Shown here one piece after another: positions 1-64,000 of a stretch of 64,000 nucleotides of DNA; within the stretch, counting starts at the first letter, position 1, and each line of letters begins with the position of its first letter. The position numbers were made by a program, and so were the translations under genes. Where the stretch lies: NCBI RefSeq assembly GCF_014596745.1, contig NZ_JABTCF010000003.1, forward strand, positions 124,001 through 188,000, in the 5' to 3' direction. The notes beneath the pieces are model-generated. The model had not been told where the DNA came from. It made no database searches and was given only the letters and a program-made list of their open reading frames with translations. Source of the stretch: Maribacter aquimaris (GTDB taxonomy: Bacteria; Bacteroidota; Bacteroidia; Flavobacteriales; Flavobacteriaceae).

Positions 1-874
1 ACGCCGCGGCCAAGGGGGCGGTAATGGCGGATGTTATACCAGCCGCGAACAGACCAATTCCCATAAAGTAATGGGCACTCTTCCCATATAACGGTTCCAA
101 GCCTTTCGCCAGGTCCATGACATTGGTTATCTCCCCACTGGGTATGGAAGCGGCCGCAATAACTATGGCCATGGATACCAATCCCCCCAAAGCTATTGCC
201 ATTATCGTATCCTTTCGGGCATATGGTAGGTCTGATTCGTGCTTCCATTTTTCACGCACCAGGGAAGCATGTAAGAACAAGTTATAGGGTACCACCGTTG
301 TGCCGACCAAGGCCATCATATTCAATATACTACCTTCGGGTATTTTAGGCACAAAGGTCCCTTTCAATATGGCAAGCAGATCGGGTTTGGTGACCATAGC
401 CGTGAGAAGAAAGGAAAGGCTCATCATCAGGACCAAGGCAATAAACACCTTCTCCAAGACCTTATAACTACCCATAAATAACAATACGAATGCCAAGGCT
501 CCGATGATTAGGGGATAATACACCGAATGTTCCGTTCCGAAAAGGGCATTCATTCCTAAGGTAGCACCGCCGATATTTCCTGCTTCATATGCCGCATTAC
601 CCAATACAATGGCGGCCAATACAATACCTAAAAGCAGGGTACGGACCCATGGAATATCCAATTCGACCTTTATGGCATCTGCCAAACCATTTTGGGTGAT
701 TATCCCCAACCTTGCAGACATTTCCTGTAAAACTGCCGTGGCGATAATAGAAAGGAATAAAGCCCATAAAAGGGAAAAACCAAAGCCCACTCCGGCCAAG
801 GTACAGGCCGTAACAGTCCCTGGACCAATAAAGGCCGCTGCCACCAAAACTCCAGGGCCCATTTTTTTAAACAT
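1..874 (-). CDS. Nramp-family metal ion transporter, atypical (3' end outside window)
   Basis: Reading the minus strand from an ATG at 874-872 gives an open frame to the left edge, about 291 residues of a multi-pass membrane protein. It starts with a GPGVLVAAAFIGPGTVTA segment typical of Nramp TM1, and TM6 carries VVPYNLFLH. Canonical Mn/Fe transporters have DPGN in TM1 and MPH in TM6, so the metal-coordinating Asp, Asn and Met are all replaced here (GPGT and VPY). That argues for a changed ion specificity, although such variants are known in Bacteroidota. The start lies one base after the stop of the DUF2891 gene, so the two are co-transcribed. The family call is firm; calling it MntH would not be. 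Confidence 0.85.
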   Translation of the reverse strand, partial: MFKKMGPGVLVAAAFIGPGTVTACTLAGVGFGFSLLWALFLSIIATAVLQEMSARLGIITQNGLADAIKVELDIPWVRTLLLGIVLAAIVLGNAAYEAGNIGGATLGMNALFGTEHSVYYPLIIGALAFVLLFMGSYKVLEKVFIALVLMMSLSFLLTAMVTKPDLLAILKGTFVPKIPEGSILNMMALVGTTVVPYNLFLHASLVREKWKHESDLPYARKDTIMAIALGGLVSMAIVIAAASIPSGEITNVMDLAKGLEPLYGKSAHYFMGIGLFAAGITSAITAPLAAA

Positions 875-875
875 A

Positions 876-1970
876 CTATTCTGAATGGTTTAAGGCGTAC
901 AGGGCAAAAGTTCCCAACCAATGGGTACCCTCATAATTATCATCCACGATACTTGATAATGAATAATTTAGATGTTCATCTGCTATTTTATTCAAATACG
1001 AATATTCCGGAAGCGTTTTGGCTATGCCATATAGACACCATGCCCGGCTAAAGTTAAGTCCATCGATATGTACCAGTTTCCCATCGGTACGATCGGATAC
1101 CTTTCCGGGTTCCATAACAAAGGATGGTTTTGTCAATTGCGGCAAAAAATTCTTGATCCAATGTTTGAATTCCTTAGCGGTCAACACCTTTCGAACCACA
1201 TCTGCCTCTTGAAGGCAAGGTGACAAAAAGTCGAAACCACTTGGTTCCCATTCCAATGGACATTCAATATCTTTTATATAAAAGCGTTTGACACTCTTTT
1301 TTATGATTTCTTGAAGCTCCAAATGATTCATTGTTTTGGCATAATCCCATGCCAATGACATACCGAAAGCCGTATTGCTGTGTTCCCCAACACGAATGGG
1401 ATAATTCAATTTGGGAAGAAAATCAATATAGCCCTGTACAATTATATCTACCAAGGGTTGAAGATTAACACTCAATTCTTTTGCCATAGGGTCATCCCAA
1501 GTATGGAGTTCCTCTGCCAATTTCAGTAACCAGGCCCAACCATACGTACGTTCATAAGTGGCATTCCCTTGCATCCTAAAATAGCTTACTTCGGATTCTA
1601 TATTCTCCTTGGATAAGTTCTCTGTCAGTTTCGTTCGAATTGCGGCAGCTTCATTTATATTGGGAAATTGCTTTAAAAGTGAAACCAATGACCAATGCCC
1701 ATGCACCGAAGAATGCCAATCAAAACAACCATAAAATGCCGGATGCAAGGATTTCGGATTCCTGAGATGGGACGAATCCTGCAATGTTTGCCCCAATCTA
1801 TTCGGGTATTCCGTCTGCATACACCCAAAAGGTAGGCTTGCGAGCCTATTGGCCTCTGACAAGTTCAGTTCTGGCCTAATCGCTTCCTTTGTAGTTGTTT
1901 TTTGCCTGTCAGCCCCTTCCTTACAACCAAACATTAAAAGCAATAAGAAAAGCATCGTATTGGATTTCAT
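876..1970 (-). CDS. DUF2891 family lipoprotein
   Basis: The frame is open from 2021, but the ATG at 1970 gives a clean lipoprotein signal (MKSNTMLFLLLLMFGC, lipobox FGC), so that start is preferred; the protein is then about 364 residues. The mature part has the HPAFYGCFDWHSSVHGHW block and many Trp/His residues typical of DUF2891, a family of unknown function with an all-helical look like (alpha/alpha)-barrel proteins. It sits one base upstream of the Nramp-type transporter, so the pair forms an operon and may act together at the envelope. The function is not known. Confidence 0.8.
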   Translation of the reverse strand: MKSNTMLFLLLLMFGCKEGADRQKTTTKEAIRPELNLSEANRLASLPFGCMQTEYPNRLGQTLQDSSHLRNPKSLHPAFYGCFDWHSSVHGHWSLVSLLKQFPNINEAAAIRTKLTENLSKENIESEVSYFRMQGNATYERTYGWAWLLKLAEELHTWDDPMAKELSVNLQPLVDIIVQGYIDFLPKLNYPIRVGEHSNTAFGMSLAWDYAKTMNHLELQEIIKKSVKRFYIKDIECPLEWEPSGFDFLSPCLQEADVVRKVLTAKEFKHWIKNFLPQLTKPSFVMEPGKVSDRTDGKLVHIDGLNFSRAWCLYGIAKTLPEYSYLNKIADEHLNYSLSSIVDDNYEGTHWLGTFALYALNHSE

Positions 1971-2105
1971 ATAATTTCTAATCATAATATACTGTCTTAA
2001 ATAACCCATAAAGTTACACATTATGACCCAATAGAGCGTGCCATTCCTTACTGAAAAATATCATGTTTCAAAATGTGCGTTTCACCACAGTTTTAACATT
2101 CTAAA

Positions 2106-2164
2106 ATGCAGTTCATCTAAAAAAATGCAGTTCATCTAAAAGTGGGATGCAGTACATCGAAAAT
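2106..2164 (+). promoter_or_regulatory. Three direct repeats resembling LytTR-type regulator sites
   Basis: Three copies of a short motif begin at 2106, 2125 and 2147: ATGCAGTTCATCTAAAA twice, then ATGCAGTACATCGAAAA. Spacing is 19 and 22 bases, about two helical turns. The CAGTTCATC core resembles the half-site of LytTR-domain regulators such as AlgR (ACCGTTCGTC). The repeats end about 60 bases before the gene at 2225 and probably control it. The regulator is not in the window. Confidence 0.5.
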
Positions 2165-2224
2165 TTATAATAATCCGAAAAGTATGCGGTTATAATAATC
2201 CCAAATCAAAATCAAACTAGTTAA

Positions 2225-2668
2225 ATGACCTGTTTAGAATGTAGTAAGAAACTCGATTACTTAGAACACAGAAAATCAATGGACCTTTTAGGTGTTGAGC
2301 TTTGTGAAAACCACCAGACCCGAATGGTTAAGTTGATCGAGATGAAGAATACACCTACCGAAGCCATACAACTCTACTATGGCTTAAAAGAGGCCGGTGT
2401 AAGCGCCATGTTGGAATGGTGGGATGGCAATAAATCGGTTGATATAGCCATTTCGAGGGTGAAATTGAATATCGAAATCGATGCTGAATATAGTATGCTG
2501 ACCCATGAACAAGCTATAAACGACTTGGAAAGAACGATGCATTCCTTTAAAAATGGGTTTACCACAATACGTATACCGCATGTTTTGATCAAACATTACC
2601 TAAAGGAAACCGTACATAACATCCTAGGAATAATGGAAGGATTAAAGGCGAATATCAAAGTTATTTAA
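2225..2668 (+). CDS. Small protein with CxxC and a possible restriction-like (DUF559/Vsr-like) core
   Basis: 147 residues, no signal peptide. The N-terminus has CLEC (residues 3-6) and a further Cys-His (CENH, about 27-30), suggesting a small metal-binding knuckle. The middle reads VDIAI..LNIEIDAEY, then LTHEQAINDLERT and TTIRIPHVLI. This order (Asp, then E-x-D on a strand, a D..R helix, then an IRI strand) is the layout of DUF559/Vsr-type PD-(D/E)XK proteins. The match is by eye, and the usual Lys of the motif is not obvious, so catalysis is uncertain. It lies 39 bases upstream of a GldL-like membrane protein and downstream of three LytTR-like repeats. Confidence 0.6.
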   Translation: MTCLECSKKLDYLEHRKSMDLLGVELCENHQTRMVKLIEMKNTPTEAIQLYYGLKEAGVSAMLEWWDGNKSVDIAISRVKLNIEIDAEYSMLTHEQAINDLERTMHSFKNGFTTIRIPHVLIKHYLKETVHNILGIMEGLKANIKVI

Positions 2669-2707
2669 CCCTGATGGATAGTATCTGTACAACCATAAAA
2701 TGCAGTC

Positions 2708-3271
2708 ATGAGCAATACCAAAAAAATATTGACCCAACCCTTACGGATTTTCATTGTAGCCATGTTAATGGGTCTACTAATGAAAGTCCTTGGTTGGCCC
2801 ATGGCTACCCAAGTTATGTTTGTCTCCTTTACGACAATCGGTATACTCTATAGTTTCCGTTTTTGGAAAAAACCCATAAAGCAATTTAAGGATTACAACA
2901 AATTGATTCTGGTTCTTTTCTGGGCCATCAATGGTGTTTTGAATATCTTGGATGTACAACATACGATTTATATCCATTTGGTCATTGCCATATCCTTTGT
3001 GCTTTGGTTTGTACTGGAAGGTGCAAGCTATCTTATACATGGTAATCAACATACAAAAAACAGTACCCTGCAATTACTATGGAATATCGCTATGGTCTTT
3101 GGCACCTTGGCCATAATCGCAGGGAGCTTAATGAAAATCCTACATTGGGAATACGCCCTTTCCTTACTCGTTCTAGGGATTGTGATTGTTTTCGCCTATG
3201 TGTTCCGGGATACTTTTGCCGTGGAAGGATTAAAGAACGAAGATACGAATGGGGAGGAATTACAGGCATAG
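2708..3271 (+). CDS. GldL-like integral membrane protein
   Basis: 187 residues with about six hydrophobic segments and a short acidic C-terminal tail. A motif occurs twice, near residue 20 (GLLMKVLGWPMA) and near residue 140 (GSLMKILHWEYA). The G-x-x-x-K-x-x-x-W pattern resembles the TM motif of GldL, the motor subunit of gliding and type IX secretion, but this protein lacks GldL's long soluble tail and has the motif duplicated. No gldM or other gld gene is adjacent. It probably shares an operon with the gene 39 bases upstream. The function is unknown; a role as a membrane energy-coupling or sensor protein is only a guess. Confidence 0.6.
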   Translation: MSNTKKILTQPLRIFIVAMLMGLLMKVLGWPMATQVMFVSFTTIGILYSFRFWKKPIKQFKDYNKLILVLFWAINGVLNILDVQHTIYIHLVIAISFVLWFVLEGASYLIHGNQHTKNSTLQLLWNIAMVFGTLAIIAGSLMKILHWEYALSLLVLGIVIVFAYVFRDTFAVEGLKNEDTNGEELQA

Positions 3272-3773
3272 CGATTCACGACCTACATTCCCAAAACTAT
3301 TCATTTACTATCCAATTCCCTTAATCAAACTATTCATATTAAACGCAGGACATTATCCAATTGACGGGATATTACCCCATCGATCAATGTTTCCTATAAT
3401 AGGGCCCAGTTCCTATTCCCCAATCATTGATAGGGCAAAATTTCGAGACATAAACAAAGAATCAACCCTACAACGAATTTATTTCCCTTTACACGAAGCA
3501 AAAACGGATTAATGCAGATTCAACAGTTATTTGTATACCAAACAAATGAAAATGAAAAAACAAATCAAACCACAAAATAGGTGTTATGCATTTTGCGCCT
3601 TTTGTTTTTTAGGGGCCATGTATGTACTACTTTTTTGGGTATAATTCCAAAGAATGAAAATGAATGAATAGGACCGGCATATTGAATATCCAAAGAAATA
3701 AGATACCGAAATACAATGGTTTTTCAAAGTAGCCCAGGCACAACAACAGTTTTAAACCTTCTTTAATAATCCC
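3272..3773. other. Gene-poor intergenic stretch
   Basis: About 500 bases between two convergent genes. No RNA gene, terminator or conserved fragment was recognised. The only item of note is the short membrane ORF at 3546-3644. Longer open frames here (for example 3249-3512 on the plus strand) have no protein-like composition. Confidence 0.5.
3546..3644 (+). CDS. Possible 32-residue single-pass membrane peptide
   Basis: An ATG at 3546 (second ATG at 3552) opens a 32-codon frame with a basic N-terminus (MKMKKQIKPQNR) followed by one hydrophobic segment containing three Cys (CYAFCAFCFLGAMYVLLFWV). The positive-inside layout is that of a small membrane protein. There is no ribosome binding site or promoter to support it, and no homologue is recalled, so it may be chance. 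Confidence 0.3.
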   Translation: MKMKKQIKPQNRCYAFCAFCFLGAMYVLLFWV

Positions 3774-4778
3774 TTAACGCACCAATCTTCCCGTTGTATT
3801 ACCCCCCAAGATATTGGTGACTTCCTTTAGGGTCGTTAAATTCACATCCCCTTCGTAAGTGTGCTTTAGGGCACAAGCAGCACTGGCAAATTCCATGGCT
3901 TGGTAATCATCATATTCCTGTAGGCCATACACCAAACCTGCGGCGAAGGCATCTCCGGTCCCAATTCGATCAACAACATGGGTGATATCCAGATCCTCAG
4001 TTTCACGGAACTCCGTTCCATTCCACATTCTCGCCCTTATCTTATGCCAAGATGAGTTTAAGGAGGTCCTAATTTTATCGAAGACCTTTTCTATGGATGG
4101 GAAAGTCTGCATCAACTGTTTACTCGCCTCGATAAAATCGTCGTTCGAATATCCATATGAAGTACCTAAAACCTCATTGATTTCATTAATACCCCCAATA
4201 AAAATAGTGGAATCGTGCAATAACTCGACCAAGGCTTCCTTAGGGTCCTGTCCGTATTGCCATAGGCCACTGCGGTATGTGGGATCGGCAGAAACAACCA
4301 TCCCTTTTTTCCTTGCCAATTTCAATCCCGCCTTCAGTGTATCGAAAGCCCCTTTGGATAAGGCGGGTGTAATACCCGTCCAATGCATCCATTCCCCATT
4401 TTCCAGGGCACTCTCCCAGTCCACTTTCCCAGGAACCATTTCAGAAAATGCGGAATGCGATCTATTGTAAGAAATCGTACTCGGTCTCATTACGGCTCCA
4501 ACTTCCAAAAAGTAAACTCCCAATGGGCGTTTTGATAATGAGATCATAGAGGTATCCACGCCAAACTTTCTAATGTACGAAATGGCGGCTTCCCCAATAA
4601 AATCATCTGAGACCGCACTAATATGTTTTACATCCCCACCAAAATTCGCAATTGAAATACCCACATTCAACTCTGTACCACCGAAGAAAAATTCAACAAG
4701 ATTTGATTGAATGAATTTTTTATTGCTTGTTGGCGAGATACGCATTAATACCTCACCGAATGTAATAACTTGACCCAT
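3774..4778 (-). CDS. kdgK: PfkB-family sugar kinase, 2-dehydro-3-deoxygluconate kinase type
   Basis: 334 residues, full length for KdgK (2-keto-3-deoxy-gluconate or -galactonate kinase), a cytoplasmic enzyme that makes the 6-phosphate for aldolase cleavage. It begins with ITFGEVLMRISP and has the FGGTELNVGISIANFGG substrate loop. Near residue 270 is the PfkB signature DRIGTGDAFAAG with the catalytic Asp of GTGD. No aldolase or dehydrogenase is adjacent. The sulfated-galactan locus 45 kb away could feed 2-keto-3-deoxygalactonate into such a kinase, but a link is speculative. Confidence 0.85.
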   Translation of the reverse strand: MGQVITFGEVLMRISPTSNKKFIQSNLVEFFFGGTELNVGISIANFGGDVKHISAVSDDFIGEAAISYIRKFGVDTSMISLSKRPLGVYFLEVGAVMRPSTISYNRSHSAFSEMVPGKVDWESALENGEWMHWTGITPALSKGAFDTLKAGLKLARKKGMVVSADPTYRSGLWQYGQDPKEALVELLHDSTIFIGGINEINEVLGTSYGYSNDDFIEASKQLMQTFPSIEKVFDKIRTSLNSSWHKIRARMWNGTEFRETEDLDITHVVDRIGTGDAFAAGLVYGLQEYDDYQAMEFASAACALKHTYEGDVNLTTLKEVTNILGGNTTGRLVR

Positions 4779-5101
4779 ACTTTAATTTTGACACTAAATT
4801 ACCAAAGGATAATCAATTAAAGAACTCCTAACTTGAAAAAAAATCATTTGGAAGGCTCATGATTTGCTTAGTATATGGCAGCTTCGACCTATCCATTTAG
4901 GTTTGTAACATATTGGATATAAGGCGTTATAAAAATAGGATCTGTTTGGAAAAATTTCAAATCATAAAAACGAAGAAGTATTATAAATACAAATAACCCA
5001 ACAATCAAAGTATGTGTATTAATGCTACAAACAGCACTAATTTCAAGCCCTCAATGATATTCCTCCAATACTGCTAAAATCCATTTAAAAATCACCTGTA
5101 G
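4779..5101. other. Intergenic region upstream of kdgK
   Basis: About 320 AT-rich bases. It presumably holds the minus-strand kdgK promoter, but no convincing TAnnTTTG box was found. Nothing else was seen before the mscS remnant at 5102. Confidence 0.4.
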
Positions 5102-5320
5102 ATCAATGGAACTTCAAAAGGGCCGAATACCGACGATATTTCAATTCCAATTCCAAATTCCTTGATTACGACATATTAAGGTCATTAAGTGGCGTCTTTA
5201 GAAAAGGAAGATCGTTTTAGAATTGAAGTTGGTGTGACTTATAGAGCAAAAGTAGCATCGGTCATTACGATTCTTGAAAAAAGTGCCAAGGAACTTCCTG
5301 ATGTTTATGATGAAAAATGA
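5102..5320 (+). pseudogene. Remnant of a mechanosensitive channel (MscS family) gene, C-terminal part
   Basis: One reading frame encodes ISIPIPNSLITT (5138-5173) and, after two in-frame TAA codons at 5177 and 5186, EDRFRIEVGVTYRAKVASV and then ILEKSAKELPDVYDEK with a TGA at 5318-5320. The IPNSL strand followed by an R-x-x-IEVGV-Y segment and a helix ending before P-DV is the order of the MscS beta domain and C-terminal domain. No start and no TM segments remain. It is a degraded fragment next to the arsenic-type operon, consistent with a rearrangement breakpoint. Confidence 0.65.
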
Positions 5321-5394
5321 AAGGAAAACACCAAATTGAAGAATGAAACTACTGCCAATAGCAACGATAAAAGCCATTCTAACTTATATATAGA

Positions 5395-5697
5395 ATGGAT
5401 TTGGAGTCCAACGACACCAAAGTAACCTTTATAGAATTAGGTTCGGTAAAATGCATTCCTTGTTGTAAAATGCTAAAAGTCATAAAATCAGTTGAAAAAA
5501 AGTATGGTGATCAGGTCCATACCATTTTCTATGATGTTTGGACCGAAGAAGGAAAACCTTATGCAGAGACCTATAAGATCAAAGCCATACCGACCCAAGT
5601 ATTTTTGGATGAAAATGGTAAGGAATATTTTCGACATGAAGGATTCTTCCCTGAAGAGGAATTGACGATAGTTTTAAAACAACAGGGTGTGAACTAA
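5395..5697 (+). CDS. Thioredoxin-family protein (CIPC)
   Basis: 100 residues, cytoplasmic (no signal peptide). The active site is SVKCIPCCKML near residues 17-26, and the cis-Pro loop is IKAIPTQVF. It is probably a reductant for the arsenic-type operon that follows. Its stop codon lies just before the arsR-like promoter, so it may have its own transcript or be read through. Confidence 0.8.
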   Translation: MDLESNDTKVTFIELGSVKCIPCCKMLKVIKSVEKKYGDQVHTIFYDVWTEEGKPYAETYKIKAIPTQVFLDENGKEYFRHEGFFPEEELTIVLKQQGVN

Positions 5698-5719
5698 ATG
5701 ATATGTAGTATTAAATATA

Positions 5720-5737
5720 TATCGTATATTTGCGATA
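5720..5737 (+). promoter_or_regulatory. Promoter with overlapping ArsR-type operator
   Basis: The box TATATTTG at 5725-5732 fits the Bacteroidota minus-7 consensus TAnnTTTG. It is enclosed exactly by an inverted repeat, TATCG at 5720-5724 and CGATA at 5733-5737. A repressor bound here would block the promoter. The ArsR-type ATG at 5743 follows directly, which implies autoregulation and a very short leader, and also rules out a start at 5698. A near copy lies at 6067-6082. Confidence 0.65.
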
Positions 5738-5742
5738 AGGAT

Positions 5743-6048
5743 ATGAAGAGAAGTTTAGAACATATAGAATATGCTGAAGATACGGAAGCGTTGGCAAAAA
5801 TAGCCAAAGCATTGGGACACCCTACACGTATTGCCATCCTAAAACATCTAGAAAATCAATCCTGTTGTTTTACCGGTGACTTGGTAGACGTACTTCCTTT
5901 AGCCCAATCTACGGTTTCACAGCATCTTAAAGAATTGAAAAATGCGGGACTTATTCAAGGAGAATTGAAACCGCCCAAAATAAAGTACTGTATCAATCAA
6001 GAAAACTGGAATACGGCAAAAGCTTTATTCCAACAGTTTTTTCATTGA
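5743..6048 (+). CDS. arsR: ArsR-family metalloregulator
   Basis: 101 residues from the ATG at 5743; the frame is open from 5698 but that would place the start upstream of the promoter box. A winged helix-turn-helix is clear: ALGHPTRIAILKHL, then LAQSTVSQHLKELKNAGLI as recognition helix. The motif SCCFTGDLV sits where ArsR proteins place their helix-3 metal-binding cysteines, and another Cys is near the C-terminus (KYCINQENW). It probably represses its own promoter and, through the second operator at 6067, the redoxin-to-arsG genes downstream. The inducer is probably As(III), or a related soft metal. Confidence 0.85.
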   Translation: MKRSLEHIEYAEDTEALAKIAKALGHPTRIAILKHLENQSCCFTGDLVDVLPLAQSTVSQHLKELKNAGLIQGELKPPKIKYCINQENWNTAKALFQQFFH

Positions 6049-6066
6049 TATTTTTTTATTAATCAT

Positions 6067-6082
6067 ATCGTTTATTGCCGAT
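6067..6082 (+). promoter_or_regulatory. Second ArsR-type operator
   Basis: ATCGTTTATTGCCGAT matches ATCGTATATTTGCGAT at 5721-5736 at 13 of 16 positions, including both inverted ATCG/CGAT arms. It stands between the arsR-like stop (6048) and the redoxin start (6100). Only a poor minus-7 box overlaps it, so it may act as a secondary site or mark a weak internal promoter. Confidence 0.55.
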
Positions 6083-6099
6083 GTACAAATAAAAGCCTA

Positions 6100-6336
6100 A
6101 TGAGTAAAGTAATTAAAATCTTGGGGACAGGTTGTCCAAAATGTCAATCAATGACCGGTGTTGTGAAAGAAGTAGTTTCGGAAAACAATATTGATGCCAG
6201 CATAGAAAAGGTCGAGGATATCATGGAAATCATGAAATTCAATGTAATGACTACTCCCGCGTTGGTCATTGATGATGCCATTACCATTAAAGGTAGGGTT
6301 CCCTCTAAAGAAGAAGTGTTGGCACTTTTGAAGTAA
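6100..6336 (+). CDS. Small thioredoxin-fold redox protein, ArsE-like
   Basis: 78 residues. It starts KVIKILGTGCPKCQSM, so the CPKC redox pair is at residues 12-15, and continues to the cis-Pro strand VMTTPALVIDD. This is the glutaredoxin-like redox-active disulfide family. Members lie beside ArsF- and ArsG-type genes, and ArsE of the arsEFG operon belongs here. It probably passes electrons within the operon. Only 11 bases separate it from the OsmC gene. Confidence 0.8.
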   Translation: MSKVIKILGTGCPKCQSMTGVVKEVVSENNIDASIEKVEDIMEIMKFNVMTTPALVIDDAITIKGRVPSKEEVLALLK

Positions 6337-6347
6337 CTCAAAAGATT

Positions 6348-6755
6348 ATGGATTATCATATCAAAGCTTCTTCCCTTTCAAACCAAGACGCCGTAATTCA
6401 GATAAAGCAATCCCTTGTTGATTTTGGCACAACTCCGGAAACCTCCTATTCCCTGCCTAATCCCGCCGAATTGTTCATAAGTGCCTTTGCGGCCTGTATA
6501 TTGAAAAATGTTGAACGCTTTTCAGGTATGATGAAATTCGCGTATTCAAAAGCTTCCATCGATGTCCATGCAACACGTCTTGAGCATCCCCCTAGGATGG
6601 ACAACCTTACTTATAGATTGACCATCTATAGCAACGATAAAAAATTGAATACGGATTTGCTGAAAAAGAACATTGAAAAATTTGGCACTATCTACAATAC
6701 CGTAAAACTGTCCTGTTCCATTTCCGGAACGATTAACACGATTTCGTATGTTTGA
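6348..6755 (+). CDS. OsmC-family protein
   Basis: 135 residues, cytoplasmic. The OsmC pattern SLPNPAELFISAFAACILKNVERF has the first redox Cys in the central helix, and VKLSCSISGTI has the second Cys near the C-terminus. Both cysteines of the OsmC/Ohr thiol-peroxidase pair are therefore present. The gene overlaps the permease by 8 bases and shares the operon. A role against thiol or peroxide stress that goes with metalloid exposure is plausible but inferred. Confidence 0.8.
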   Translation: MDYHIKASSLSNQDAVIQIKQSLVDFGTTPETSYSLPNPAELFISAFAACILKNVERFSGMMKFAYSKASIDVHATRLEHPPRMDNLTYRLTIYSNDKKLNTDLLKKNIEKFGTIYNTVKLSCSISGTINTISYV

Positions 6756-7722
6756 TTGGTTACAGCATTTTGCAGATTGGCTTATTCATTCCGTTTTTGA
6801 CATTGGGGCAGAAACACACTTGGGAACTGCTTTGAATTTTTTTGTGTATGACACGCTGAAAATCCTAATCCTCTTATTTTTCATTGTTTTTCTAATGGGC
6901 ATCGTAAATGCCTATTTTCCTATTGAACGACTTAAGAACTATCTAAATGAAAAGAAGCTCTATGGATTGGAATACTTTTTTTCATCTATTTTCGGAGCCA
7001 TAACCCCCTTTTGCTCATGCTCTTCGGTTCCCTTATTCATAGGCTTTGTACAAGGTGGAATCCCTCTTGGTGTAACTTTTGCTTTTTTGATTACCTCTCC
7101 CTTGGTGAATGAAGTTGCCGTAGCCATGTTTCTTGGAATGTTCGGCATAAAAGTCACGTTGATTTATGCCGCTTCAGGTATTTTATTGGGTACGATCGGT
7201 GGTTGGCTACTCGGTAAGTTCAACCTAGAACCATTACTATCGGATTGGGTAAAAAAGATTCTTGAAATTAAAATGCAGCAAGCCGAATATGAAGAGGTAA
7301 AACAAACTTTCTACCAGCGATTGCCTGAAATAACACGCGGGGCTTGGGATATTGTAAAAGGTGTCCTGCTTTATGTCATCATAGGGATTGCCATAGGTGG
7401 CGCTATGCACGGCTACGTTCCCGAAAACTTTTTCAACACCTACTTAGGTGGTGGTGAGTGGTGGACGGTTCCACTTGCGGTATTGATTGCGGTACCCATG
7501 TATGCCAATGCAGCAGGTATAGTTCCTGTAATCGAGGTTTTTGTCGCCAAAGGGGTTCCTTTAGGTACTGCTATAGCCTTTATGATGGGAACCGTAGGTC
7601 TATCCATCCCCGAAGCCACTTTGTTGAAAAAGGTAATGTCCTTGAAGTTGATCGCCATCTTTTTTAGCGTAGTAACCTTGGCTATCATCATTTCAGGATT
7701 TCTATTCAATATCGTCTTATGA
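6748..7722 (+). CDS. ArsP/SO_0444-type permease (COG0701)
   Basis: 324 residues with about eight membrane segments. The signature GAITPFCSCSSVPLFIGF, with its Cys cluster near residue 90, and FLITSPLVNEVA are diagnostic for COG0701 permeases. These export trivalent organoarsenicals (ArsP) or, in other branches, Cu/Zn. A second half-repeat contains PMYANAAGIVPVIE. The start overlaps the OsmC gene and the stop overlaps the next ATG (ATGA), so translation is coupled. Substrate is not settled by sequence. Confidence 0.85.
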   Translation: MFDWLQHFADWLIHSVFDIGAETHLGTALNFFVYDTLKILILLFFIVFLMGIVNAYFPIERLKNYLNEKKLYGLEYFFSSIFGAITPFCSCSSVPLFIGFVQGGIPLGVTFAFLITSPLVNEVAVAMFLGMFGIKVTLIYAASGILLGTIGGWLLGKFNLEPLLSDWVKKILEIKMQQAEYEEVKQTFYQRLPEITRGAWDIVKGVLLYVIIGIAIGGAMHGYVPENFFNTYLGGGEWWTVPLAVLIAVPMYANAAGIVPVIEVFVAKGVPLGTAIAFMMGTVGLSIPEATLLKKVMSLKLIAIFFSVVTLAIIISGFLFNIVL

Positions 7723-8399
7723 AAAAACTAACCTCCATATTCTTGATGGTTACGTTCATCAATTGCAGTTCACCACCGGAAACACCGATTACCAAGGTTG
7801 ATAAGAACCAGGTAATCACCGTTTTGGATACCGATTTTTCAAAAGGAAGATTGATATTGGAACATGAAATATACCTTGGAGATATAGAAAAATTCCACGG
7901 TCATTTATGCGATGGACTTGTTCAAGGTTTCTTGGGTATACAGGAAGGGTTAAAAGCACTTTACCCTAACGGGATTATTGATCGGACGAACACGAGAATC
8001 ATAAGCAACAGTTCACCTTGCCTAACGGATGTTGCCATTTATATTTCCGGAGGCAGGTACCAATACAATTCCTTTTATGTGGACAACGCTCTTGAGAACG
8101 GCTTTTATATCATTCAGCGAAAAGACAATACCAAAGCCGTTAAAGTACAACTGAAAAAAGGAGTGAAACCTGATGAAATTGACGAATTGGGGGCAAAAGC
8201 CATTAAGGGAGAACTATCACCTTGTGATTTGGATAAACTTAAAAACTTGGAAAACGATTTTTCGGATCAATTACTTTCAACGGATGCCAAAGAAAATTTC
8301 CTTGTCACTGAGATCGTGGATTTCGAGTGGAAACCATTATCAAAAAACGATTATCCCAAAACGGATATCTTAAATAAGAATAAATCAAAATGTCAATAA
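7719..8399 (+). CDS. FmdE-family (formylmethanofuran dehydrogenase subunit E-like) lipoprotein
   Basis: 226 residues with a lipoprotein-type signal (MKKLTSIFLMVTFINC). The FmdE motif is KFHGHLCDGLVQGFLGI near residue 60, followed by SSPCLTDVAIYISGG; His and Cys of these motifs bind metal in the family. No methanogenesis genes are present, so this is the bacterial branch, with unknown reaction. Its place between the permease and ArsF-like gene, and its likely outer or periplasmic membrane location, suggest a metal-binding role. A C-terminal stretch is basic and Cys-ended. Confidence 0.75.
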   Translation: MKKLTSIFLMVTFINCSSPPETPITKVDKNQVITVLDTDFSKGRLILEHEIYLGDIEKFHGHLCDGLVQGFLGIQEGLKALYPNGIIDRTNTRIISNSSPCLTDVAIYISGGRYQYNSFYVDNALENGFYIIQRKDNTKAVKVQLKKGVKPDEIDELGAKAIKGELSPCDLDKLKNLENDFSDQLLSTDAKENFLVTEIVDFEWKPLSKNDYPKTDILNKNKSKCQ

Positions 8400-8416
8400 T
8401 CAAATACTACAACAGC

Positions 8417-8854
8417 ATGAAAACAATCAAATTTATCACCGTATTAGCCATCGGATTAATGTTAACGGCCTGCAATGGCCAAAACAAAAGCAAAGACAGT
8501 TCCCCGGACCAATCCATTTCAAAAATTGAGGTATTGGACTTCCACGCTACCCATAGGTGCATGACCTGCAATGCGATTGAGGCAAATACAAAATATACAC
8601 TCAACACCTATTTCCCAAAGGAATTGAAGGCCAATAAAATCACGTTTCAAGCTATTAATGTAGATAAGGAGGAAAACCAAAAAATCGCTGAAAAATTCGA
8701 AGCAGCAGGTACCTCACTATTCTTGAATGTCATAAAAAACGGTAAGGAAACAAAAATAGATTTAACCGATTTCGCTTTTATGAACGGATTGGATCAAGAA
8801 GCCTTTTCCAAAGAACTGAAAGAAAAAATAAACTCTGAACTAAAAATGCTCTAA
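8417..8854 (+). CDS. ArsF-like thioredoxin-fold lipoprotein
   Basis: 145 residues from the ATG at 8417, chosen over 8390 because it gives a lipoprotein signal (MKTIKFITVLAIGLMLTAC). The mature part reads EVLDFHATHRCMTCNAIE with a CMTC pair, then a thioredoxin-like strand order ending in TSLFLNVIKNG. This matches the family annotated as nitrophenyl compound nitroreductase subunit ArsF. In Shewanella arsEFG, ArsE and ArsF reduce nitro groups of aromatic arsenicals. The start is 17 bases after the FmdE-like stop and arsG-like follows at once. Confidence 0.75.
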   Translation: MKTIKFITVLAIGLMLTACNGQNKSKDSSPDQSISKIEVLDFHATHRCMTCNAIEANTKYTLNTYFPKELKANKITFQAINVDKEENQKIAEKFEAAGTSLFLNVIKNGKETKIDLTDFAFMNGLDQEAFSKELKEKINSELKML

Positions 8855-9562
8855 ATGGATTTTTTAAAATCGCTATTAGAGGATTACAATTTCCCCATTT
8901 TATCAGCATTTATACTGGGACTAATGACTGCCATTAGTCCCTGCCCTTTGGCCACCAATATAACTGCGACGGCTTTTATCTCAAAAAACATTTCAAGCAA
9001 ACGGAAGGTTTTTTTAAGCGGATTACTGTATTCCCTAGGAAGGGGATTTAGTTATACGGTCATTGGTCTCATATTGTATTTTGGCGCGAGCAAGTTTCAT
9101 ATTGCCCGATTTTTCAATCAAAACGGGGAAAAGTATCTTGGGCCCCTATTGATCATAATAGGATTGATAATGCTGGATTTAATCAAGCTCAATTTTTTGG
9201 GAAAATCCAATTTCCAAGAAAAACTATCCGAAAAATTCCAGGATAAAGGCTTGTTGGGTTCTTTTTTGATCGGGGTTGTTTTTGCCTTGGCCTTTTGCCC
9301 GTATAGTGGCGCGTTGTTTTTCGGAATGTTGATCCCAATGACAATAGCATCTGTCGACGGACTTTATCTGCCAATTATATTTGCATTTGGCACAGGGTTG
9401 CCCGTAATACTTTTCACCTACTTATTGGCGTTTACGGCTGGAAAAGTGGGGGTGTTTTATAACCGAATCACTAAAATCGAGAAAGTAATGCGTACCGTTG
9501 CCGGCGTTGTTTTTATACTAACCGGGTTATATTATGTTGCCATTTTTGCTGGATTACTATAA
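8855..9562 (+). CDS. ArsG-like CcdA/DsbD-type membrane protein
   Basis: 235 residues and about six membrane segments. Paired Cys-Pro motifs, SPCPLATN in TM1 and FCPYSGALFF in TM4, mark the CcdA/DsbD fold. The ArsG branch was described as an efflux permease for aromatic aminobenzylarsenicals, while CcdA relatives pass electrons across the membrane. Next to a Cys-pair lipoprotein (ArsF-like), the electron-transfer role is at least as likely. The ATG overlaps no gene but abuts the arsF-like stop. A terminator follows at 9644. Confidence 0.75.
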   Translation: MDFLKSLLEDYNFPILSAFILGLMTAISPCPLATNITATAFISKNISSKRKVFLSGLLYSLGRGFSYTVIGLILYFGASKFHIARFFNQNGEKYLGPLLIIIGLIMLDLIKLNFLGKSNFQEKLSEKFQDKGLLGSFLIGVVFALAFCPYSGALFFGMLIPMTIASVDGLYLPIIFAFGTGLPVILFTYLLAFTAGKVGVFYNRITKIEKVMRTVAGVVFILTGLYYVAIFAGLL

Positions 9563-9948
9563 TGGATATCACTAATAACCAAACATAAAATCACCACTAA
9601 CGAACAACAATCAATTTCACTCACCATTATTTATAAACACTGTAAAAGCCTCTTTAAGGGGCTTTTATTCTATAAGGTGGGAAAGCTAAAGAACCCAATC
9701 AAGTGTTCAAAATCGGTTTCGACAATAGTGAAGATCCCGCTATTCTTTCAATCATATCCATAATTAAGAAACCCCTGTATCCATAAGTATCAAATAGTGA
9801 CTCCCTAGGCCTTTGGGCCAAGGGCTAACGATAATTTATGCAACCTTCATAAAAGCTGGACTTTTTAATTGTCACTCAACATTGTAATACATTGGTTCTG
9901 AAAGAAAAATAGGGTTTTATTGTTATTTATTATCCGCTATTATGAATA
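9563..9948. other. Intergenic region with two hairpins
   Basis: Convergent genes flank this region. Besides the terminator at 9644-9668 there is a GC-rich hairpin at 9803-9824 (nine-base arms with one mismatch, TTTG loop) that has no T-run and no clear purpose. Nothing else recognised. Confidence 0.5.
9644..9668. terminator. Intrinsic terminator after the arsenic-type operon
   Basis: AAAAGCC at 9644-9650 pairs with GGCTTTT at 9660-9666, with a nine-base loop. The T-rich side follows on the plus strand, so it ends the operon at 9562. Confidence 0.7.
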
Positions 9949-10416
9949 TTATAGTTTTCCTTCAATTTCAGAAAATGCAATCCCAGGATTATTGTTATTC
10001 GTAAAATCCTTGTCAAACAAATTGGTAACCAAACCTTTCGACTGCTTACTAAATATCATATCGTGACCGACACATAGTCCCATAGAAATATTAAGTTCTG
10101 TATCATGATTGTTCAAATATTCCGCTTGTCCGGCCGGGTTGCACATGATCCGTTTACTATCCCCTCCCAGAATATCTTTTTTTCTTACTTTATCATGTTT
10201 GCATCCGACTGTATACACAGTAAAGTATTTTGAAAAATATTGCTCTAAAACTTCTGCCTTATGGGAGAATGTTATACAATATGCTATTCCTAATCGGCTA
10301 ATGCCCATACCTCTAGCAAAATTCAATATTTCTTCGATGCGATTTGACCTCATACTGGTAAAATCACAATTTGCCTGCATTATTTTACGAAACTCATCAG
10401 TATAAATTTCATTCAT
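9949..10416 (-). CDS. DUF1847 family protein, short form
   Basis: 155 residues, no signal peptide. The conserved core is present: GIAYCITFSHKAEVLEQYF, CNPAGQAEYLNNHDTELNISMGLCVGHDMIF and a closing KGLVTNLFDKDF. DUF1847 proteins are usually longer and start with a Cys-rich metal-binding part, which is missing here. The ATG is at 10416; no longer frame restores the missing part. It lies downstream of the TonB receptor on the same strand, so a role in metal uptake or handling is possible. The reaction is unknown. Confidence 0.7.
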   Translation of the reverse strand: MNEIYTDEFRKIMQANCDFTSMRSNRIEEILNFARGMGISRLGIAYCITFSHKAEVLEQYFSKYFTVYTVGCKHDKVRKKDILGGDSKRIMCNPAGQAEYLNNHDTELNISMGLCVGHDMIFSKQSKGLVTNLFDKDFTNNNNPGIAFSEIEGKL

Positions 10417-10581
10417 CTTGTATGTCTGTTTATATATTCTAAATATGCTTTTTCATAATCCACCTAAGTCCTCTTAAATCCTGATAGGATCCCATCCAAA
10501 CCTAGGATACCCCCTTTAAAAAAAACGGAAATGCCGATTAAGCATGGACCTCTATATTTTAGAAAGATTGATAAGCAGAAA

Positions 10582-12822
10582 TCAATTGACCGGCTTTAGC
10601 TGCGTCGTAAATGGAATGTTCAAACCAAAGACAATATTTCTACCAATATTGTTTAGTCCTAGTGGTTTAAAAGAGGACAAATGGTCTATATATACCTTAT
10701 CAAATAGATTGTTTGCCGATATATACCAATGGACAACCTGCTTTTCGATAGTTATTTTTGAACCAAAATTCACATTGAAAAGTTCATAACCCGGCGTAAA
10801 GGTTTCTGATTGCCCTAAATTATCCTGACTCTGGAAAGATGTGAGATTTACCACGAAATAAGGGTTCTTAAGAATACCTATTTTATTTTTTTGAAGTTTA
10901 ACTTCAGCTACATATCTATTTTGTGGAATTTGAGTCAAATTTCCACCATCTATTAATTCCCCTCGGGTGTAGGTGTAATTGGTATGTAGCCCCAACCAAT
11001 TGGAAGGATGATAATCCAATGCTATTTCACCCCCATACAATAAGGCATCATTTTGCACATATTGCCATACTTTGCCCCCTCCTATCGGGGCATCCTCAGT
11101 AGTTTGCACAATGTAAATAAAGTCATTGACCTTATTATAAAAAGGACTTACGTCAAAAACCAATTTATCGATATGAAAATGGTAATTAAGATCAAGTTGA
11201 TAATTCCGTTGTGACTTTAAAGTAACATCCCCTCTCTCAAAACGGGCCTGATGTATACCGTTCTGTGTAAGCTCCGATATATTTGGACTCCGGAAACCAG
11301 AGGCTATATTGAACTTGAACAAATGATTGTTTACCTTGTAGGTGGAACCGACAGAACCACTTAAACTACTGTAGTCATTATCAATTTCATACTTATTCAA
11401 CCCAGTAGATTCAAACGGAAACGATTTCATGGTTCTCAAATCGTATCTTAAACCAGCATTCAGGGTTAGCGCATCGGACAGATCGATCTCATCCAATACA
11501 AAAAAACCTATATCATTTATTTTTGTGTCGGGCATTGGGTTGCTATTACCATAAAAGTCATCCGCATCATTTTCAATATATGCTCCATTGAATCCCAACG
11601 TATATTTGCTCGTGTTTTTTTGAATACTAAACTTAGCATTATAGGATATAGTAGCTAAATCCATTGAAGCAAAAATCTGATCGGAATATAGGCTAGTGTC
11701 ATCAGAGATGCCTTTTCTAATATTTTGCTGATAAGACATATTCACATCCAGAATACCCTCACCAATAAAGATCTTATTTTTTAAGGCCAATAATTTATTG
11801 TCCAGGTTCACATTCCAAAAGTTCACCTTTCTATTATCATCATTAACCACGGATAATGATTTTTGATTGGTTAAACCATACGTAGGTGCATTGTAATCAA
11901 AATATAAAGCAAAATTACCCGCAGCACTTCGGTACCCGATATTGGAACTCAGATTAAGTTCCTCAAAACGGGTATTAATAATTTGATCGCCATTTCCGTC
12001 TTGGTAATCTTTATGACTTTTATTGGTGAAGGAAGCTCCTCCGTACCATTTTTCACCACTTGCCTTTATATCAAGATTAGTTACAAAACCTTGGGTATTC
12101 GTATGGTATTGGGTATTGATCTTAGCTTCCAGTGAATTGGTGCTGGCAGGATTCTCCTTAATAACATTAATAACCCCACCCACGGCGTCAGAACCATAGA
12201 CAAGTGATACAGGCCCTTTGATGACTTCTATTTTTTTTGCAGAAAATTCATCTGAAATAAAAGGGTGATTGCTCGAAAATTGAAAATTCTCAGCTTTGAT
12301 GCCATTATTCAGAAAAACGATATTAGTATTGCTCAAACCTCTAATAACAGGCTTGGTAATTCCAACGCCATTACTGACATTACTTAAACCCGGAAGTTTG
12401 GACAAGTTATCGGCCAAGGAAATCTTTCCTGATTGGTACAGATCCATTTTCTTAACGGTTTCTATGGATACGGATACTTTTTCCCTACTCTTATTTCTAT
12501 CACCCGTGATAATTACTTCCTGCAGTTCAATCAAGTTTTTATCCAACTTGATTATATCCGTATTCGTGGTACTTAAGGTTACAACCTGGGTTTTGTAACC
12601 ATCGGCGGATATTTCAACTTTAAGGTCGTATTTGCTGTTATTAACCAGAATATAATTCCCATTGTTATCGGTCACCACGGATTTATTCAACTCAAAAGCA
12701 TAGATAAGGGCACCTTCTACCGGCTTTTCTGTTTCGGAATCAATAATGGTACCTTTTATACTATCCTGTGCTACCATTAGGTGAGATAATGCTAGACATA
12801 ATATGACAACAAAAGATTTCAT
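10582..12822 (-). CDS. TonB-dependent outer membrane receptor with carboxypeptidase-like N-domain
   Basis: 746 residues. Signal peptide MKSFVVILCLALSHLMVAQ, a carboxypeptidase regulatory-like domain (about 22-105), a plug domain (about 115-225, with SAKKIEVIKGPVSLVYGSDAVGGVINV), then the beta-barrel ending in an aromatic strand. It imports a metal complex or similar across the outer membrane. The gene is divergent from a Zur-like Fur protein and shares its operator, and the plug resembles ZnuD-type zinc receptors, so zinc uptake is the best guess. A haem or siderophore substrate is not excluded. Confidence 0.85.
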   Translation of the reverse strand: MKSFVVILCLALSHLMVAQDSIKGTIIDSETEKPVEGALIYAFELNKSVVTDNNGNYILVNNSKYDLKVEISADGYKTQVVTLSTTNTDIIKLDKNLIELQEVIITGDRNKSREKVSVSIETVKKMDLYQSGKISLADNLSKLPGLSNVSNGVGITKPVIRGLSNTNIVFLNNGIKAENFQFSSNHPFISDEFSAKKIEVIKGPVSLVYGSDAVGGVINVIKENPASTNSLEAKINTQYHTNTQGFVTNLDIKASGEKWYGGASFTNKSHKDYQDGNGDQIINTRFEELNLSSNIGYRSAAGNFALYFDYNAPTYGLTNQKSLSVVNDDNRKVNFWNVNLDNKLLALKNKIFIGEGILDVNMSYQQNIRKGISDDTSLYSDQIFASMDLATISYNAKFSIQKNTSKYTLGFNGAYIENDADDFYGNSNPMPDTKINDIGFFVLDEIDLSDALTLNAGLRYDLRTMKSFPFESTGLNKYEIDNDYSSLSGSVGSTYKVNNHLFKFNIASGFRSPNISELTQNGIHQARFERGDVTLKSQRNYQLDLNYHFHIDKLVFDVSPFYNKVNDFIYIVQTTEDAPIGGGKVWQYVQNDALLYGGEIALDYHPSNWLGLHTNYTYTRGELIDGGNLTQIPQNRYVAEVKLQKNKIGILKNPYFVVNLTSFQSQDNLGQSETFTPGYELFNVNFGSKITIEKQVVHWYISANNLFDKVYIDHLSSFKPLGLNNIGRNIVFGLNIPFTTQLKPVN

Positions 12823-12847
12823 ATCTTAAATTTTGTAATTTATATAG

Positions 12848-12855
12848 CAAAGGTA
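12848..12855 (-). promoter_or_regulatory. Minus-7 promoter box of the TonB receptor gene
   Basis: On the minus strand TACCTTTG, an exact TAnnTTTG match, 25 bases before the receptor ATG. The first half of the Zur-like operator abuts it on the upstream side, so repression by steric block is expected. Confidence 0.55.
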
Positions 12856-12890
12856 GTTACAATTTATTAATATTGTAACTGCGTTACAAT
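12856..12890. promoter_or_regulatory. Three-half-site operator between the TonB receptor and the Zur-like gene
   Basis: Half-sites GTTACAAT (12856-12863), ATTGTAAC (12872-12879) and GTTACAAT (12883-12890) alternate in orientation. The outer pair makes GTTACAAT-N8-ATTGTAAC, and the second and third make a perfect ATTGTAAC-TGC-GTTACAAT. They fill the space between the receptor promoter and the regulator start at 12896. The AT-rich inverted repeat with GTTA/TAAC arms looks like Fur-family sites, and autoregulation is likely. A weak plus-strand minus-7 box (TAATATTG at 12868) lies inside. Confidence 0.65.
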
Positions 12891-12895
12891 AAGAA

Positions 12896-13270
12896 ATGAA
12901 GAAAAGACAGACAAAATCGAAAAGGGCAGTATTGGAGTGCCTAAAAAGGGCCGAAAACTTTGGTTTAAGATCTGATGAAATCGAAAATCAGTTGCCAGAG
13001 TTTGACCGGGTAACCATTTATAGAATCCTACAAAGCTTTATAGACGATGGCATTATTCATAAAGTGATTTCCGATGACGGTAAGTTCTATTACTTTAAAT
13101 GTCATACTTGTGGGGAAATACACTATCATAACCACTATCATTTTAAATGCGACAACTGTGGTAAAGTCGAATGTATGAACAATGAAATTGAAGTGAAGGT
13201 CCCTTCAGGCTATAAGGTAAGTAATGTCAATTTTTGGATAACAGGTGTTTGTAGGGACTGTAATTCATAA
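12896..13270 (+). CDS. Fur-family regulator, Zur-like
   Basis: 124 residues. A winged helix lies in the N-terminal half (AVLECLKRAENFGLRSDEI, FDRVTIYRILQSFIDDGII). The C-terminal half is unusually rich in Cys/His: CHTC near residue 67, a HYHNHYHF cluster, CDNC near 83, and CRDC at the end. Paired CxxC motifs hold the structural zinc in Fur proteins; the extra CHTC/His region could be a regulatory metal site. With the divergent receptor it suggests zinc regulation. The gene symbol zur is not assigned because metal specificity is inferred. Confidence 0.8.
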   Translation: MKKRQTKSKRAVLECLKRAENFGLRSDEIENQLPEFDRVTIYRILQSFIDDGIIHKVISDDGKFYYFKCHTCGEIHYHNHYHFKCDNCGKVECMNNEIEVKVPSGYKVSNVNFWITGVCRDCNS

Positions 13271-13454
13271 TCCCTAAAGTAACCGCATTGATTTTATAGC
13301 CAAAACTTCCTTTGCCCTACCTAGTACACATAAACATTCACCTATCATTTATGTAAGAATAACGGATACAAATATTGGGAACCGTTGAATGCCTTAGCCA
13401 TAAAGGCTAATTGAAAAATAAATTTAGACTTTCGTATCGCACAAAAATTTATCG

Positions 13455-13462
13455 TACATTTG
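13455..13462 (+). promoter_or_regulatory. Minus-7 promoter box of the perR-like gene
   Basis: TACATTTG fits TAnnTTTG. It is 45 bases before the ATG at 13507 and puts the transcription start near 13469, downstream of the longer open-frame start at 13411. It therefore decides that the later ATG is used. Confidence 0.55.
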
Positions 13463-13474
13463 AATTAGTTTTAT

Positions 13475-13491
13475 ATAGGAATGATTCCTAT
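13475..13491. promoter_or_regulatory. Perfect 7-1-7 type palindrome, probable PerR box
   Basis: ATAGGAAT-G-ATTCCTAT is a perfect inverted repeat. Its core TAGGAAT-N-ATTCCTA has the 7-1-7 layout and the AATNATT centre of Fur/PerR boxes. It lies just after the predicted transcription start and 16 bases before the ATG, so autorepression, also covering the peroxiredoxin behind it, is likely. Confidence 0.6.
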
Positions 13492-13506
13492 TTAGAGTCA
13501 AGTCAT

Positions 13507-13944
13507 ATGATAAATACAATAGACCTTCGAGATAAACTATCAGCTAAAGGATTAAGGGTGACCCCGCAAAGAATGCGGGTATTGGAAGCTATATACAAAC
13601 TTAACAATCACCCTACAGCCGAAAACATTATTTCGTACATACGAAAAAGTGATCCAAATGTTGGTTCTGGAACGGTTTATAACGTTTTAGAGACATTGGT
13701 TGAAAAAAACTTGATTAAAAAAGTAAAAACTGAAAAGGATGCGATGAGATATGACGGTGTACTTGAAAATCACCATCATTTATATTGTATTGAATGTGAT
13801 TATATCGAAGATTTTGTAAGCGAAAAACTTGATGGTCTTTTAAAGGTTTTTTTTGAAGAAAATCAAATTGACAATTTTATCATAGACAATATTAAACTGA
13901 ATATCAGTGGTAATTTTATCATACATAAAAATCAAAATCATTAA
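13507..13944 (+). CDS. perR: Fur-family regulator, PerR-like
   Basis: 145 residues from the ATG at 13507. DNA-binding helix GSGTVYNVLETLVEKNLI, then the sensor side MRYDGVLENHHHLYCIECDYIEDF with the His cluster and one CxxC. The second C-terminal CxxC found in Bacillus PerR is absent, so only half of the usual structural zinc site is present. The gene is followed after 17 bases by a peroxiredoxin, the classic PerR target. Peroxide sensing through the His/Asp iron site is inferred from the family. Confidence 0.8.
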   Translation: MINTIDLRDKLSAKGLRVTPQRMRVLEAIYKLNNHPTAENIISYIRKSDPNVGSGTVYNVLETLVEKNLIKKVKTEKDAMRYDGVLENHHHLYCIECDYIEDFVSEKLDGLLKVFFEENQIDNFIIDNIKLNISGNFIIHKNQNH

Positions 13945-13961
13945 TTAAAATACCAAAAAAT

Positions 13962-14660
13962 ATGGGATGTGCAAGTGGTGTAAAACCAAGAAAGAAAATT
14001 GCAGAAACAGATAATACGAGTATAAATCATAAAGAAGAAAAAATAATGGGTTCAACAATGGTGAGGCAGCAAATGCCCGAATTTACAATGGATGCCTACG
14101 ACGCTAAAACAGGGCATTACAAAACAGTATCAAGTGAAGACTATAAAGGGAAATGGTCGGTAGTATGTTTCTATCCCGCTGATTTTACCTTTGTTTGCCC
14201 AACAGAAATCGCGGCAATGAACGCTCACTATGATGAGTTCCAGGAATTAGGGGTAGAAATATTGGCAGTATCCGTAGACTCCCAATTTTCACATAAGAGA
14301 TTTGTCGAAACAGAACCTATTTTAAAAGGTTTGAAACTTACTATGGGAGCTGATGCCAATCAAGAAGTTAGTCGTGCTTTTGGTGTATTGATTGAAGAAG
14401 AAGGTGTGGCTCTAAGAGGCCGTTTTTTGTTTAATGCAGATGGTATTTGTGTAGCTCAAGAAGTTCAGGCCGATTCTGTAGGAAGAAACGTCAACGAATT
14501 TTTAAGACAAGTACAAGCATGGCAGCATGCAAGTAAAACCGGTGAAGTTTGTCCTGCAGGATGGAGACCTGGTAAAAAGACACTTCCTGTAAATACCGAT
14601 GTGGAGCAAATGACAGGTAAAGTAGGAGACTATATCACATTGGAGGAAATATTGAGCTAA
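13962..14660 (+). CDS. Peroxiredoxin, AhpC/Prx1 type
   Basis: 232 residues if translation starts at 13962, about 204 if at the in-frame ATG 14046. The typical 2-Cys pattern is present: peroxidatic Cys in DFTFVCPTE and resolving Cys in GEVCPAGW near the C-terminus. It reduces H2O2 and organic peroxides in the cytoplasm. The extra 28-residue N-terminus (MGCASGVKPRKK, polar, charged) is not part of the Prx fold and its use is unclear; a run AAAAATA before the inner ATG gives no ribosome-site evidence. It shares the PerR-like operon and a terminator follows. Confidence 0.9.
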   Translation: MGCASGVKPRKKIAETDNTSINHKEEKIMGSTMVRQQMPEFTMDAYDAKTGHYKTVSSEDYKGKWSVVCFYPADFTFVCPTEIAAMNAHYDEFQELGVEILAVSVDSQFSHKRFVETEPILKGLKLTMGADANQEVSRAFGVLIEEEGVALRGRFLFNADGICVAQEVQADSVGRNVNEFLRQVQAWQHASKTGEVCPAGWRPGKKTLPVNTDVEQMTGKVGDYITLEEILS

Positions 14661-14694
14661 TATAATGTACCTATGATGCGCTAATACTTAATAA

Positions 14695-14731
14695 AGGGCT
14701 ATACGTTTTTACCGTATGGCCCTTTGTTTTT
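14695..14731. terminator. Intrinsic terminator after the peroxiredoxin gene
   Basis: AGGGCTATACG (14695-14705) pairs with CGTATGGCCCT (14713-14723) with one wobble pair, and a T-rich run follows. Ends the perR-like/peroxiredoxin transcript. Confidence 0.75.
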
Positions 14732-14863
14732 ATCCCCAATTACCGAACCTTGGTCGTGTAACAATCCCTAAATGGGTGGGATAGTGTCGATATCCGCAAT
14801 GCGTATTCACAATGATATAACAAATGCGATTTTCAACTTAAATCACAAATCAAATAATTTCTT

Positions 14864-15055
14864 TTAGAAGTTCTTGAAGAAGGACAAACAAACCTTTGTT
14901 CCTTGAGATCTGTCTATAGCCTCGAATTCGAACTGACTTCGAAGTTCAAGGTTCAATATTGCCCTGGGTACGTAACTTGTAACTACAGGACCAGCGGCAA
15001 AGATCTTATCATGTATGCTAGGATCGTATAAAACATCGCTTCCAATCAGAACAAG
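14864..15055 (-). pseudogene. Start-less gene fragment, C-terminal end of an unrecognised protein
   Basis: A minus-strand frame with no ATG runs to TAA at 14866-14864 and has a protein-like sequence: SDVLYDPSIHDKIFAAGP, then VPRAILNLELRSQFEFEAID and KVCLSFFKNF at the end. A stop lies immediately upstream in the same frame, within the end of the OsmC gene. It reads as the tail of a broken gene. The parent family was not identified. Confidence 0.35.
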
Positions 15056-15060
15056 AAATG

Positions 15061-16353
15061 CTATTTAACAAGTTTGCTGTTTAGATAAATATTTGTTTCC
15101 ATCTCGGTTTCTTGAACGCTTCCTTCCCCAGCAAAACAACAACGAAGCGCTTGCACTGCAAACTGATTCGCTAAATTTTCATCAGCATCGCTTTTTACGA
15201 GGATTCGGGTTACTACATCGGTCATCTCTCCCGTCATTGCCGGAGTCATAAAATTAGTTTCTCGGTAATTGAACTGGTGCTCAACAGCAAAATCATCAAT
15301 CTTAACACCTTTTTTCTCGAAATACATCATATTCGGGGTCAATTGGCTCATCAAACAAAATGATGTTCCTAAAGTAAAATATTCTCTTGATGTAGGAGCT
15401 GTGTCTATGCCTTCATAACCTCGGCTATCATCTGAGAAAAGCTCCCAAGTTTCGTAGTGTGCAGTTAACGATTTTGCTCTTAATCTATGTAAATATGGGC
15501 GCTTTGCATCGTGAGCAGATTCTGCGATACCAACTTCAGAAAAGCGCATTTCTTTTGGGAAATCATTCATATCCATATCAAGATCTTCCGTTACTTTTAT
15601 TGTTTGCAATTGTAACGCTGGAGTTGTATTCGTAATCGTACGACCATTATCAATAGAAACTGGAGAAGGAACTTGTCCTGCTTGGGCTGCTTTCCCATCC
15701 CAATCGTCACCATTAATAACATTTTCTGCATCAATAGCGGTTTTGTTAGCCAAGGATTCACCAATCGACCAGGCTCTAATAGACATTTCCTTTAATTCTT
15801 TGATTTTTTCAGCTGGCTCGTTACTTTTCACAACAATATTGGTCACTACCTTATCGGTATAACCCGACCAGTTATCAGTCATAATATCGCTCCATCTGAA
15901 AAAGAATTCTGTTTCCACTTTTACATCTTCAACGTCCAAGCCCATTATCTGTATACTTCTTTCAACTTGGGTTAGTAAGTCTGAAGCTGCTCCAGCCGTA
16001 AAATATGTCAATGGGTTTGGTGCACTTTGGGGATTACCACCTTCATCGCTTGTCATTTGCCATGCGCTTAAATCAGCTTCACCAACAGTTTTCACCACCC
16101 CTTTTTTCAAGAAAGGCTTTTCTTTATTCAAAACTCTTTTTGCCGATGTCACAACATTCTCGCTAATAGCACCATTTACGGGTGTTGCTTTTGTTGGATA
16201 AAATGTTGTAGGCTGGTTAAAATTATCCACCCTTTTTACAACTGAATACTCTTTTGGAACCTGCTCCGTATTGTCTTGGGAATAAGTTATTCCGTTACAA
16301 GTTAAAAGAACAGTTAGCAATAGAATGGATTTTACATTTTTACTTGTTTTCAT
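15061..16353 (-). CDS. Exported protein with two tandem OsmC-like domains
   Basis: About 430 residues from the ATG at 16353; the frame is open from 16428, but only this start puts a signal peptide at the N-terminus (MKTSKNVKSILLLTVLLTC). Two OsmC-like domains follow, about 75-220 and 275-430. Both have the OsmC run (SAPNPLTYFTAGAASDLLTQVE; APTSREYFTLGTSFCLMSQL). Domain 1 lacks both redox cysteines, domain 2 has them (FCLMSQL and LRCCFAGEG). Normal OsmC/Ohr are single-domain cytoplasmic dimers, so this resembles a dimer in one chain sent to the periplasm. It is a paralogue of the C-terminal two thirds of the gene upstream. Confidence 0.75.
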   Translation of the reverse strand: MKTSKNVKSILLLTVLLTCNGITYSQDNTEQVPKEYSVVKRVDNFNQPTTFYPTKATPVNGAISENVVTSAKRVLNKEKPFLKKGVVKTVGEADLSAWQMTSDEGGNPQSAPNPLTYFTAGAASDLLTQVERSIQIMGLDVEDVKVETEFFFRWSDIMTDNWSGYTDKVVTNIVVKSNEPAEKIKELKEMSIRAWSIGESLANKTAIDAENVINGDDWDGKAAQAGQVPSPVSIDNGRTITNTTPALQLQTIKVTEDLDMDMNDFPKEMRFSEVGIAESAHDAKRPYLHRLRAKSLTAHYETWELFSDDSRGYEGIDTAPTSREYFTLGTSFCLMSQLTPNMMYFEKKGVKIDDFAVEHQFNYRETNFMTPAMTGEMTDVVTRILVKSDADENLANQFAVQALRCCFAGEGSVQETEMETNIYLNSKLVK

Positions 16354-16488
16354 TTTTATCTTTTTTAAATTAATATGTTTATGTTTTACCTCTTTAAATA
16401 TCACACTACGAAGATGCAATGAAACCAAACCAAAGGAAAGGTCAATAAAGGAGGACTAATGGTAAATGTATAACCTGATATTAATTTT

Positions 16489-16534
16489 AAAAAAAGAATC
16501 TCGTTCCAAGTACTTGGAACGAGATTCTTTTTTT
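16489..16534. terminator. Perfect 46-base inverted repeat, bidirectional terminator
   Basis: Two perfectly complementary 23-base arms meet at a GTAC centre (16510-16513) with no unpaired loop. Seven As on one side and seven Ts on the other make it a strong terminator in both directions. It ends the AhpD-OsmC fusion gene (stop at 16578) and insulates the second OsmC gene. Confidence 0.8.
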
Positions 16535-16577
16535 AATCCTTTTTTAGTATAATAAATTCTTATTCAGCAGTATTACA

Positions 16578-18476
16578 CTATTGAATAAGTTTTCCATTTT
16601 GATAGACACCAACTTCTGTTGGGGTTTCCATTGAGACAGCATCTCCGGCGAAACATGTACCAAGTGCATGCTTGGCATAATCGCTCATTACTTTCTCACT
16701 GGTGTTACTCTTTATTAGTATTCTTGTAATAACACCATCTACATGACCTGTTGCCGATGGAGTCATAAAATTATCTACTTGATAATTGAATTGGTGTTCC
16801 ACACGATAGTCATCGATATCAATACCTTGATGTTTGTATAGCTCAGACCATCCGGTTAATTGACTCATTAAGCACAAACTAGTACCAGCTGTAAAATAAT
16901 CGCTTGAAGTTGGAGCTTTATCTATACCTTCATATCCACGACTATCATCCGCATAAATATCCCAAGCTGCATAATTTTCCTGAATTGCCCTAATTTTGAT
17001 TTTATGCAAATATGGACGTTGCACATCATTGGCCGATTCAGAAATACCAACTACTTCAAATATAAAAGGATTCGTAAATTTCTCCATACTAACATCTGTT
17101 CCCAGCTTAAAACTTTGTGGTTTTGGGTTGTTTCCCTTCGAAGTGATTTTCAAATTATTATCATACGAATCATCTCCTATAACTTTACCCGAACTTGCAG
17201 ATTCTGTATCCCATATTTTAGTGTTATACTCAAATTTAGCATCTACAGGAGTAGGATTTATAATACATTCACCCACAGCCCAAGCCTGAACCGCCATTCT
17301 TTTCATCTCTGCAATTTTTTCTGCCGGCTCATCACTTATAATAAGAATATTGGCAACAACGCTATCGGTATATCCTTTCCAACTAGGTGTCATAGGATCA
17401 TCATATCTAAAAAACACTTTCGCTTCTACTTTTGCACTAGAAACATCTAAATCCAAAACATTTATAGCCTGCTCCACACTTGATAACAAACTGGAAGAGA
17501 TACCACCTACCATATAACTCAACGGATTTGGGGCCGATTGTTCGTATGTATGGCCACCTTCGTCACATAAAAATTCCCATGTACTAAAGTCTTTTTCCCC
17601 AACTGGTTGAACATTTACTTTTTTTAGCATGATTGTTTCGTTATTTAATACTCTATTTGAGGATGTTATCACATTCTCATTGTATGCCCCATTGACTTCT
17701 TTTGCCTTTGTTGGCTGAAAACCAGTAGGTCTAGGACTTAGGTCTGATCGAGAGATTATGTGATAATTAATTCCTTCACCTTTATCAACATCTTGAGCGT
17801 ACGTTGTTCCTCCACAAATTAATAGCGCAGTTAGCATGGTAATAACATTCACATTTTTTTTATTTTTCAACTTATCTGAATATATAATCTCTGTTTTATT
17901 TTTTGTTATTTTTTCAAACCCAACTTGAATTATTGCTACAGGAAGCAGAATAAGAATTCCTAAAGCAATACCAAACTCATTACTTAGTTTGCTACCTTTC
18001 ATCTTTTTCCCTTTTACCCTACTTAGAAGCGCATCTAGCGAAATACCGTGAATGTTAGCAGCCATAATAACCCTGATGGTGGCTAAAATATCTGTTGCTT
18101 TCTGTTCTCCATAATGCCCTACAAAATGGTCATAAGTTTCCTTATCAGGTTTACCATTAGTATCAGCATAATGTTGTGCAAACATTAACGCAAGGGATTC
18201 ATCGTTACTAATATCTCCTAATTCCCCGTTTAGCATCAAATTTATTTCTTCCTCTGAAGCTCCTGCATCAATTGCACTTTTGGTATGGACATAATTACAA
18301 TACCTACAGCCATTTACCTGTGTTACGGCTAACATTATTTTCTCGCTGAAAGCCTTATTGATATTTCCATTTTTTCTAGACTTTCGTAAATCAGAAAAAC
18401 TTGCAACCATTATTTTTAAATGGTTATAAAAATTTGATGTCGTAAATAGTTTAGCTTTTAATTCTTTAGATTCCAT
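16578..18476 (-). CDS. AhpD-like domain fused to membrane segment and tandem OsmC-like domains
   Basis: 632 residues in one uninterrupted frame. Residues 1-150 are an AhpD/carboxymuconolactone-decarboxylase domain with the redox pair CRYC (57-60) and His64. A TM helix lies at about 168-187, a lysine-rich linker, then a second hydrophobic segment at 209-227 ending TTYAQ that is like the signal peptide of the neighbour. OsmC-like domain 1 (about 255-410) lacks the first redox Cys; domain 2 (about 480-632) has C535 and C608. It looks like a fusion of an AhpD gene with an exported double-OsmC gene that kept its signal. Topology of the OsmC part is unclear. A thiol-disulfide relay from AhpD to OsmC is an inference. 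Confidence 0.75.
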   Translation of the reverse strand: MESKELKAKLFTTSNFYNHLKIMVASFSDLRKSRKNGNINKAFSEKIMLAVTQVNGCRYCNYVHTKSAIDAGASEEEINLMLNGELGDISNDESLALMFAQHYADTNGKPDKETYDHFVGHYGEQKATDILATIRVIMAANIHGISLDALLSRVKGKKMKGSKLSNEFGIALGILILLPVAIIQVGFEKITKNKTEIIYSDKLKNKKNVNVITMLTALLICGGTTYAQDVDKGEGINYHIISRSDLSPRPTGFQPTKAKEVNGAYNENVITSSNRVLNNETIMLKKVNVQPVGEKDFSTWEFLCDEGGHTYEQSAPNPLSYMVGGISSSLLSSVEQAINVLDLDVSSAKVEAKVFFRYDDPMTPSWKGYTDSVVANILIISDEPAEKIAEMKRMAVQAWAVGECIINPTPVDAKFEYNTKIWDTESASSGKVIGDDSYDNNLKITSKGNNPKPQSFKLGTDVSMEKFTNPFIFEVVGISESANDVQRPYLHKIKIRAIQENYAAWDIYADDSRGYEGIDKAPTSSDYFTAGTSLCLMSQLTGWSELYKHQGIDIDDYRVEHQFNYQVDNFMTPSATGHVDGVITRILIKSNTSEKVMSDYAKHALGTCFAGDAVSMETPTEVGVYQNGKLIQ

Positions 18477-18523
18477 TGTTATTTTATTTTTTCAGAATTT
18501 GTTATAACTCTTTCATTATTAAT

Positions 18524-19168
18524 TCATTTAGTACCTACTACTGGCGCTTTTTTTATCCACTCATTATTGTTTATTTCAGCTAGCATAAACTCGGATAATT
18601 GATTTAAATCAACAGACATTCCCATAAATTTAGTTTCATCAGCAACAAACCTACCATCTACTTTTTCTTTAATCATAGGCGGACGAATATTTGTCCAATC
18701 CAAATTACTCTGTCCAAGCATTTGAAGTTCTCTATCTTTAGTACTGATGATTGATTTAGATTTGGACTTTATCATAACACGCAAAAGTTTGCGGGTTAGT
18801 GGTAAATTTTCGTTAGGAATTTTCACTCCTGCCCCTGAAATACTTATGAAACGAGTCTGTTTATTTTCTTGCATTTGTTTGATAATGTAGGCCAAGGAAT
18901 TAATATAATTCTCTTCATCATCATTTGATAACTTACCATTTATGGGAGGTCCAATAGTTGAAAGTATAACCTCGGAACCTTCCAAGGCTTTTTGCAGTTT
19001 ATTTGAATCGAAATAATTTCCCTCAATGACTTCAACCACATGGGCAAAGTCCTGTAGTTTTTCCTTATTTCGGACTAATACTTTAACCTTAATTCTATTT
19101 TCAACAGCTTTTTGTAGCAGTTTTTTACCTACCAAACCAGTTGCTCCTAAAATTGTTATTTGTTTCAT
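18524..19168 (-). CDS. NAD(P)-binding Rossmann protein, NmrA/SDR-like
   Basis: About 214 residues from the ATG at 19168, which places MKQITILGATGLVGKKL (the GxTGxxG dinucleotide motif) at the very start; the frame is open to 19222 but the extra part is not protein-like. The rest has the ISISGAGV and NWTNIRPP motifs of atypical SDRs. It is a putative NAD(P)-dependent reductase or epimerase with unknown substrate. It lies downstream of the AraC regulator gene, on the same strand, upstream of the AhpD-OsmC fusion gene (47 bases). Confidence 0.8.
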   Translation of the reverse strand: MKQITILGATGLVGKKLLQKAVENRIKVKVLVRNKEKLQDFAHVVEVIEGNYFDSNKLQKALEGSEVILSTIGPPINGKLSNDDEENYINSLAYIIKQMQENKQTRFISISGAGVKIPNENLPLTRKLLRVMIKSKSKSIISTKDRELQMLGQSNLDWTNIRPPMIKEKVDGRFVADETKFMGMSVDLNQLSEFMLAEINNNEWIKKAPVVGTK

Positions 19169-19261
19169 TATTACTATACCTAAGATATAACTCTGCAAAG
19201 ATGCGGTGAACACAAAACACAATAAAGGTTAATAAAAGAGAAGTAATGGTAAATAAATAAC

Positions 19262-20131
19262 TTAAGCTAAAGTTTTTCGGAATTCAACAGGTGTTAATTT
19301 AATATGTTTTTTAAAATACTTAAGGAAATTGGTTGGTTCATCAAAACCTAAAACAAAGGCAATTTCTTTTACGGATAACGAAGTAGAAACTAACAATCTT
19401 TTCGCCTCAAGAATTACATAATTATCAATAAATGACTTTGCTGTGGTATTTACAACTCCCTTACACACCTCATTTAAATGTTTATAGGAAATTGATATAT
19501 CTGAAGCATACACCTTGGCATCTCTAGTTTTTGAGTAGTTTTCCTCTACCAAGAGTTTAAATTGATTAAAGTAATCTAAATATTTATTGTTTGTTGAAAT
19601 TGTTGCTAGGTGTACATTCTCTTCACTTAGTTTAAGAAGGTAAACAGCTAATAAGGCTCCTATAATATTTGGAAGTGAAGATGAGCTACTTTTTAACTCC
19701 TCTTTTAACTTATTAGATAAAAATTGATTGTAATAGGGATTATGAATTTTTTCCTGCACTAAAAAATAATTATACAAATGGTTAATCTGGGCAATGGTAG
19801 ATTGAGCCATATATTTCTGCATAAAGGCTTCTGAAAAAACCACCAAATATCCTCTATACTCCGAAGCTTCGTCAAAGGCGTGTATCTGCCCTTTTGCAAT
19901 TACCATTACATCTCCCTTTTTAAGGGAATGAACTTTAAAATCGACAATATGATTTACTTCACCCTTCTCAATAATCAGAATGGCCTGAAAATTTAATCGA
20001 TGTGGTAAATATGGACTATGATCTGTAGGTTTTAAATCATCAGTTATTAACTCTTCCAATTTAAAAAATTGAAATCCTTTAATTTGTAACACTTTGTTTT
20101 CCCAAAAGCTTATTTCCGGAATATTTTTCAA
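19262..20131 (-). CDS. AraC-family transcriptional regulator
   Basis: 289 residues. The N-terminal half is cupin-like (HSPYLPHRLNFQAILIIEKGEV, KKGDVMVIAKGQIHAF). The C-terminal half has two helix-turn-helix motifs: ISYKHLNEVCKGVV and LSVKEIAFVLGFDEPTNFLKYFKKHIKLTPVEFR. It ends 94 bases before the reductase gene (19168) and probably controls it and the OsmC genes, perhaps in response to a small ligand or thiol-reactive compound. No operator was identified. Confidence 0.85.
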   Translation of the reverse strand: MKNIPEISFWENKVLQIKGFQFFKLEELITDDLKPTDHSPYLPHRLNFQAILIIEKGEVNHIVDFKVHSLKKGDVMVIAKGQIHAFDEASEYRGYLVVFSEAFMQKYMAQSTIAQINHLYNYFLVQEKIHNPYYNQFLSNKLKEELKSSSSSLPNIIGALLAVYLLKLSEENVHLATISTNNKYLDYFNQFKLLVEENYSKTRDAKVYASDISISYKHLNEVCKGVVNTTAKSFIDNYVILEAKRLLVSTSLSVKEIAFVLGFDEPTNFLKYFKKHIKLTPVEFRKTLA

Positions 20132-20191
20132 TGAGTAATTTTTATCCTATTTATAATTTATAAACCTGTAATCTTATATTTTCCCTGATTT

Positions 20192-20209
20192 CTTCACAAT
20201 ATTGTGAAG
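20192..20209. promoter_or_regulatory. 18-base perfect palindrome
   Basis: CTTCACAAT-ATTGTGAAG with no spacer, between the AraC gene and the broken AraC gene. It could be a regulator site for either, or a relic; AraC proteins mostly bind direct repeats, so its user is not known. Confidence 0.3.
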
Positions 20210-20213
20210 GACA

Positions 20214-20677
20214 TTACCCGGTTTCACGTTTAAAAAATCGACTAAAATATGAAGTGTCTTCAAAATTAAGTGTGTACCCAATTTCCGCCGTTGTTAATTC
20301 TGTATTTGCTAATCTTCTTTTGGCTTAAAAAAATCAGTTCTTGACGAATGATCTGACCAAGGGAATACCCTGTGATCCCTTTTTAATTTCCAAAAATGTA
20401 TTTGTCCCTTTGACAGAAAATAGAAAGCAGGCCTTTGTATTTCATAAGATTCATAATCTATAATATGTTGTTCCTCACCATCCTCTAAAAAAATGATTTC
20501 AAAATAATCATGCCCATGTGGCATTTCTGCCTGTGCCCTTCTACTCATCAGGTCGAATTGAGTCATTACAAAAGGGAAATTCGGATTAATTGAAAGAGCA
20601 GGGTGACCGTCCTTACTATTTACATATTTATACGTTTCCGAATAATGATAAAAGGGTATGTCCGCTTTATTACGCAA
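20214..20677 (-). pseudogene. Broken AraC-family regulator gene
   Basis: From the ATG at 20677 a cupin-like sensor half is intact for about 110 residues (AEMPHGHDYFEIIFLEDGEEQHIIDYE, FYFLSKGQIHFWKL). The frame then ends at a TAG near 20309. In another frame, 20214 to about 20325, the end of an AraC DNA-binding domain is seen: AKRRLANTELTTAEIGYTL and FEDTSYFSRFFKRETG, stopping at TAA without the usual last segment. The middle is missing, so it underwent an internal deletion plus frameshift. Confidence 0.7.
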
Positions 20678-20940
20678 GTGTATCTTCTTTGATTCGAAGG
20701 ACTTAAATTCAATAAATCCTTACAGGAATAAAATATATAGTAATTTAAGGCAAAAAGGTCAAAAAACTACGATATAATTATGGTTTTATACTACAGTTCA
20801 AAATAAGATCCATTCTGTTTCTAATTGAGGAAACATCCTTCATAAGAACTAAGGGCAAAACATCAATAATGTTTTTTTACGAAATCAATATTTTTATGAC
20901 TAGTTGTGTTCTTTGGGAATTTCAAAATCAAGACCGTTAT

Positions 20941-22476
20941 TTACCCTAACCACCCTTCCCTATCCAGCGACCTGTATTGGATTGCCTCACTTATGTGGGG
21001 ACCGCTGACCTTTTCGCTCATTTCCAAATCAGCAATAGTACGGGCCACCTTTAAAATTCGATCATATGCCCTGGCAGAAAGGTTTAGACGTTCCATAGCA
21101 TTCTTTAAAAGTAATTTTGAAGCTTCATCCAATTGGCAATACTCCCGAATTTGTTTGGTGTTCATTTGAGCATTGTAGTGTACGTTCTCCAACTCCTTAA
21201 AACGTGCCGTCTGTAGTTCCCTAGCTGCCGTAACCCGCTCACGGATTTTTACACTACTCTCGCCTTTACGGTCCTCCGATAGTTTTTCAAAAGGCACAGG
21301 GGTAACTTCTATATGAATATCAATGCGATCCAATAATGGTCCGGAAATCTTGCCCAAATAGCGCTGCATCTCCGCTGGGGAAGAGGTTACCGGAGCATCG
21401 GGATCATTGAAATATCCTCCGGGACTTGGATTCATGCTGGCGACCAACATAAAACTACTCGGGTAAGTTACCGTAAAACGTGCCCTTGAAATGGTGACTT
21501 CACGATCTTCCAACGGTTGTCGCATTACTTCCAATACCCCTCTCTTAAATTCAGGAAGTTCATCCAAAAACAATACCCCATTATGGGAAAGTGAAATTTC
21601 CCCTGGTTGCGGATACGCCCCACCTCCTACGAGCGCTACATCGGAAATGGTATGGTGGGGACTACGGAACGGGCGTTGACTCATCAGCCCCATATTCTTT
21701 ATCTTCCCAACAACACTATGTATTTTGGTGGTTTCCAAGGCCTCATGCAAGGTCATGGGAGGCAAAATGGAGGGCAATCGCTTGGCAAGCATGGTTTTTC
21801 CCGAGCCTGGCGGTCCGATTAATATAATATTATGTCCACCTGCCGCTGCAATCTCCATACATCGCTTTATACTTTCCTGTCCTTTTACATCGGAAAAATC
21901 AAATTCTGGAAAATCAAGTTTTTTGTAAAACTCGGCCCGGGTATCCACAATGGTTCGTTCCAAAGGTTCGTCCTTATCGAAAAAATCAATGACCTCCTTA
22001 ATGTTTTCAACACCATACACCTTTAAATCGGATACAATAGCGGCTTCCTTGGCATTATCCTTCGGCAGAATAAATCCCATAAAACCTTCTTCCCTGGCCT
22101 TAATGGCTATCGGCAAAGCCCCTTTGATAGGTTGTAGACTCCCATCTAAAGAAAGTTCACCCATGATAAGGTATTTTTCCAAATCGTTCGACTGTATTTG
22201 GCCCGATGCGGTCAAAATCCCCAAGGCTAGGGTAAGGTCATAGGCAGACCCCTCCTTACGAAGATCGGCCGGAGCCATATTAATCGTTATCTTTTTTCCT
22301 GGGATTTTGTAACCGTTGTTCAATAATGCGGCTGCAATGCGATAATTACTCTCTTTAATGGCATTATCGGGTAATCCTACCAAATGGTATCCTACCCCTT
22401 TGTCTATATTGACTTCTACCGTAATCGTTGTTGCCTCTACCCCAAATACGGCACTTCCAAAAACTTTTGTAAGCAT
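20941..22476 (-). CDS. comM: YifB/ComM-type AAA+ ATPase
   Basis: 511 residues, the usual length. N-terminal Mg-chelatase-like subdomain (residues 1-190), Walker A GPPGSGKTMLAKRLPSILP near 220, Walker B LFLDELPEF, and the C-terminal Mg-chelatase domain with RDRILKVARTIADLEMSEKV. In Vibrio and others ComM is a helicase that helps branch migration during natural transformation. The gene follows the penicillin acylase family gene by five bases on the same strand. Confidence 0.92.
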   Translation of the reverse strand: MLTKVFGSAVFGVEATTITVEVNIDKGVGYHLVGLPDNAIKESNYRIAAALLNNGYKIPGKKITINMAPADLRKEGSAYDLTLALGILTASGQIQSNDLEKYLIMGELSLDGSLQPIKGALPIAIKAREEGFMGFILPKDNAKEAAIVSDLKVYGVENIKEVIDFFDKDEPLERTIVDTRAEFYKKLDFPEFDFSDVKGQESIKRCMEIAAAGGHNIILIGPPGSGKTMLAKRLPSILPPMTLHEALETTKIHSVVGKIKNMGLMSQRPFRSPHHTISDVALVGGGAYPQPGEISLSHNGVLFLDELPEFKRGVLEVMRQPLEDREVTISRARFTVTYPSSFMLVASMNPSPGGYFNDPDAPVTSSPAEMQRYLGKISGPLLDRIDIHIEVTPVPFEKLSEDRKGESSVKIRERVTAARELQTARFKELENVHYNAQMNTKQIREYCQLDEASKLLLKNAMERLNLSARAYDRILKVARTIADLEMSEKVSGPHISEAIQYRSLDREGWLG

Positions 22477-22481
22477 AATAG

Positions 22482-24899
22482 TTATTCTTCTGTAGGCTTA
22501 AATGTAAGTAAAGATTTTGAGGTGTCCTTAATTTCCCTTTCATTCAACAGCATTTTTCGAAATTCCCCCTTCACATACATTTCGGCTTGATCGTCATAAT
22601 GTTCACTGAACGGATTACCGGATTGCCCCGTTGGCAATATGCCCATACTGTTCTCTATATCTGAAAAATCAATAACACGACGTGTCGATGGTCCGGCCGT
22701 AACATTGTACCTACCATCACCATCATAATTAAAAGCCAAGTTATTGATAACCTCCCTTGTACCTGCCACGGGAAATGGTCCCACATTGAATAAAGAACGT
22801 AATGTGGCCACTTGCCCGATAGGATGCGGGTGTTCCAACGTATGCACCTTATCCCATGTCCAACCTTCACTATCCGGGTCTAAATCTTTCTCCAAGGATG
22901 CGTAAGCCTGAAGAAAAGCCAAGGTTACCATTTGGGCTTTCGTTTCCACCACCTCCTTAGTTTCTATATTATCCCACCAAATAGATTCCTTTTTGGCTGC
23001 CATGGGGGCGATGGTCCGCTTTAATAAATGGGTTGCCAGGAATTGATTGAACATTTCCTCCCCCAATTCATCGGCAAAGGTGTTCTTGAGAAAAAAATAG
23101 ATCCAACGATGGTACACGGTAGGCTCAATATTGTCCAAATTGTTTTCCCCTTTCCAATCCCGAAGTCTATGCAATACCGAAATTTGGGCATCAGACAGAT
23201 CGTTTTTGATGATGTATGCCTCGAGATGACCCACTATCGAAGGATTCACAGCTGAAACCACATCATTGATCATCCCTTTTACATCCTCCTTAGACCAATC
23301 GTTCTTGGCATCCAACAGATTTACGATACGTTTCGCCCTATTCTCTGGCAAATAATACCCTGGGTATTGCATACCCGCAATGGAATCGGGTTGGTTATTG
23401 GCAGAATACACGTATTTCCATGGTGGATTTATCGCTTTCGGATTCTCTGAAAAGTCCAAATAGCGTTCTGGAGCTTTTAAATTTGAAGTATCCTGTAAGA
23501 TGAATTTAGTACGTGCACTGTTGGCATCTTTATAGAGTTTGGCGGTAGCCCACCAAGCCACATTACCTTCTGCATCCCCGTACATAATATTCAAACCTGG
23601 AGCATGGATTTTAGGTAAGGCTTCTTGAAATTCCTCTTTATTAGTGGCATGGGACATACCGTATAAGGCATCCATAACCTCATTCTTATGTTGGGTGTAC
23701 ATCCACCACATGGCTATGGGTCGTTCCCCTTTTACCTGATCAGCGATACCGTTCATGATAGGACCATGAACCGATTTTCTATAGGTAAATATATAGTCCG
23801 TGGAATCTTTTATTTTAATGGTTTTATTCACCTTTTCAAAAGAAGACCACCCATCTTTTGTGCTATATTTTTCTTTTTCCGTTGGATGCGTTTCCTCATA
23901 AAAGAAATCGATATCGTCATTCTCGAACATGGTCAAACCATACGCCAAATTATGATCATGCCCCAATAAGGGGTAAGGAATGCCTGCCATATAATATCCG
24001 TATTTCTCAAAAGTCGGTGTACTAATATGTGCTTCATACCAAACAGCGGGTTGTGAAAACCCGATATGGGGGTCATTGGCAAATATCACCTTCCCGTTCT
24101 TTGTCTTTTCCGGAGCTATTACCCAGCTGTTACTGCCTTCGAACAAAGGCAGGGAAAGTGCTCCCAAAGCTTTGGATACTGATGCGGTAATGGAATTTCC
24201 AAGCGCTTCCTTTGGTGCTTCCCTATGGTTCCTTATCCAAACGGTATTCGGGTCAACATCCAATTCCAAATCCTCTAAATAGGCCGCTCCCAATTTATCC
24301 TTCATATTGGTAAGTAAGGGATCGGTCTTATGGGCCATCGCAAAACTAAAAGCCATATACCCTACTGTGTTGAACATATCTTCCAATTGGAAAGGCACTT
24401 TATCAATACCGGTCAAATAAAACTCAATGGGAGTGGGACCTTCGGCAATAAATTGGTTAATACCGTCTAAATAAGCCTGTGATAATTGAACCGTCGGATT
24501 GTTTGGATCCAAAACTGCAACGGTTTCTTTTGAAGCTTCATCAATCCCCAAGGATAAGAAGAACTTATCGGTATCCAACATTTTACCGCCGAAAACCTCG
24601 GAAAGGCGGCCTGAACCAATTCTTCTCAGGAGCTCCATTTGCCATAAGCGGTCTTGGGCATGTACGTAACCCAACGTTCGGAAAGCATCTTCCTCATTAG
24701 CTGCGTAGATATGTGGGATTCCATAGGGATCATAATAAACATTGGTCTCTTTGGATAATTTTGAGAGTGTTTTTTGACCCTTATAGGAAGGGGAAAGATT
24801 ATTGATGGAAATTCCGGCAAAGACGGCTGTGACTCCAAGAATTACCAATACAATAATTCCGATTTTTCGTAAGCGTTTCATTCGAGGGATTTGATTCAA
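22482..24899 (-). CDS. Penicillin acylase family Ntn-hydrolase
   Basis: 805 residues. An N-terminal membrane helix (IGIIVLVILGVTAVFAG) is followed by the alpha-chain region DPYGIPHIYAANEEDAFRTLGYVHAQDRLWQMELLRR. LFEGSNSWVIAPEKT near residue 245 carries the Gly-Ser cleavage point that frees the nucleophile Ser of the beta chain, then ANDPHI. Members hydrolyse amide bonds such as acyl-homoserine lactones, beta-lactam side chains or aculeacin; the substrate cannot be read from sequence. Located in the envelope, forms a pair with comM (5-base gap). Confidence 0.9.
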   Translation of the reverse strand: MNQIPRMKRLRKIGIIVLVILGVTAVFAGISINNLSPSYKGQKTLSKLSKETNVYYDPYGIPHIYAANEEDAFRTLGYVHAQDRLWQMELLRRIGSGRLSEVFGGKMLDTDKFFLSLGIDEASKETVAVLDPNNPTVQLSQAYLDGINQFIAEGPTPIEFYLTGIDKVPFQLEDMFNTVGYMAFSFAMAHKTDPLLTNMKDKLGAAYLEDLELDVDPNTVWIRNHREAPKEALGNSITASVSKALGALSLPLFEGSNSWVIAPEKTKNGKVIFANDPHIGFSQPAVWYEAHISTPTFEKYGYYMAGIPYPLLGHDHNLAYGLTMFENDDIDFFYEETHPTEKEKYSTKDGWSSFEKVNKTIKIKDSTDYIFTYRKSVHGPIMNGIADQVKGERPIAMWWMYTQHKNEVMDALYGMSHATNKEEFQEALPKIHAPGLNIMYGDAEGNVAWWATAKLYKDANSARTKFILQDTSNLKAPERYLDFSENPKAINPPWKYVYSANNQPDSIAGMQYPGYYLPENRAKRIVNLLDAKNDWSKEDVKGMINDVVSAVNPSIVGHLEAYIIKNDLSDAQISVLHRLRDWKGENNLDNIEPTVYHRWIYFFLKNTFADELGEEMFNQFLATHLLKRTIAPMAAKKESIWWDNIETKEVVETKAQMVTLAFLQAYASLEKDLDPDSEGWTWDKVHTLEHPHPIGQVATLRSLFNVGPFPVAGTREVINNLAFNYDGDGRYNVTAGPSTRRVIDFSDIENSMGILPTGQSGNPFSEHYDDQAEMYVKGEFRKMLLNEREIKDTSKSLLTFKPTEE

Positions 24900-24926
24900 T
24901 CTGAAAGATAAGGTAAATCCAGAAAT

Positions 24927-24952
24927 AAAAAAAGCACCCCAAAAGGTGCTTT
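24927..24952 (-). terminator. Intrinsic terminator after dsbD
   Basis: On the minus strand AAAGCACC and GGTGCTTT pair (24931-24938 with 24945-24952) and a long T-run follows. It ends the pabB-to-dsbD transcript and separates it from the acylase gene. Confidence 0.75.
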
Positions 24953-24979
24953 CGTAGGCTATAATTCTTGTTTATTCAA

Positions 24980-26956
24980 CTATTCCGCTCCCAGTTTTTT
25001 ATAGTTTTCCAGGCCCTTCAATAACCAATCACGATATTCATCGCTTGGTGCACTTTGAATAGCACTATTCAAAAGCTCTAGATCTGAGGAAATAAGAACA
25101 TAATACGGTTGTGATGCCGAATTGAAATTTACAGTTTGAAAGGTACCCCACTTTTGCCCAATCGTCTCTATGGTCTTTACCCGACCACTATCATATTTAA
25201 AATCGAATTGTTCTTCCAATGGTAGTTCCTTACGATCATCGATATAGAGTGAAATCAACACATAATCATCCTTCAACAAACGATATACTTCAGGGTCGCT
25301 CCATACGTTTTCCTCCATCTTTCGACAGTTGACACATGCCCAACCCGTAAAATCCAATAAGATAGGTTTATTGACCGATTTGGCATGGGCCAATCCAGTT
25401 TGAAAATCCTTATAACAATCGATTCCCAATGGACAATCGCTCTCTTGTTGAAAAACACTATAGAATTGTGGAGGCGGAAAGCCACTCAACAATTTCAGGT
25501 TGGCAATTTTGGCAACTCCCAACATCAAATAAACCGTAACAGCAATGCTTAAAAGTCCTGTAAATTTTCTACCCAATGATAATTTTTGTTTGGGTCCGTC
25601 ATGCTTAAACCTGATTATACCGAATAAATAAAGTGTCAATAGCACAAAAAGTATAATCCATACCCCTAAGAAGATCTCCCGTTTAAAAATGCCCCAGTTA
25701 CCCACCAAATCGGCATTGGAAAGGAATTTAAAGGCCAAGGCCAATTCCAAGAAACCAAGTACGACTTTTACGGTGGTCATCCATCCCCCGGATTTGGGGA
25801 GGGAATTCAACCAGGCCGGGAACATTGCAAATAAGGCAAATGGCAACGCCAAGGCCACTCCGAAACCGGTCATGCCAGCAGTAAGATTATTGGCTACTTC
25901 ACCTTCGGCCAAAGTAGTACTACCTAGTAGTCCACCAAGAATCGGTCCCGTACAGGAGAACGATACGATCGCCAAGGTAACCGCCATAAAAAAGATTCCG
26001 ATACCCCCTCCCACTTTGTTCGAAGCGGCATCCATTTTATTGGCCCATGAACTTGGGAGGGTCAATTCGTAATACCCAAAAAACGAAAATGCAAAAAAGA
26101 CGAAAATGACAAAAAAGGCAAGATTCAGCCAAATATTCGTCGCAATGGTATTCAGGATCTGCGAATCGACCGAATCGAAAATATGGAACGGTAGACTCAA
26201 TAAAAAGTATATCAAAACTATAAAGAAACCATAGAGTATTGCGTTTACGATACCTTTGGACTTATTCTGAGATTGTTTCGTGAAGAATGATACGGTCAAC
26301 GGAATCATCGGGAATACACATGGGGTCAAAAGGGCTATAAGTCCACCCAAAAATCCCAAACCAAAGACCACCCATAAACTTGACTCCCCTTCGTTCTGCC
26401 CATTGCCTTCGTTTAACATATCCTTGTTCTTAAGGTCTAGCTTTAAGGCCGCCCCCATAGCCAAGCTTCGGTCATCAACCGTTTTTTCAACAGTTACGGC
26501 CTCACCTCCATCCAGCACAAAACTAAAATCCTTATCCACTGCCAAACACACCTCCTTACATACCTGATAAAAAAGGTTTACGTCTATTTGCCGTACATCG
26601 GGATTCAATAATTTGATCCTTTGGGTAAAAACAGCCTGTTTCTTAAAAAAGGTTTCGTCGACCTCAAAGATATCGCTGTACGCCGTTTCGGTTGGACTCT
26701 CCTTGGTTGCTCCTACCAATTCATAATCGACCCCTGCTTTTTTATAAGTGAACTCACTCGGCAAAGAACCACCATCAGATGTGAATTGGGAATACACATG
26801 CCAACCCTTAAAAATATCCCCTTTAATGATCAAGTCGTATTCCGTATCTGAAACCTTGTTCAATTCTTGAGACCAGGATACCGGATTTTCATCGTCCTGG
26901 GCATACGTTGATAAACTAAAAACCAATAGTGCAAATGCAATTATTTGTCTCATCAA
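24980..26956 (-). CDS. dsbD: Thiol:disulfide interchange protein DsbD
   Basis: 658 residues. Signal peptide ending in AYA-Q, N-terminal DsbD-alpha-like domain with a Cys pair (FYQVCKEVCL, near 135-140), a CcdA-like membrane domain (ALLTPCVFPMIPLTVSFFTK and SCTGPILGGLLG motifs), and a C-terminal thioredoxin domain with WACVNCRKME. All three Cys pairs are present. It carries electrons from cytoplasmic thioredoxin to the periplasm, for cytochrome maturation and thiol repair. It overlaps tilS by four bases. Confidence 0.92.
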   Translation of the reverse strand: MMRQIIAFALLVFSLSTYAQDDENPVSWSQELNKVSDTEYDLIIKGDIFKGWHVYSQFTSDGGSLPSEFTYKKAGVDYELVGATKESPTETAYSDIFEVDETFFKKQAVFTQRIKLLNPDVRQIDVNLFYQVCKEVCLAVDKDFSFVLDGGEAVTVEKTVDDRSLAMGAALKLDLKNKDMLNEGNGQNEGESSLWVVFGLGFLGGLIALLTPCVFPMIPLTVSFFTKQSQNKSKGIVNAILYGFFIVLIYFLLSLPFHIFDSVDSQILNTIATNIWLNLAFFVIFVFFAFSFFGYYELTLPSSWANKMDAASNKVGGGIGIFFMAVTLAIVSFSCTGPILGGLLGSTTLAEGEVANNLTAGMTGFGVALALPFALFAMFPAWLNSLPKSGGWMTTVKVVLGFLELALAFKFLSNADLVGNWGIFKREIFLGVWIILFVLLTLYLFGIIRFKHDGPKQKLSLGRKFTGLLSIAVTVYLMLGVAKIANLKLLSGFPPPQFYSVFQQESDCPLGIDCYKDFQTGLAHAKSVNKPILLDFTGWACVNCRKMEENVWSDPEVYRLLKDDYVLISLYIDDRKELPLEEQFDFKYDSGRVKTIETIGQKWGTFQTVNFNSASQPYYVLISSDLELLNSAIQSAPSDEYRDWLLKGLENYKKLGAE

Positions 26957-28257
26957 TTCAATGTTATTTTTAAAATCCTTTTGGTATTGGGCGTTATTTT
27001 AAAACGATTATCAAGGCGCTTGCCCACTACCCAAACAATATCGGTATTGGAACAAAGCAACCACTGCTTTTCCTTTGAAAAAACATCCATCTTCTCATCT
27101 TTAAAGAATTTGGACAATTTTTTATGGCCTTGCATTCCCAATGGATAAAAATAGTCGCCTTTTTGCCGCTTTCTTAACACTAGGGGATACTTTAACGTTT
27201 CTTTATCTACATATAGTACATTAGGCCCTGTTTCCCCAATATTATCAACCAACGATATGGTCATAGCCAATGGCTCTTCTATAGCCGTGGTAGTTTCCTC
27301 AATAGTATAGGAACTTATTTGTTCTTCCTCGAGCTTGCTCAAGATCAATTCTTCCCTATCCTTAAGTAAACGGTGTGTCTTTGAGCGGATCTCCTTACCG
27401 CTCATTGCCGTTAGTAACTGCTTCAAATCATTCCAAGCCGTAAACCCGTATACATGGAACAACCCATGCAAATAAGCTTCAATGGGTTCAAGGGCTTGCA
27501 AGGGTTTGACCGCAATATGAACAACATCACCCTCCTCCTTAAAAAGTAGTGTTTTCAAATCCTTTAAATGGACCTCTGAAATATCTGCAATCTGCTGTAG
27601 ATTTCTTTGTGTTGTGTGAAAATTATGAAGAAAGGTAGGATGGGTCTCCTTCAACAAGGGAATGATTTCGTGCCGTATTTTATTCCGTAAATATTTTAAT
27701 TCCGCATTACTTTGATCTTCACGCCAACTAAGCTGACCTTGTTTTGCATACTCGGCCACCTGCGCTCTTGAAAACGGTATCAAAGGTCGGGATATCGTAT
27801 CGGTTTTCTCTGGTATACCGGTCAACCCCTTTATACCCGTTCCCCGGGACAGGTTGATCAAAAAAGTTTCAAGGTTATCATCGGCATGATGGGCCGTAAC
27901 CAAGGTTTTTATTTGATGTTTCCCCATCAATTCCTTAAACCACCCATAACGTAACTCGCGTGCTGCCATTTGCACAGAAACCTTATGGCTATTGACATAC
28001 CCCTTGGTATCGAAATGTTCAACATATAGGGTCTTGTCCAATTGTTTTGCCAATTCACGCACAAATTGCTCATCCAAATCACTTTCAGTGCCCCGGAGTT
28101 GAAAATTACAGTGGGCCAACGAAAAATCAAGTTCACATTGGTTACATAAATGGGTGAGTACAACGCTATCCAACCCCCCACTACAGGCCAAAAGAAATTT
28201 ATTTTGCAATAATTCGGAGAAGTGTTCTTCTATATGTAATCTAAATTCGTTCTGCAC
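26953..28257 (-). CDS. tilS: tRNA(Ile)-lysidine synthase
   Basis: 434 residues. The N-terminal PP-loop SGGLDSVVLTHL near residue 26, then HADDNLETFLINLSRGTGIKGLTGI, is diagnostic for TilS, which makes lysidine at the C34 of the Ile-CAU anticodon. The C-terminal substrate-recognition domain is present (RKRQKGDYFYPLGMQGHKKLSKFFKD). Overlaps dsbD by four bases and follows the hydrolase gene by 13. Confidence 0.93.
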   Translation of the reverse strand: MQNEFRLHIEEHFSELLQNKFLLACSGGLDSVVLTHLCNQCELDFSLAHCNFQLRGTESDLDEQFVRELAKQLDKTLYVEHFDTKGYVNSHKVSVQMAARELRYGWFKELMGKHQIKTLVTAHHADDNLETFLINLSRGTGIKGLTGIPEKTDTISRPLIPFSRAQVAEYAKQGQLSWREDQSNAELKYLRNKIRHEIIPLLKETHPTFLHNFHTTQRNLQQIADISEVHLKDLKTLLFKEEGDVVHIAVKPLQALEPIEAYLHGLFHVYGFTAWNDLKQLLTAMSGKEIRSKTHRLLKDREELILSKLEEEQISSYTIEETTTAIEEPLAMTISLVDNIGETGPNVLYVDKETLKYPLVLRKRQKGDYFYPLGMQGHKKLSKFFKDEKMDVFSKEKQWLLCSNTDIVWVVGKRLDNRFKITPNTKRILKITLN

Positions 28258-28270
28258 GCTGTAAATTTAC

Positions 28271-29098
28271 TCAAAGTTGTTGCCGTAGCCAACTCTGTAT
28301 GACAATGAATACTTCTTCACGACAACGGTCGTGATGTAATTCGTGATATCCATTCTCAAAAAGCTCCAAAGTTGTAAATTCAGGGTTGTTTGAATGGAAT
28401 TCCCCACTTCCGTTAAAATCAATTATGGGATCAGCCGTACCGTGTATCAGGAGTGTGGGTATACGTAGGTTGGCAGCATTGTCTATGGCCCATTCGCCTG
28501 CCTCAATCATTGGAAATGTGAACATGGGACTTATTTTGTCATGTACTAATGGATCGGCCTTATATTGGGCTACTTCGTTTTCGATTCCCGATATTCCATT
28601 GGGATCCAAACCTGAAGGCATTGTTACTGAAGGCCAAATTTTCATCATGGCCTTCCCCAGTACCATTTTCCATTTGGGAGGTTGAAAAGCCAACCTTAGA
28701 TAAGGACTGGAAGCTATAACCCCTCTTAAATGGTTTTTATGACGCAGCGCATAGTTTAGAACCAAATTACCACCCATACTATGGCCATAAAGAAATTGGG
28801 GTGCTTTTGGGAACAAGTCCGTCGCTTTTCCAAGCATTTCTGATAGCAATTCGAGAAGTGCCCCATAACTGGGACAATGACCTCGTTTGCCACCGGATTG
28901 GCCATGTCCATAATTATCGTAGAATAAAACAGCTAAACCCATATCGGTCAACATAGGGACCACGTCTTGTAAATAACGACCGGAATGTTCCCCAAAACCA
29001 TGAACCAAAACCACTACCCCCCTTATTGTTTTCGGCTGCACATACCCCCCATAAATAGGAATGCCACTTGATATTGTTTTGAAATGATGTATTTCCAT
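28271..29098 (-). CDS. Alpha/beta hydrolase, monoacylglycerol-lipase/S33 type
   Basis: 275 residues. Oxyanion-hole motif VHGFGEHSGRY, nucleophile elbow YGHSMGGNLVLNYAL (Ser near residue 107), Asp in IHGTADPIIDF and His in NGYHELHHD complete the triad. This is the lysophospholipase/monoglyceride lipase group (Serine aminopeptidase S33). No signal peptide, so cytoplasmic. It is encoded between pabB and tilS, 30 and 13 bases from them, so co-transcribed. Confidence 0.88.
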   Translation of the reverse strand: MEIHHFKTISSGIPIYGGYVQPKTIRGVVVLVHGFGEHSGRYLQDVVPMLTDMGLAVLFYDNYGHGQSGGKRGHCPSYGALLELLSEMLGKATDLFPKAPQFLYGHSMGGNLVLNYALRHKNHLRGVIASSPYLRLAFQPPKWKMVLGKAMMKIWPSVTMPSGLDPNGISGIENEVAQYKADPLVHDKISPMFTFPMIEAGEWAIDNAANLRIPTLLIHGTADPIIDFNGSGEFHSNNPEFTTLELFENGYHELHHDRCREEVFIVIQSWLRQQL

Positions 29099-29128
29099 AA
29101 AGTAAAATTGACATTTCTATATTCATCC

Positions 29129-30433
29129 CTAATGATTGGATTTCTCCAAAACCTCGCGCATCGCCTTCGCTTTCAACAAACATTCCTCATATTCCGCTTC
29201 CGGTGAAGCCTTGGCGGTTAATGCACTTCCTACGGCATAAGAAACATACCTCATCGATGCATTGTATAAAATACTACGTATGACCACATTAAAATCAAAA
29301 TCATTATCTGGGGTGAAATAACCTACCGCCCCACTATACAGTCCTCTTTTAAAGGCTTCCATCTTCTCTATCAATTGCATGGCGGAAATTTTAGGGGCGC
29401 CCGTCATACTACCCATAGGAAAAGTCTCCTTAATTATATCGACGGGATTCTTACCCGCTTCGACTTCAGCGACTACGGTTGATACCATTTGATGGACTTG
29501 GTCATAGGAATACACTTCACACAACTCTTCTATTTCCACTGTTCCCTTTAAGGCACTTTTAGAAAGATCGTTCCTCACCAAATCAACGATCATGATATTC
29601 TCTGCCCGTTCCTTGGGGTCGTCTTTTAATCGATTCCTTAAATCTTCATCTTCCTCAATATCATCGGATCTTTTGGCTGTCCCTTTTATGGGTTGTGAAA
29701 TGATCTTATTCCCCTGCTTTTTTAAATAGCGCTCCGGTGAGGCCGATATAAGGTATTTATCATTCAATTTTAAGAATGTCGCAAAGGGTGCTTTTGATAT
29801 TGCATTCAAACTATTATAGGTCCGCAAGGGATCTATTTGTGTATCCTCCGCATAAAATTCCTGACAAAAATTAGCTTCGTAGATATCCCCTCTGTGAATA
29901 TGATCGAGCATTTCATGGGCCCCCTTAAAATACTCATCCCTGAAAATGCGCATTTTTATTCGGATATCTGTTGTGGGGGTAATGGGTGCATACCCCGAAA
30001 TACCTTCTATTATCGTATTAAAATCTTCCTCTAATTCATCAGCAACCATATTCAAATAATGGAATTCAACCGTTTTGCCAATGATCTTGATGACCTTTTT
30101 AGGTTGAAAGAAGAAGAGCTCCGGAAAAAGCAGCCGATCCTGATTCCTTGAGGAAAGATTTTCCACATCGTTCTTTAGGTCATAAGTAAGATACCCGAAA
30201 ATCCAGTCCTTGGTTTCCTTCTGATAGACCTTTAAATCCTCAAACGCACCTGTTGAATCCGTTTGGATCAAGGTAAGGGCGTCCACGGCCAAAACAGCAT
30301 CAAATGAACTATAGGGATTGGTATGTGCATTACTTTCCAACCAAACCGCTTCATAAAATTGTTGGGACCACTGTAGCAGATGATCCCTAAAGACCATTCC
30401 ACTGGAAATTTCGAACGATTTTACAGTGCGCAA
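29129..30433 (-). CDS. pabB: Aminodeoxychorismate synthase component I
   Basis: 434 residues of the chorismate-binding family. Motifs HRGDIYEANFCQEFYA, SASPERYLKK, the ISQPIKGTAKR loop and DLVRNDLSK are present. The PIKGT Lys is the nucleophile of PabB, while anthranilate synthase TrpE has PIAGT, so folate (p-aminobenzoate) synthesis is the likely role. No glutaminase domain is fused. It precedes the hydrolase-tilS-dsbD genes and follows the flavin reductase gene by four bases. Confidence 0.88.
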   Translation of the reverse strand: MRTVKSFEISSGMVFRDHLLQWSQQFYEAVWLESNAHTNPYSSFDAVLAVDALTLIQTDSTGAFEDLKVYQKETKDWIFGYLTYDLKNDVENLSSRNQDRLLFPELFFFQPKKVIKIIGKTVEFHYLNMVADELEEDFNTIIEGISGYAPITPTTDIRIKMRIFRDEYFKGAHEMLDHIHRGDIYEANFCQEFYAEDTQIDPLRTYNSLNAISKAPFATFLKLNDKYLISASPERYLKKQGNKIISQPIKGTAKRSDDIEEDEDLRNRLKDDPKERAENIMIVDLVRNDLSKSALKGTVEIEELCEVYSYDQVHQMVSTVVAEVEAGKNPVDIIKETFPMGSMTGAPKISAMQLIEKMEAFKRGLYSGAVGYFTPDNDFDFNVVIRSILYNASMRYVSYAVGSALTAKASPEAEYEECLLKAKAMREVLEKSNH

Positions 30434-30437
30434 AATA

Positions 30438-30971
30438 CTATAATTGTTGTAAAAAGCTATCCAAGGCGACTTTATGCGCCAGTTTCAATTGCTCATCAAC
30501 AATACCTTGTGTCTCTTCGAAATTAGTATTGAAAGATGGCAGGCTAAAGGTAGCTGATACTTCCCCCCCCACTCTAGGCAACGTATTCTTAATATACTCA
30601 TGGGCCCCTATGGCCGCTCTTTGTCCGGGTGAGGTGGACATTAAAAATATTTTTGTGTTCTCCAAATAGTTTCTGTTTGATCGTGACATCCAATCCAATA
30701 AATTCTTAAAGTAGGCCGATGGCCCCCCATTGTGTTCATTGACCGAAATCAAAATCGCATCGACTTTTTCTATTTTTTTTTGGAATTTAACCAAGGCTTC
30801 GGGAAAGCCCAACTGTTTTTCCCGATCTTCACTATACATCGGAAATGTTTCACTGGCCATATTCATTATTTCCAATTCATGACCTTGGATTAACGAGGAG
30901 GTATATCTCACCAACTTGAAATTTATGGATGAGGCGGAATTGCTTCCCGCAAAGGCTAGTATTGACGACAT
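30438..30971 (-). CDS. NADPH-dependent FMN reductase
   Basis: 177 residues with a flavodoxin-like fold. The N-terminal phosphate loop GSNSASSINFKLVRY and PEALVKFQKKIEKVDAILISVNEHNGGPSAYFKNLLDWMSR place it in the NADPH-dependent FMN reductase family. Probably reduces quinones, azo compounds or supplies reduced flavin. First gene of the pabB transcript. Confidence 0.85.
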   Translation of the reverse strand: MSSILAFAGSNSASSINFKLVRYTSSLIQGHELEIMNMASETFPMYSEDREKQLGFPEALVKFQKKIEKVDAILISVNEHNGGPSAYFKNLLDWMSRSNRNYLENTKIFLMSTSPGQRAAIGAHEYIKNTLPRVGGEVSATFSLPSFNTNFEETQGIVDEQLKLAHKVALDSFLQQL

Positions 30972-30999
30972 AGTAATTTATAGTTAGGTTGTGTTCAAC

Positions 31000-31007
31000 C
31001 AAAAATA
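31000..31007 (-). promoter_or_regulatory. Minus-7 promoter box of the flavin reductase/pabB transcript
   Basis: On the minus strand TATTTTTG, matching TAnnTTTG, 29 bases before the ATG at 30971. Confidence 0.5.
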
Positions 31008-31040
31008 CCGTAAATAACCACTAAATGCGAGTATTTTATC

Positions 31041-31048
31041 TAATTTTG
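31041..31048 (+). promoter_or_regulatory. Minus-7 promoter box upstream of the acyltransferase gene
   Basis: TAATTTTG fits TAnnTTTG. It is about 90 bases before the TTG start at 31138 and back to back with the minus-strand box at 31000. Confidence 0.4.
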
Positions 31049-31137
31049 CAGGCAAAAACATCTAAATACCTTGTAATTCAAGTATATAGAAAGCACTCAT
31101 TTTACAAAAACATTGAATATCGTTTAAATTTTTACCC

Positions 31138-32325
31138 TTGGAAAAGAAAACTGCCAGATTATTTTTTATCGATGCCATGCGTGCTTGGGCCATACTTATG
31201 ATGCTCCAAGGCCACTTTATCGACGGACTATTGGATGTTGCCTTCAAGGATAATACCAATATAACCTATACCATTTGGAAATATTTCAGGGGGATTACAG
31301 CACCTGTGTTTTTTACCGTTTCCGGGTTTATATTCACCTATCTACTTATTAAAGTACCTCAAAAGGGCTGGCAGAACCCAAGGGTTTCAAAGGGAATAAA
31401 ACGGGGTTTGCAATTGCTTTTCATCGGGTATCTATTGCGATCCAATCTTTTTGGTATTATGAAGGGAGAGATTTATGATGCCTTTTTCTTGGTTGATGTA
31501 CTTCATTGTATTGGACTTTCCCTATTGGGAATCATAGGAATCTACCTCCTTTCACAAAAAACGAATAAAGTATTACTTTCTTCCTTATTATTGGGGGTTA
31601 CGTTGCTACTGTTCCTTTTTGAGCCTATATACGATAAATGGACTTTTGATGCTTTGCCCATGGCTATAGCCAATTTCCTTACCAGAGCCAATGGCTCGGT
31701 CTTTACTTTTATTCCGTGGTTTGGTTATGCCACCTTCGGTGCGTTTCTGTCTGTTCTGTTCAACCGATATAAAAACCATAAATTTTTATACGAATATGCT
31801 ATACTACTGTCCCTTTTAATGGGTATGGTCTTAATATACCTTTCTTCGGATTTCTTTTTGGGGCTTAGCGAACTGACAGGAGCCGCTCTTTTTAGTGCAA
31901 TCGCCATGAACAATTACCTTTTTATACGGTTAGGGGACGTATTCCTTGTATTTGCCATTTTCATGCTCTTTAGAAAGTTAATGGCCCACCCTACCCTACT
32001 AAAGATCGGACAGAGTACCCTGAGCATTTATATTATCCATTTCATTATACTCTATGGTAGTTTTACCGGGCTTGGCCTTTACAGATTCTTTCACCATGCC
32101 TTGAGTCCGACAGTAGCCATCGCAGGTGCTATTGTATTTATGGTCGTATGTTCCTTTTTGGCCCTTCAATATGAAAAGAACAAAGTAATGATCAAATCGG
32201 GCATAACAATAGGTACGAGGCAGCTGTACCGAAATCTCCAACCTTGGTATTTGTATTCACAAAAACTTATCAAAGGATACCTCTCCAAGGTATTGAGATC
32301 CGTTGGACGAACAAAAACCAACTAA
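31138..32325 (+). CDS. Membrane acyltransferase (DUF1624/acyltransferase-3-like)
   Basis: 395 residues, about ten membrane segments. It begins with FFIDAMRAWAILMMLQGHFIDGLLD and KYFRGITAPVFFTVSGFIFTYLL, the start of the heparan-alpha-glucosaminide N-acetyltransferase-like/acyltransferase-3 group, with the catalytic-type His in TM1. Start codon is TTG at 31138, because the next ATG (residue 14) would remove part of the first conserved segment. Probably acylates a sugar or lipid in the membrane; substrate unknown. Confidence 0.8.
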   Translation: MEKKTARLFFIDAMRAWAILMMLQGHFIDGLLDVAFKDNTNITYTIWKYFRGITAPVFFTVSGFIFTYLLIKVPQKGWQNPRVSKGIKRGLQLLFIGYLLRSNLFGIMKGEIYDAFFLVDVLHCIGLSLLGIIGIYLLSQKTNKVLLSSLLLGVTLLLFLFEPIYDKWTFDALPMAIANFLTRANGSVFTFIPWFGYATFGAFLSVLFNRYKNHKFLYEYAILLSLLMGMVLIYLSSDFFLGLSELTGAALFSAIAMNNYLFIRLGDVFLVFAIFMLFRKLMAHPTLLKIGQSTLSIYIIHFIILYGSFTGLGLYRFFHHALSPTVAIAGAIVFMVVCSFLALQYEKNKVMIKSGITIGTRQLYRNLQPWYLYSQKLIKGYLSKVLRSVGRTKTN

Positions 32326-32361
32326 CTAATTAACCAGTTTAAATTTCTGTTTTATCCGACT

Positions 32362-33375
32362 TTAAGAATTAGCATCAATCAACTTTAATTCTTCATCGGT
32401 AAACTGCAACTGATTCAAGGCCCCTATATTCTCCTTAAGTTGTTTGGGGGAGCTTGCCCCTATTAGAACGGAAGCAACATTTGGTCTACCCAATAACCAA
32501 GCAATCGCCATTTGCGACAATTGTTGCCCTCGTTGATCGGCGATATCCGCAAGATTCCTGATCTTGGCCATATGGCTTTCAACGGCAGAGGCGTCCAAAT
32601 AGGTAAAGTCCTTGGCTGCCCTGGAATTTGGAGGAATACCATTAATATATTTATTGGTAAGCAAACCTTGCGCCAATGGGGAAAAGGTTATACAGCCAAC
32701 CCCCTCATTTCCCAAGGTTTCCAACAGTCCATCCTCAACCCATCGATCAAAAATAGAATAACGTGCCTGATGTAAAATAAAAGGCACTTTCAATTCCTTT
32801 AATAATTTACTTGCTTCTGCGGTCTCTTTGGGTTGATAATTGGAAATACCCACATAAAGCGCCTTTCCTTGGCGTACAATATCAGCCAAGGCAAGCATGG
32901 TCTCTTCAAGGGGAGTATCTGGATCAGGCCTATGGTGATAAAAAACATCGACATAGTCCAATCCCATTCTTTTCAGACTTTGGTCCAAACTCGAAATCAA
33001 ATATTTTCTGGAGCCAAAATTCCCATAAGGACCAGGCCACATATCGTAACCCGCTTTTGAAGCAATGAAAAGCTCATCGCGATAAGGCTTGAAATCCTTT
33101 TTGAAAAGTTGTCCGAAATTTTCCTCGGCCGAACCATAAGGAGGTCCGTAATTATTAGCCAAATCAAAATGGGTAATCCCTAAATCAAAGGCACACCTTA
33201 AAATTTCCCGAGCGTTCTCGGTACTATCGACAAAACCGAAGTTGTGCCACAACCCAAGGGATATTGCCGGCAATAGAACACCACTTTTTCCACATCGATT
33301 GTATTTCATGGATTCATACCTATCCGCTGCGGGTAGATATTCCTTAACTCCGGTTTTATCGTTGATTTCCATCAT
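32362..33375 (-). CDS. Aldo/keto reductase
   Basis: 337 residues, one TIM barrel. GITHFDLANNYGPPYGSAEENFG holds the Asp/Tyr active-site pair, followed by FIASKAGYDMWPGPYG and the C-terminal NADPH site SVLIGASSPKQLKEN. Closest in layout to YghZ-type L-glyceraldehyde 3-phosphate reductases. Convergent with the acyltransferase gene. No terminator was noticed in between. Confidence 0.9.
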   Translation of the reverse strand: MMEINDKTGVKEYLPAADRYESMKYNRCGKSGVLLPAISLGLWHNFGFVDSTENAREILRCAFDLGITHFDLANNYGPPYGSAEENFGQLFKKDFKPYRDELFIASKAGYDMWPGPYGNFGSRKYLISSLDQSLKRMGLDYVDVFYHHRPDPDTPLEETMLALADIVRQGKALYVGISNYQPKETAEASKLLKELKVPFILHQARYSIFDRWVEDGLLETLGNEGVGCITFSPLAQGLLTNKYINGIPPNSRAAKDFTYLDASAVESHMAKIRNLADIADQRGQQLSQMAIAWLLGRPNVASVLIGASSPKQLKENIGALNQLQFTDEELKLIDANS

Positions 33376-33464
33376 TATATTTTATTATTATCAGCTTCGA
33401 TGTATACTTATATGGTACATTTCAGCTATTACTACGACCTAGAAAAAAAATTAACAAACCTTAC

Positions 33465-34871
33465 TTAGACATGTAAGGCCCTATCATCCGTTGCAGCCAA
33501 TGCCGCTTCCTTCACCGCTTCGGAATAGGTCGGATGCGCATGGCTCATTCTGGCGATATCCTCCGCAGATGCCCTAAATTCCATGGCAGTAACCCCTTCA
33601 CTGATCAAATCGGCACAACGTGCCCCAATCATGTGAACACCGAGTACTTCGTCGGTACTGGCATCGGCCAGGATCTTCACGAAACCATCAACATCCATAC
33701 TGGCACGGGCACGTCCTAAGGCCCGCATCGGAAATTGACCAACTTTATAAGCTATACCGGCTTCCTTTAATTCCTCTTCCGTTTTACCAACCGCAGCAAC
33801 TTCTGGCCAAGTATAGACGACCCCAGGAATCAAATTATAATCGATATGGGGTTTTTGACCCGCAAGGATCTCAGCCACCATGGTACCTTCTTCTTCCGCT
33901 TTATGGGCCAACATGGCTCCACGAATCACATCCCCGATGGCATAGATATTCGGGACATTCGTCTGTAAGTGGTCATTAACGGCAATCTTACCCCGGTCAT
34001 CCATTTGTACACCGGCCGCTTCTACGTTCAAACCATCAGTATAGGGACGGCGACCAACGGAAACCAAACAATAATCACCCGTAAAGGTAACTTCGTTGCC
34101 TTTCTTATCATCAGCCTTTACAATGACCTCTTTGCCCTTGCGCTCAACGGATGTTACCTTGTGCGAAAGGTTGAATTTCACCTTTTGCTTTTTCATCGCT
34201 TTCATCAGTTCCTTCGATAACCCAGCATCCATAGTCGGAATGATTCGATCCATATACTCAATAACCGAAACCTCTGAACCTAAGCGTTTGTACACTTGGC
34301 CCAATTCCAAACCGATGACACCCCCACCAATAACAATCAAATGTTTGGGGATTTCCTTCATTTCCAAAGCTTCGGTAGAAGTAATAACACGTTCCTTATC
34401 CAATGTGATAAAGGGTAAGGTTGAAGGTTTTGAACCTGTGGCGATAATGGTATTTTTGGCCACGATGGTTTCATTTTTTCCATCGCTCTTTGCAATATCA
34501 ATATGTGTGGCATCCTTAAAACTACCGACACCTTCATAAACATCTATCTTATTTTTATCCATCAAAAATTGGACTCCTTTGGTCGTCATATCCACAACAC
34601 CCTGTTTACGGGTAATCATTTGTTTTAAGTTGACCTTGATTTCACCGGGAATATCAATACCATGTTCCTGAAAATGTTTTACGGCGTCCTCATAATGGTG
34701 GGAAGAATCCAACATAGCTTTTGAAGGAATACACCCTACGTTAAGGCATGTACCGCCTAAAGTGCTGTATTTTTCAATAATCGCTGTTTTCATTCCAAGT
34801 TGGGCGCAACGAATCGCAGCTACATATCCGCCAGGTCCAGAGCCGATTACGGCCACATCATATTCAGTCAT
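33465..34871 (-). CDS. lpdA: Dihydrolipoyl dehydrogenase
   Basis: 468 residues, the usual length of E3. FAD motif IGSGPGGYVAAIRCAQLG, redox disulfide GGTCLNVGCIPSKAML, NAD motif VIGGGVIGLELG, and the catalytic His-Glu pair in HAHPTYSEAVKEA near the C-terminus. It serves pyruvate, 2-oxoglutarate and branched-chain dehydrogenase complexes; none of the other subunits are adjacent. Confidence 0.95.
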   Translation of the reverse strand: MTEYDVAVIGSGPGGYVAAIRCAQLGMKTAIIEKYSTLGGTCLNVGCIPSKAMLDSSHHYEDAVKHFQEHGIDIPGEIKVNLKQMITRKQGVVDMTTKGVQFLMDKNKIDVYEGVGSFKDATHIDIAKSDGKNETIVAKNTIIATGSKPSTLPFITLDKERVITSTEALEMKEIPKHLIVIGGGVIGLELGQVYKRLGSEVSVIEYMDRIIPTMDAGLSKELMKAMKKQKVKFNLSHKVTSVERKGKEVIVKADDKKGNEVTFTGDYCLVSVGRRPYTDGLNVEAAGVQMDDRGKIAVNDHLQTNVPNIYAIGDVIRGAMLAHKAEEEGTMVAEILAGQKPHIDYNLIPGVVYTWPEVAAVGKTEEELKEAGIAYKVGQFPMRALGRARASMDVDGFVKILADASTDEVLGVHMIGARCADLISEGVTAMEFRASAEDIARMSHAHPTYSEAVKEAALAATDDRALHV

Positions 34872-34897
34872 AATAATTTTTGATTTTTTATGTCTAA

Positions 34898-34905
34898 CAA
34901 AATTA
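34898..34905 (-). promoter_or_regulatory. Minus-7 promoter box of lpdA
   Basis: On the minus strand TAATTTTG, 26 bases before the lpdA ATG at 34871, matching TAnnTTTG. Confidence 0.5.
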
Positions 34906-34921
34906 GCACTATTTTCCGATT

Positions 34922-35380
34922 TTATAAGGGTATTCTTGTGGTATGCTTAACCTCATTGATCACAAAGGAACTTTGTGTACTACCAATATGATTCAAGGCA
35001 GTGAGTTTGGTGACCATGAAATCCCTATACGCTTCCATATCACGAACGTAGATCTTGAGGATATAGTCATAGTCCCCACTGGTATGGTAGCACTCGACCA
35101 CTTCATCTAACCCCTGTACTTCCTTTTCAAACTGAAGCACATAAGCTTTAGCGTGTTGAACCAACTTAACATGGCAAAGAACAACAAAGGCCTTTCCTAC
35201 TTTTGCCTTATCGACCAAAGCCACATACTTTCTAATCATCCCTGATTTTTCCAAACGTTTGATACGCTCATAAACCGCTGTTACAGAAAGGTTCAATTCA
35301 TTGGCGTATTCCTTTGTGGTCTTTTTGCTATTCTCCTGCAATAATCCAAGAAGTCGACTATCAATTGTATCAAATTTCAT
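34922..35380 (-). CDS. Lrp/AsnC-family regulator
   Basis: 152 residues. N-terminal helix-turn-helix (LLGLLQENSKKTTKEYANELNLSVTAVYERIKRLEKSGMI), then the RAM effector domain with VVECYHTSGDYDYILKIYVRD. It is divergent from the methionine gamma-lyase-like gene with a 155-base, very AT-rich gap suited to an Lrp-type site, so it probably senses an amino acid and controls that gene. Confidence 0.88.
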   Translation of the reverse strand: MKFDTIDSRLLGLLQENSKKTTKEYANELNLSVTAVYERIKRLEKSGMIRKYVALVDKAKVGKAFVVLCHVKLVQHAKAYVLQFEKEVQGLDEVVECYHTSGDYDYILKIYVRDMEAYRDFMVTKLTALNHIGSTQSSFVINEVKHTTRIPL

Positions 35381-35535
35381 TTGGAATATTTTTCGTTAAA
35401 TAGGTGTTGTTCTATTTGTAAATAATTATATATTCTATAAATATACCATATTATAGTTTTATTATCTAAGTTCTGTATCAGTTATTGATTTTAAAATGCC
35501 TTTATCGTAAATTTAATGTTTAAAATATAACATTT

Positions 35536-36756
35536 ATGAAAAACAAGGCTACGGATAATCTTCAGGATCTACAATATTTTGGCGAATATGGGGGCGTTAA
35601 CCCCTCTATATCGGATTCATCAACCTACACTTTCCTGTCAGCCAAAAAAATGTTCGATACCTTCGAGGGAAATACGGAAGGTTGTTATCTATATACACGG
35701 CATTCCTCTCCCTCCAACCTAAATTTGGGTGAAGCCTTGGCCGCATTGGAAGGAACTGAAACCGCTAATGTTACCGCTAGCGGTATGGGAGCCATTACAG
35801 CGGTCACCCTACAATTATGTGATACAGACGACCATATTGTGAGCAGTAGAACCATTTATGGTGGCACCTATGCCTTTATGAAGAATTTCCTCAAGAAATT
35901 CAATATAGCCACCTCTTTTGTGGATATCACCAATCTAGAGGTTGTCGAAAAAGCCATTACCCCTAGGACAAAAATGATCTATTGTGAGGCCGTAAGCAAT
36001 CCTTTGTTGGAAATAGCCGATATCAAAGCCTTATCGGAAATGGCAAAAAGGCATGGAATCCCTTTAGTCGTGGACAATACCTTTTCACCACTTTCGATCT
36101 CGCCCGCAAAACTTGGGGCCGACGTCGTAATCCACAGTTTGACAAAATTCATCAATGGCTCAAGTGACTGTGTGGCTGGAGTGGTTTGTGGTACAAATGA
36201 TTTTTGCCTTGCCCTAAAGGATGTCCACAGTGGAGCTGGAATGCTACTGGGCAGCACATTGGATAGCCTTAGGGCTGCATCAATCCTAAAAAACATGCGT
36301 ACGCTTCATATCCGCATAAAGAAACATAGCGAAAACACCCAATATTTGGCCGAGAGTTTCGAAAGAGACGGACTCCGAGTGGTATACCCCGGATTAAAAT
36401 CACATAAAGGCCATGAAAAATTAAAAAGCTTTATGAACCATGAGTTTGGGTTTGGCGGACTAATGACCATAGATACGGGGTCATTGGACAAAGCCAATGC
36501 CCTTATGGAACTTATGCAAGAGCGAAAATTAGGTTATTTGGCCGTAAGCCTAGGTTTTTACAAAACACTCTTCAGTGCCCCAGGAACCTCTACGTCTTCC
36601 GAAATTCCTTTAGAAGAACAAAAACAGATGGGGCTCTCTGACGGATTGGTCCGTTTTTCAATAGGACTTGACAATGATATTGCAAGAACTTATCATATCA
36701 TGCGGGAATGTATGGTAGAACTTAATATTCTTGAACCCAAAACAGCAATGGTTTAA
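35536..36756 (+). CDS. PLP-dependent Cys/Met metabolism enzyme, methionine gamma-lyase-like
   Basis: 406 residues, trans-sulfuration family fold type I. YTRHSSPSNLNLGEALAALEG, TVTASGMGAITAV region, and the PLP-lysine in VIHSLTKFINGSSDCVAGVV (Lys near residue 206) are clear, and the Arg for the carboxylate is near the end. The N-terminal Tyr-Arg loop and the overall length resemble methionine gamma-lyases (methionine to methanethiol, 2-oxobutyrate and ammonia), but cystathionine gamma-lyase or -synthase are not excluded. An Lrp regulator is divergent and an NhaC transporter follows by 72 bases. Confidence 0.82.
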   Translation: MKNKATDNLQDLQYFGEYGGVNPSISDSSTYTFLSAKKMFDTFEGNTEGCYLYTRHSSPSNLNLGEALAALEGTETANVTASGMGAITAVTLQLCDTDDHIVSSRTIYGGTYAFMKNFLKKFNIATSFVDITNLEVVEKAITPRTKMIYCEAVSNPLLEIADIKALSEMAKRHGIPLVVDNTFSPLSISPAKLGADVVIHSLTKFINGSSDCVAGVVCGTNDFCLALKDVHSGAGMLLGSTLDSLRAASILKNMRTLHIRIKKHSENTQYLAESFERDGLRVVYPGLKSHKGHEKLKSFMNHEFGFGGLMTIDTGSLDKANALMELMQERKLGYLAVSLGFYKTLFSAPGTSTSSEIPLEEQKQMGLSDGLVRFSIGLDNDIARTYHIMRECMVELNILEPKTAMV

Positions 36757-36828
36757 TATCCTTTTATTTTTAGGCTTGCAGAACAAATGGTAAAATCGTA
36801 ATATTACGAACGAACCAAAACTAAGTCA

Positions 36829-38310
36829 ATGCAAATAAATAATCCCGATGGACATAGAACGGATGAGCATATCGTAAATAATAAGGAGCTGAGTATTTGG
36901 GAAGCATTGATTCCAGTTATAGCATTGGTGGGTATGCTTGCCTACAACGTTTATGTTTTTGGGGATGAAGCTATTGGGGGCTCCAATCAGTTCATACTTT
37001 TACTTGGTGGTGCCGTGGCGGCTATTGTTGGTTTTTTTAACAAGGTGAGCTACACACAGATGTTGAACGAGGTAGCCGAGAACATAAAATCGACCACTGG
37101 GGCATTACTTATCCTCTTATTGGTTGGATCATTGGCCGGTACATGGCTGATAAGCGGAATCATACCCGCTATGATTTATTATGGACTTCAAATATTGAAT
37201 CCGACCATATTTTTGGCAGCATGTGTTGTCATCTGTGCCATCATATCCATTGCTACAGGGAGCAGCTGGACTACCTCCGCAACCGTAGGTATTGCGTTAA
37301 TCGGTATTGGTGAGGCCTTAGGCATCTCATTGGGCATGACCGCCGGGGCCGTGCTATCCGGAGCCTATTTCGGCGATAAGATGTCCCCCTTAAGTGATAC
37401 GACCAATTTAGCCCCCGCCATGGCTGGGGGTGATCTGTTCGACCATATAAAATACATGTCACTCACCACCATACCCACCATAATAATTACCGTATTGGTC
37501 TTTATTGTCCTTGGGTTTGTTATAGACACTACGGGTTCGGCGGATACTGCCGCCATATTAAGTGATATCGACGCAACGTTCAATATTAATGGTTGGCTCT
37601 TTTTGGTACCCATTGCGGTGATATTCCTAATCATAAAAAAAACACCCCCGTTGGCCGCCTTATTGATCGGCACGCTTTTGGGAGCCGTTTTCGCACTGAT
37701 TTTCCAACCGGAGATTGTTACCGGACTTACCAATTCAAAGAACCTGACTTTTGAATCTGGGTATAAAGGGGTTTTAATGGCCATTACCGTTAAGACCCAT
37801 GTGGCCACTGACAATCCCGCATTGAACGATTTGTTTACCGGTAAAGGCATGGAAGGAATGCTCGGCACCATTTGGCTCATTGTATGTGCTATGTTCTTTG
37901 GTGGGGTTATGGATGGCATTGGTGCCTTATCCCGAATCACAAAGTCGCTACTGCACATGGCTAAAACCACCTTCGGATTGTTTGCCAGTACCGTTGGTAG
38001 CTGCATCGCCCTTAATATTACGGCCTCTGACCAATATTTGGCTATTGTGGTTCCTGGAAAAATGTTTGCTAAAGCCTATTCCGATAGAAACCTTGCCCCG
38101 GAAAACTTAAGTCGTACCCTTGAGGACTCAGGAACGGTGACTTCGGTGCTGATTCCTTGGAATACTTGTGGAGCATACCATAGTGGGGTTTTGGGTGTAG
38201 GAGTGGCCGAATACTTTCTATATGCCATTTTCAATTGGCTGAGCCCTATCATGACCTTGATTTTCGCTGCTTTCCAGATCAAAATAAAGCAATTGGTCAA
38301 AAACGTTTGA
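36829..38310 (+). CDS. NhaC-family Na+/H+ antiporter superfamily transporter
   Basis: 493 residues, about eleven to twelve membrane segments. TGSSWTTSATVGIALIGIGEALGI and GAYFGDKMSPLSDTTNLAPAMAGGDLFDHIKYM are hallmark NhaC motifs. NhaC relatives include the MetT methionine transporters; next to a methionine gamma-lyase-like gene, an amino-acid transporter or Na+-coupled exchanger is at least as likely as a plain antiporter. No SAM riboswitch fits the 72-base gap. Confidence 0.85.
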   Translation: MQINNPDGHRTDEHIVNNKELSIWEALIPVIALVGMLAYNVYVFGDEAIGGSNQFILLLGGAVAAIVGFFNKVSYTQMLNEVAENIKSTTGALLILLLVGSLAGTWLISGIIPAMIYYGLQILNPTIFLAACVVICAIISIATGSSWTTSATVGIALIGIGEALGISLGMTAGAVLSGAYFGDKMSPLSDTTNLAPAMAGGDLFDHIKYMSLTTIPTIIITVLVFIVLGFVIDTTGSADTAAILSDIDATFNINGWLFLVPIAVIFLIIKKTPPLAALLIGTLLGAVFALIFQPEIVTGLTNSKNLTFESGYKGVLMAITVKTHVATDNPALNDLFTGKGMEGMLGTIWLIVCAMFFGGVMDGIGALSRITKSLLHMAKTTFGLFASTVGSCIALNITASDQYLAIVVPGKMFAKAYSDRNLAPENLSRTLEDSGTVTSVLIPWNTCGAYHSGVLGVGVAEYFLYAIFNWLSPIMTLIFAAFQIKIKQLVKNV

Positions 38311-38506
38311 CCACAAACAAAAAAACTTAAAAAACCGGATTGTGAAGTCCGCAATTAAACCAATACATTTCTGCCAAATCAACAGGATTTTACGCGTATT
38401 TATCCCGCCCTTTCAAGAAGTCCCGCTTTTAAGCTTTAGTATTTACAATAGTTATATAGCTATTGATTTTACTAATTAACATATATAAATTTATACAAGT
38501 TGTAGT

Positions 38507-38514
38507 GTAATTTT
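38507..38514 (+). promoter_or_regulatory. Minus-7 promoter box of the peroxiredoxin gene
   Basis: TAATTTTG, matching TAnnTTTG, 35 bases before the ATG at 38550. Confidence 0.5.
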
Positions 38515-38549
38515 GCAACTCAATAATTAAACTTTAAAAAATATTATAT

Positions 38550-39194
38550 ATGGCTTTTGTAGGGAAAAAATTTCCGGATTTAGATGTAAACGCAATGAAT
38601 GAAATGGGTGATACTTTCAAATTGAATGTATTGGAAGAAGCCCAAAAGAACAACAAAAAGGTATTGCTTTTTTGGTACCCAAAGGACTTTACCTTTGTTT
38701 GTCCTACTGAATTGCTTGCGTTCCAGGATTCATTAAAGGAATTCGAAAAGAGAAATACAGTGGTAATCGGCGCTTCTTGTGATACTGCCGAAGTTCATTT
38801 TGCATGGTTGAATACCCCTAAGGACAATGGTGGTATCGAAGGCGTAACCTATCCCATATTGGCAGATAGCAACAGAAACCTTGCATCTACATTAGGCATC
38901 TTGGACATCACTAATGAGCAATACAATGAAGAAACAGGTGTAGTTACTGTTGATGGTGACAATGTAACCTATAGGGCTACGTATTTGATCGACGAAGAAG
39001 GTACTGTCTTTCATGAAGGCATCAACCATATGCCATTGGGTAGAAACGTGAATGAATTCTTACGTTTGATCGATGCCTATACCCATGTTCAGAAAAACGG
39101 GGAAGTTTGCCCTGCCAACTGGGAAGAAGGTAAAGACGCGATGACCGCTGACAGAAAAGGGGTATCCGAATATTTGGCTTCCCATTCCAACTAA
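38550..39194 (+). CDS. Peroxiredoxin, AhpC/TSA type
   Basis: 214 residues, 2-Cys layout: peroxidatic Cys in DFTFVCPTELLAF near residue 53 and resolving Cys in GEVCPANWEEG near 190. The NGGIEGVTYPILADSNRNLASTLGI segment is usual for the group. It removes H2O2. A second peroxiredoxin is at 13962; thioredoxin and Tpx genes follow, forming a peroxide-defence block. A strong terminator separates it from the thioredoxin gene. Confidence 0.92.
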   Translation: MAFVGKKFPDLDVNAMNEMGDTFKLNVLEEAQKNNKKVLLFWYPKDFTFVCPTELLAFQDSLKEFEKRNTVVIGASCDTAEVHFAWLNTPKDNGGIEGVTYPILADSNRNLASTLGILDITNEQYNEETGVVTVDGDNVTYRATYLIDEEGTVFHEGINHMPLGRNVNEFLRLIDAYTHVQKNGEVCPANWEEGKDAMTADRKGVSEYLASHSN

Positions 39195-39206
39195 CCTTAA
39201 AAGTTA

Positions 39207-39253
39207 GGGCAATGGTCGATAGTTTATTTGGCCATTGCCCGATTTTTATTTTT
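39207..39253 (+). terminator. Intrinsic terminator after the peroxiredoxin gene
   Basis: GGGCAATGGTC and GGCCATTGCCC (39207-39217 with 39230-39240) pair along eleven bases with one wobble; a T-rich run follows to 39253. Confidence 0.75.
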
Positions 39254-39273
39254 TATCAATAAAAAACAATCGT

Positions 39274-39588
39274 ATGCTTTTAGAATTGGAAAAGGATAAT
39301 TTAAATGAAATTATCGCAGAAAATAAAAATGTTGTGGTACAGTACTCGGCAACATGGTGTGGCAATTGCCGAATCATGAAACCTAAGTTCAAAAAAGAAT
39401 CCACAGTAAACGAAGATGTGGCCTTTGTTTTGGTCGATGCCGAAAAATTTCCGGAGTCAAGGAAATTGGCCAAAGTGGACAACCTTCCCACATTTGCCGC
39501 ATTCGTAAATGGGGAGTTGAAAAATCAGGTACAGACCAATAAGTATGATGTCTTAAAAGAATTGATCAGTGAAGTTACCAGTAATTAA
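39274..39588 (+). CDS. Thioredoxin-family protein (CGNC)
   Basis: 104 residues from the ATG at 39274, chosen over 39235 because the earlier start overlaps the terminator. The active site is YSATWCGNCRIMKPKF (CGNC near residue 28-31) and the cis-Pro loop VDNLPTFAAFVNG. Probably reduces the peroxiredoxins next to it. It overlaps the DUF6952-like gene by 20 bases. Confidence 0.82.
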   Translation: MLLELEKDNLNEIIAENKNVVVQYSATWCGNCRIMKPKFKKESTVNEDVAFVLVDAEKFPESRKLAKVDNLPTFAAFVNGELKNQVQTNKYDVLKELISEVTSN

Positions 39589-39826
39589 ACATCTGACCGG
39601 TTTTATAGAAGAGAACGATGAGGATTATATCATCGAAACGCTTGAGACCTTGGAAGCCCTAACCGAAGTACCCTCATTGAAGGATGAGGAACTCGATGTG
39701 ATCGGTGAGATCATCTCAAATATGTATGGGGCGCTCGAAGTACACAAAGCGATAAAGGAAGGCAAAAACAAAAAGGACGCCTTAAATGAGTTTATGCAAC
39801 GTGTTGTGGGAGCCATTGATTCTTAA
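39569..39826 (+). CDS. Small DUF6952-like protein
   Basis: 85 residues, acidic and helical (DEDYIIETLETLEALTEVPSLKDEELDVIGEIISNMYGALEVHKA). It overlaps the thioredoxin gene and is typically found beside it in flavobacteria as far as I recall. No enzyme motif or Cys. Likely a helper or regulator of the thioredoxin; the function is unknown. A terminator follows at 39848. Confidence 0.65.
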   Translation: MKLPVIKHLTGFIEENDEDYIIETLETLEALTEVPSLKDEELDVIGEIISNMYGALEVHKAIKEGKNKKDALNEFMQRVVGAIDS

Positions 39827-39847
39827 AACAATTTTGTTTAGGAAATT

Positions 39848-39880
39848 AAAGTCCGTTCCGCAAGGGTACGGACTTTTTTA
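39848..39880 (+). terminator. Intrinsic terminator after the DUF6952-like gene
   Basis: AAAGTCCGT (39848-39856) pairs with ACGGACTTT (39868-39876), loop of eleven bases, followed by Ts. Confidence 0.75.
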
Positions 39881-39945
39881 TTTGATAATCATTCCTTTTC
39901 AGGTATATATTTTTTAATTTCACCATTCATTTAAAATAGACTATT

Positions 39946-40452
39946 ATGGCTACTGTAACACTAAAAGGAAACGAAATACATACTGTTGGCAATTTACCTG
40001 CCAATGGCAGCGCTGCCCCGGATTTTAAATTGACCTTAACCGACCTGTCTGCCCGATCACTATCGGAATATGAAGGCCGAAAATTGGTCCTTAACATATT
40101 TCCAAGTATCGACACAGGTACTTGTGCAGCTTCCGTGCGACAATTCAATAAAGAAGCGGCTGAATTGGAGAACACCATTGTACTCTGTATCTCCAAAGAT
40201 CTTCCGTTTGCCCAAACCCGTTTTTGTGGTGCCGAGGGTATTGAAAACGTAGTAATGCTATCTGATTACAAGGATGGTAACTTTGGTAAAACCTACCAGG
40301 TTGAATTTACCGATGGTCCTTTGCAAGGTTTGTTATCCAGATCGGTAGTTGTGATCAATGAAAAAGGTAACGTTGTTTACTCCGAGCAAGTAGCTGAAAC
40401 TGCTGAAGAGCCTAATTACAAGGCTGCCTTGGAAGCATTGATGGATGCCTAA
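39946..40452 (+). CDS. tpx: Thiol peroxidase
   Basis: 168 residues, atypical 2-Cys peroxiredoxin of the Tpx type. The peroxidatic Cys is in NIFPSIDTGTCAASVRQFNKEA near residue 60 and the resolving Cys in TRFCGAEGIENV near 94. It detoxifies alkyl peroxides with thioredoxin. It overlaps dgkA by eight bases, suggesting coupled translation. Confidence 0.93.
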   Translation: MATVTLKGNEIHTVGNLPANGSAAPDFKLTLTDLSARSLSEYEGRKLVLNIFPSIDTGTCAASVRQFNKEAAELENTIVLCISKDLPFAQTRFCGAEGIENVVMLSDYKDGNFGKTYQVEFTDGPLQGLLSRSVVVINEKGNVVYSEQVAETAEEPNYKAALEALMDA

Positions 40453-40810
40453 GGAATCATTTCTTCAAAATAGGATCCGCAGTGTGGGTTTTGCCCTCAA
40501 AGGAGCACTGCTTTTGATAAAAACAGAAGCCAGTATAAAAATCCAGGTGTTTATCGCTTTGGTGATGACCGCTGGCGGATTCTATTTTGATATATCCTCC
40601 ACGGAGTGGATACTTCAGATTTTTGCGATTTCCTTGGTTTTGGGCATAGAAGGATTGAATACCGCTGTTGAAAAATTAGCTGATTTCGTACAGCCCGAAT
40701 TCGATGAGAAAATCGGTTTTATCAAGGATATTTCTGCCGGTGCCGTTATGCTAGTGTCCATCGGCGCAAGTATTATCGGACTGATTATCTATCTACCTAA
40801 AATTTTTTAA
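40445..40810 (+). CDS. dgkA: Diacylglycerol/undecaprenol kinase
   Basis: 121 residues with three membrane segments. The motif VLGIEGLNTAVEKLADFVQPEF carries the metal and ATP-contacting acidic residues of DgkA; EASIKIQVF marks the start of the family. Recycles diacylglycerol or undecaprenol. Confidence 0.92.
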   Translation: MPKESFLQNRIRSVGFALKGALLLIKTEASIKIQVFIALVMTAGGFYFDISSTEWILQIFAISLVLGIEGLNTAVEKLADFVQPEFDEKIGFIKDISAGAVMLVSIGASIIGLIIYLPKIF

Positions 40811-40824
40811 AAACATTCATCGCT

Positions 40825-40853
40825 TTGGCTTAGGGTGTAAATTTGTATTTTTG
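40825..40853 (+). promoter_or_regulatory. ftsK promoter, minus-33 and minus-7 elements
   Basis: TTG at 40825-40827 and TATTTTTG at 40846-40853 are separated by 18 bases, the flavobacterial layout. The ftsK ATG at 40874 follows 20 bases later. Confidence 0.65.
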
Positions 40854-40873
40854 CGCCAAGAATTATTCTATTA

Positions 40874-43243
40874 ATGGCAAAAAAAGGGAGAAAGTCAAAG
40901 CCTAAGACCCCAAAAAAGGGCTTATCATTTAAGTTATCCAATCAAAATAAAATTATTCTGGGAAGTCTTTTGATGCTTTTCAGTGTAGCTTTATTTTTCT
41001 CTTTCGTATCGTTTTATTTTACGTGGCAAGACGACCAAAGTCTATTGACTGAATTTGCCAATCGCAATGAACAGGCAAAAAACCTATTGAATAAATTTGG
41101 GGCAAGTGTGAGTCACTTATTCATATATAAGGGATTTGGATTGGCATCTATGATATTTCCCTTCCTTCTGGGATATACAGGGCTCTATATGTTCCTAAAC
41201 CTAAAAGGACAAGGATTGTTGAAGAAATGGATATGGGGATTGATCTTTATCATTTGGATATCCATCAGCCTTGGTTTCTTTGCTACGACCAAACCTTTAT
41301 TAGGTGGTATCGTTGGTTATGAGATGAATGATTTCCTTCAGGACTATGCCGGTAAGATCGGGGTATTGCTCCTGTTGTTATTTGGACTCATCTTTATATT
41401 GGTACGATTGTTCCATTTTACACCAGAAGATTTTATCCGCTATTTTAAGGCCAAAAAAGAATCCATTTCGTCAGAATTTAAATCCAATACACCGGCGGAT
41501 GAAGATACCGTTGCCATCGAAAAAGATAGTGACGTTCCGGTCATATTAGATCCCTATACCCACAAAAAAGATATCCCCCCCATAGAGAAAGAGGTGCCTA
41601 TCGATGATTTTGAGGTCAATGTGCCTACCGAGGAAGTCATTGAAGAGGATGTTTTGGCCATGGAAGTAGAGAAAATAGTCGAAGAGCAAGAGGATACCGA
41701 TATCCTTGCCAATAAACTGGTTGATGATTTTGGGGAATTTGACCCTACATTGGAATTAGGGAATTACAAATTCCCTACCCTCGACCTTTTGGAACAACAT
41801 GGTGCCGCGGGTGGAATTACCATCAATCAGGAAGAACTCGAGGAAAATAAAAACAAAATTGTCGATACCCTGAAGAATTATAAGATAGGTATCGCCCAAA
41901 TCAAGGCAACCATTGGCCCAACGGTCACCCTTTATGAAATTGTGCCCGAAGCTGGGGTGCGTATCTCCAAAATAAAGAACTTGGAAGACGATATCGCCCT
42001 GTCATTGGCCGCATTGGGTATTCGTATCATTGCCCCTATCCCAGGAAAAGGCACCATCGGTATAGAAGTCCCCAACAAAAATGCAACAGTGGTATCCATG
42101 CGGTCGGTCATTGCATCGAGCAAGTTCCAGAAAGCTGAAATGGAATTGCCCATTGCCTTTGGAAAAACGATAAGCAATGAGACTTTTGTTGTCGATTTGG
42201 CCAAAATGCCGCACATGCTTATGGCTGGTGCAACAGGTCAAGGTAAATCGGTAGGATTGAATGCCGTTATTACATCCCTTCTTTATAAAAAACATCCGGC
42301 GGAAGTTAAATTCATCCTAGTAGACCCCAAAAAAGTAGAGCTTACGCTTTACAATAAAATCGAAAGACATTTCTTGGCCAAACTTCCAGATTCGGAAGAA
42401 GCCATTATCACCGACAATAACAAGGTAATCAACACCCTGAATTCCCTTTGTATCGAAATGGACAATAGGTATGAGCTATTGAAATTGGCCATGGTACGAA
42501 ATATCAAGGAATACAATACGAAGTACAAAGCGCGTAAACTGAATCCGAATGACGGACATAAATTTTTGCCCTATATAGTTTTGGTCATCGATGAGTTCGC
42601 CGATTTGATCATGACCGCAGGTAAAGAGGTCGAAACCCCTATTGCCCGTTTGGCGCAATTGGCAAGGGCTATTGGTATTCACTTGATCATCGCCACCCAA
42701 AGACCATCGGTAAACGTGATTACCGGTATCATCAAAGCAAACTTCCCGGCACGTATTGCCTTTAGGGTTACGTCAAAAATCGATTCAAGAACCATTCTGG
42801 ATGCCCAAGGAGCCGACCAATTGATCGGACGTGGCGATATGTTGTTTACCCAAGGGAACGAAGTTACGCGATTACAATGTGCATTTGTTGATACTCCCGA
42901 AGTTGAAAAAATAACGGCATACATCGGCGCTCAAAGGGCATATCCCCAAGCGCATGAATTACCCGAATACGTTGGTGAGGATTCTGGCACAAGTATTGAT
43001 TATGAAATAAGCGAAAGGGATGCGATGTTTAGGGAAGCGGCCGAAGTCATCGTAATCGCACAACAAGGATCGGCCTCATTATTGCAGCGTAAGCTAAAGC
43101 TGGGGTACAACCGTGCAGGGCGTATTATTGACCAGTTAGAGGCTGCAGGCATTGTGGGACCTTTCGAAGGTAGTAAGGCCAGACAGGTTTTAGTACCGGA
43201 TATGATAGCATTAGATCAATTATTGAATAACGAGTTAAAGTAA
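40874..43243 (+). CDS. ftsK: DNA translocase FtsK/SpoIIIE
   Basis: 789 residues. Four N-terminal membrane segments (to about 200), an acidic linker, the alpha domain, motor with Walker A AGATGQGKSVGLNAVI near residue 455 and Walker B VLVIDEFADLI, and a C-terminal winged-helix gamma domain (SASLLQRKLKLGYNRAGRIIDQLEAAGIV) that reads KOPS sites. Sorts the chromosome at the septum. lolA is the next gene. Confidence 0.95.
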   Translation: MAKKGRKSKPKTPKKGLSFKLSNQNKIILGSLLMLFSVALFFSFVSFYFTWQDDQSLLTEFANRNEQAKNLLNKFGASVSHLFIYKGFGLASMIFPFLLGYTGLYMFLNLKGQGLLKKWIWGLIFIIWISISLGFFATTKPLLGGIVGYEMNDFLQDYAGKIGVLLLLLFGLIFILVRLFHFTPEDFIRYFKAKKESISSEFKSNTPADEDTVAIEKDSDVPVILDPYTHKKDIPPIEKEVPIDDFEVNVPTEEVIEEDVLAMEVEKIVEEQEDTDILANKLVDDFGEFDPTLELGNYKFPTLDLLEQHGAAGGITINQEELEENKNKIVDTLKNYKIGIAQIKATIGPTVTLYEIVPEAGVRISKIKNLEDDIALSLAALGIRIIAPIPGKGTIGIEVPNKNATVVSMRSVIASSKFQKAEMELPIAFGKTISNETFVVDLAKMPHMLMAGATGQGKSVGLNAVITSLLYKKHPAEVKFILVDPKKVELTLYNKIERHFLAKLPDSEEAIITDNNKVINTLNSLCIEMDNRYELLKLAMVRNIKEYNTKYKARKLNPNDGHKFLPYIVLVIDEFADLIMTAGKEVETPIARLAQLARAIGIHLIIATQRPSVNVITGIIKANFPARIAFRVTSKIDSRTILDAQGADQLIGRGDMLFTQGNEVTRLQCAFVDTPEVEKITAYIGAQRAYPQAHELPEYVGEDSGTSIDYEISERDAMFREAAEVIVIAQQGSASLLQRKLKLGYNRAGRIIDQLEAAGIVGPFEGSKARQVLVPDMIALDQLLNNELK

Positions 43244-43249
43244 ATTTTG

Positions 43250-43894
43250 ATGAAGAAAATATTTTTAATCGCAATTACCTTTTTAAGCCTAAGTATTTCC
43301 AATGCCCAGAATTCGGAAAAAGCCAAAGCGCTTTTAGATGAAGTCTATAATAAGGTCGAAGGGTACGATAATATTTTTGTGGACTTTAAATATGTGCTCA
43401 ACAACAAAGAAGCGGGCATCAACGATGAGACAAGAGGTGATGTCACTATGCAGGGTGATAAATACCTTGCCAACTTTTTCGGGGCCCAACAACTGTTCGA
43501 CGGCAGAAAGGTGTACACGATAGTCCCAGAAAATGAGGAAGTTACCATTGAGGACAAATCAGAGGATGAGAACACCATTACCCCTTCAAAAATGTTGACC
43601 TTCTATCGGGAAGGACATACCTATAAATGGGATATTCTTCAGAACGTACAAGGTAAAAAAATACAATTCATTAAATTGACCCCGATTGATACCAATACAG
43701 AAATCAAATCTATTTTGTTAGGTATTGATGCGGAGACCAAACACATTTATAAAGTTATTGAAACAGGCAAAAACGGTACAATGACGACCATTACTGTTAA
43801 TTCTTTTAAAACAAACCAACCTTTATCGAAAACCTTATTTACATTTGATGAGAACAAGTATAAAGACGAAGGGTATTATATCATAAGGAATTAA
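43250..43894 (+). CDS. lolA: LolA-like outer-membrane lipoprotein carrier
   Basis: 214 residues from the ATG at 43250; a TTG at 43247 is possible but the ATG gives the better start. Signal peptide MKKIFLIAITFLSLSISNAQ, then the LolA/LolB beta-sheet fold: NIFVDFKYVLNN, RGDVTMQGDKYLANF and LFDGRKVYTIVPENEEVTIED. Transfers lipoproteins to the outer membrane. Follows ftsK by six bases. Confidence 0.85.
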   Translation: MKKIFLIAITFLSLSISNAQNSEKAKALLDEVYNKVEGYDNIFVDFKYVLNNKEAGINDETRGDVTMQGDKYLANFFGAQQLFDGRKVYTIVPENEEVTIEDKSEDENTITPSKMLTFYREGHTYKWDILQNVQGKKIQFIKLTPIDTNTEIKSILLGIDAETKHIYKVIETGKNGTMTTITVNSFKTNQPLSKTLFTFDENKYKDEGYYIIRN

Positions 43895-44055
43895 TACTGG
43901 TTACGTAGAAAGAAAAAACAGGACAATGTTGTGTTTCATGCTGGTTCATACCAATGCATCGTTGTTTGTTTGGGGTACAGGATGATGTTTTAAACATTGG
44001 ACGAGTATGACAATTGACATTATTTGTAGGTTTTATTTAAATTAACATTACTACA

Positions 44056-45555
44056 TTGAGAATTCTAGACCGGTATATTTTATCGAGATTCCTTTTTAAC
44101 TTTTTCAGCTCGTTTGTAATATTGATGTTCATCTTTATATTTCAGACGATTTGGCTTTTTATAGATGATTTGGCCGGTAAAGGCCTAGACATCGTCATCA
44201 TCGGTAAGTTCCTTTTTTACCTTATGCCCAATTTAACCGAAAAAGTACTCCCACTAACGGTTTTACTCTCTTCGATATTGACCTTCGGTACCTTGGCGGA
44301 AAACTATGAATTCGCGGCCATGAAGGCTTCGGGGATTTCTTTGCAAAGATCCATGTTGAGCCTAATCATCTTTATTGTCTTTTTGGGTGGTGTCACGTTC
44401 TATTTTGCCAACAGTGTCATTCCCGCCTCTGAACAGAAAATATACAATCTACGCCGTAATATTGCCAAGGTAAAACCTGCCGTGGCCATTGTTGAAGGTG
44501 TATTCAGTGACTTTGAGGGAGCTGACATGAACATAAAGGTCGATAGGAAATACGGTGAAAACGATCGTTTTCTTGAAAACGTAACCATTCACCTAAAGAC
44601 CAAGACCAAAAAAAATTCAACGGTTATAAAAGCCAAGACCGGGGAGCTGAAAAGCAGCGAATCCTCCGATATTCTACAATTGGTATTATATGATGGGCAC
44701 TATTACCGTGATTTGGAAAAGAGTACCACCAAGGGTAAGAATACGTACCCTTTCGCCAATGCGGATTTCGACACCTATACCATGAATATCGACCTATCGG
44801 AGTTCAATAATGTTGATATGGATGAGGAACGGGACATTAGTACGGAAAAAATGAAAAATGTATCCCGACTTACCAAGGATATAGATTCGTTAAAACATGA
44901 CAACCTAAGGATCGTAGGTGCCTTTGCAAAAAATATACAAACCCGAATAGGGGCTTTTATTGAAACGAAAAAAGATTCCTTATTGATTCCTGAACTAGCT
45001 GCACAGAAAGCAAAACTCAAGAAGGTTGAAAATGACTCCATAAAGTCAGACACTATCCTATCGCGGAACGATGTGATCAATCTTTTTCAAGACTGGCAAA
45101 AGGTACAGGTTATAACCGCTGCCAAAACGAACGCTTCGAATTTATTGACTTCCATCCAAGGCAAAAAGAATGAACTGGACAAACGCTATGAAATTTATAA
45201 CAGGCATATTTTGGCATTACACAAAAAGTTTGCCTTGGCCCTCTCCTGTGTCATTTTGTTTTTTGTCGGTGCACCTTTGGGAGCCATCATTCGCAAAGGG
45301 GGCATAGGGCTACCCATGGTTATTGCGATTATCTTGTTCCTAACTTATTATTTTATCGGGGTTTTTGCGGAGAACTATGCCAAAAAAAATGAGATACATC
45401 CCATAGTCGGGGCATGGTTATCTACCATGATAATGTTACCTTTGAGCATTGTTTTGACAAAAAGGGCTACTGCCGACCGTGGATTGATGAATTTGGATGG
45501 GGTGGTTGAATTTTTTCAAAAAATATTCAAAAAGAAAGAAAAAGTTACGACATGA
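44056..45555 (+). CDS. LptF/LptG-family permease (YjgP/YjgQ)
   Basis: 499 residues. Starts with [23 protein letters not shown], which matches the family start, and no nearby ATG would keep it. Six membrane helices and a periplasmic domain (about 100-380) are visible, with the C-terminal group [19 protein letters not shown]. Together with LptB it extracts LPS. Overlaps ribB by four bases. Confidence 0.9.
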
Positions 45556-46694
45556 TGATTGAGATGAAAAAGAATATACAATTAAATACCATTGAAGAGG
45601 CGATTGAAGCCATTGATAAAGGAGAGGTAATCATTGTTGTAGATGATGAGAATCGTGAAAACGAAGGGGATTTCATCGCGGCAGCCGAAAAGGTAACCCC
45701 GGAAATGATCAACTTTATGGCCCAACATGGGCGTGGCTTGATCTGTGCCCCATTAACCGAGGATCGTTGTAAGGAATTGAATCTTGATATGATGGTGCAG
45801 CACAATACCGTATTGCATCAGACCCCTTTTACGGTTTCGGTAGATTTGATCGGACATGGTTGTACCACTGGAATTTCGGTGCATGACCGTTCCAAAACAA
45901 TTTTATCTTTGGTGGATGACTCCACAAAACCCCATGATTTAGGTCGTCCTGGACACATTTTTCCATTACGGGCAAGGAATGGTGGTGTGCTACGTAGAAC
46001 AGGCCACACAGAGGCCGCAATCGACCTTGCGAGATTGGCTGGGGCAAAGCCAGCAGGTATATTGGTCGAAATATTGAATGAGGATGGAACCATGGCCCGT
46101 TTACCACAATTGGTAAAGGTGGCTCAAAAATTCGATTTGAAGATCATATCCATTGAGGATCTTGTTGCCTATCGTATGGAACATGATAGCCTCATTGAAA
46201 AGAAAGAGGATTTCGAAATCACTACCCGATTCGGCAAATTTAGGTTACATGCCTATCAACAAACAACGAACAACCAAGTCCATATTGCACTGACAAAAGG
46301 AAACTGGGAGGTAGATGAGCCTGTTTTGACCCGTATTAATGCCACATTGGTCAACAATGACATCCTGGGAACCTTGACCAACAATCCTGACAAGAAGTTA
46401 CAACACATGTTCAAGGCCATCAATGATGCCGAAAACGGTGCTTTTGTTTTCATCAATCAGGAAACCCAATCCTTAAACCTTTTAAAAAGGTTGTCCGAAT
46501 TGAAAAAATTACAATCCGAGGGCGTTTTTGAAGCCCCTAAGATTGAAATGGATTCTAGGGATTTTGGCGTGGGTGCACAAATACTACACGATCTTAAAAT
46601 AACCAAAATACGATTATTGACCAATACCCAACAATCCAAACGTGTTGGTATTGTCGGGTACGGTTTAGAAATTGTGGACTACGTCAACTACTGA
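45552..46694 (+). CDS. ribB: 3,4-dihydroxy-2-butanone-4-phosphate synthase with degenerate GTP cyclohydrolase II domain
   Basis: 380 residues. The N-terminal RibB part (about 1-210) has the acidic loop [18 protein letters not shown], and [23 protein letters not shown]. The C-terminal half aligns in layout with GTP cyclohydrolase II but has lost its key residues: the Zn-binding CDCG becomes LTNNPDKK and the RQEGRGIGL motif becomes [14 protein letters not shown] activity is therefore unlikely, and a separate ribA must exist elsewhere. Overlaps the LptF/G gene. Confidence 0.9.
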
Positions 46695-46697
46695 AAT

Positions 46698-47891
46698 TTA
46701 TAGAAGGTTTCTTAAAACAGCGGCCATTTTTGTGGCCCGTTCCTGTACTTCGTCCGCTGACCAACTTAATTTGATCAAGCAGGAAATATTTCGGCGAATC
46801 CACTGATCGGATTTCGAAAAATCGGATTGGGTATATTCAGGCAATTGGTCTTTTACCTCCTGGGTCATATTACCCAAGGATTTTCCGTGGATCAAATGCT
46901 CCCATTTACGATAATAATGCCAGTTGTTATCATACCAATAAAAGCAACCGTCTACTCCTGCTTCTGAAAATCCTTTTTGTGCTGCTTTCGCCTTTTCTCC
47001 ATCGGGCAGGAAAAAACTAAGAAAGGAATAATTTTCAATCCCACCTTCAGGAACCGTCCTAAAGGTAATACCTTCAATAGGTTCCAAGGCATTTCTTATG
47101 ATGTTGTAATTGCGTTCCTGAATGTTGATGAATTCATCCAACCTGCTTAATTGGGCTACACCCATCGCGGCATTAAGCTCTGAGATACGATAATTATAAC
47201 CTAAAAAGGGATGGCTTTCCGCCCCCCTATCATTTCCAATATGATCATGGCCGTGATCGGAATAATGGTCTGCATTTTTATAATAGCTAGCATTATTTGT
47301 AATCAAAGCGCCGCCTTCACCACAGGTGATGGTTTTTACATAATCAAAAGAAAAACAACCGATATCGCCAATACTACCGAGCGGCTTTCCCTTATAACTG
47401 CCGCCGATAGCCTGACAAGCATCTTCCAGTAATAATAAACCGTGCTTGTCACAAATCGACTTCAATGCATCCAAATCGGCCATGGAACCACACATATGTA
47501 CCGGCATAACAACCTTGGTTTTTGTGGTAATGGCTTTTTCCACCGATTCGGGATCCAAGGTCAAGGTATCATCAATGTCAACCAATATAGGGATGGCCCC
47601 CAATACCAAAACGGCTTCAAAACTAGCCACGAAAGTAAAGGTGGGTATGATTACCTCATCCCCTGCCCCCACACCGGCACTGGCCAAAGCCACAGTCAAT
47701 GCGGCCGTACCACTACTTACGACATGGGCGTATTTAGACTTCATACGTTCAGACAAGGCCGATTCCAAATCCTTGGCTTTCCATTGATCTTGACGCATAC
47801 CGTCAAAACCATAGCGCATTAGGACTCCAGTATCCAATACATCTTGTACTTCATTTTTTTCTTTTTCTCCAAAAAGCTCAAATCCAGGCAT
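46698..47891 (-). CDS. DegT/DnrJ/EryC1-type aminotransferase
   Basis: 397 residues, fold type I PLP enzyme. ALTVALASAGVGAGDEVIIPTFTF and the PLP-Lys motif GCFSFDYVKTITCGEGGALIT (Lys near residue 190) are diagnostic for sugar aminotransferases of the StrS type. Usually makes amino sugars for glycans or antibiotics; no sugar-nucleotide genes are adjacent. Convergent with ribB (3-base gap). Confidence 0.9.
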   Translation of the reverse strand: MPGFELFGEKEKNEVQDVLDTGVLMRYGFDGMRQDQWKAKDLESALSERMKSKYAHVVSSGTAALTVALASAGVGAGDEVIIPTFTFVASFEAVLVLGAIPILVDIDDTLTLDPESVEKAITTKTKVVMPVHMCGSMADLDALKSICDKHGLLLLEDACQAIGGSYKGKPLGSIGDIGCFSFDYVKTITCGEGGALITNNASYYKNADHYSDHGHDHIGNDRGAESHPFLGYNYRISELNAAMGVAQLSRLDEFINIQERNYNIIRNALEPIEGITFRTVPEGGIENYSFLSFFLPDGEKAKAAQKGFSEAGVDGCFYWYDNNWHYYRKWEHLIHGKSLGNMTQEVKDQLPEYTQSDFSKSDQWIRRNISCLIKLSWSADEVQERATKMAAVLRNLL

Positions 47892-47911
47892 ACTAATTTA
47901 TTTTTTTAACT

Positions 47912-48553
47912 TCAATCAAATATTTCAATGATACTTTCCTCAATATTCTTTCTTACTTTTTCCATCTTGGAAAAGGGATCGCTCTTGGACCTATACCCTA
48001 CGGGCAATACCAAAACGGATGTTAGACCCATTTTCCCCAATCCTAAAATTTTGTCATACTCCCCTGGTACAAAACCTTCCATGGGACATGAATCAATTTC
48101 CTCCAAGGCACAATAAGACAAAAGGTTGCCCAATGCCAAATAAGCCTGATTGGTTGCCCATATCTTAATTTCCTCTGTTTCTTTCTTTCCAAAATCCTGG
48201 ACCAAAGTATCCTCAAACGGTTTTAATATAGTCTCTTCGGTGCCTCTAACCTCCTTCACCAGATTAAAATATTGCTTAATGAATGCGGTATCGATTTTCT
48301 TCTCAATACAAATAACCAATACGTGTGAGGCATTTTCAACCTGACGTTGGCCGTAGGAGTAGGAAACCAATTTTTTTTGTATTTCCTTGTTTTGCAATAC
48401 TACCATTTTTATGGGCTGCAAACCATAGGATGTTGCCGTTAGGTTAAAGGCATGTTTTAACCCTTCAACCTTTTCATTGGGCAATAAACGCCTTGAATCG
48501 AATTTTTTAACGGCATAACGCCATTTTAAATGTGCAATACTTTCCACTATCAA
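47912..48553 (-). CDS. Nitroreductase-family NAD(P)H oxidoreductase
   Basis: 213 residues. Starts IAHLKWRYAVKKFDSRRLLPNEKVE, the RxxxxxF FMN-binding pattern; AYLALGNLLSYCALEEIDSCPMEGF is the C-terminal dimer interface. FMN-dependent, probably acting on quinones, nitro or ene compounds. 20 bases upstream of the aminotransferase gene. Confidence 0.88.
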   Translation of the reverse strand: MIVESIAHLKWRYAVKKFDSRRLLPNEKVEGLKHAFNLTATSYGLQPIKMVVLQNKEIQKKLVSYSYGQRQVENASHVLVICIEKKIDTAFIKQYFNLVKEVRGTEETILKPFEDTLVQDFGKKETEEIKIWATNQAYLALGNLLSYCALEEIDSCPMEGFVPGEYDKILGLGKMGLTSVLVLPVGYRSKSDPFSKMEKVRKNIEESIIEIFD

Positions 48554-48577
48554 TAACTCTTTATCAATTAATAATAC

Positions 48578-49336
48578 CTACAAATCAAAAAACCATAGTT
48601 TAACTGCCATAATGGACACCATTATGACCAGAAAGGTCTTAATAAACCCATCTCCCTTATTCACTGACACCCTACTCGCCAGCCATGCACCGGATCCGTT
48701 CCCTATGGCCAAAATCAATCCGATTTTCCAATTCACCTTATCGTTCAAGGCAAATACCATCAAGGCCGAAAGCGTATAAAGGAATACCACAGCCACTTTT
48801 GTGGCGTTGGCCCGGACCAATGTCATTCGATTCACAAAGTGTAAAAATAGAATCATAATGAAACCTAGGCCTGCATTAATAAAACCACCATAAATCCCAA
48901 AAAAGAAAAAGGAGATTATACCGATCCAAAGATACTTACCCGTAATACGCTCATGTAGGGTTTCCAATCTGATTTTAGGTTTAAAAACAACAATGAACAC
49001 TACGAGCATCATGACTATGGCCAAAATCCTATTAAAAGTCTCCCCATGGATATCCACGGCGATATAGGCCCCAATAATGGCCCCCAACAAACCGGAAATA
49101 CCCAAATAAAGATTAAAAGGAAATGTTGAAACCTGCTTGCTTTTAAAGCCTGCCGTGGCCAGGGCCGTTTGTATGACTATGGCTACCCTATTGGTTCCAT
49201 TGGCTACACTGGGAGGAAGTCCCAAAAATATCAAAACGGGCAATGCTATCAAGGATCCACCTCCTGCAACGGTATTGATAAAGCCTACTACAAACCCCAT
49301 TCCAATCAAAAGTACATAATGGTACCACGCTTCCAT
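48578..49336 (-). CDS. TauE/SafE-family sulfite exporter-like permease
   Basis: 252 residues, about eight membrane segments. GFVVGFINTVAGGGSLIALPVLIFLGLPPSVANGTNRVAI is the TauE/SafE signature, repeated in weaker form in the second half (GFINAGLGFIMI, RANATKVAVV). Exports sulfite or other small anions. 24 bases upstream of the nitroreductase gene. Confidence 0.88.
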   Translation of the reverse strand: MEAWYHYVLLIGMGFVVGFINTVAGGGSLIALPVLIFLGLPPSVANGTNRVAIVIQTALATAGFKSKQVSTFPFNLYLGISGLLGAIIGAYIAVDIHGETFNRILAIVMMLVVFIVVFKPKIRLETLHERITGKYLWIGIISFFFFGIYGGFINAGLGFIMILFLHFVNRMTLVRANATKVAVVFLYTLSALMVFALNDKVNWKIGLILAIGNGSGAWLASRVSVNKGDGFIKTFLVIMVSIMAVKLWFFDL

Positions 49337-49404
49337 GATACAAAAATAGCTTCTAGAATAGAATAATACTGACTTTGATGAAAATAATAATGCACTTTCC
49401 CTTT

Positions 49405-49432
49405 TTGGAATTGAAAAAGGTTATTATATTTG
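49405..49432 (+). promoter_or_regulatory. tRNA-Ser promoter
   Basis: TTG at 49405-49407 and TATATTTG at 49425-49432 with 17 bases between, a textbook Bacteroidota promoter, 35 bases before the tRNA. Confidence 0.7.
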
Positions 49433-49467
49433 CACCCGCATTCAGGGAATACCTGATGAGGCACTCA

Positions 49468-49552
49468 GGAGAAATGGCAGAGTGGTCGAATGCGGCAGTC
49501 TTGAAAACTGTTGAGGGTCACACCTCCGGGGGTTCGAATCCCTCTTTCTCCG
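49468..49552 (+). tRNA. tRNA-Ser(TGA)
   Basis: The acceptor stem GGAGAAA (49468-49474) pairs with TTTCTCC (49545-49551), the anticodon loop is CTTGAAA with anticodon TGA, and the long variable arm and GGTTCGAATCC T-arm are present. The 85-base length is typical of class II tRNA-Ser. CCA is not encoded after the discriminator G. Confidence 0.93.
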
Positions 49553-49576
49553 CAAGGAATTAACCAAATTCCACCA

Positions 49577-49609
49577 AAAGCCCGTAAACATCACGTTTAC
49601 GGGCTTTTT
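49577..49609. terminator. Intrinsic terminator after the tRNA
   Basis: AAAGCCCGTAAAC (49577-49589) and GTTTACGGGCTTT (49595-49607) pair perfectly with a short loop, with further Ts after. Confidence 0.8.
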
Positions 49610-49619
49610 AATTCTCCTC

Positions 49620-49653
49620 AATATCAAATAAAACCATATAATATCAAATAAAA
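49620..49653. repeat. Two direct repeats AATATCAAATAAAA
   Basis: Identical 14-base copies begin at 49620 and 49640, 20 bases apart, 68 bases after the tRNA-Ser. Such repeats can be protein sites or scars of integration next to a tRNA. Confidence 0.5.
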
Positions 49654-49661
49654 GGTGCGGT

Positions 49662-49702
49662 ATTCGGTGCGTAAATTTTTTTAATAAATACACGCACCGA
49701 AT
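49662..49702. repeat. Inverted repeat with 11-base perfect arms
   Basis: ATTCGGTGCGT (49662-49672) and ACGCACCGAAT (49692-49702) are perfect inverse copies around a 19-base AT-rich core, with a further GGTGCG just before at 49654. The layout looks like a recombinase core site or regulator site. No integrase is in the window. Confidence 0.45.
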
Positions 49703-50371
49703 TAATTGTTAACTATTAACATTCAGTACCTTACATGTTATTTGTATTTTGAATGTTTAGTATGGTCAAAGAATATAGACTATCCTAAAAATTGGGGGAT
49801 GCTCAACAACGCAATATCAAACAACACCCACCTTTGGAGTTTAGCCCAAAATCCCCTCATAACCTGTGAACATTATTAAGAATAACAAACTACTTAAGGA
49901 CCAATCCCAAAAGTTGGGTGTGAATTAGAAAAAGAAAGCATAAACTATCCCGAAGTTCGTGTTCTGTTCTTTTTTGCATTGCCTCAAATGCATAGCATTC
50001 ATGAATACCGTTAAAAAACAATAGACATACCGATGAATAAAAAAGAACTAGGGCCGAAAAACGAAGGTATCGCATACCTTGGTTTAGAGGAGCCAGCTAC
50101 AGCCTGGCCATTTTGTTGAGATCTATATTGAGGAAGGCAAGTAAAACCTGCGGCCACAGCGCCCAATGCGAAAACTACTTGATTTAAAACGAAATCAAAA
50201 ATAGGCCGTTCCTTCTTTAGCACCCCGTTTAGGGCTGTGAAAAATATAGCATTATTCCTTTCCAGATTGATAATGATCCCTGCATAAACACAACAATGGG
50301 TCATGACCCCAATTTAGGGTAACCCAACTATTTGCATAAATATCCAAATACCCGGAAATTGTTCTTGATCC

Positions 50372-52738
50372 CTACTTAACTTCCAATAATAAAACTTCTT
50401 CTGATGCTAAGTTGAACTCAACATCAACAGGGTTTGATGTCATCAAATTTTTGATTGTTAACGGTACACCGGATTTCAATGACAATTTAATCTTAGCTGT
50501 ATCATGACCTATATTAAGCAAATTAACCAGGTAAGAACCATCTTCTTGCTTAACAACCCTTGAAATGACAGTTTTAAAATCTTTTCCGTTATCGGATTCT
50601 ATAATTACATCTGGCATGTGGTTAGCAACTTGGGCCAATGCAGTTTTTTTGATTTTCGGAATATCCGCATCATCTAAAGGAATAAGCTTCCCGTTACTTT
50701 CGGTTAGCTTCTTGCTGCGTTTTTTTCCGTACTCATTCATTGATAAACTCTCTGGCGAATCAATAATTACGGTTCCGCCATTATCCAAATAAGACTGTAA
50801 GGAGGCAAATTCAGCATCGGTTACATATTTAGTTTTATAAACCACAACGGTATTCCAAATACTATTATCTTGTTTTTCGATAATGTTTTTGGTAACAAAG
50901 CCTAAGGGCAGTCCTTCAAAAAATAGAGCCTTATATAATTTACCGGTTTGGGTCATATAATCGGGGGTGTTGATAGCGGATGTCTCTGAATAAAAGAAAC
51001 GTAAAGGCCTAGGTTGTTTACGAAGGTCAATAATTTCTTCTGAAAAACTATTTAAATCATACATCACCTGTGTCACTTCGTTGGCAATGTGAGGTTGCAT
51101 GTTGTTAGAACCTGCATAGGCACCACCTAGACCAGGGTCAAAGAAGTTAAGTTCCCCTTCCAATCTATCCTCTGGGGAACCATCTGGATCCCGTGCCCAA
51201 AACCATCCCATATTTGCGTCCATACCCATTAATGTTGCAAGCCAATATACGTTACGAACGTAACTAGTTCGCGCTTCCAAATCTCTCCACATTCCTGAAG
51301 AAAGAAAATGGGATTCCGAGTTCACATTAATTTTATCTGGACCAACGGACTCTAAAAAATCATGTAAAATAGCCATCCCATCCCATTTGTAAGCATATTG
51401 CTTATTCCAGTCTGAATTGATGTGGGATCTAATACTTGGACTACCTAACGCCTTTGCATCATGACCAATCATTGTTGTCAGCTCGGTGAGTGCTTCAAAA
51501 TCCATCCCATGGGAACGTGAATCTTCATAAAATGTGCGTGGGAATAGTTTAATATGCGTATCCGCTTCCGGGTTAACTGCGTGCAATTCATCTTGCATAA
51601 ATTTGAACCATTCCGTACTTCGATGCATATTATAACGATTCCAATCATACCATATTGGTTTACCTGTTAATGCCTTATCAATTGGTATTTCTATCTCAAC
51701 GGTATCAAAACTTTCAAATTTGGTGTCCCAGTTTGAATTCAGGCTTTTAATATTTCCATTGTACTTATCTTTCAACCAGGACCTGAACTTATTTAACGTG
51801 TAAGACGAAATACCATTCATCTCTTTATACTTGTATGTCCAATGGTCTTTCTCAGAATACCAGTGAGGTTCGTTAGCGAATATATACCCTAACTCAGTAA
51901 CTCTTTTACCTTTTGTAAGCTCTCCGGTATGACGGATAATCTTGCCCCATAAATCCCGGGCAGTGGGGTTATCAATATCGAATCCCGTAAATAAGGAACG
52001 GCCTTTTCTAATCTCAGGTTCTTTTGCCTCTACCCATTCTGGAATTCCCATTGACCAATAGATCAAGAAACCGATATTTGTATCAGGAATGCCCGTAAGC
52101 TCCTTCATGAGTTCTTCATCAAATGTACCGTCCTCCTTTAACAAAAATGAGTTTATGGCGCGATCGTGATCTACTGGATACAAGTTTTCACCACCATGGT
52201 ATATCGCACCCAAATGGTCATTGTAAACAGCTTCATTAGTAAGCGGTTGCCCAACCGTTTTTGAAAAATAATCATACGGAAAAGAGGGTTTGCCATTACT
52301 TACAAACATATTATCCCCTGCTTTTGTATTATGCCAATCTACTTTAGAAACCGGTCTACGTTTTATCTTACCACTAAGTTCTTGATTTAAATCCACTATA
52401 CTTTTGTCTAATATCTGAATCACTTTCCTACGTTCAAAATCCGGTAGTGCTTCTGCTAAAGAATCTTTGTTTTCAGCATAATAGCGTTCATAACCAAATA
52501 GTTTAGCTGTAGCATCCTTATTGGTTTCGTCCCAATTGGCAAATTTCAGGAATTCATTGGCAAACCAAAGTGTAGTTTCCTCTCTTGTGACATCCAATGA
52601 TCTTGAACGGGCTTCCTTCATTAGGCCTTCAAGGGTTTCGATTTTTTGAAGGGCTTCTTTTTCATATTGTGATTTAACCCCACAAGCATTTAAAAGTGTG
52701 AGAACCAAAAAACAGAAAAATAAACTATGTCTTTTCAT
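50372..52738 (-). CDS. GH42-like (clan GH-A) secreted glycosidase lipoprotein
   Basis: 788 residues. Lipoprotein signal MKRHSLFFCFLVLTLLNAC. The core after about residue 150 looks like a GH42-type barrel: GYIFANEPHWYSEKDHW (probable acid/base Glu290, NEP motif) and INVNSESHFLS (probable nucleophile Glu475), with the FRSWLKDKYNGNIKSLNSNW segment of beta-galactosidases between. GH42 or a related new family such as GH167, which acts on carrageenan, are the candidates; the sequence alone does not decide. It is the last gene on the minus strand before the tRNA and starts a sulfatase-rich locus. Confidence 0.65.
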   Translation of the reverse strand: MKRHSLFFCFLVLTLLNACGVKSQYEKEALQKIETLEGLMKEARSRSLDVTREETTLWFANEFLKFANWDETNKDATAKLFGYERYYAENKDSLAEALPDFERRKVIQILDKSIVDLNQELSGKIKRRPVSKVDWHNTKAGDNMFVSNGKPSFPYDYFSKTVGQPLTNEAVYNDHLGAIYHGGENLYPVDHDRAINSFLLKEDGTFDEELMKELTGIPDTNIGFLIYWSMGIPEWVEAKEPEIRKGRSLFTGFDIDNPTARDLWGKIIRHTGELTKGKRVTELGYIFANEPHWYSEKDHWTYKYKEMNGISSYTLNKFRSWLKDKYNGNIKSLNSNWDTKFESFDTVEIEIPIDKALTGKPIWYDWNRYNMHRSTEWFKFMQDELHAVNPEADTHIKLFPRTFYEDSRSHGMDFEALTELTTMIGHDAKALGSPSIRSHINSDWNKQYAYKWDGMAILHDFLESVGPDKINVNSESHFLSSGMWRDLEARTSYVRNVYWLATLMGMDANMGWFWARDPDGSPEDRLEGELNFFDPGLGGAYAGSNNMQPHIANEVTQVMYDLNSFSEEIIDLRKQPRPLRFFYSETSAINTPDYMTQTGKLYKALFFEGLPLGFVTKNIIEKQDNSIWNTVVVYKTKYVTDAEFASLQSYLDNGGTVIIDSPESLSMNEYGKKRSKKLTESNGKLIPLDDADIPKIKKTALAQVANHMPDVIIESDNGKDFKTVISRVVKQEDGSYLVNLLNIGHDTAKIKLSLKSGVPLTIKNLMTSNPVDVEFNLASEEVLLLEVK

Positions 52739-53098
52739 GAGTGTTAACTTTTAGGAATATTACAATTGTAAAGAAATACAAAAACTATTTTGGGTACATA
52801 CTTGAAATTAACCGTATATAAGATAATATTACCCCCATCATCGTTTTCTCCCTGCAACCCAAAATCACATTCCAGATCAACCTATGGGCATATTTTTTTC
52901 AACTAATCATACTTAAAGAATGTGGTCAAATAAAACAAAACCACCCTACAATAAAATTGTAAAGCGGTTTTATCGGTTAAATGCCCTACAGTTTTATCCA
53001 TAGTTTGTGGGATACTTCAACCAACCTGGTAAATTGATAGCCACATTCCTGAACCGCTTATTTTGAGCAAAACTCTTTTATGGATTTGGCCTCAATAA
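52739..53098. other. Intergenic region between glycosidase and sulfatase genes
   Basis: About 360 AT-rich bases. AAGCGGTT (near 52961) and AACCGCTT (near 53054) are inverse copies 90 bases apart; otherwise no gene, RNA or terminator was recognised. Confidence 0.4.
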
Positions 53099-54583
53099 TC
53101 ATTTACCTTCATCAAGGTCAAATGTTCCGTTGAATTTGGCCATATCTTTTTCCTTCCATATTTTCCGCAATTCCTCAGGATCGAACCATTGTGGTTCGGC
53201 ATGGGTCTTGCTCCATGTTTTGGCACCTGCGACCATTTTAGCAAGTTGCTCGGGATATTGGTCGCTCAAATCGTTCTCTTCGCCCATGTCCTCGTCGATA
53301 TTGAAGAGCTTCCAAGTGTTTTGATTGGTCTTTAGGGCTTTCCATTGGTCTTGTCTAACCCCCACATCACTATACCCTTCACGATGTCTGAGAACAAAGA
53401 TCATTTCCCCTTCCCTAGGATTTTTTCCTTCTTGGAAGGAGGACCAAATATCCTTACCGTTCAATTCTTTCCCTTGGGGTATTTCAGCTTGTGCCAAATG
53501 GGCGAAGGTAGGATAGAAATCCAATGCAGATACCGGATAGGTAAATTTCTGTCCACTAGCAACCTTTCCAGGCCAATGAAAGAACATGGGTACGCGATAC
53601 CCTCCTTCACAGGTACTCCCTTTTCCTTCCCTTAACGGAAGGTTCGTAGCTCCTTTAGTCACTTTACCACCGTTATCGCTTAAGAACACGATCAAGGTAT
53701 TTTCAAATTGCCCGTTTTTCTTAAGAGCGGCAACAAGTTCACCGACTCCCCTATCCACGGCATAGACCATTGCGGCATAAGTACGGCGTTTTTCATCTTT
53801 GATATCCTTGAATTTCTCCAAATCTTCCGCTTTTGCCTCTAAAGGAACATGGGGGGCATTGTACGCTAAGAATAGGAAAAACGGATTCTCTTTTTGACTT
53901 GCATTATCGACGAATTCGACCGCTTTATGCGATAGTTCATCCGTGAGGTATTCTTTAGGGTCTTTCACTTCTTCTCCATTATGGTCCAATGGTTTCAGGT
54001 AATCGAAAATAACCTCTTTACCTTGTTCCCTTTGTCTCTTATAGGCCGTAGTATATTGTTCGGGGAAATAGTTGTGGCCACCACCAAGAAATCCATGATA
54101 GTAATCGAAACCCCTTCTATTCGGATGGTAGGCAGGCTCTGGTCCTAAATGCCATTTACCAATGGCTCCCGTATAATACCCCGCGTCATGTAATACCGTA
54201 CTAATGAAGGTTTCTTTCAAAGAAACACCTTTACCTACGGTAACCTCGCTATTGGCGGGTAGATTGAATTGTGCTCCTAAAGTATGGGGATATTTTCCTG
54301 TCATCAATCCTGCCCTACTCGGTCCGCAAAATGGATGGGATACATAGCCCGAGGTCATGATCGTACCATTGGAAGCCAATTTGTCAATTTCGGGAGTCGT
54401 AATATCCTTGGCACCATTAAATCCAACATCTGAGTACCCTAAGTCATCACACATGACCAAAAGTATGTTGGGCCTTTCAACCGCTACTTTAGCATTGGCG
54501 ATTTCCGGTTTTGTTTTTTCCTTGCAATTACAAAGGGATAAAAAACATATTATTAACGGTAGATATTTAATTGTTCGAAGCAT
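53099..54583 (-). CDS. Formylglycine-dependent sulfatase, S1_19-like
   Basis: 494 residues with an N-terminal signal (probable lipoprotein, CNC near residue 19). The sulfatase signature CGPSR has Cys86, which is converted to formylglycine. Metal ligands Asp46-Asp47 come from MCDDLGYSDVGFNG, and a FLSDNGG block lies later. GAQFNLP after the signature recalls S1_19, a subfamily found in iota-carrageenan loci. It removes sulfate from an oligosaccharide in the periplasm. Located 12 bases from the next sulfatase. Confidence 0.82.
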   Translation of the reverse strand: MLRTIKYLPLIICFLSLCNCKEKTKPEIANAKVAVERPNILLVMCDDLGYSDVGFNGAKDITTPEIDKLASNGTIMTSGYVSHPFCGPSRAGLMTGKYPHTLGAQFNLPANSEVTVGKGVSLKETFISTVLHDAGYYTGAIGKWHLGPEPAYHPNRRGFDYYHGFLGGGHNYFPEQYTTAYKRQREQGKEVIFDYLKPLDHNGEEVKDPKEYLTDELSHKAVEFVDNASQKENPFFLFLAYNAPHVPLEAKAEDLEKFKDIKDEKRRTYAAMVYAVDRGVGELVAALKKNGQFENTLIVFLSDNGGKVTKGATNLPLREGKGSTCEGGYRVPMFFHWPGKVASGQKFTYPVSALDFYPTFAHLAQAEIPQGKELNGKDIWSSFQEGKNPREGEMIFVLRHREGYSDVGVRQDQWKALKTNQNTWKLFNIDEDMGEENDLSDQYPEQLAKMVAGAKTWSKTHAEPQWFDPEELRKIWKEKDMAKFNGTFDLDEGK

Positions 54584-54595
54584 TGTTTTTTAATT

Positions 54596-56302
54596 TTATT
54601 TAGTGTTTGCCATATCAGCAAGATTACCTTGCCAACCTTTATTAAACTGCGCTAAGAGTTCTGCTACCAATTCAGGGTTGTCATCGGCAATATTAACTGT
54701 TTCATTGGGGTCGGTTTTATGGTCATATAATTCGAAGAATAATGGTTCTGCCTTCGGGTCTCTGTAATCTCTCCATAGGATGAAACGATAACGATCCGTT
54801 CGCATGGCATATCCCATGAGATAGTTTTCAAATAACTCCCTATCCCATTTGTCTTTTTGCTGATCTTTGATTTTTCCTTCTACCTCTTCGATTAAAGGCC
54901 CAAAGTAGGTTTCACGCATTCCTTTGGACAAGGGGTTTGCTGCCCATTCTCTTAAGGCGGGTGTTGGAAATTGCGTAAATGCGGCTTTCTTCCAACTTTT
55001 ATTAGGGTCTTCCACTAATGGCGCAAAACTTTGTCCTTCAAGATGTTCCGGTTTATCCAACCCGGCCAATTCACAAAGCGTGGGATACATATCTACCAAC
55101 TCAACCAAAGCTTTAGTCTTTTTCCCTCTAGTTTCCTTGGGCATGTCTGGAGTCCAAATCATTAATGGCACACGCGCTGAAATTTCATAATTGGTCGCCT
55201 TACCCCAAATTCCCATTTCACCGAGGTGCCAACCATGATCGCTCCAGACCATGATTATGGTATTGTCCCTTAGACCTGCCTCTTCCAAAGCGTCGATCAT
55301 TTTTCCGATTTGAGCATCTATATAACTCACGGAAGCTAAATACGCATGCTTTAATGTTTTGGCCAGTTCATCATCGATTGCTCCTTTTTTGGGAATACCA
55401 TATCTGGCCCGCAACTCAAAAGATGGATGCAACCCCATCGCGGCTCCATTTTTTGGGGCATGGGTTTGTGTAGTTAATTTTATACTGTCCCTGTTATATA
55501 AATCCCAATATTTTTTGGGAGCCAACCAATCTAAATGGGGCTTTTTCATTCCAAGACCTAAAAAGAATGGTTTATCTGGATTTTTTTCAACCATATCCTT
55601 CATGGTGACAATTGCCAATTCCGTATTGTACCCATCTTCATAGAACGTGTCTGGCACATCCGCATATTCATAGGCAGGCCCTTTTCCCAAACCATTTCTC
55701 GGGGCATCGGGACCATACTTGGCTATCATATCCGCTTGATTTTTTCTGAACATTTCCTGATTTTCCGGAAGTGCGAATCCACCTGGGGTTTTGGATTGTT
55801 CAATGGTCATTTTATCATAAGCCGGCTTTCTACTCCACGATAATTCGCCATCGGCAAAACCTGTTTTGTGATAAATCTTACCTGTATAGGTGGCCTCATA
55901 ACCATTTTGTTTAAAATGTTGTGGCAATGTGATAATATCTGGATTAGCGTCTCTGAAATAAGTGAAGTTTTCAATTACGCTTATCGTTTCCGGACGGGCA
56001 CCCGTCATTAAACTGGCCCGCGACGGACTACAGATTGCTTGTTGGCAATAGGCATTTTCAAACAATAAACCATCGGATGCAATAGCATCCAAATTAGGTG
56101 TAATCGCCATTTCCGAACCATAGGCACCCAACTCTGGGCGAAGGTCATCAATAGCTATAAAGAGAATGTTCGGTTTTTTGGTTGTTTCTTCAATGGGCTT
56201 CTCGTTTTGTGATTTGCAGCTGACCATTAGTACAGCTGAAAGAAAAAAAAGGATAACCTCTTTTCTTATTTCAATTTTACCAAATTTCGATAAAGGATTC
56301 AT
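54596..56302 (-). CDS. Formylglycine-dependent sulfatase, S1_7-like
   Basis: 568 residues, signal peptide with lipobox SCK at residue 29. CSPSR with Cys91 is the signature, Asp52-Asp53 bind Ca. YFRDANPDIITLPQHFKQNGYEATYTGKIYH and KPHLDW resemble iduronate-2-sulfatases (S1_7); S1_7 also occurs in kappa-carrageenan loci. Together with the S1_19-like neighbour it points to a sulfated galactan. Confidence 0.82.
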   Translation of the reverse strand: MNPLSKFGKIEIRKEVILFFLSAVLMVSCKSQNEKPIEETTKKPNILFIAIDDLRPELGAYGSEMAITPNLDAIASDGLLFENAYCQQAICSPSRASLMTGARPETISVIENFTYFRDANPDIITLPQHFKQNGYEATYTGKIYHKTGFADGELSWSRKPAYDKMTIEQSKTPGGFALPENQEMFRKNQADMIAKYGPDAPRNGLGKGPAYEYADVPDTFYEDGYNTELAIVTMKDMVEKNPDKPFFLGLGMKKPHLDWLAPKKYWDLYNRDSIKLTTQTHAPKNGAAMGLHPSFELRARYGIPKKGAIDDELAKTLKHAYLASVSYIDAQIGKMIDALEEAGLRDNTIIMVWSDHGWHLGEMGIWGKATNYEISARVPLMIWTPDMPKETRGKKTKALVELVDMYPTLCELAGLDKPEHLEGQSFAPLVEDPNKSWKKAAFTQFPTPALREWAANPLSKGMRETYFGPLIEEVEGKIKDQQKDKWDRELFENYLMGYAMRTDRYRFILWRDYRDPKAEPLFFELYDHKTDPNETVNIADDNPELVAELLAQFNKGWQGNLADMANTK

Positions 56303-56331
56303 GTTGTATTTTGATTTATTATGTTTGAAAA

Positions 56332-58224
56332 TCAGTTTTTACCTAATATTATTTTATGTTGTGTATGATTGATGCTACGTGTTATTGTTTCCCCATTGCT
56401 CCAAGTTACCGTTACCTTTATAGGTTTAGTGCATCCGTCGAGACCAAAATGGGCAAACTTATTTAAACTTAAGGAATAGGAAGCACCCGTACTCCCTATG
56501 CGTTGTGTTTGTTCACCCGTACAGCTTTTAATATTAACCAAGGCGCCCAGGGCGGATGCTTGGCCAGAGGAAGATTTACCGACCTCTATGGTGATAAAGG
56601 GATTCTTGTTTGCTTCTTTACTTAGGTTTTTGAATAAATGCCATTTGCCACGTTCATTACCGATGATTACATCAACCTTTCCATCGAGGTCGTAATCCAA
56701 TACTTCAACGGCCATGCCTATGGAACCCCAGTCGGAAGTGGAAATACCACTTACCATTTCTTGCTTGAATTGTGAATTGCCTTGGTTAAGATAAACGATT
56801 GGTTCATTTTCAAAGACCATATTTCCCCTTCGGATTACTATAAGGTCTTGATAACCATTGTTGTCAAAATCGGCAACGGAAGCCGCAACGGTGTGTTCTT
56901 CCAAAAAGAGCTTTGCCTTTTGGGTTGTATCGACGAATTTCCCGTTTTTGTTCTCAAGGAGAAGGTCTGACAGCCCTTTGGGATGGTTATATTCCGGATA
57001 ATCCAAAACACCATGCACCACTCCTGTTGTTGGCGACCATGTGTTGCCAGCAATACGCCATTTGTCATTACCAACATAACCGACATGGATACCCCCTTTT
57101 TCATTGAGTTTGTCTGGAAATCCTAAAGCATTGCTGTTGACCAAACGGATGTCTTTGCCGGAATGGGTTTCCCCGGGAAAATCATAGGGGTATCCGGTTT
57201 CACCAATATAATATGCATCATTATAAGGCCATTGTGATTGGAAATTGCGCATTTGCAATACATCCCCGGTTTTTAGATCTTCAAATTTGAAATTGCCACG
57301 TTTGGTGTAAAACGCCCAGTTTTTGGTTTGTTTATTATAGAAGGTTTCCCCAATCTCAAAATCTTTGCCACGGGTTACGTAAAGATCAAAATCGCCATCA
57401 TTGTCATAGTCGATTTCTACCATTGAAGTAACATTGGAGACAGGAAAGGGCAATACCCCACTAGTGACTTCCTTAAACGTTAAATCGCCCAAACCTTCAA
57501 AAACCTTTATTGTTTCGTGGCCGTATAAAATCAAATCGATTATTTGATCGTTATTGATATCGGTTAAAAGGGTCTTTTGCCCATCGGCTATGGATGGTGG
57601 CAGTGTCGATTTCAAGATCAGTTGGCCGTGGCCATCATTTTCATAAATATAGTTTTCACTTTTACCTTTTTTTTCTTTGGTTGGAAAGGCAAAATTGATA
57701 AGATCAAGATCACCATCATTATCACCATCAAAGAATTTTACGGTACGACCACGCATCATTTCCAAAGGGATATCGAAATCCTCCAATGGAATGAACTCCC
57801 TTTTTTTGTTTACCCGGAACAACTTGGAATTACGGGCATTGCTCCCAGAGCCACCACCACGGGACATGATGACCTCTAGATTACCGTCGAAATCAATATC
57901 CCCAACAGCTACACCATGAAGGTCACCCATTATAATATCATGGGGTTTGGCAAAATGACCTTGGTTGTTCCAGCAGACACTTATACCCAGGCCATGGTCA
58001 TTCAAAAGGAGGTCGGGATATCCATCTTGGTCAAGATCAGCTACGGAAGGTGCGTCCCATTTTCTTAGGTTTTTATCCTTTCGTGTAAAATCTTCAAACG
58101 TTTCTTTAAAATGAACAGTGGCCTCTGTTGTGGCCTGCTGTCCCCGGCAATGGGTGGAAATTGGTATGAGGAACAGCAGTGTAATGATAAGTGTTCTGAT
58201 ACTGATTTTTTGCATCACGTTCAT
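56332..58224 (-). CDS. FG-GAP/VCBS-repeat protein with ASPIC/UnbV domain
   Basis: 630 residues, signal peptide (LIITLLFLIPISTHCRG). Repeated D-x-D-x-D-G calcium loops (DLDQDGYPDLLLND, DINNDQIIDLILYG, DYDNDGDFDLYV, DFDNNGYQDLIV) form a beta-propeller, then the C-terminal ASPIC/UnbV domain from about residue 545 (GALVNIKSCTGEQTQRIGSTGASYSLSLNK). No catalytic site is known; such proteins bind glycans or act extracellularly. A degraded second copy is at 60293-60640. Confidence 0.8.
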   Translation of the reverse strand: MNVMQKISIRTLIITLLFLIPISTHCRGQQATTEATVHFKETFEDFTRKDKNLRKWDAPSVADLDQDGYPDLLLNDHGLGISVCWNNQGHFAKPHDIIMGDLHGVAVGDIDFDGNLEVIMSRGGGSGSNARNSKLFRVNKKREFIPLEDFDIPLEMMRGRTVKFFDGDNDGDLDLINFAFPTKEKKGKSENYIYENDGHGQLILKSTLPPSIADGQKTLLTDINNDQIIDLILYGHETIKVFEGLGDLTFKEVTSGVLPFPVSNVTSMVEIDYDNDGDFDLYVTRGKDFEIGETFYNKQTKNWAFYTKRGNFKFEDLKTGDVLQMRNFQSQWPYNDAYYIGETGYPYDFPGETHSGKDIRLVNSNALGFPDKLNEKGGIHVGYVGNDKWRIAGNTWSPTTGVVHGVLDYPEYNHPKGLSDLLLENKNGKFVDTTQKAKLFLEEHTVAASVADFDNNGYQDLIVIRRGNMVFENEPIVYLNQGNSQFKQEMVSGISTSDWGSIGMAVEVLDYDLDGKVDVIIGNERGKWHLFKNLSKEANKNPFITIEVGKSSSGQASALGALVNIKSCTGEQTQRIGSTGASYSLSLNKFAHFGLDGCTKPIKVTVTWSNGETITRSINHTQHKIILGKN

Positions 58225-58655
58225 AGTCTACTATTTTCAGTTAATTTTTTTTATGCAATATCATCGATAAAGAATTTAACGGCCTTCATTTCAGGAAGGA
58301 CTTTCTTTCATAATTCAATCTTAAATTTATCCATAGAACTGGAAAATTCATTTTTTGTTAATTTCCTTTCTACAGTCACCCATTGACGTCGTTTAAACCC
58401 ATCAAAATCCACAGGGATATTTACTTTAGTGTTCTTTGGTCATTGATATTAACGGCACAATTTTTAAAATTATACTCAATTACTATAATCCTATGCTGGG
58501 CCATGCAGCTATTAAAAATCAATACCCTAATGGTATCCAACAGAACAGCCCTCATATTCCGATGCTTTACAATCCTAAAATTAGATAAAATCCGACCAAT
58601 TTTTTTTCATAATTATACCCCTTTAGAGCACTATTCTAACCTTACCTTCCAAGAG
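58225..58655. other. Intergenic region containing a coding remnant
   Basis: About 430 bases upstream of the FG-GAP gene. The minus-strand fragment at 58251-58430 looks like coding sequence with one internal TGA. Nothing else was recognised. Confidence 0.4.
58251..58430 (-). pseudogene. Broken gene fragment of unknown family
   Basis: Read on the minus strand: NIPVDFDGFKRRQWVTVERK, then FSSSMDKFKIEL, an in-frame TGA (58310-58308), KKVLPEMKAVKFFIDDIA and TAA at 58253-58251. Amino-acid use is protein-like on both sides of the stop in the same frame, so it is a nonsense-broken remnant rather than noise. The family was not recognised. Confidence 0.4.
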
Positions 58656-60233
58656 TCAATTTTTATTGATCTTAAGCCGCAGTTTTGATTGAATTTCCTC
58701 TATCGTCAAATTCTTGGTCTCGGGTAAGAATTTAATCAATATGGCGAGACCAATAAAAACCAATCCTCCGTAGAACAGAAATATAGAGCTCGCCCCCATA
58801 TTTGCAAGTTGCCAAGGAAAAAAGAATTGTGTTAAAGCACTTATAACACTAGAAATCAAGGCAAAAAACGGTATAGCAATACCTCTCAAGGAAATAGGGA
58901 AAATCTCAGATAATAAAACCCACATAATTGGGCCTACTGAAAAGTGAAAAGCTGCTATGAAACTTAAAATACCTATTAGGATCAACATTGCATTCAGTAC
59001 TGCCGACTTTTGTAGAAATACACTGGAATTATCCCTTGCAGAAATATCACCCATGACCTCCTTTACAGCTTCCTTGAATTCAATATCGGTAGAAAATTGT
59101 TTGCCTACCAATACCGATAGTTTATCAACATCAGGAATGTCTTTCATTTCGGCAATAGCATCAGTCGTCATTTCATATTTGGCCGTACCAAAACCATAAG
59201 CACATACACCTAAACTTAAAATCACCCAAACCAATCCCGTAATCATCATCGGTCGTCTTCCTACTTTGTCAATAAGAACCAAGGATAATATCGTAAACAA
59301 TACGCTGGTTAATCCAATCCAAATAGCTTGTTCAAATGCTGCGTTTTGACCTAAACCTAACTGTTCCATAACCGTTGGCGCATACGTTAACACCGCATTT
59401 ATCCCGGTTGATTGTTGCACAATGGCCATAGTCAATGCAACAATTGCCACAACGCTCATTTTCTTGCTAAAAATTTCTTTCAGTTGAGTTCCAATAGACC
59501 TGTCTTGGTTACTTTCTTCAATACTTTCTTTCATAACCTGAACATGATCCTCAATTTCTTCACTCGGAAATACTTTGGCCAAGGTTTCCCTAGCTTTATC
59601 AAACTCACCTTTATATATTAACCAAGCTGGACTTTGTGGAACAATATAAAGTAATCCGAACCATATCAATGCCGGTATTATTTCGATTCCTAACATCCAC
59701 CTCCAAGTATATTCACGTATTCCTAAGGCAGATACCCATTCCGCATTTGAATTGGTGCTCTGCAGTAACCAATAATTAATGAAATAAGCGGCCGTTAAAC
59801 CAAGTACAATATTGATTTGCGTCATCGAAACTAATTTACCTCTCCATTGGGCCGGTGAAACCTCACCGATATACATAGCTGCCAATGTAATTGAACTAAA
59901 AGCCAATCCCCCTAAAAAACGAGCAGCGAACAAGGTTGCAAATGAAGGGGCAAAAGCCGAACCCAATGCTGATATCAAATACAATGCGGCTATTGTTTTC
60001 AAGGTTGTTCTTCGACCATATTTATTACTGGACCAAGCGGCCATTGGTAAAGCGACCAACACTCCAATTCCCGGTCCAAATCCTAATGCGCCTACCTGCC
60101 ACTCATTTAGATTGAATTCTGCCGTAATGAACTTAAATGCTCCGGAAATTAAAGCGGCATCCAGACCAAAAACAAAACCTCCCAAAGCCACTATGGTAGA
60201 ATAAGTAAAGGCATTTCTTTTAAAAGAGCTCAT
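58656..60233 (-). CDS. MFS sugar porter (sugar:H+ symporter type)
   Basis: 525 residues, twelve membrane segments. The sugar-porter signatures are present: GRRTTLK, RFLGGLAFSSITLAAMYIGE, PQSPAWLI, DKVGRRPMM, and PETKNLTIEEI at the end. A long central loop between segments 9 and 10 is enlarged. Probably imports the monosaccharide (galactose or 3,6-anhydrogalactose-type) released in the periplasm. Located between the FG-GAP and GH127 genes. Confidence 0.9.
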   Translation of the reverse strand: MSSFKRNAFTYSTIVALGGFVFGLDAALISGAFKFITAEFNLNEWQVGALGFGPGIGVLVALPMAAWSSNKYGRRTTLKTIAALYLISALGSAFAPSFATLFAARFLGGLAFSSITLAAMYIGEVSPAQWRGKLVSMTQINIVLGLTAAYFINYWLLQSTNSNAEWVSALGIREYTWRWMLGIEIIPALIWFGLLYIVPQSPAWLIYKGEFDKARETLAKVFPSEEIEDHVQVMKESIEESNQDRSIGTQLKEIFSKKMSVVAIVALTMAIVQQSTGINAVLTYAPTVMEQLGLGQNAAFEQAIWIGLTSVLFTILSLVLIDKVGRRPMMITGLVWVILSLGVCAYGFGTAKYEMTTDAIAEMKDIPDVDKLSVLVGKQFSTDIEFKEAVKEVMGDISARDNSSVFLQKSAVLNAMLILIGILSFIAAFHFSVGPIMWVLLSEIFPISLRGIAIPFFALISSVISALTQFFFPWQLANMGASSIFLFYGGLVFIGLAILIKFLPETKNLTIEEIQSKLRLKINKN

Positions 60234-60292
60234 AATGCTTATTGATTTTTGACTTTAGACCAATTACCGGTCTTAAAATTTATATTTACAAT

Positions 60293-60640
60293 TTATACTA
60301 ATTCAGTTTTGGTTACACCATTGGTCCAATTTACTTTTTCCTCAGCTGCTTTAAAACCACTTAAGCCAAAAGAAACTAAAGTTTTATGACTTACTGAATA
60401 CAATGTGTCTGAGGGACCTATCCGCTGTATATGATAGGTTTCATAAACTTCAATTTTCAACGATACGCCTATGGCCCAGGGTTTCCCTTTTTTGGCATCC
60501 CCAATCTCGGCACTTAAATAGTTGTTGTTCTTGGCCTTGGTCATTTCATTTTTGAACAAATGCCATTTTCAAGTGGGTTACCCAGTACAACATACTCCTA
60601 TCCATCTTGACTGTAATCCAACGATTCAAACTAACCTTGT
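60293..60640 (-). pseudogene. Degraded FG-GAP/ASPIC gene, C-terminal part
   Basis: The minus strand keeps an ASPIC/UnbV segment (LSAEIGDAKKGKPWAIGVSL, IQRIGPSDTLYSVSHKTLVSFGLSG) that matches the end of the 56332-58224 protein. Upstream, LDYSQDG, a stop and EYVVLGNPLENG match its last VCBS loop, with a frameshift before the ASPIC part. Only the last fifth of the gene remains. Confidence 0.65.
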
Positions 60641-60822
60641 ACTATGTGTGTTCGTTATCATTTATATGGATTTAATACGTTAAATTATGCCAACATCCTT
60701 TCCCTATTTAAAAAAACACCATAAACCTGGTCCTTACAAAGGAAGGGGTAAATATTAACCCTCAATAAGTATATCTTAACTGATGCATACCATATTTTAC
60801 CTTAAGTAAATTCCTTTTTTGT

Positions 60823-60981
60823 TTTTACACCCCTATACCTCGTACTTTGCCTCCTAAAAACAAGTAGTAAAAAAAAGCCAATCAATGCCAGAAAAGCTAT
60901 ATAGAAAAGTGCAGGTTAAAATCTCCGGCCTTTGCCAAGTATCCTATGATAATCGGTGTAACCGCTGCTGACAGCCTAAGC
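60823..60981 (-). pseudogene. Remnant of an MFS transporter, last two membrane segments
   Basis: A minus-strand frame reads VSAAVTPIIIGYLAKAGDFN, then LHFSI-stop-LFWH-stop-LAFFYYLFLGG and KVRGIGV. This is like the end of ACS/hexuronate-type MFS carriers (...P.I.GYL.....F......FLVGKV..I). Two in-frame stops make it dead. Confidence 0.5.
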
Positions 60982-60999
60982 AATGGAGATATGCATAGT

Positions 61000-61090
61000 A
61001 AACTTATGGATGATTACCACGACCACCAATATCGCCATAGCCTTAATCTTCTGTCATCATAAGCACCATATCCGGTCTATCTTGAGCGAA
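61000..61090 (-). pseudogene. Remnant of a sulfatase gene, N-terminal motif
   Basis: The minus strand encodes FAQDRPDMVLMMTED-stop-GYGDIGGRGN, the Asp-rich first metal motif (RPNIVLxxxDDxGYGD) of S1 sulfatases with a nonsense TAA and a changed Asp. Nothing of the CxPSR part is left. Confidence 0.6.
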
Positions 61091-61208
61091 AAGGGCTTCA
61101 TTGAAAATATAGGGGAGCATTGGAAGAACAACAATATTAAAACCCCATAACCAATTGTTTTGGTATATGAATAGAGCATGATTGTCACTAAAATTATTAG
61201 TTCCTATA

Positions 61209-63203
61209 TTATTTGGAATTCCATACAACAGGTATAAACACCGTCATTTCAGCTTGCCCCCTATTGCTCCAAGCAAAATAAGGAACAAGTTGTGTTTTAT
61301 ATGACCTAAATTCTGGTTTTGAAATGGCCTGATACATTTCGTCATTCCTATCTTTCCTCAATAACAATTCGGTTTCAACCACAGTTACACCATTTAAAAA
61401 ATCTGGTTTATGAACTGCATTTAATTCTACATTTCCTTTGATGTATGCATTTAAAATAGACGTGTTTTCCGGTAAATCGGGTGTCTCCAAACAATATACA
61501 ATCGGCCCTCTTTTTACGGCGATTTGATTTCTGGTTTCTTCAATTCTGTTATGGCCTTCTATACGCATTACGTTCATTGGCATGTCTAGAGTAATAATGT
61601 CCCCAGCTTTCCATTTTCTGTTTACCACGGCGAATTTCCCTGGGACCACTTCAACAAGCACATCTTCATCGTTAATCTTCAGCGTGCTACCTACAGCCCA
61701 ATTTGGAATCCTGACCTTAATCTCGAATTCGGAATCCTTACATTCTTCAACGGTTATTTTAACCCATCCTTTCCATGGGTAATCCGTGTCTTGAGATAGT
61801 CTTAAAGTAGAACCATCTAACATAGTCGTATCTAGATCATTACTTCCGAATAACACAACAGCCACACCATTTTCCGATAGATTATAAGCCCAACCGGATG
61901 ATTTGCAAATTGTTCTCACCAAGTTCGGTGGACAACAGAAACACTCTAAATAGGGTTGTCTTACTGGACTTTCCGTTACATCTGCATGGGAATCATAATT
62001 TCTGGAATTATTTATCATACGTAACGGATTGGAATAGAAATATTCTTTTCCTTCAAGACTAATTCCTGACAAGCCACTGTTATACAAAACCAATTCGATT
62101 ATGTCCGCATATCTTGATTCACCCTTAATACCCATCATACGACTACTGAACATTGCATTACATAAGTTGGCGCAGGTTTCATTATAAGCCGTCATGTTTG
62201 GCATCATGTAAGCATCTATAAAGCCTTCTTCTATCATATCCAGATTGGTAGACGCCCCATAATGTGCTTGTCCTACAGCCCCTGTCACATACATTTTTTT
62301 TCCTGTAACATTTTCCCACAACTTATCCAAGGCATCTATTAGTGCTTTTTCGCCTGTTTCTGCATAAACATCGGCAGCCCCGGCATAATAATACAATGCC
62401 AATACTGCATGGCCAACAGCTTCTTCAGACTCGCGTAAGGGTGTGCGCTCCTGAACCATATCGCCAATAGGATAGCCTTCTGTGGTAGAATCATGTTTGA
62501 TTTCAAAGGTTCCACGTCTGTTAATGAACTTCTCCGCCAGTTTCAAATATTTTTTATCATTAACCGTTCTGTAAAGTTCAACCAATCCCATAATTTGAGT
62601 TTGATTAAAACCAAATCTTTGATAGTGTTTTGTATCTGGCATGAAATAGGTGTACAACAAATTGGCTTGTTTTACAGCTATATCCAGGAAATTACGTTGA
62701 CCCGTCATGCGATAATGAATAGAAGCTGCAATAAACAAATGTCCAAAATTGTACATTTCATGATACTTCCGGTTTTCGAATCGGTCTGCACCTTCTGTAA
62801 TTTGAATGTACGTATGAATGTACCCATCTTCTTCTTGTGCCCTACCTATAAGAGCGATATAGTCATCCAATTCTTTTAAAATAGCCTTATCCTTGGTAAG
62901 TCCGTAAATGTATGTTTTGGCCTCCATGAATTTGTAGAAATCCCCATCATGCCAATAGAAACCCTTGTGTTCTCCTTCTTTTTCCCCTGCCGCAATTTTA
63001 AAATTGTTCAAAGCATGGCCCACATCACCACAAAGAAGATCCCCCATATAAGGAAGCATTTGCTCTTCTGCGTTTTTTACTTTTTCGGCCCAAAACCCTG
63101 AATTCCATTTACAATCCCCAAAGTTGATGCTCTTTAGTTTAACGTACGGACTCTGCGACGTATTCGTTATAGCCTTGTTATGAAAGTTTGCATCTTTTTT
63201 CAT
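61209..63203 (-). CDS. GH127 family glycosidase (DUF1680)
   Basis: 664 residues, no signal peptide (MKKDANFHNKAITNTSQS), so probably cytoplasmic. The zinc/cysteine active site is complete by comparison with HypBA1: Glu342 and Cys344 in YNETCANLC, and Cys423-Cys424 in PYLECFCCPPNLVRTI. GH127 enzymes act on beta-L-arabinofuranosides or on 3,6-anhydro-D-galactose of carrageenan. With two sulfatases nearby the second is more likely here. Confidence 0.88.
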   Translation of the reverse strand: MKKDANFHNKAITNTSQSPYVKLKSINFGDCKWNSGFWAEKVKNAEEQMLPYMGDLLCGDVGHALNNFKIAAGEKEGEHKGFYWHDGDFYKFMEAKTYIYGLTKDKAILKELDDYIALIGRAQEEDGYIHTYIQITEGADRFENRKYHEMYNFGHLFIAASIHYRMTGQRNFLDIAVKQANLLYTYFMPDTKHYQRFGFNQTQIMGLVELYRTVNDKKYLKLAEKFINRRGTFEIKHDSTTEGYPIGDMVQERTPLRESEEAVGHAVLALYYYAGAADVYAETGEKALIDALDKLWENVTGKKMYVTGAVGQAHYGASTNLDMIEEGFIDAYMMPNMTAYNETCANLCNAMFSSRMMGIKGESRYADIIELVLYNSGLSGISLEGKEYFYSNPLRMINNSRNYDSHADVTESPVRQPYLECFCCPPNLVRTICKSSGWAYNLSENGVAVVLFGSNDLDTTMLDGSTLRLSQDTDYPWKGWVKITVEECKDSEFEIKVRIPNWAVGSTLKINDEDVLVEVVPGKFAVVNRKWKAGDIITLDMPMNVMRIEGHNRIEETRNQIAVKRGPIVYCLETPDLPENTSILNAYIKGNVELNAVHKPDFLNGVTVVETELLLRKDRNDEMYQAISKPEFRSYKTQLVPYFAWSNRGQAEMTVFIPVVWNSK

Positions 63204-63275
63204 ACGTTTTTCTCTTTATAAGGTTGAATCAATGTGAATTACGTTTTGTTGGTGAAATTAATCTTATATTGTTCT

Positions 63276-64000
63276 TTAGTATATTTTTATATATGACAAA
63301 GTATAAGGTTTACTATGTTTGGAATTTATTATTCCTTCTCCAGACATTAAATCAAAATTAGAAATAATGATATTGTTCCCATACACAATTATATCTGCAG
63401 GTTGGTCTATTTGGCCATTTGCTCCATCATTATCATCATAATCCGCAATTAAAGTTACATTACCTTTGGGATCAACCTTTAGGATTTGGTTCTGACAAAA
63501 ACCTGCAACATACATATTATCATTCGAATCGGTATTGATACCATCTATCCCCGATACTTTTGGAACATTTGCAAACAATTCCTCATTTATAACGTTGCCT
63601 TCCTCATCCAAAATTAATTTTATAAGCTCACCATCCCCAAAATCACCAACAAATAATTCACCAGCTTTATTAAATACCAAACCGTCCAAACCCACTTTTC
63701 TATCCGGGTTGATGGTTTCGGTAATGTAAATTAAATTAGAATCAGATTTATCATTCTTAATTAATATGTTCCTCTCTGAAGTTTTAAACCTGTATAAACC
63801 GCTCACATGGTTTTCGGTTCTTATTTTTGGCATGGCGGGTTGCGTTACGTAAACAGCACCATCATGATAGCGAATACCATTAGGTTGCCCCATACCTTCG
63901 GCAACAATTTCAATATTATGATTTCCTTTCCCATCAAAAGTGATGCATAATACCTGTCCTTGGTTCTTGCCTTGGTTGTTACAAACAAACAAACTACCAT
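63276..64000 (-). CDS. SMP-30/gluconolactonase/LRE-like beta-propeller (5' end outside window)
   Basis: About 240 C-terminal residues; the frame runs through the right edge without an ATG (a TTG at 63992 is not a real start). GMGQPNGIRYHDGAVYVTQ, VGLDGLVFNKAGELFVGDFG and VSGIDGINTDSNDNMYVAGF are propeller blades with Asn/Asp for calcium. Members are lactonases of sugar acids; such a gene could open an anhydrogalactonolactone, but this is inferred from the neighbours. Confidence 0.72.
   Translation of the reverse strand, partial: GSLFVCNNQGKNQGQVLCITFDGKGNHNIEIVAEGMGQPNGIRYHDGAVYVTQPAMPKIRTENHVSGLYRFKTSERNILIKNDKSDSNLIYITETINPDRKVGLDGLVFNKAGELFVGDFGDGELIKLILDEEGNVINEELFANVPKVSGIDGINTDSNDNMYVAGFCQNQILKVDPKGNVTLIADYDDNDGANGQIDQPADIIVYGNNIIISNFDLMSGEGIINSKHSKPYTLSYIKIY

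Follow-up and report, generated by a model that had tools for sequence, protein, structure and literature searches.

A rare AhpD–double-OsmC gene fusion with a predicted internal signal peptide in Bacteroidota

In the 64,000-nucleotide stretch of Maribacter aquimaris DNA that we analyzed (the window), a single open reading frame joins an AhpD domain with a hydrophobic tail to a protein containing two OsmC domains, and the frame is a real fusion of a tailed AhpD gene with its OsmC1 neighbor. The fusion looks rare, occurring in three bacteria from two Bacteroidota families, and purifying selection acts at both of its ends. Judged from the seam between the two halves, the product would be a precursor cut into two parts, with AhpD at the cytoplasmic face and OsmC exported, serving a joint response to peroxides or halo-aromatics; we hold this reading tentatively, at close to an even chance.

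The fused frame and its domains

The fused gene and its neighbors on the same strand comprise the following features:

16578..18476 (−): fused gene AhpD-tail::OsmC1, 632 codons
18015..18476 (−): AhpD/CMD domain, residues 1–154 (CMD, TIGR00778; helices of the model extend to 154)
18297..18308 (−): CRYC motif, residues 57–60, then His64
17916..17972 (−): hydrophobic AhpD tail segment, residues 169–187, one helix in the models
17871..17912 (−): linker, residues 189–202, 23–42% identity between the three fusions
17868..17870 (−): TTG codon 203, where unfused OsmC1 has its ATG start
17796..17870 (−): putative internal signal peptide, residues 203–227, predicted cut after Ala227 (alignment, by eye)
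17226..17684 (−): OsmC domain 1, residues 265–417, with C304 and C404 and without the canonical Cys
16581..17066 (−): OsmC domain 2, residues 471–632, with Cys535 and Cys608
15061..16353 (−): OsmC2, a paralogue outside the fusion that has a signal peptide too (Pfam/NCBIfam)
18524..19222 (−): NAD(P)H-binding NmrA-like gene (profile match)
19262..20131 (−): AraC-type regulator (profile match)

The fused gene starts with ATG, encodes 632 amino acids and is free of internal stops. An earlier note on this DNA had described one 632-codon frame with an AhpD part carrying CRYC and His64, a hydrophobic segment, a Lys-rich linker, a signal-like segment and two OsmC domains; the frame and the Pfam and NCBIfam profiles confirm the arrangement, with CRYC at residues 57–60 and the histidine at 64. 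The N-terminal part belongs to the AhpD/CMD family by profile scores above the curated cut-offs (CMD 38.1 bits, cut-off 23; TIGR00778 ahpD_dom 38.9, cut-off 27.8) and by a CxxC followed by His (C57, C60, H64), whereas membership of the remainder in the OsmC family comes from PF02566 (41.4 bits, cut-off 27.5) and NF041052 OsmC_like_Se (119, cut-off 95), each matching in two stretches. Known AhpDs are lipoyl/NADH-fed CxxC disulfide reductases, and both CRYC cysteines are kept in all eight AhpD rows of our alignment A2, from which L076 (frame broken in three), L084 and the partial L089 and L091 were left out. The note had also called the OsmC part a paralogue of the next gene, which agrees with its 48% identity to OsmC2.

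Two hydrophobic segments, 169–187 and 209–227, enclose a Lys-rich stretch. The AlphaFold2 model of the fused protein has a mean pLDDT of 88 and a pTM of 0.65, with residues 199–233 below 50, and in Foldseek (E ≤ 0.001) the full model gave two matches, 7xw1 (AhpD) and 3cje (OsmC-like). We considered a re-entrant hairpin for the AhpD tail and do not claim it, as the helix break of the full model is missing from the AhpD-only model. A second tailed AhpD, 39% identical, is found in the same genome on another contig (L003 1438–2112), and similar ones in L034 and L098 indicate that AhpDs with such tails form a broader type.

The two OsmC domains are homologs (HHalign E 1.9e-23) that differ in their cysteines. 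Cys535 and Cys608, the canonical pair of domain 2, are present in 29 of 29 OsmC rows, and a domain-to-domain alignment places no Cys at the canonical positions of domain 1; the Cys pair typical of Ohr/OsmC is thus found in domain 2 only, and the Cys pair that the earlier note had implied for the OsmC part is present there and lacking in domain 1 at the matching positions. An extra pair, C304 and C404, occurs in all five aligned OsmC1 rows and in none of the 24 others, and was also seen by eye in an interrupted sixth OsmC1 copy; being shared by unfused OsmC1, it is not a trait of the fusion. E. coli OsmC failed to align with either domain profile, and in a plain register, read by eye, Ser or Arg stands at the place of Glu. 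The classical OsmC catalytic Glu is not evident, which makes peroxidase activity uncertain.

Both OsmC parts match the OsmC_like_Se family above its cut-off, and 3cje, a relative of that family, is the sole PDB sequence match of the double OsmC. Unlike OsmC_like_Se proteins, the fusion has tandem domains, a leader and an AhpD in front, and no Sec was seen. The OsmC of C. glutamicum is not known to combine two domains and a leader.

Relatives, descent and constraint

Scanning genome contigs with a three-row double-OsmC alignment identified 24 loci. In two of these the same fusion is present as a single frame, which counts 650 codons between stops in Ancylomarina sp. 16SWW S1-10-2 (L068) and 642 in Lutibacter oricola (L086). 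The earlier note had asked for other AhpD–OsmC fusions and named a sequencing error, or separate genes in all relatives, as grounds for dismissing this one. With the fused frame present in two other named assemblies, a sequencing error or a chance join in this genome alone is disfavored, and the genes are not separate in all relatives. Elsewhere they are split. In Maribacter polysiphoniae (L069), AhpD and OsmC1 are separate neighbors 304 bp apart, and the window's TTG at 17868–17870 aligns with the ATG of its separate OsmC gene; Labilibaculum filiforme (L070) has AhpD and then a separate OsmC1. In Lutibacter citreus (L071) there is an OsmC1, and a search of that genome for AhpD at E ≤ 1e-15 gave no match. 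The order is OsmC and then AhpD in a Sulfurovum MAG (L080), and OsmC2 and then a separate AhpD in a genome of the Labilibaculum family (G851). Ancylomarina has two tandem OsmC2 copies (L068 9641–10909 and 11167–12435).

Wider searches point to the same rarity. At E ≤ 1e-60, the OsmC1 query matched 1 of 397 sampled genomes of the family and 1 of 395 of the class, in both cases only its own genome; M. polysiphoniae and the two Lutibacter species, which carry OsmC1, are missing among the family matches and so evidently lie outside the sample drawn. The whole-fusion query matched 2 of 12 genomes of the genus at 1e-10 and, at 1e-40, 3 of 56 genomes of the Labilibaculum family and 2 of 38 of the genus Lutibacter. 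Across 392 genomes of the phylum, NF041052 matched 342 at E ≤ 0.001 with one above the cut-off, a search that is uninformative because single OsmC domains match too. Among plasmids, four records matched, in the AhpD-like part only. The retrieved portions of PMC2398784, PMC8945050, PMC10460364 and PMC13188914 describe no AhpD–OsmC fusion, which falls short of showing that none exists in print or databases.

The six OsmC1 sequences form one clade (support 100/100), and in a tree of these six rows a single change divides the fused from the unfused; either one fusion or one fission event would be enough for the pattern. We computed two trees with outgroups, one of 22 rows (15 of the 24 loci, the window and L111) and one of 13. 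The interrupted OsmC1 of M. polysiphoniae was included in the trees and left out of A2. With outgroups, the unfused OsmC1 trio received support of 99/98 (22 rows) and 91/94 (13 rows), and the window paired with Ancylomarina (88/87 and 95/96). Three independent fusions are unneeded given the single change in the six-row tree, but with outgroups the AU test does not settle the monophyly of the three fused rows (P = 0.117). In the AhpD tree, the split L. filiforme gene groups with the fused ones (80/89), perhaps through recombination. The unfused OsmC1 of M. polysiphoniae (L033 4582–5868) is interrupted by one in-frame TGA, copies elsewhere being intact; selenocysteine at this TGA is disfavored, as the site is not a catalytic Cys.

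Comparison of the three fusions gave pairwise dN/dS of 0.08–0.21 for AhpD, for the tail and for each OsmC domain. The linker differs, with dN of 0.55–0.80 against 0.05–0.17 in these parts and dN/dS of 0.85 and 2.11 (few sites) and 0.21 (dS saturated), rough values from 12–14 codons. Even so, and despite an identity of 23–42%, the frame continues unbroken through the linker in each of the three. Given its own base composition, the chance of an open in-frame linker is about 0.07–0.10 for each, again a rough figure for 12–14 codons, and dS of the flanking domains between the fusions is about 0.5–1.6.

Gene neighborhood and the dehalogenase island

Among the 25 loci (the 24 and the window, some of them short), an AraC cluster was found in 14, DUF4405 in seven and an NmrA-like gene in four; the last stands upstream of AhpD or the fusion also in Ancylomarina, L. 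filiforme, L. oricola and L111. In the window, a further regulator, AraC1 (20163–20677, −), is a remnant: its first 100 residues remain, and a C-terminal piece follows that is shifted in frame and contains stops. AraC1 of M. polysiphoniae has 310 amino acids. At 16487–16536, between the fusion and OsmC2, lies a perfect inverted repeat (25+25 nt) that includes runs of A and T and resembles a two-way terminator, so that the fusion and OsmC2 may be separate transcripts. On the far side of OsmC2 lie two Fur-family regulators and an AhpC-type peroxiredoxin (12896–14660, +).

The M. polysiphoniae cluster adjoins a reductive dehalogenase (TIGR02486, 254.8 bits, cut-off 160.35). A TAT-type enzyme of this kind is located at L033 7524–8981 in that species, and others stand beside the OsmC cluster in L. 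oricola, L081 and L111. Small membrane and FMN-binding-like genes adjoin it there in marine Bacteroidota. We used the M. polysiphoniae protein as a query against 16 genomes (E ≤ 1e-10) and found matches in seven: six full length (84–100% identity, the query's own genome included) and one partial at 33%. All six full-length cases are from Bacteroidota, with the gene less than 6 kb from OsmC or AhpD. In three of the nine Bacteroidota searched, namely the window genome and those of L082 and L083, no reductive dehalogenase was found. With no dehalogenase found and AraC1 broken, the island in the window may be a reduced form, one where constraint on the fusion persists.

Fate of the fused product

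The seam retains the marks of an old OsmC start: an in-frame ATG in Ancylomarina and L. oricola and TTG in the window. By eye, a leader plan follows, with a Lys-rich start, a hydrophobic core and small residues at −3/−1, the features of a signal peptidase I substrate, in all three fusions; the predicted cut sites are TYA|Q in the window, SYA|Q in Ancylomarina and SFA|Q in L. oricola. Again by eye, a similar leader is visible in most A2 OsmC rows that reach that far, a third OsmC paralogue has an N-terminal hydrophobic anchor, and no export signal is apparent at the N-terminus of AhpD. A lipoprotein signal at Cys221 is disfavored, as Ile precedes it and this Cys is present in 2 of 29 OsmC rows. 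The kept start position, the signal peptide with its Ala|Gln site and the same leader in unfused relatives favor separation by signal peptidase.

One translation would then yield a two-part AhpD/OsmC precursor. The hydrophobic tail would keep AhpD at the cytoplasmic face, the internal signal peptide would direct the OsmC half through the membrane, and signal peptidase I would most likely cut after Ala227, giving two proteins in a fixed ratio. The AhpD half may act as a CxxC disulfide reductase, and OsmC domain 2 may be a thiol enzyme that uses its Cys pair. We infer a role against peroxides or halogenated aromatics, and both halves would take part in a single response, controlled by AraC, to organic peroxides or to electrophilic halogenated aromatics. 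There is a precedent in the Bradyrhizobium cytochrome b/c1 precursor (fbcH), where the product of one gene is divided into two proteins at an internal signal sequence; the separation is alike, but its products are respiratory complex subunits and those here are thiol enzymes.

A functional link between the two enzyme types has been published. According to the retrieved text of PMC10460364, the AhpD-like CgAhp of C. glutamicum reduces OsmC with Lpd, SucB and NADH, and this OsmC has the highest efficiency among four peroxidases with cumene hydroperoxide; an AhpD–OsmC link also appears in the retrieved part of PMC8945050. The Lpd/SucB/CgAhp–OsmC system resembles the fusion in coupling an AhpD-type CxxC reductase, as donor, to OsmC as acceptor, but CgAhp and OsmC are described there as separate, cytoplasmic proteins, and CgAhp has CPGC where the fusion has CRYC (PMC10460364, retrieved text). 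By analogy, the Corynebacterium couple supports AhpD as a potential donor to OsmC within one compartment. Were the halves in different compartments, AhpD could not reduce OsmC directly and the published couple could not be carried over unchanged.

Alternatively, the protein could stay uncut, with a cytoplasmic AhpD, the signal peptide as an anchor and a periplasmic OsmC, reducing power passing outward via a partner or thiol carrier; this corresponds to the relay that the earlier note had proposed. The open linker frame in three fusions, the extra Cys pair C304/C404 of the OsmC1 clade and the known AhpD–OsmC couple (PMC10460364, retrieved text) speak for this arrangement, but the Ala|Gln site is kept in the three fusions and in unfused relatives, there is no known carrier-free route from a cytoplasmic CxxC to a periplasmic Cys, and C304/C404 are shared by unfused OsmC1; we regard it as unlikely. 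The same doubt attaches to its corollary, that the uncut AhpD–OsmC would be a two-faced inner-membrane thiol enzyme, in which a cytoplasmic CxxC reductase bound covalently to a periplasmic OsmC module with the extra Cys pair would send reducing equivalents outward and destroy peroxides or halogenated aromatics while these are still outside the cell. Somewhat less probable again is that the internal signal does not work, or that the tail crosses the membrane, leaving OsmC in the cytoplasm to be reduced directly by AhpD as in Corynebacterium. This would suit the cytoplasmic location of the C. glutamicum coupling (PMC10460364, retrieved text), and OsmC would come to lie inside again if the tail and the signal segment each crossed the membrane, but the features of the signal peptide are kept and not decayed. 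By the positive-inside rule, Lys-rich segments are disfavored on the outer face of the membrane. With AhpD inside and the tail spanning, the Lys-rich linker would lie outside and OsmC be turned back in, contrary to this rule.

Two readings give the fusion, or its AhpD half, a different standing. We see a small chance of neutral read-through, in which the AhpD stop was lost, OsmC synthesis still begins at the OsmC start and the fused product is without function. The old start position kept as ATG or TTG, the barely conserved linker residues, the broken upstream AraC1 and the failure to find a reductive dehalogenase in the window genome are consistent with it, but the linker is open and in frame in three of three fusions at that flanking dS, and a ribosome starting at AhpD necessarily makes the fusion. 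Slightly smaller still is the chance of a Bmp8-like, thiol-based reductive debrominase in the AhpD half, with the cluster serving to dehalogenate algal aromatics. Bmp8 (6ohi, 6ohj) has the AhpD fold and is a tetrabromopyrrole debrominase by its PDB titles, with a CxxC-type thiol mechanism; we know of no tail helix or OsmC in it. A profile match (6ohi, E 3.7e-4), Foldseek matches and the TIGR02486 reductive dehalogenase that lies less than 6 kb from the cluster in six genomes point that way, but Bmp8 is not the closest relative of the AhpD half, since ordinary AhpD-like proteins precede it both in the profile search (Bmp8 6th of 11) and in Foldseek (11th to 13th), and no such dehalogenase was found in the window genome.

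What had been proposed as a possible undescribed redox system is made of parts and chemistry already known, and the joining of them is new. The novelty lies in the fusion and the putative compartment split, since AhpD-to-OsmC electron transfer is already published for Corynebacterium (PMC10460364, retrieved text). A type of reductase fused to a type of enzyme reducible by it hints at joint work in Bacteroidota too, and it exposes a puzzle, as the reductase has no visible export signal and its partner has one. Double-OsmC proteins are now tied to marine reductive dehalogenase clusters, and the fate of the product would decide between a two-protein precursor that signal peptidase divides and a thiol relay spanning the membrane.
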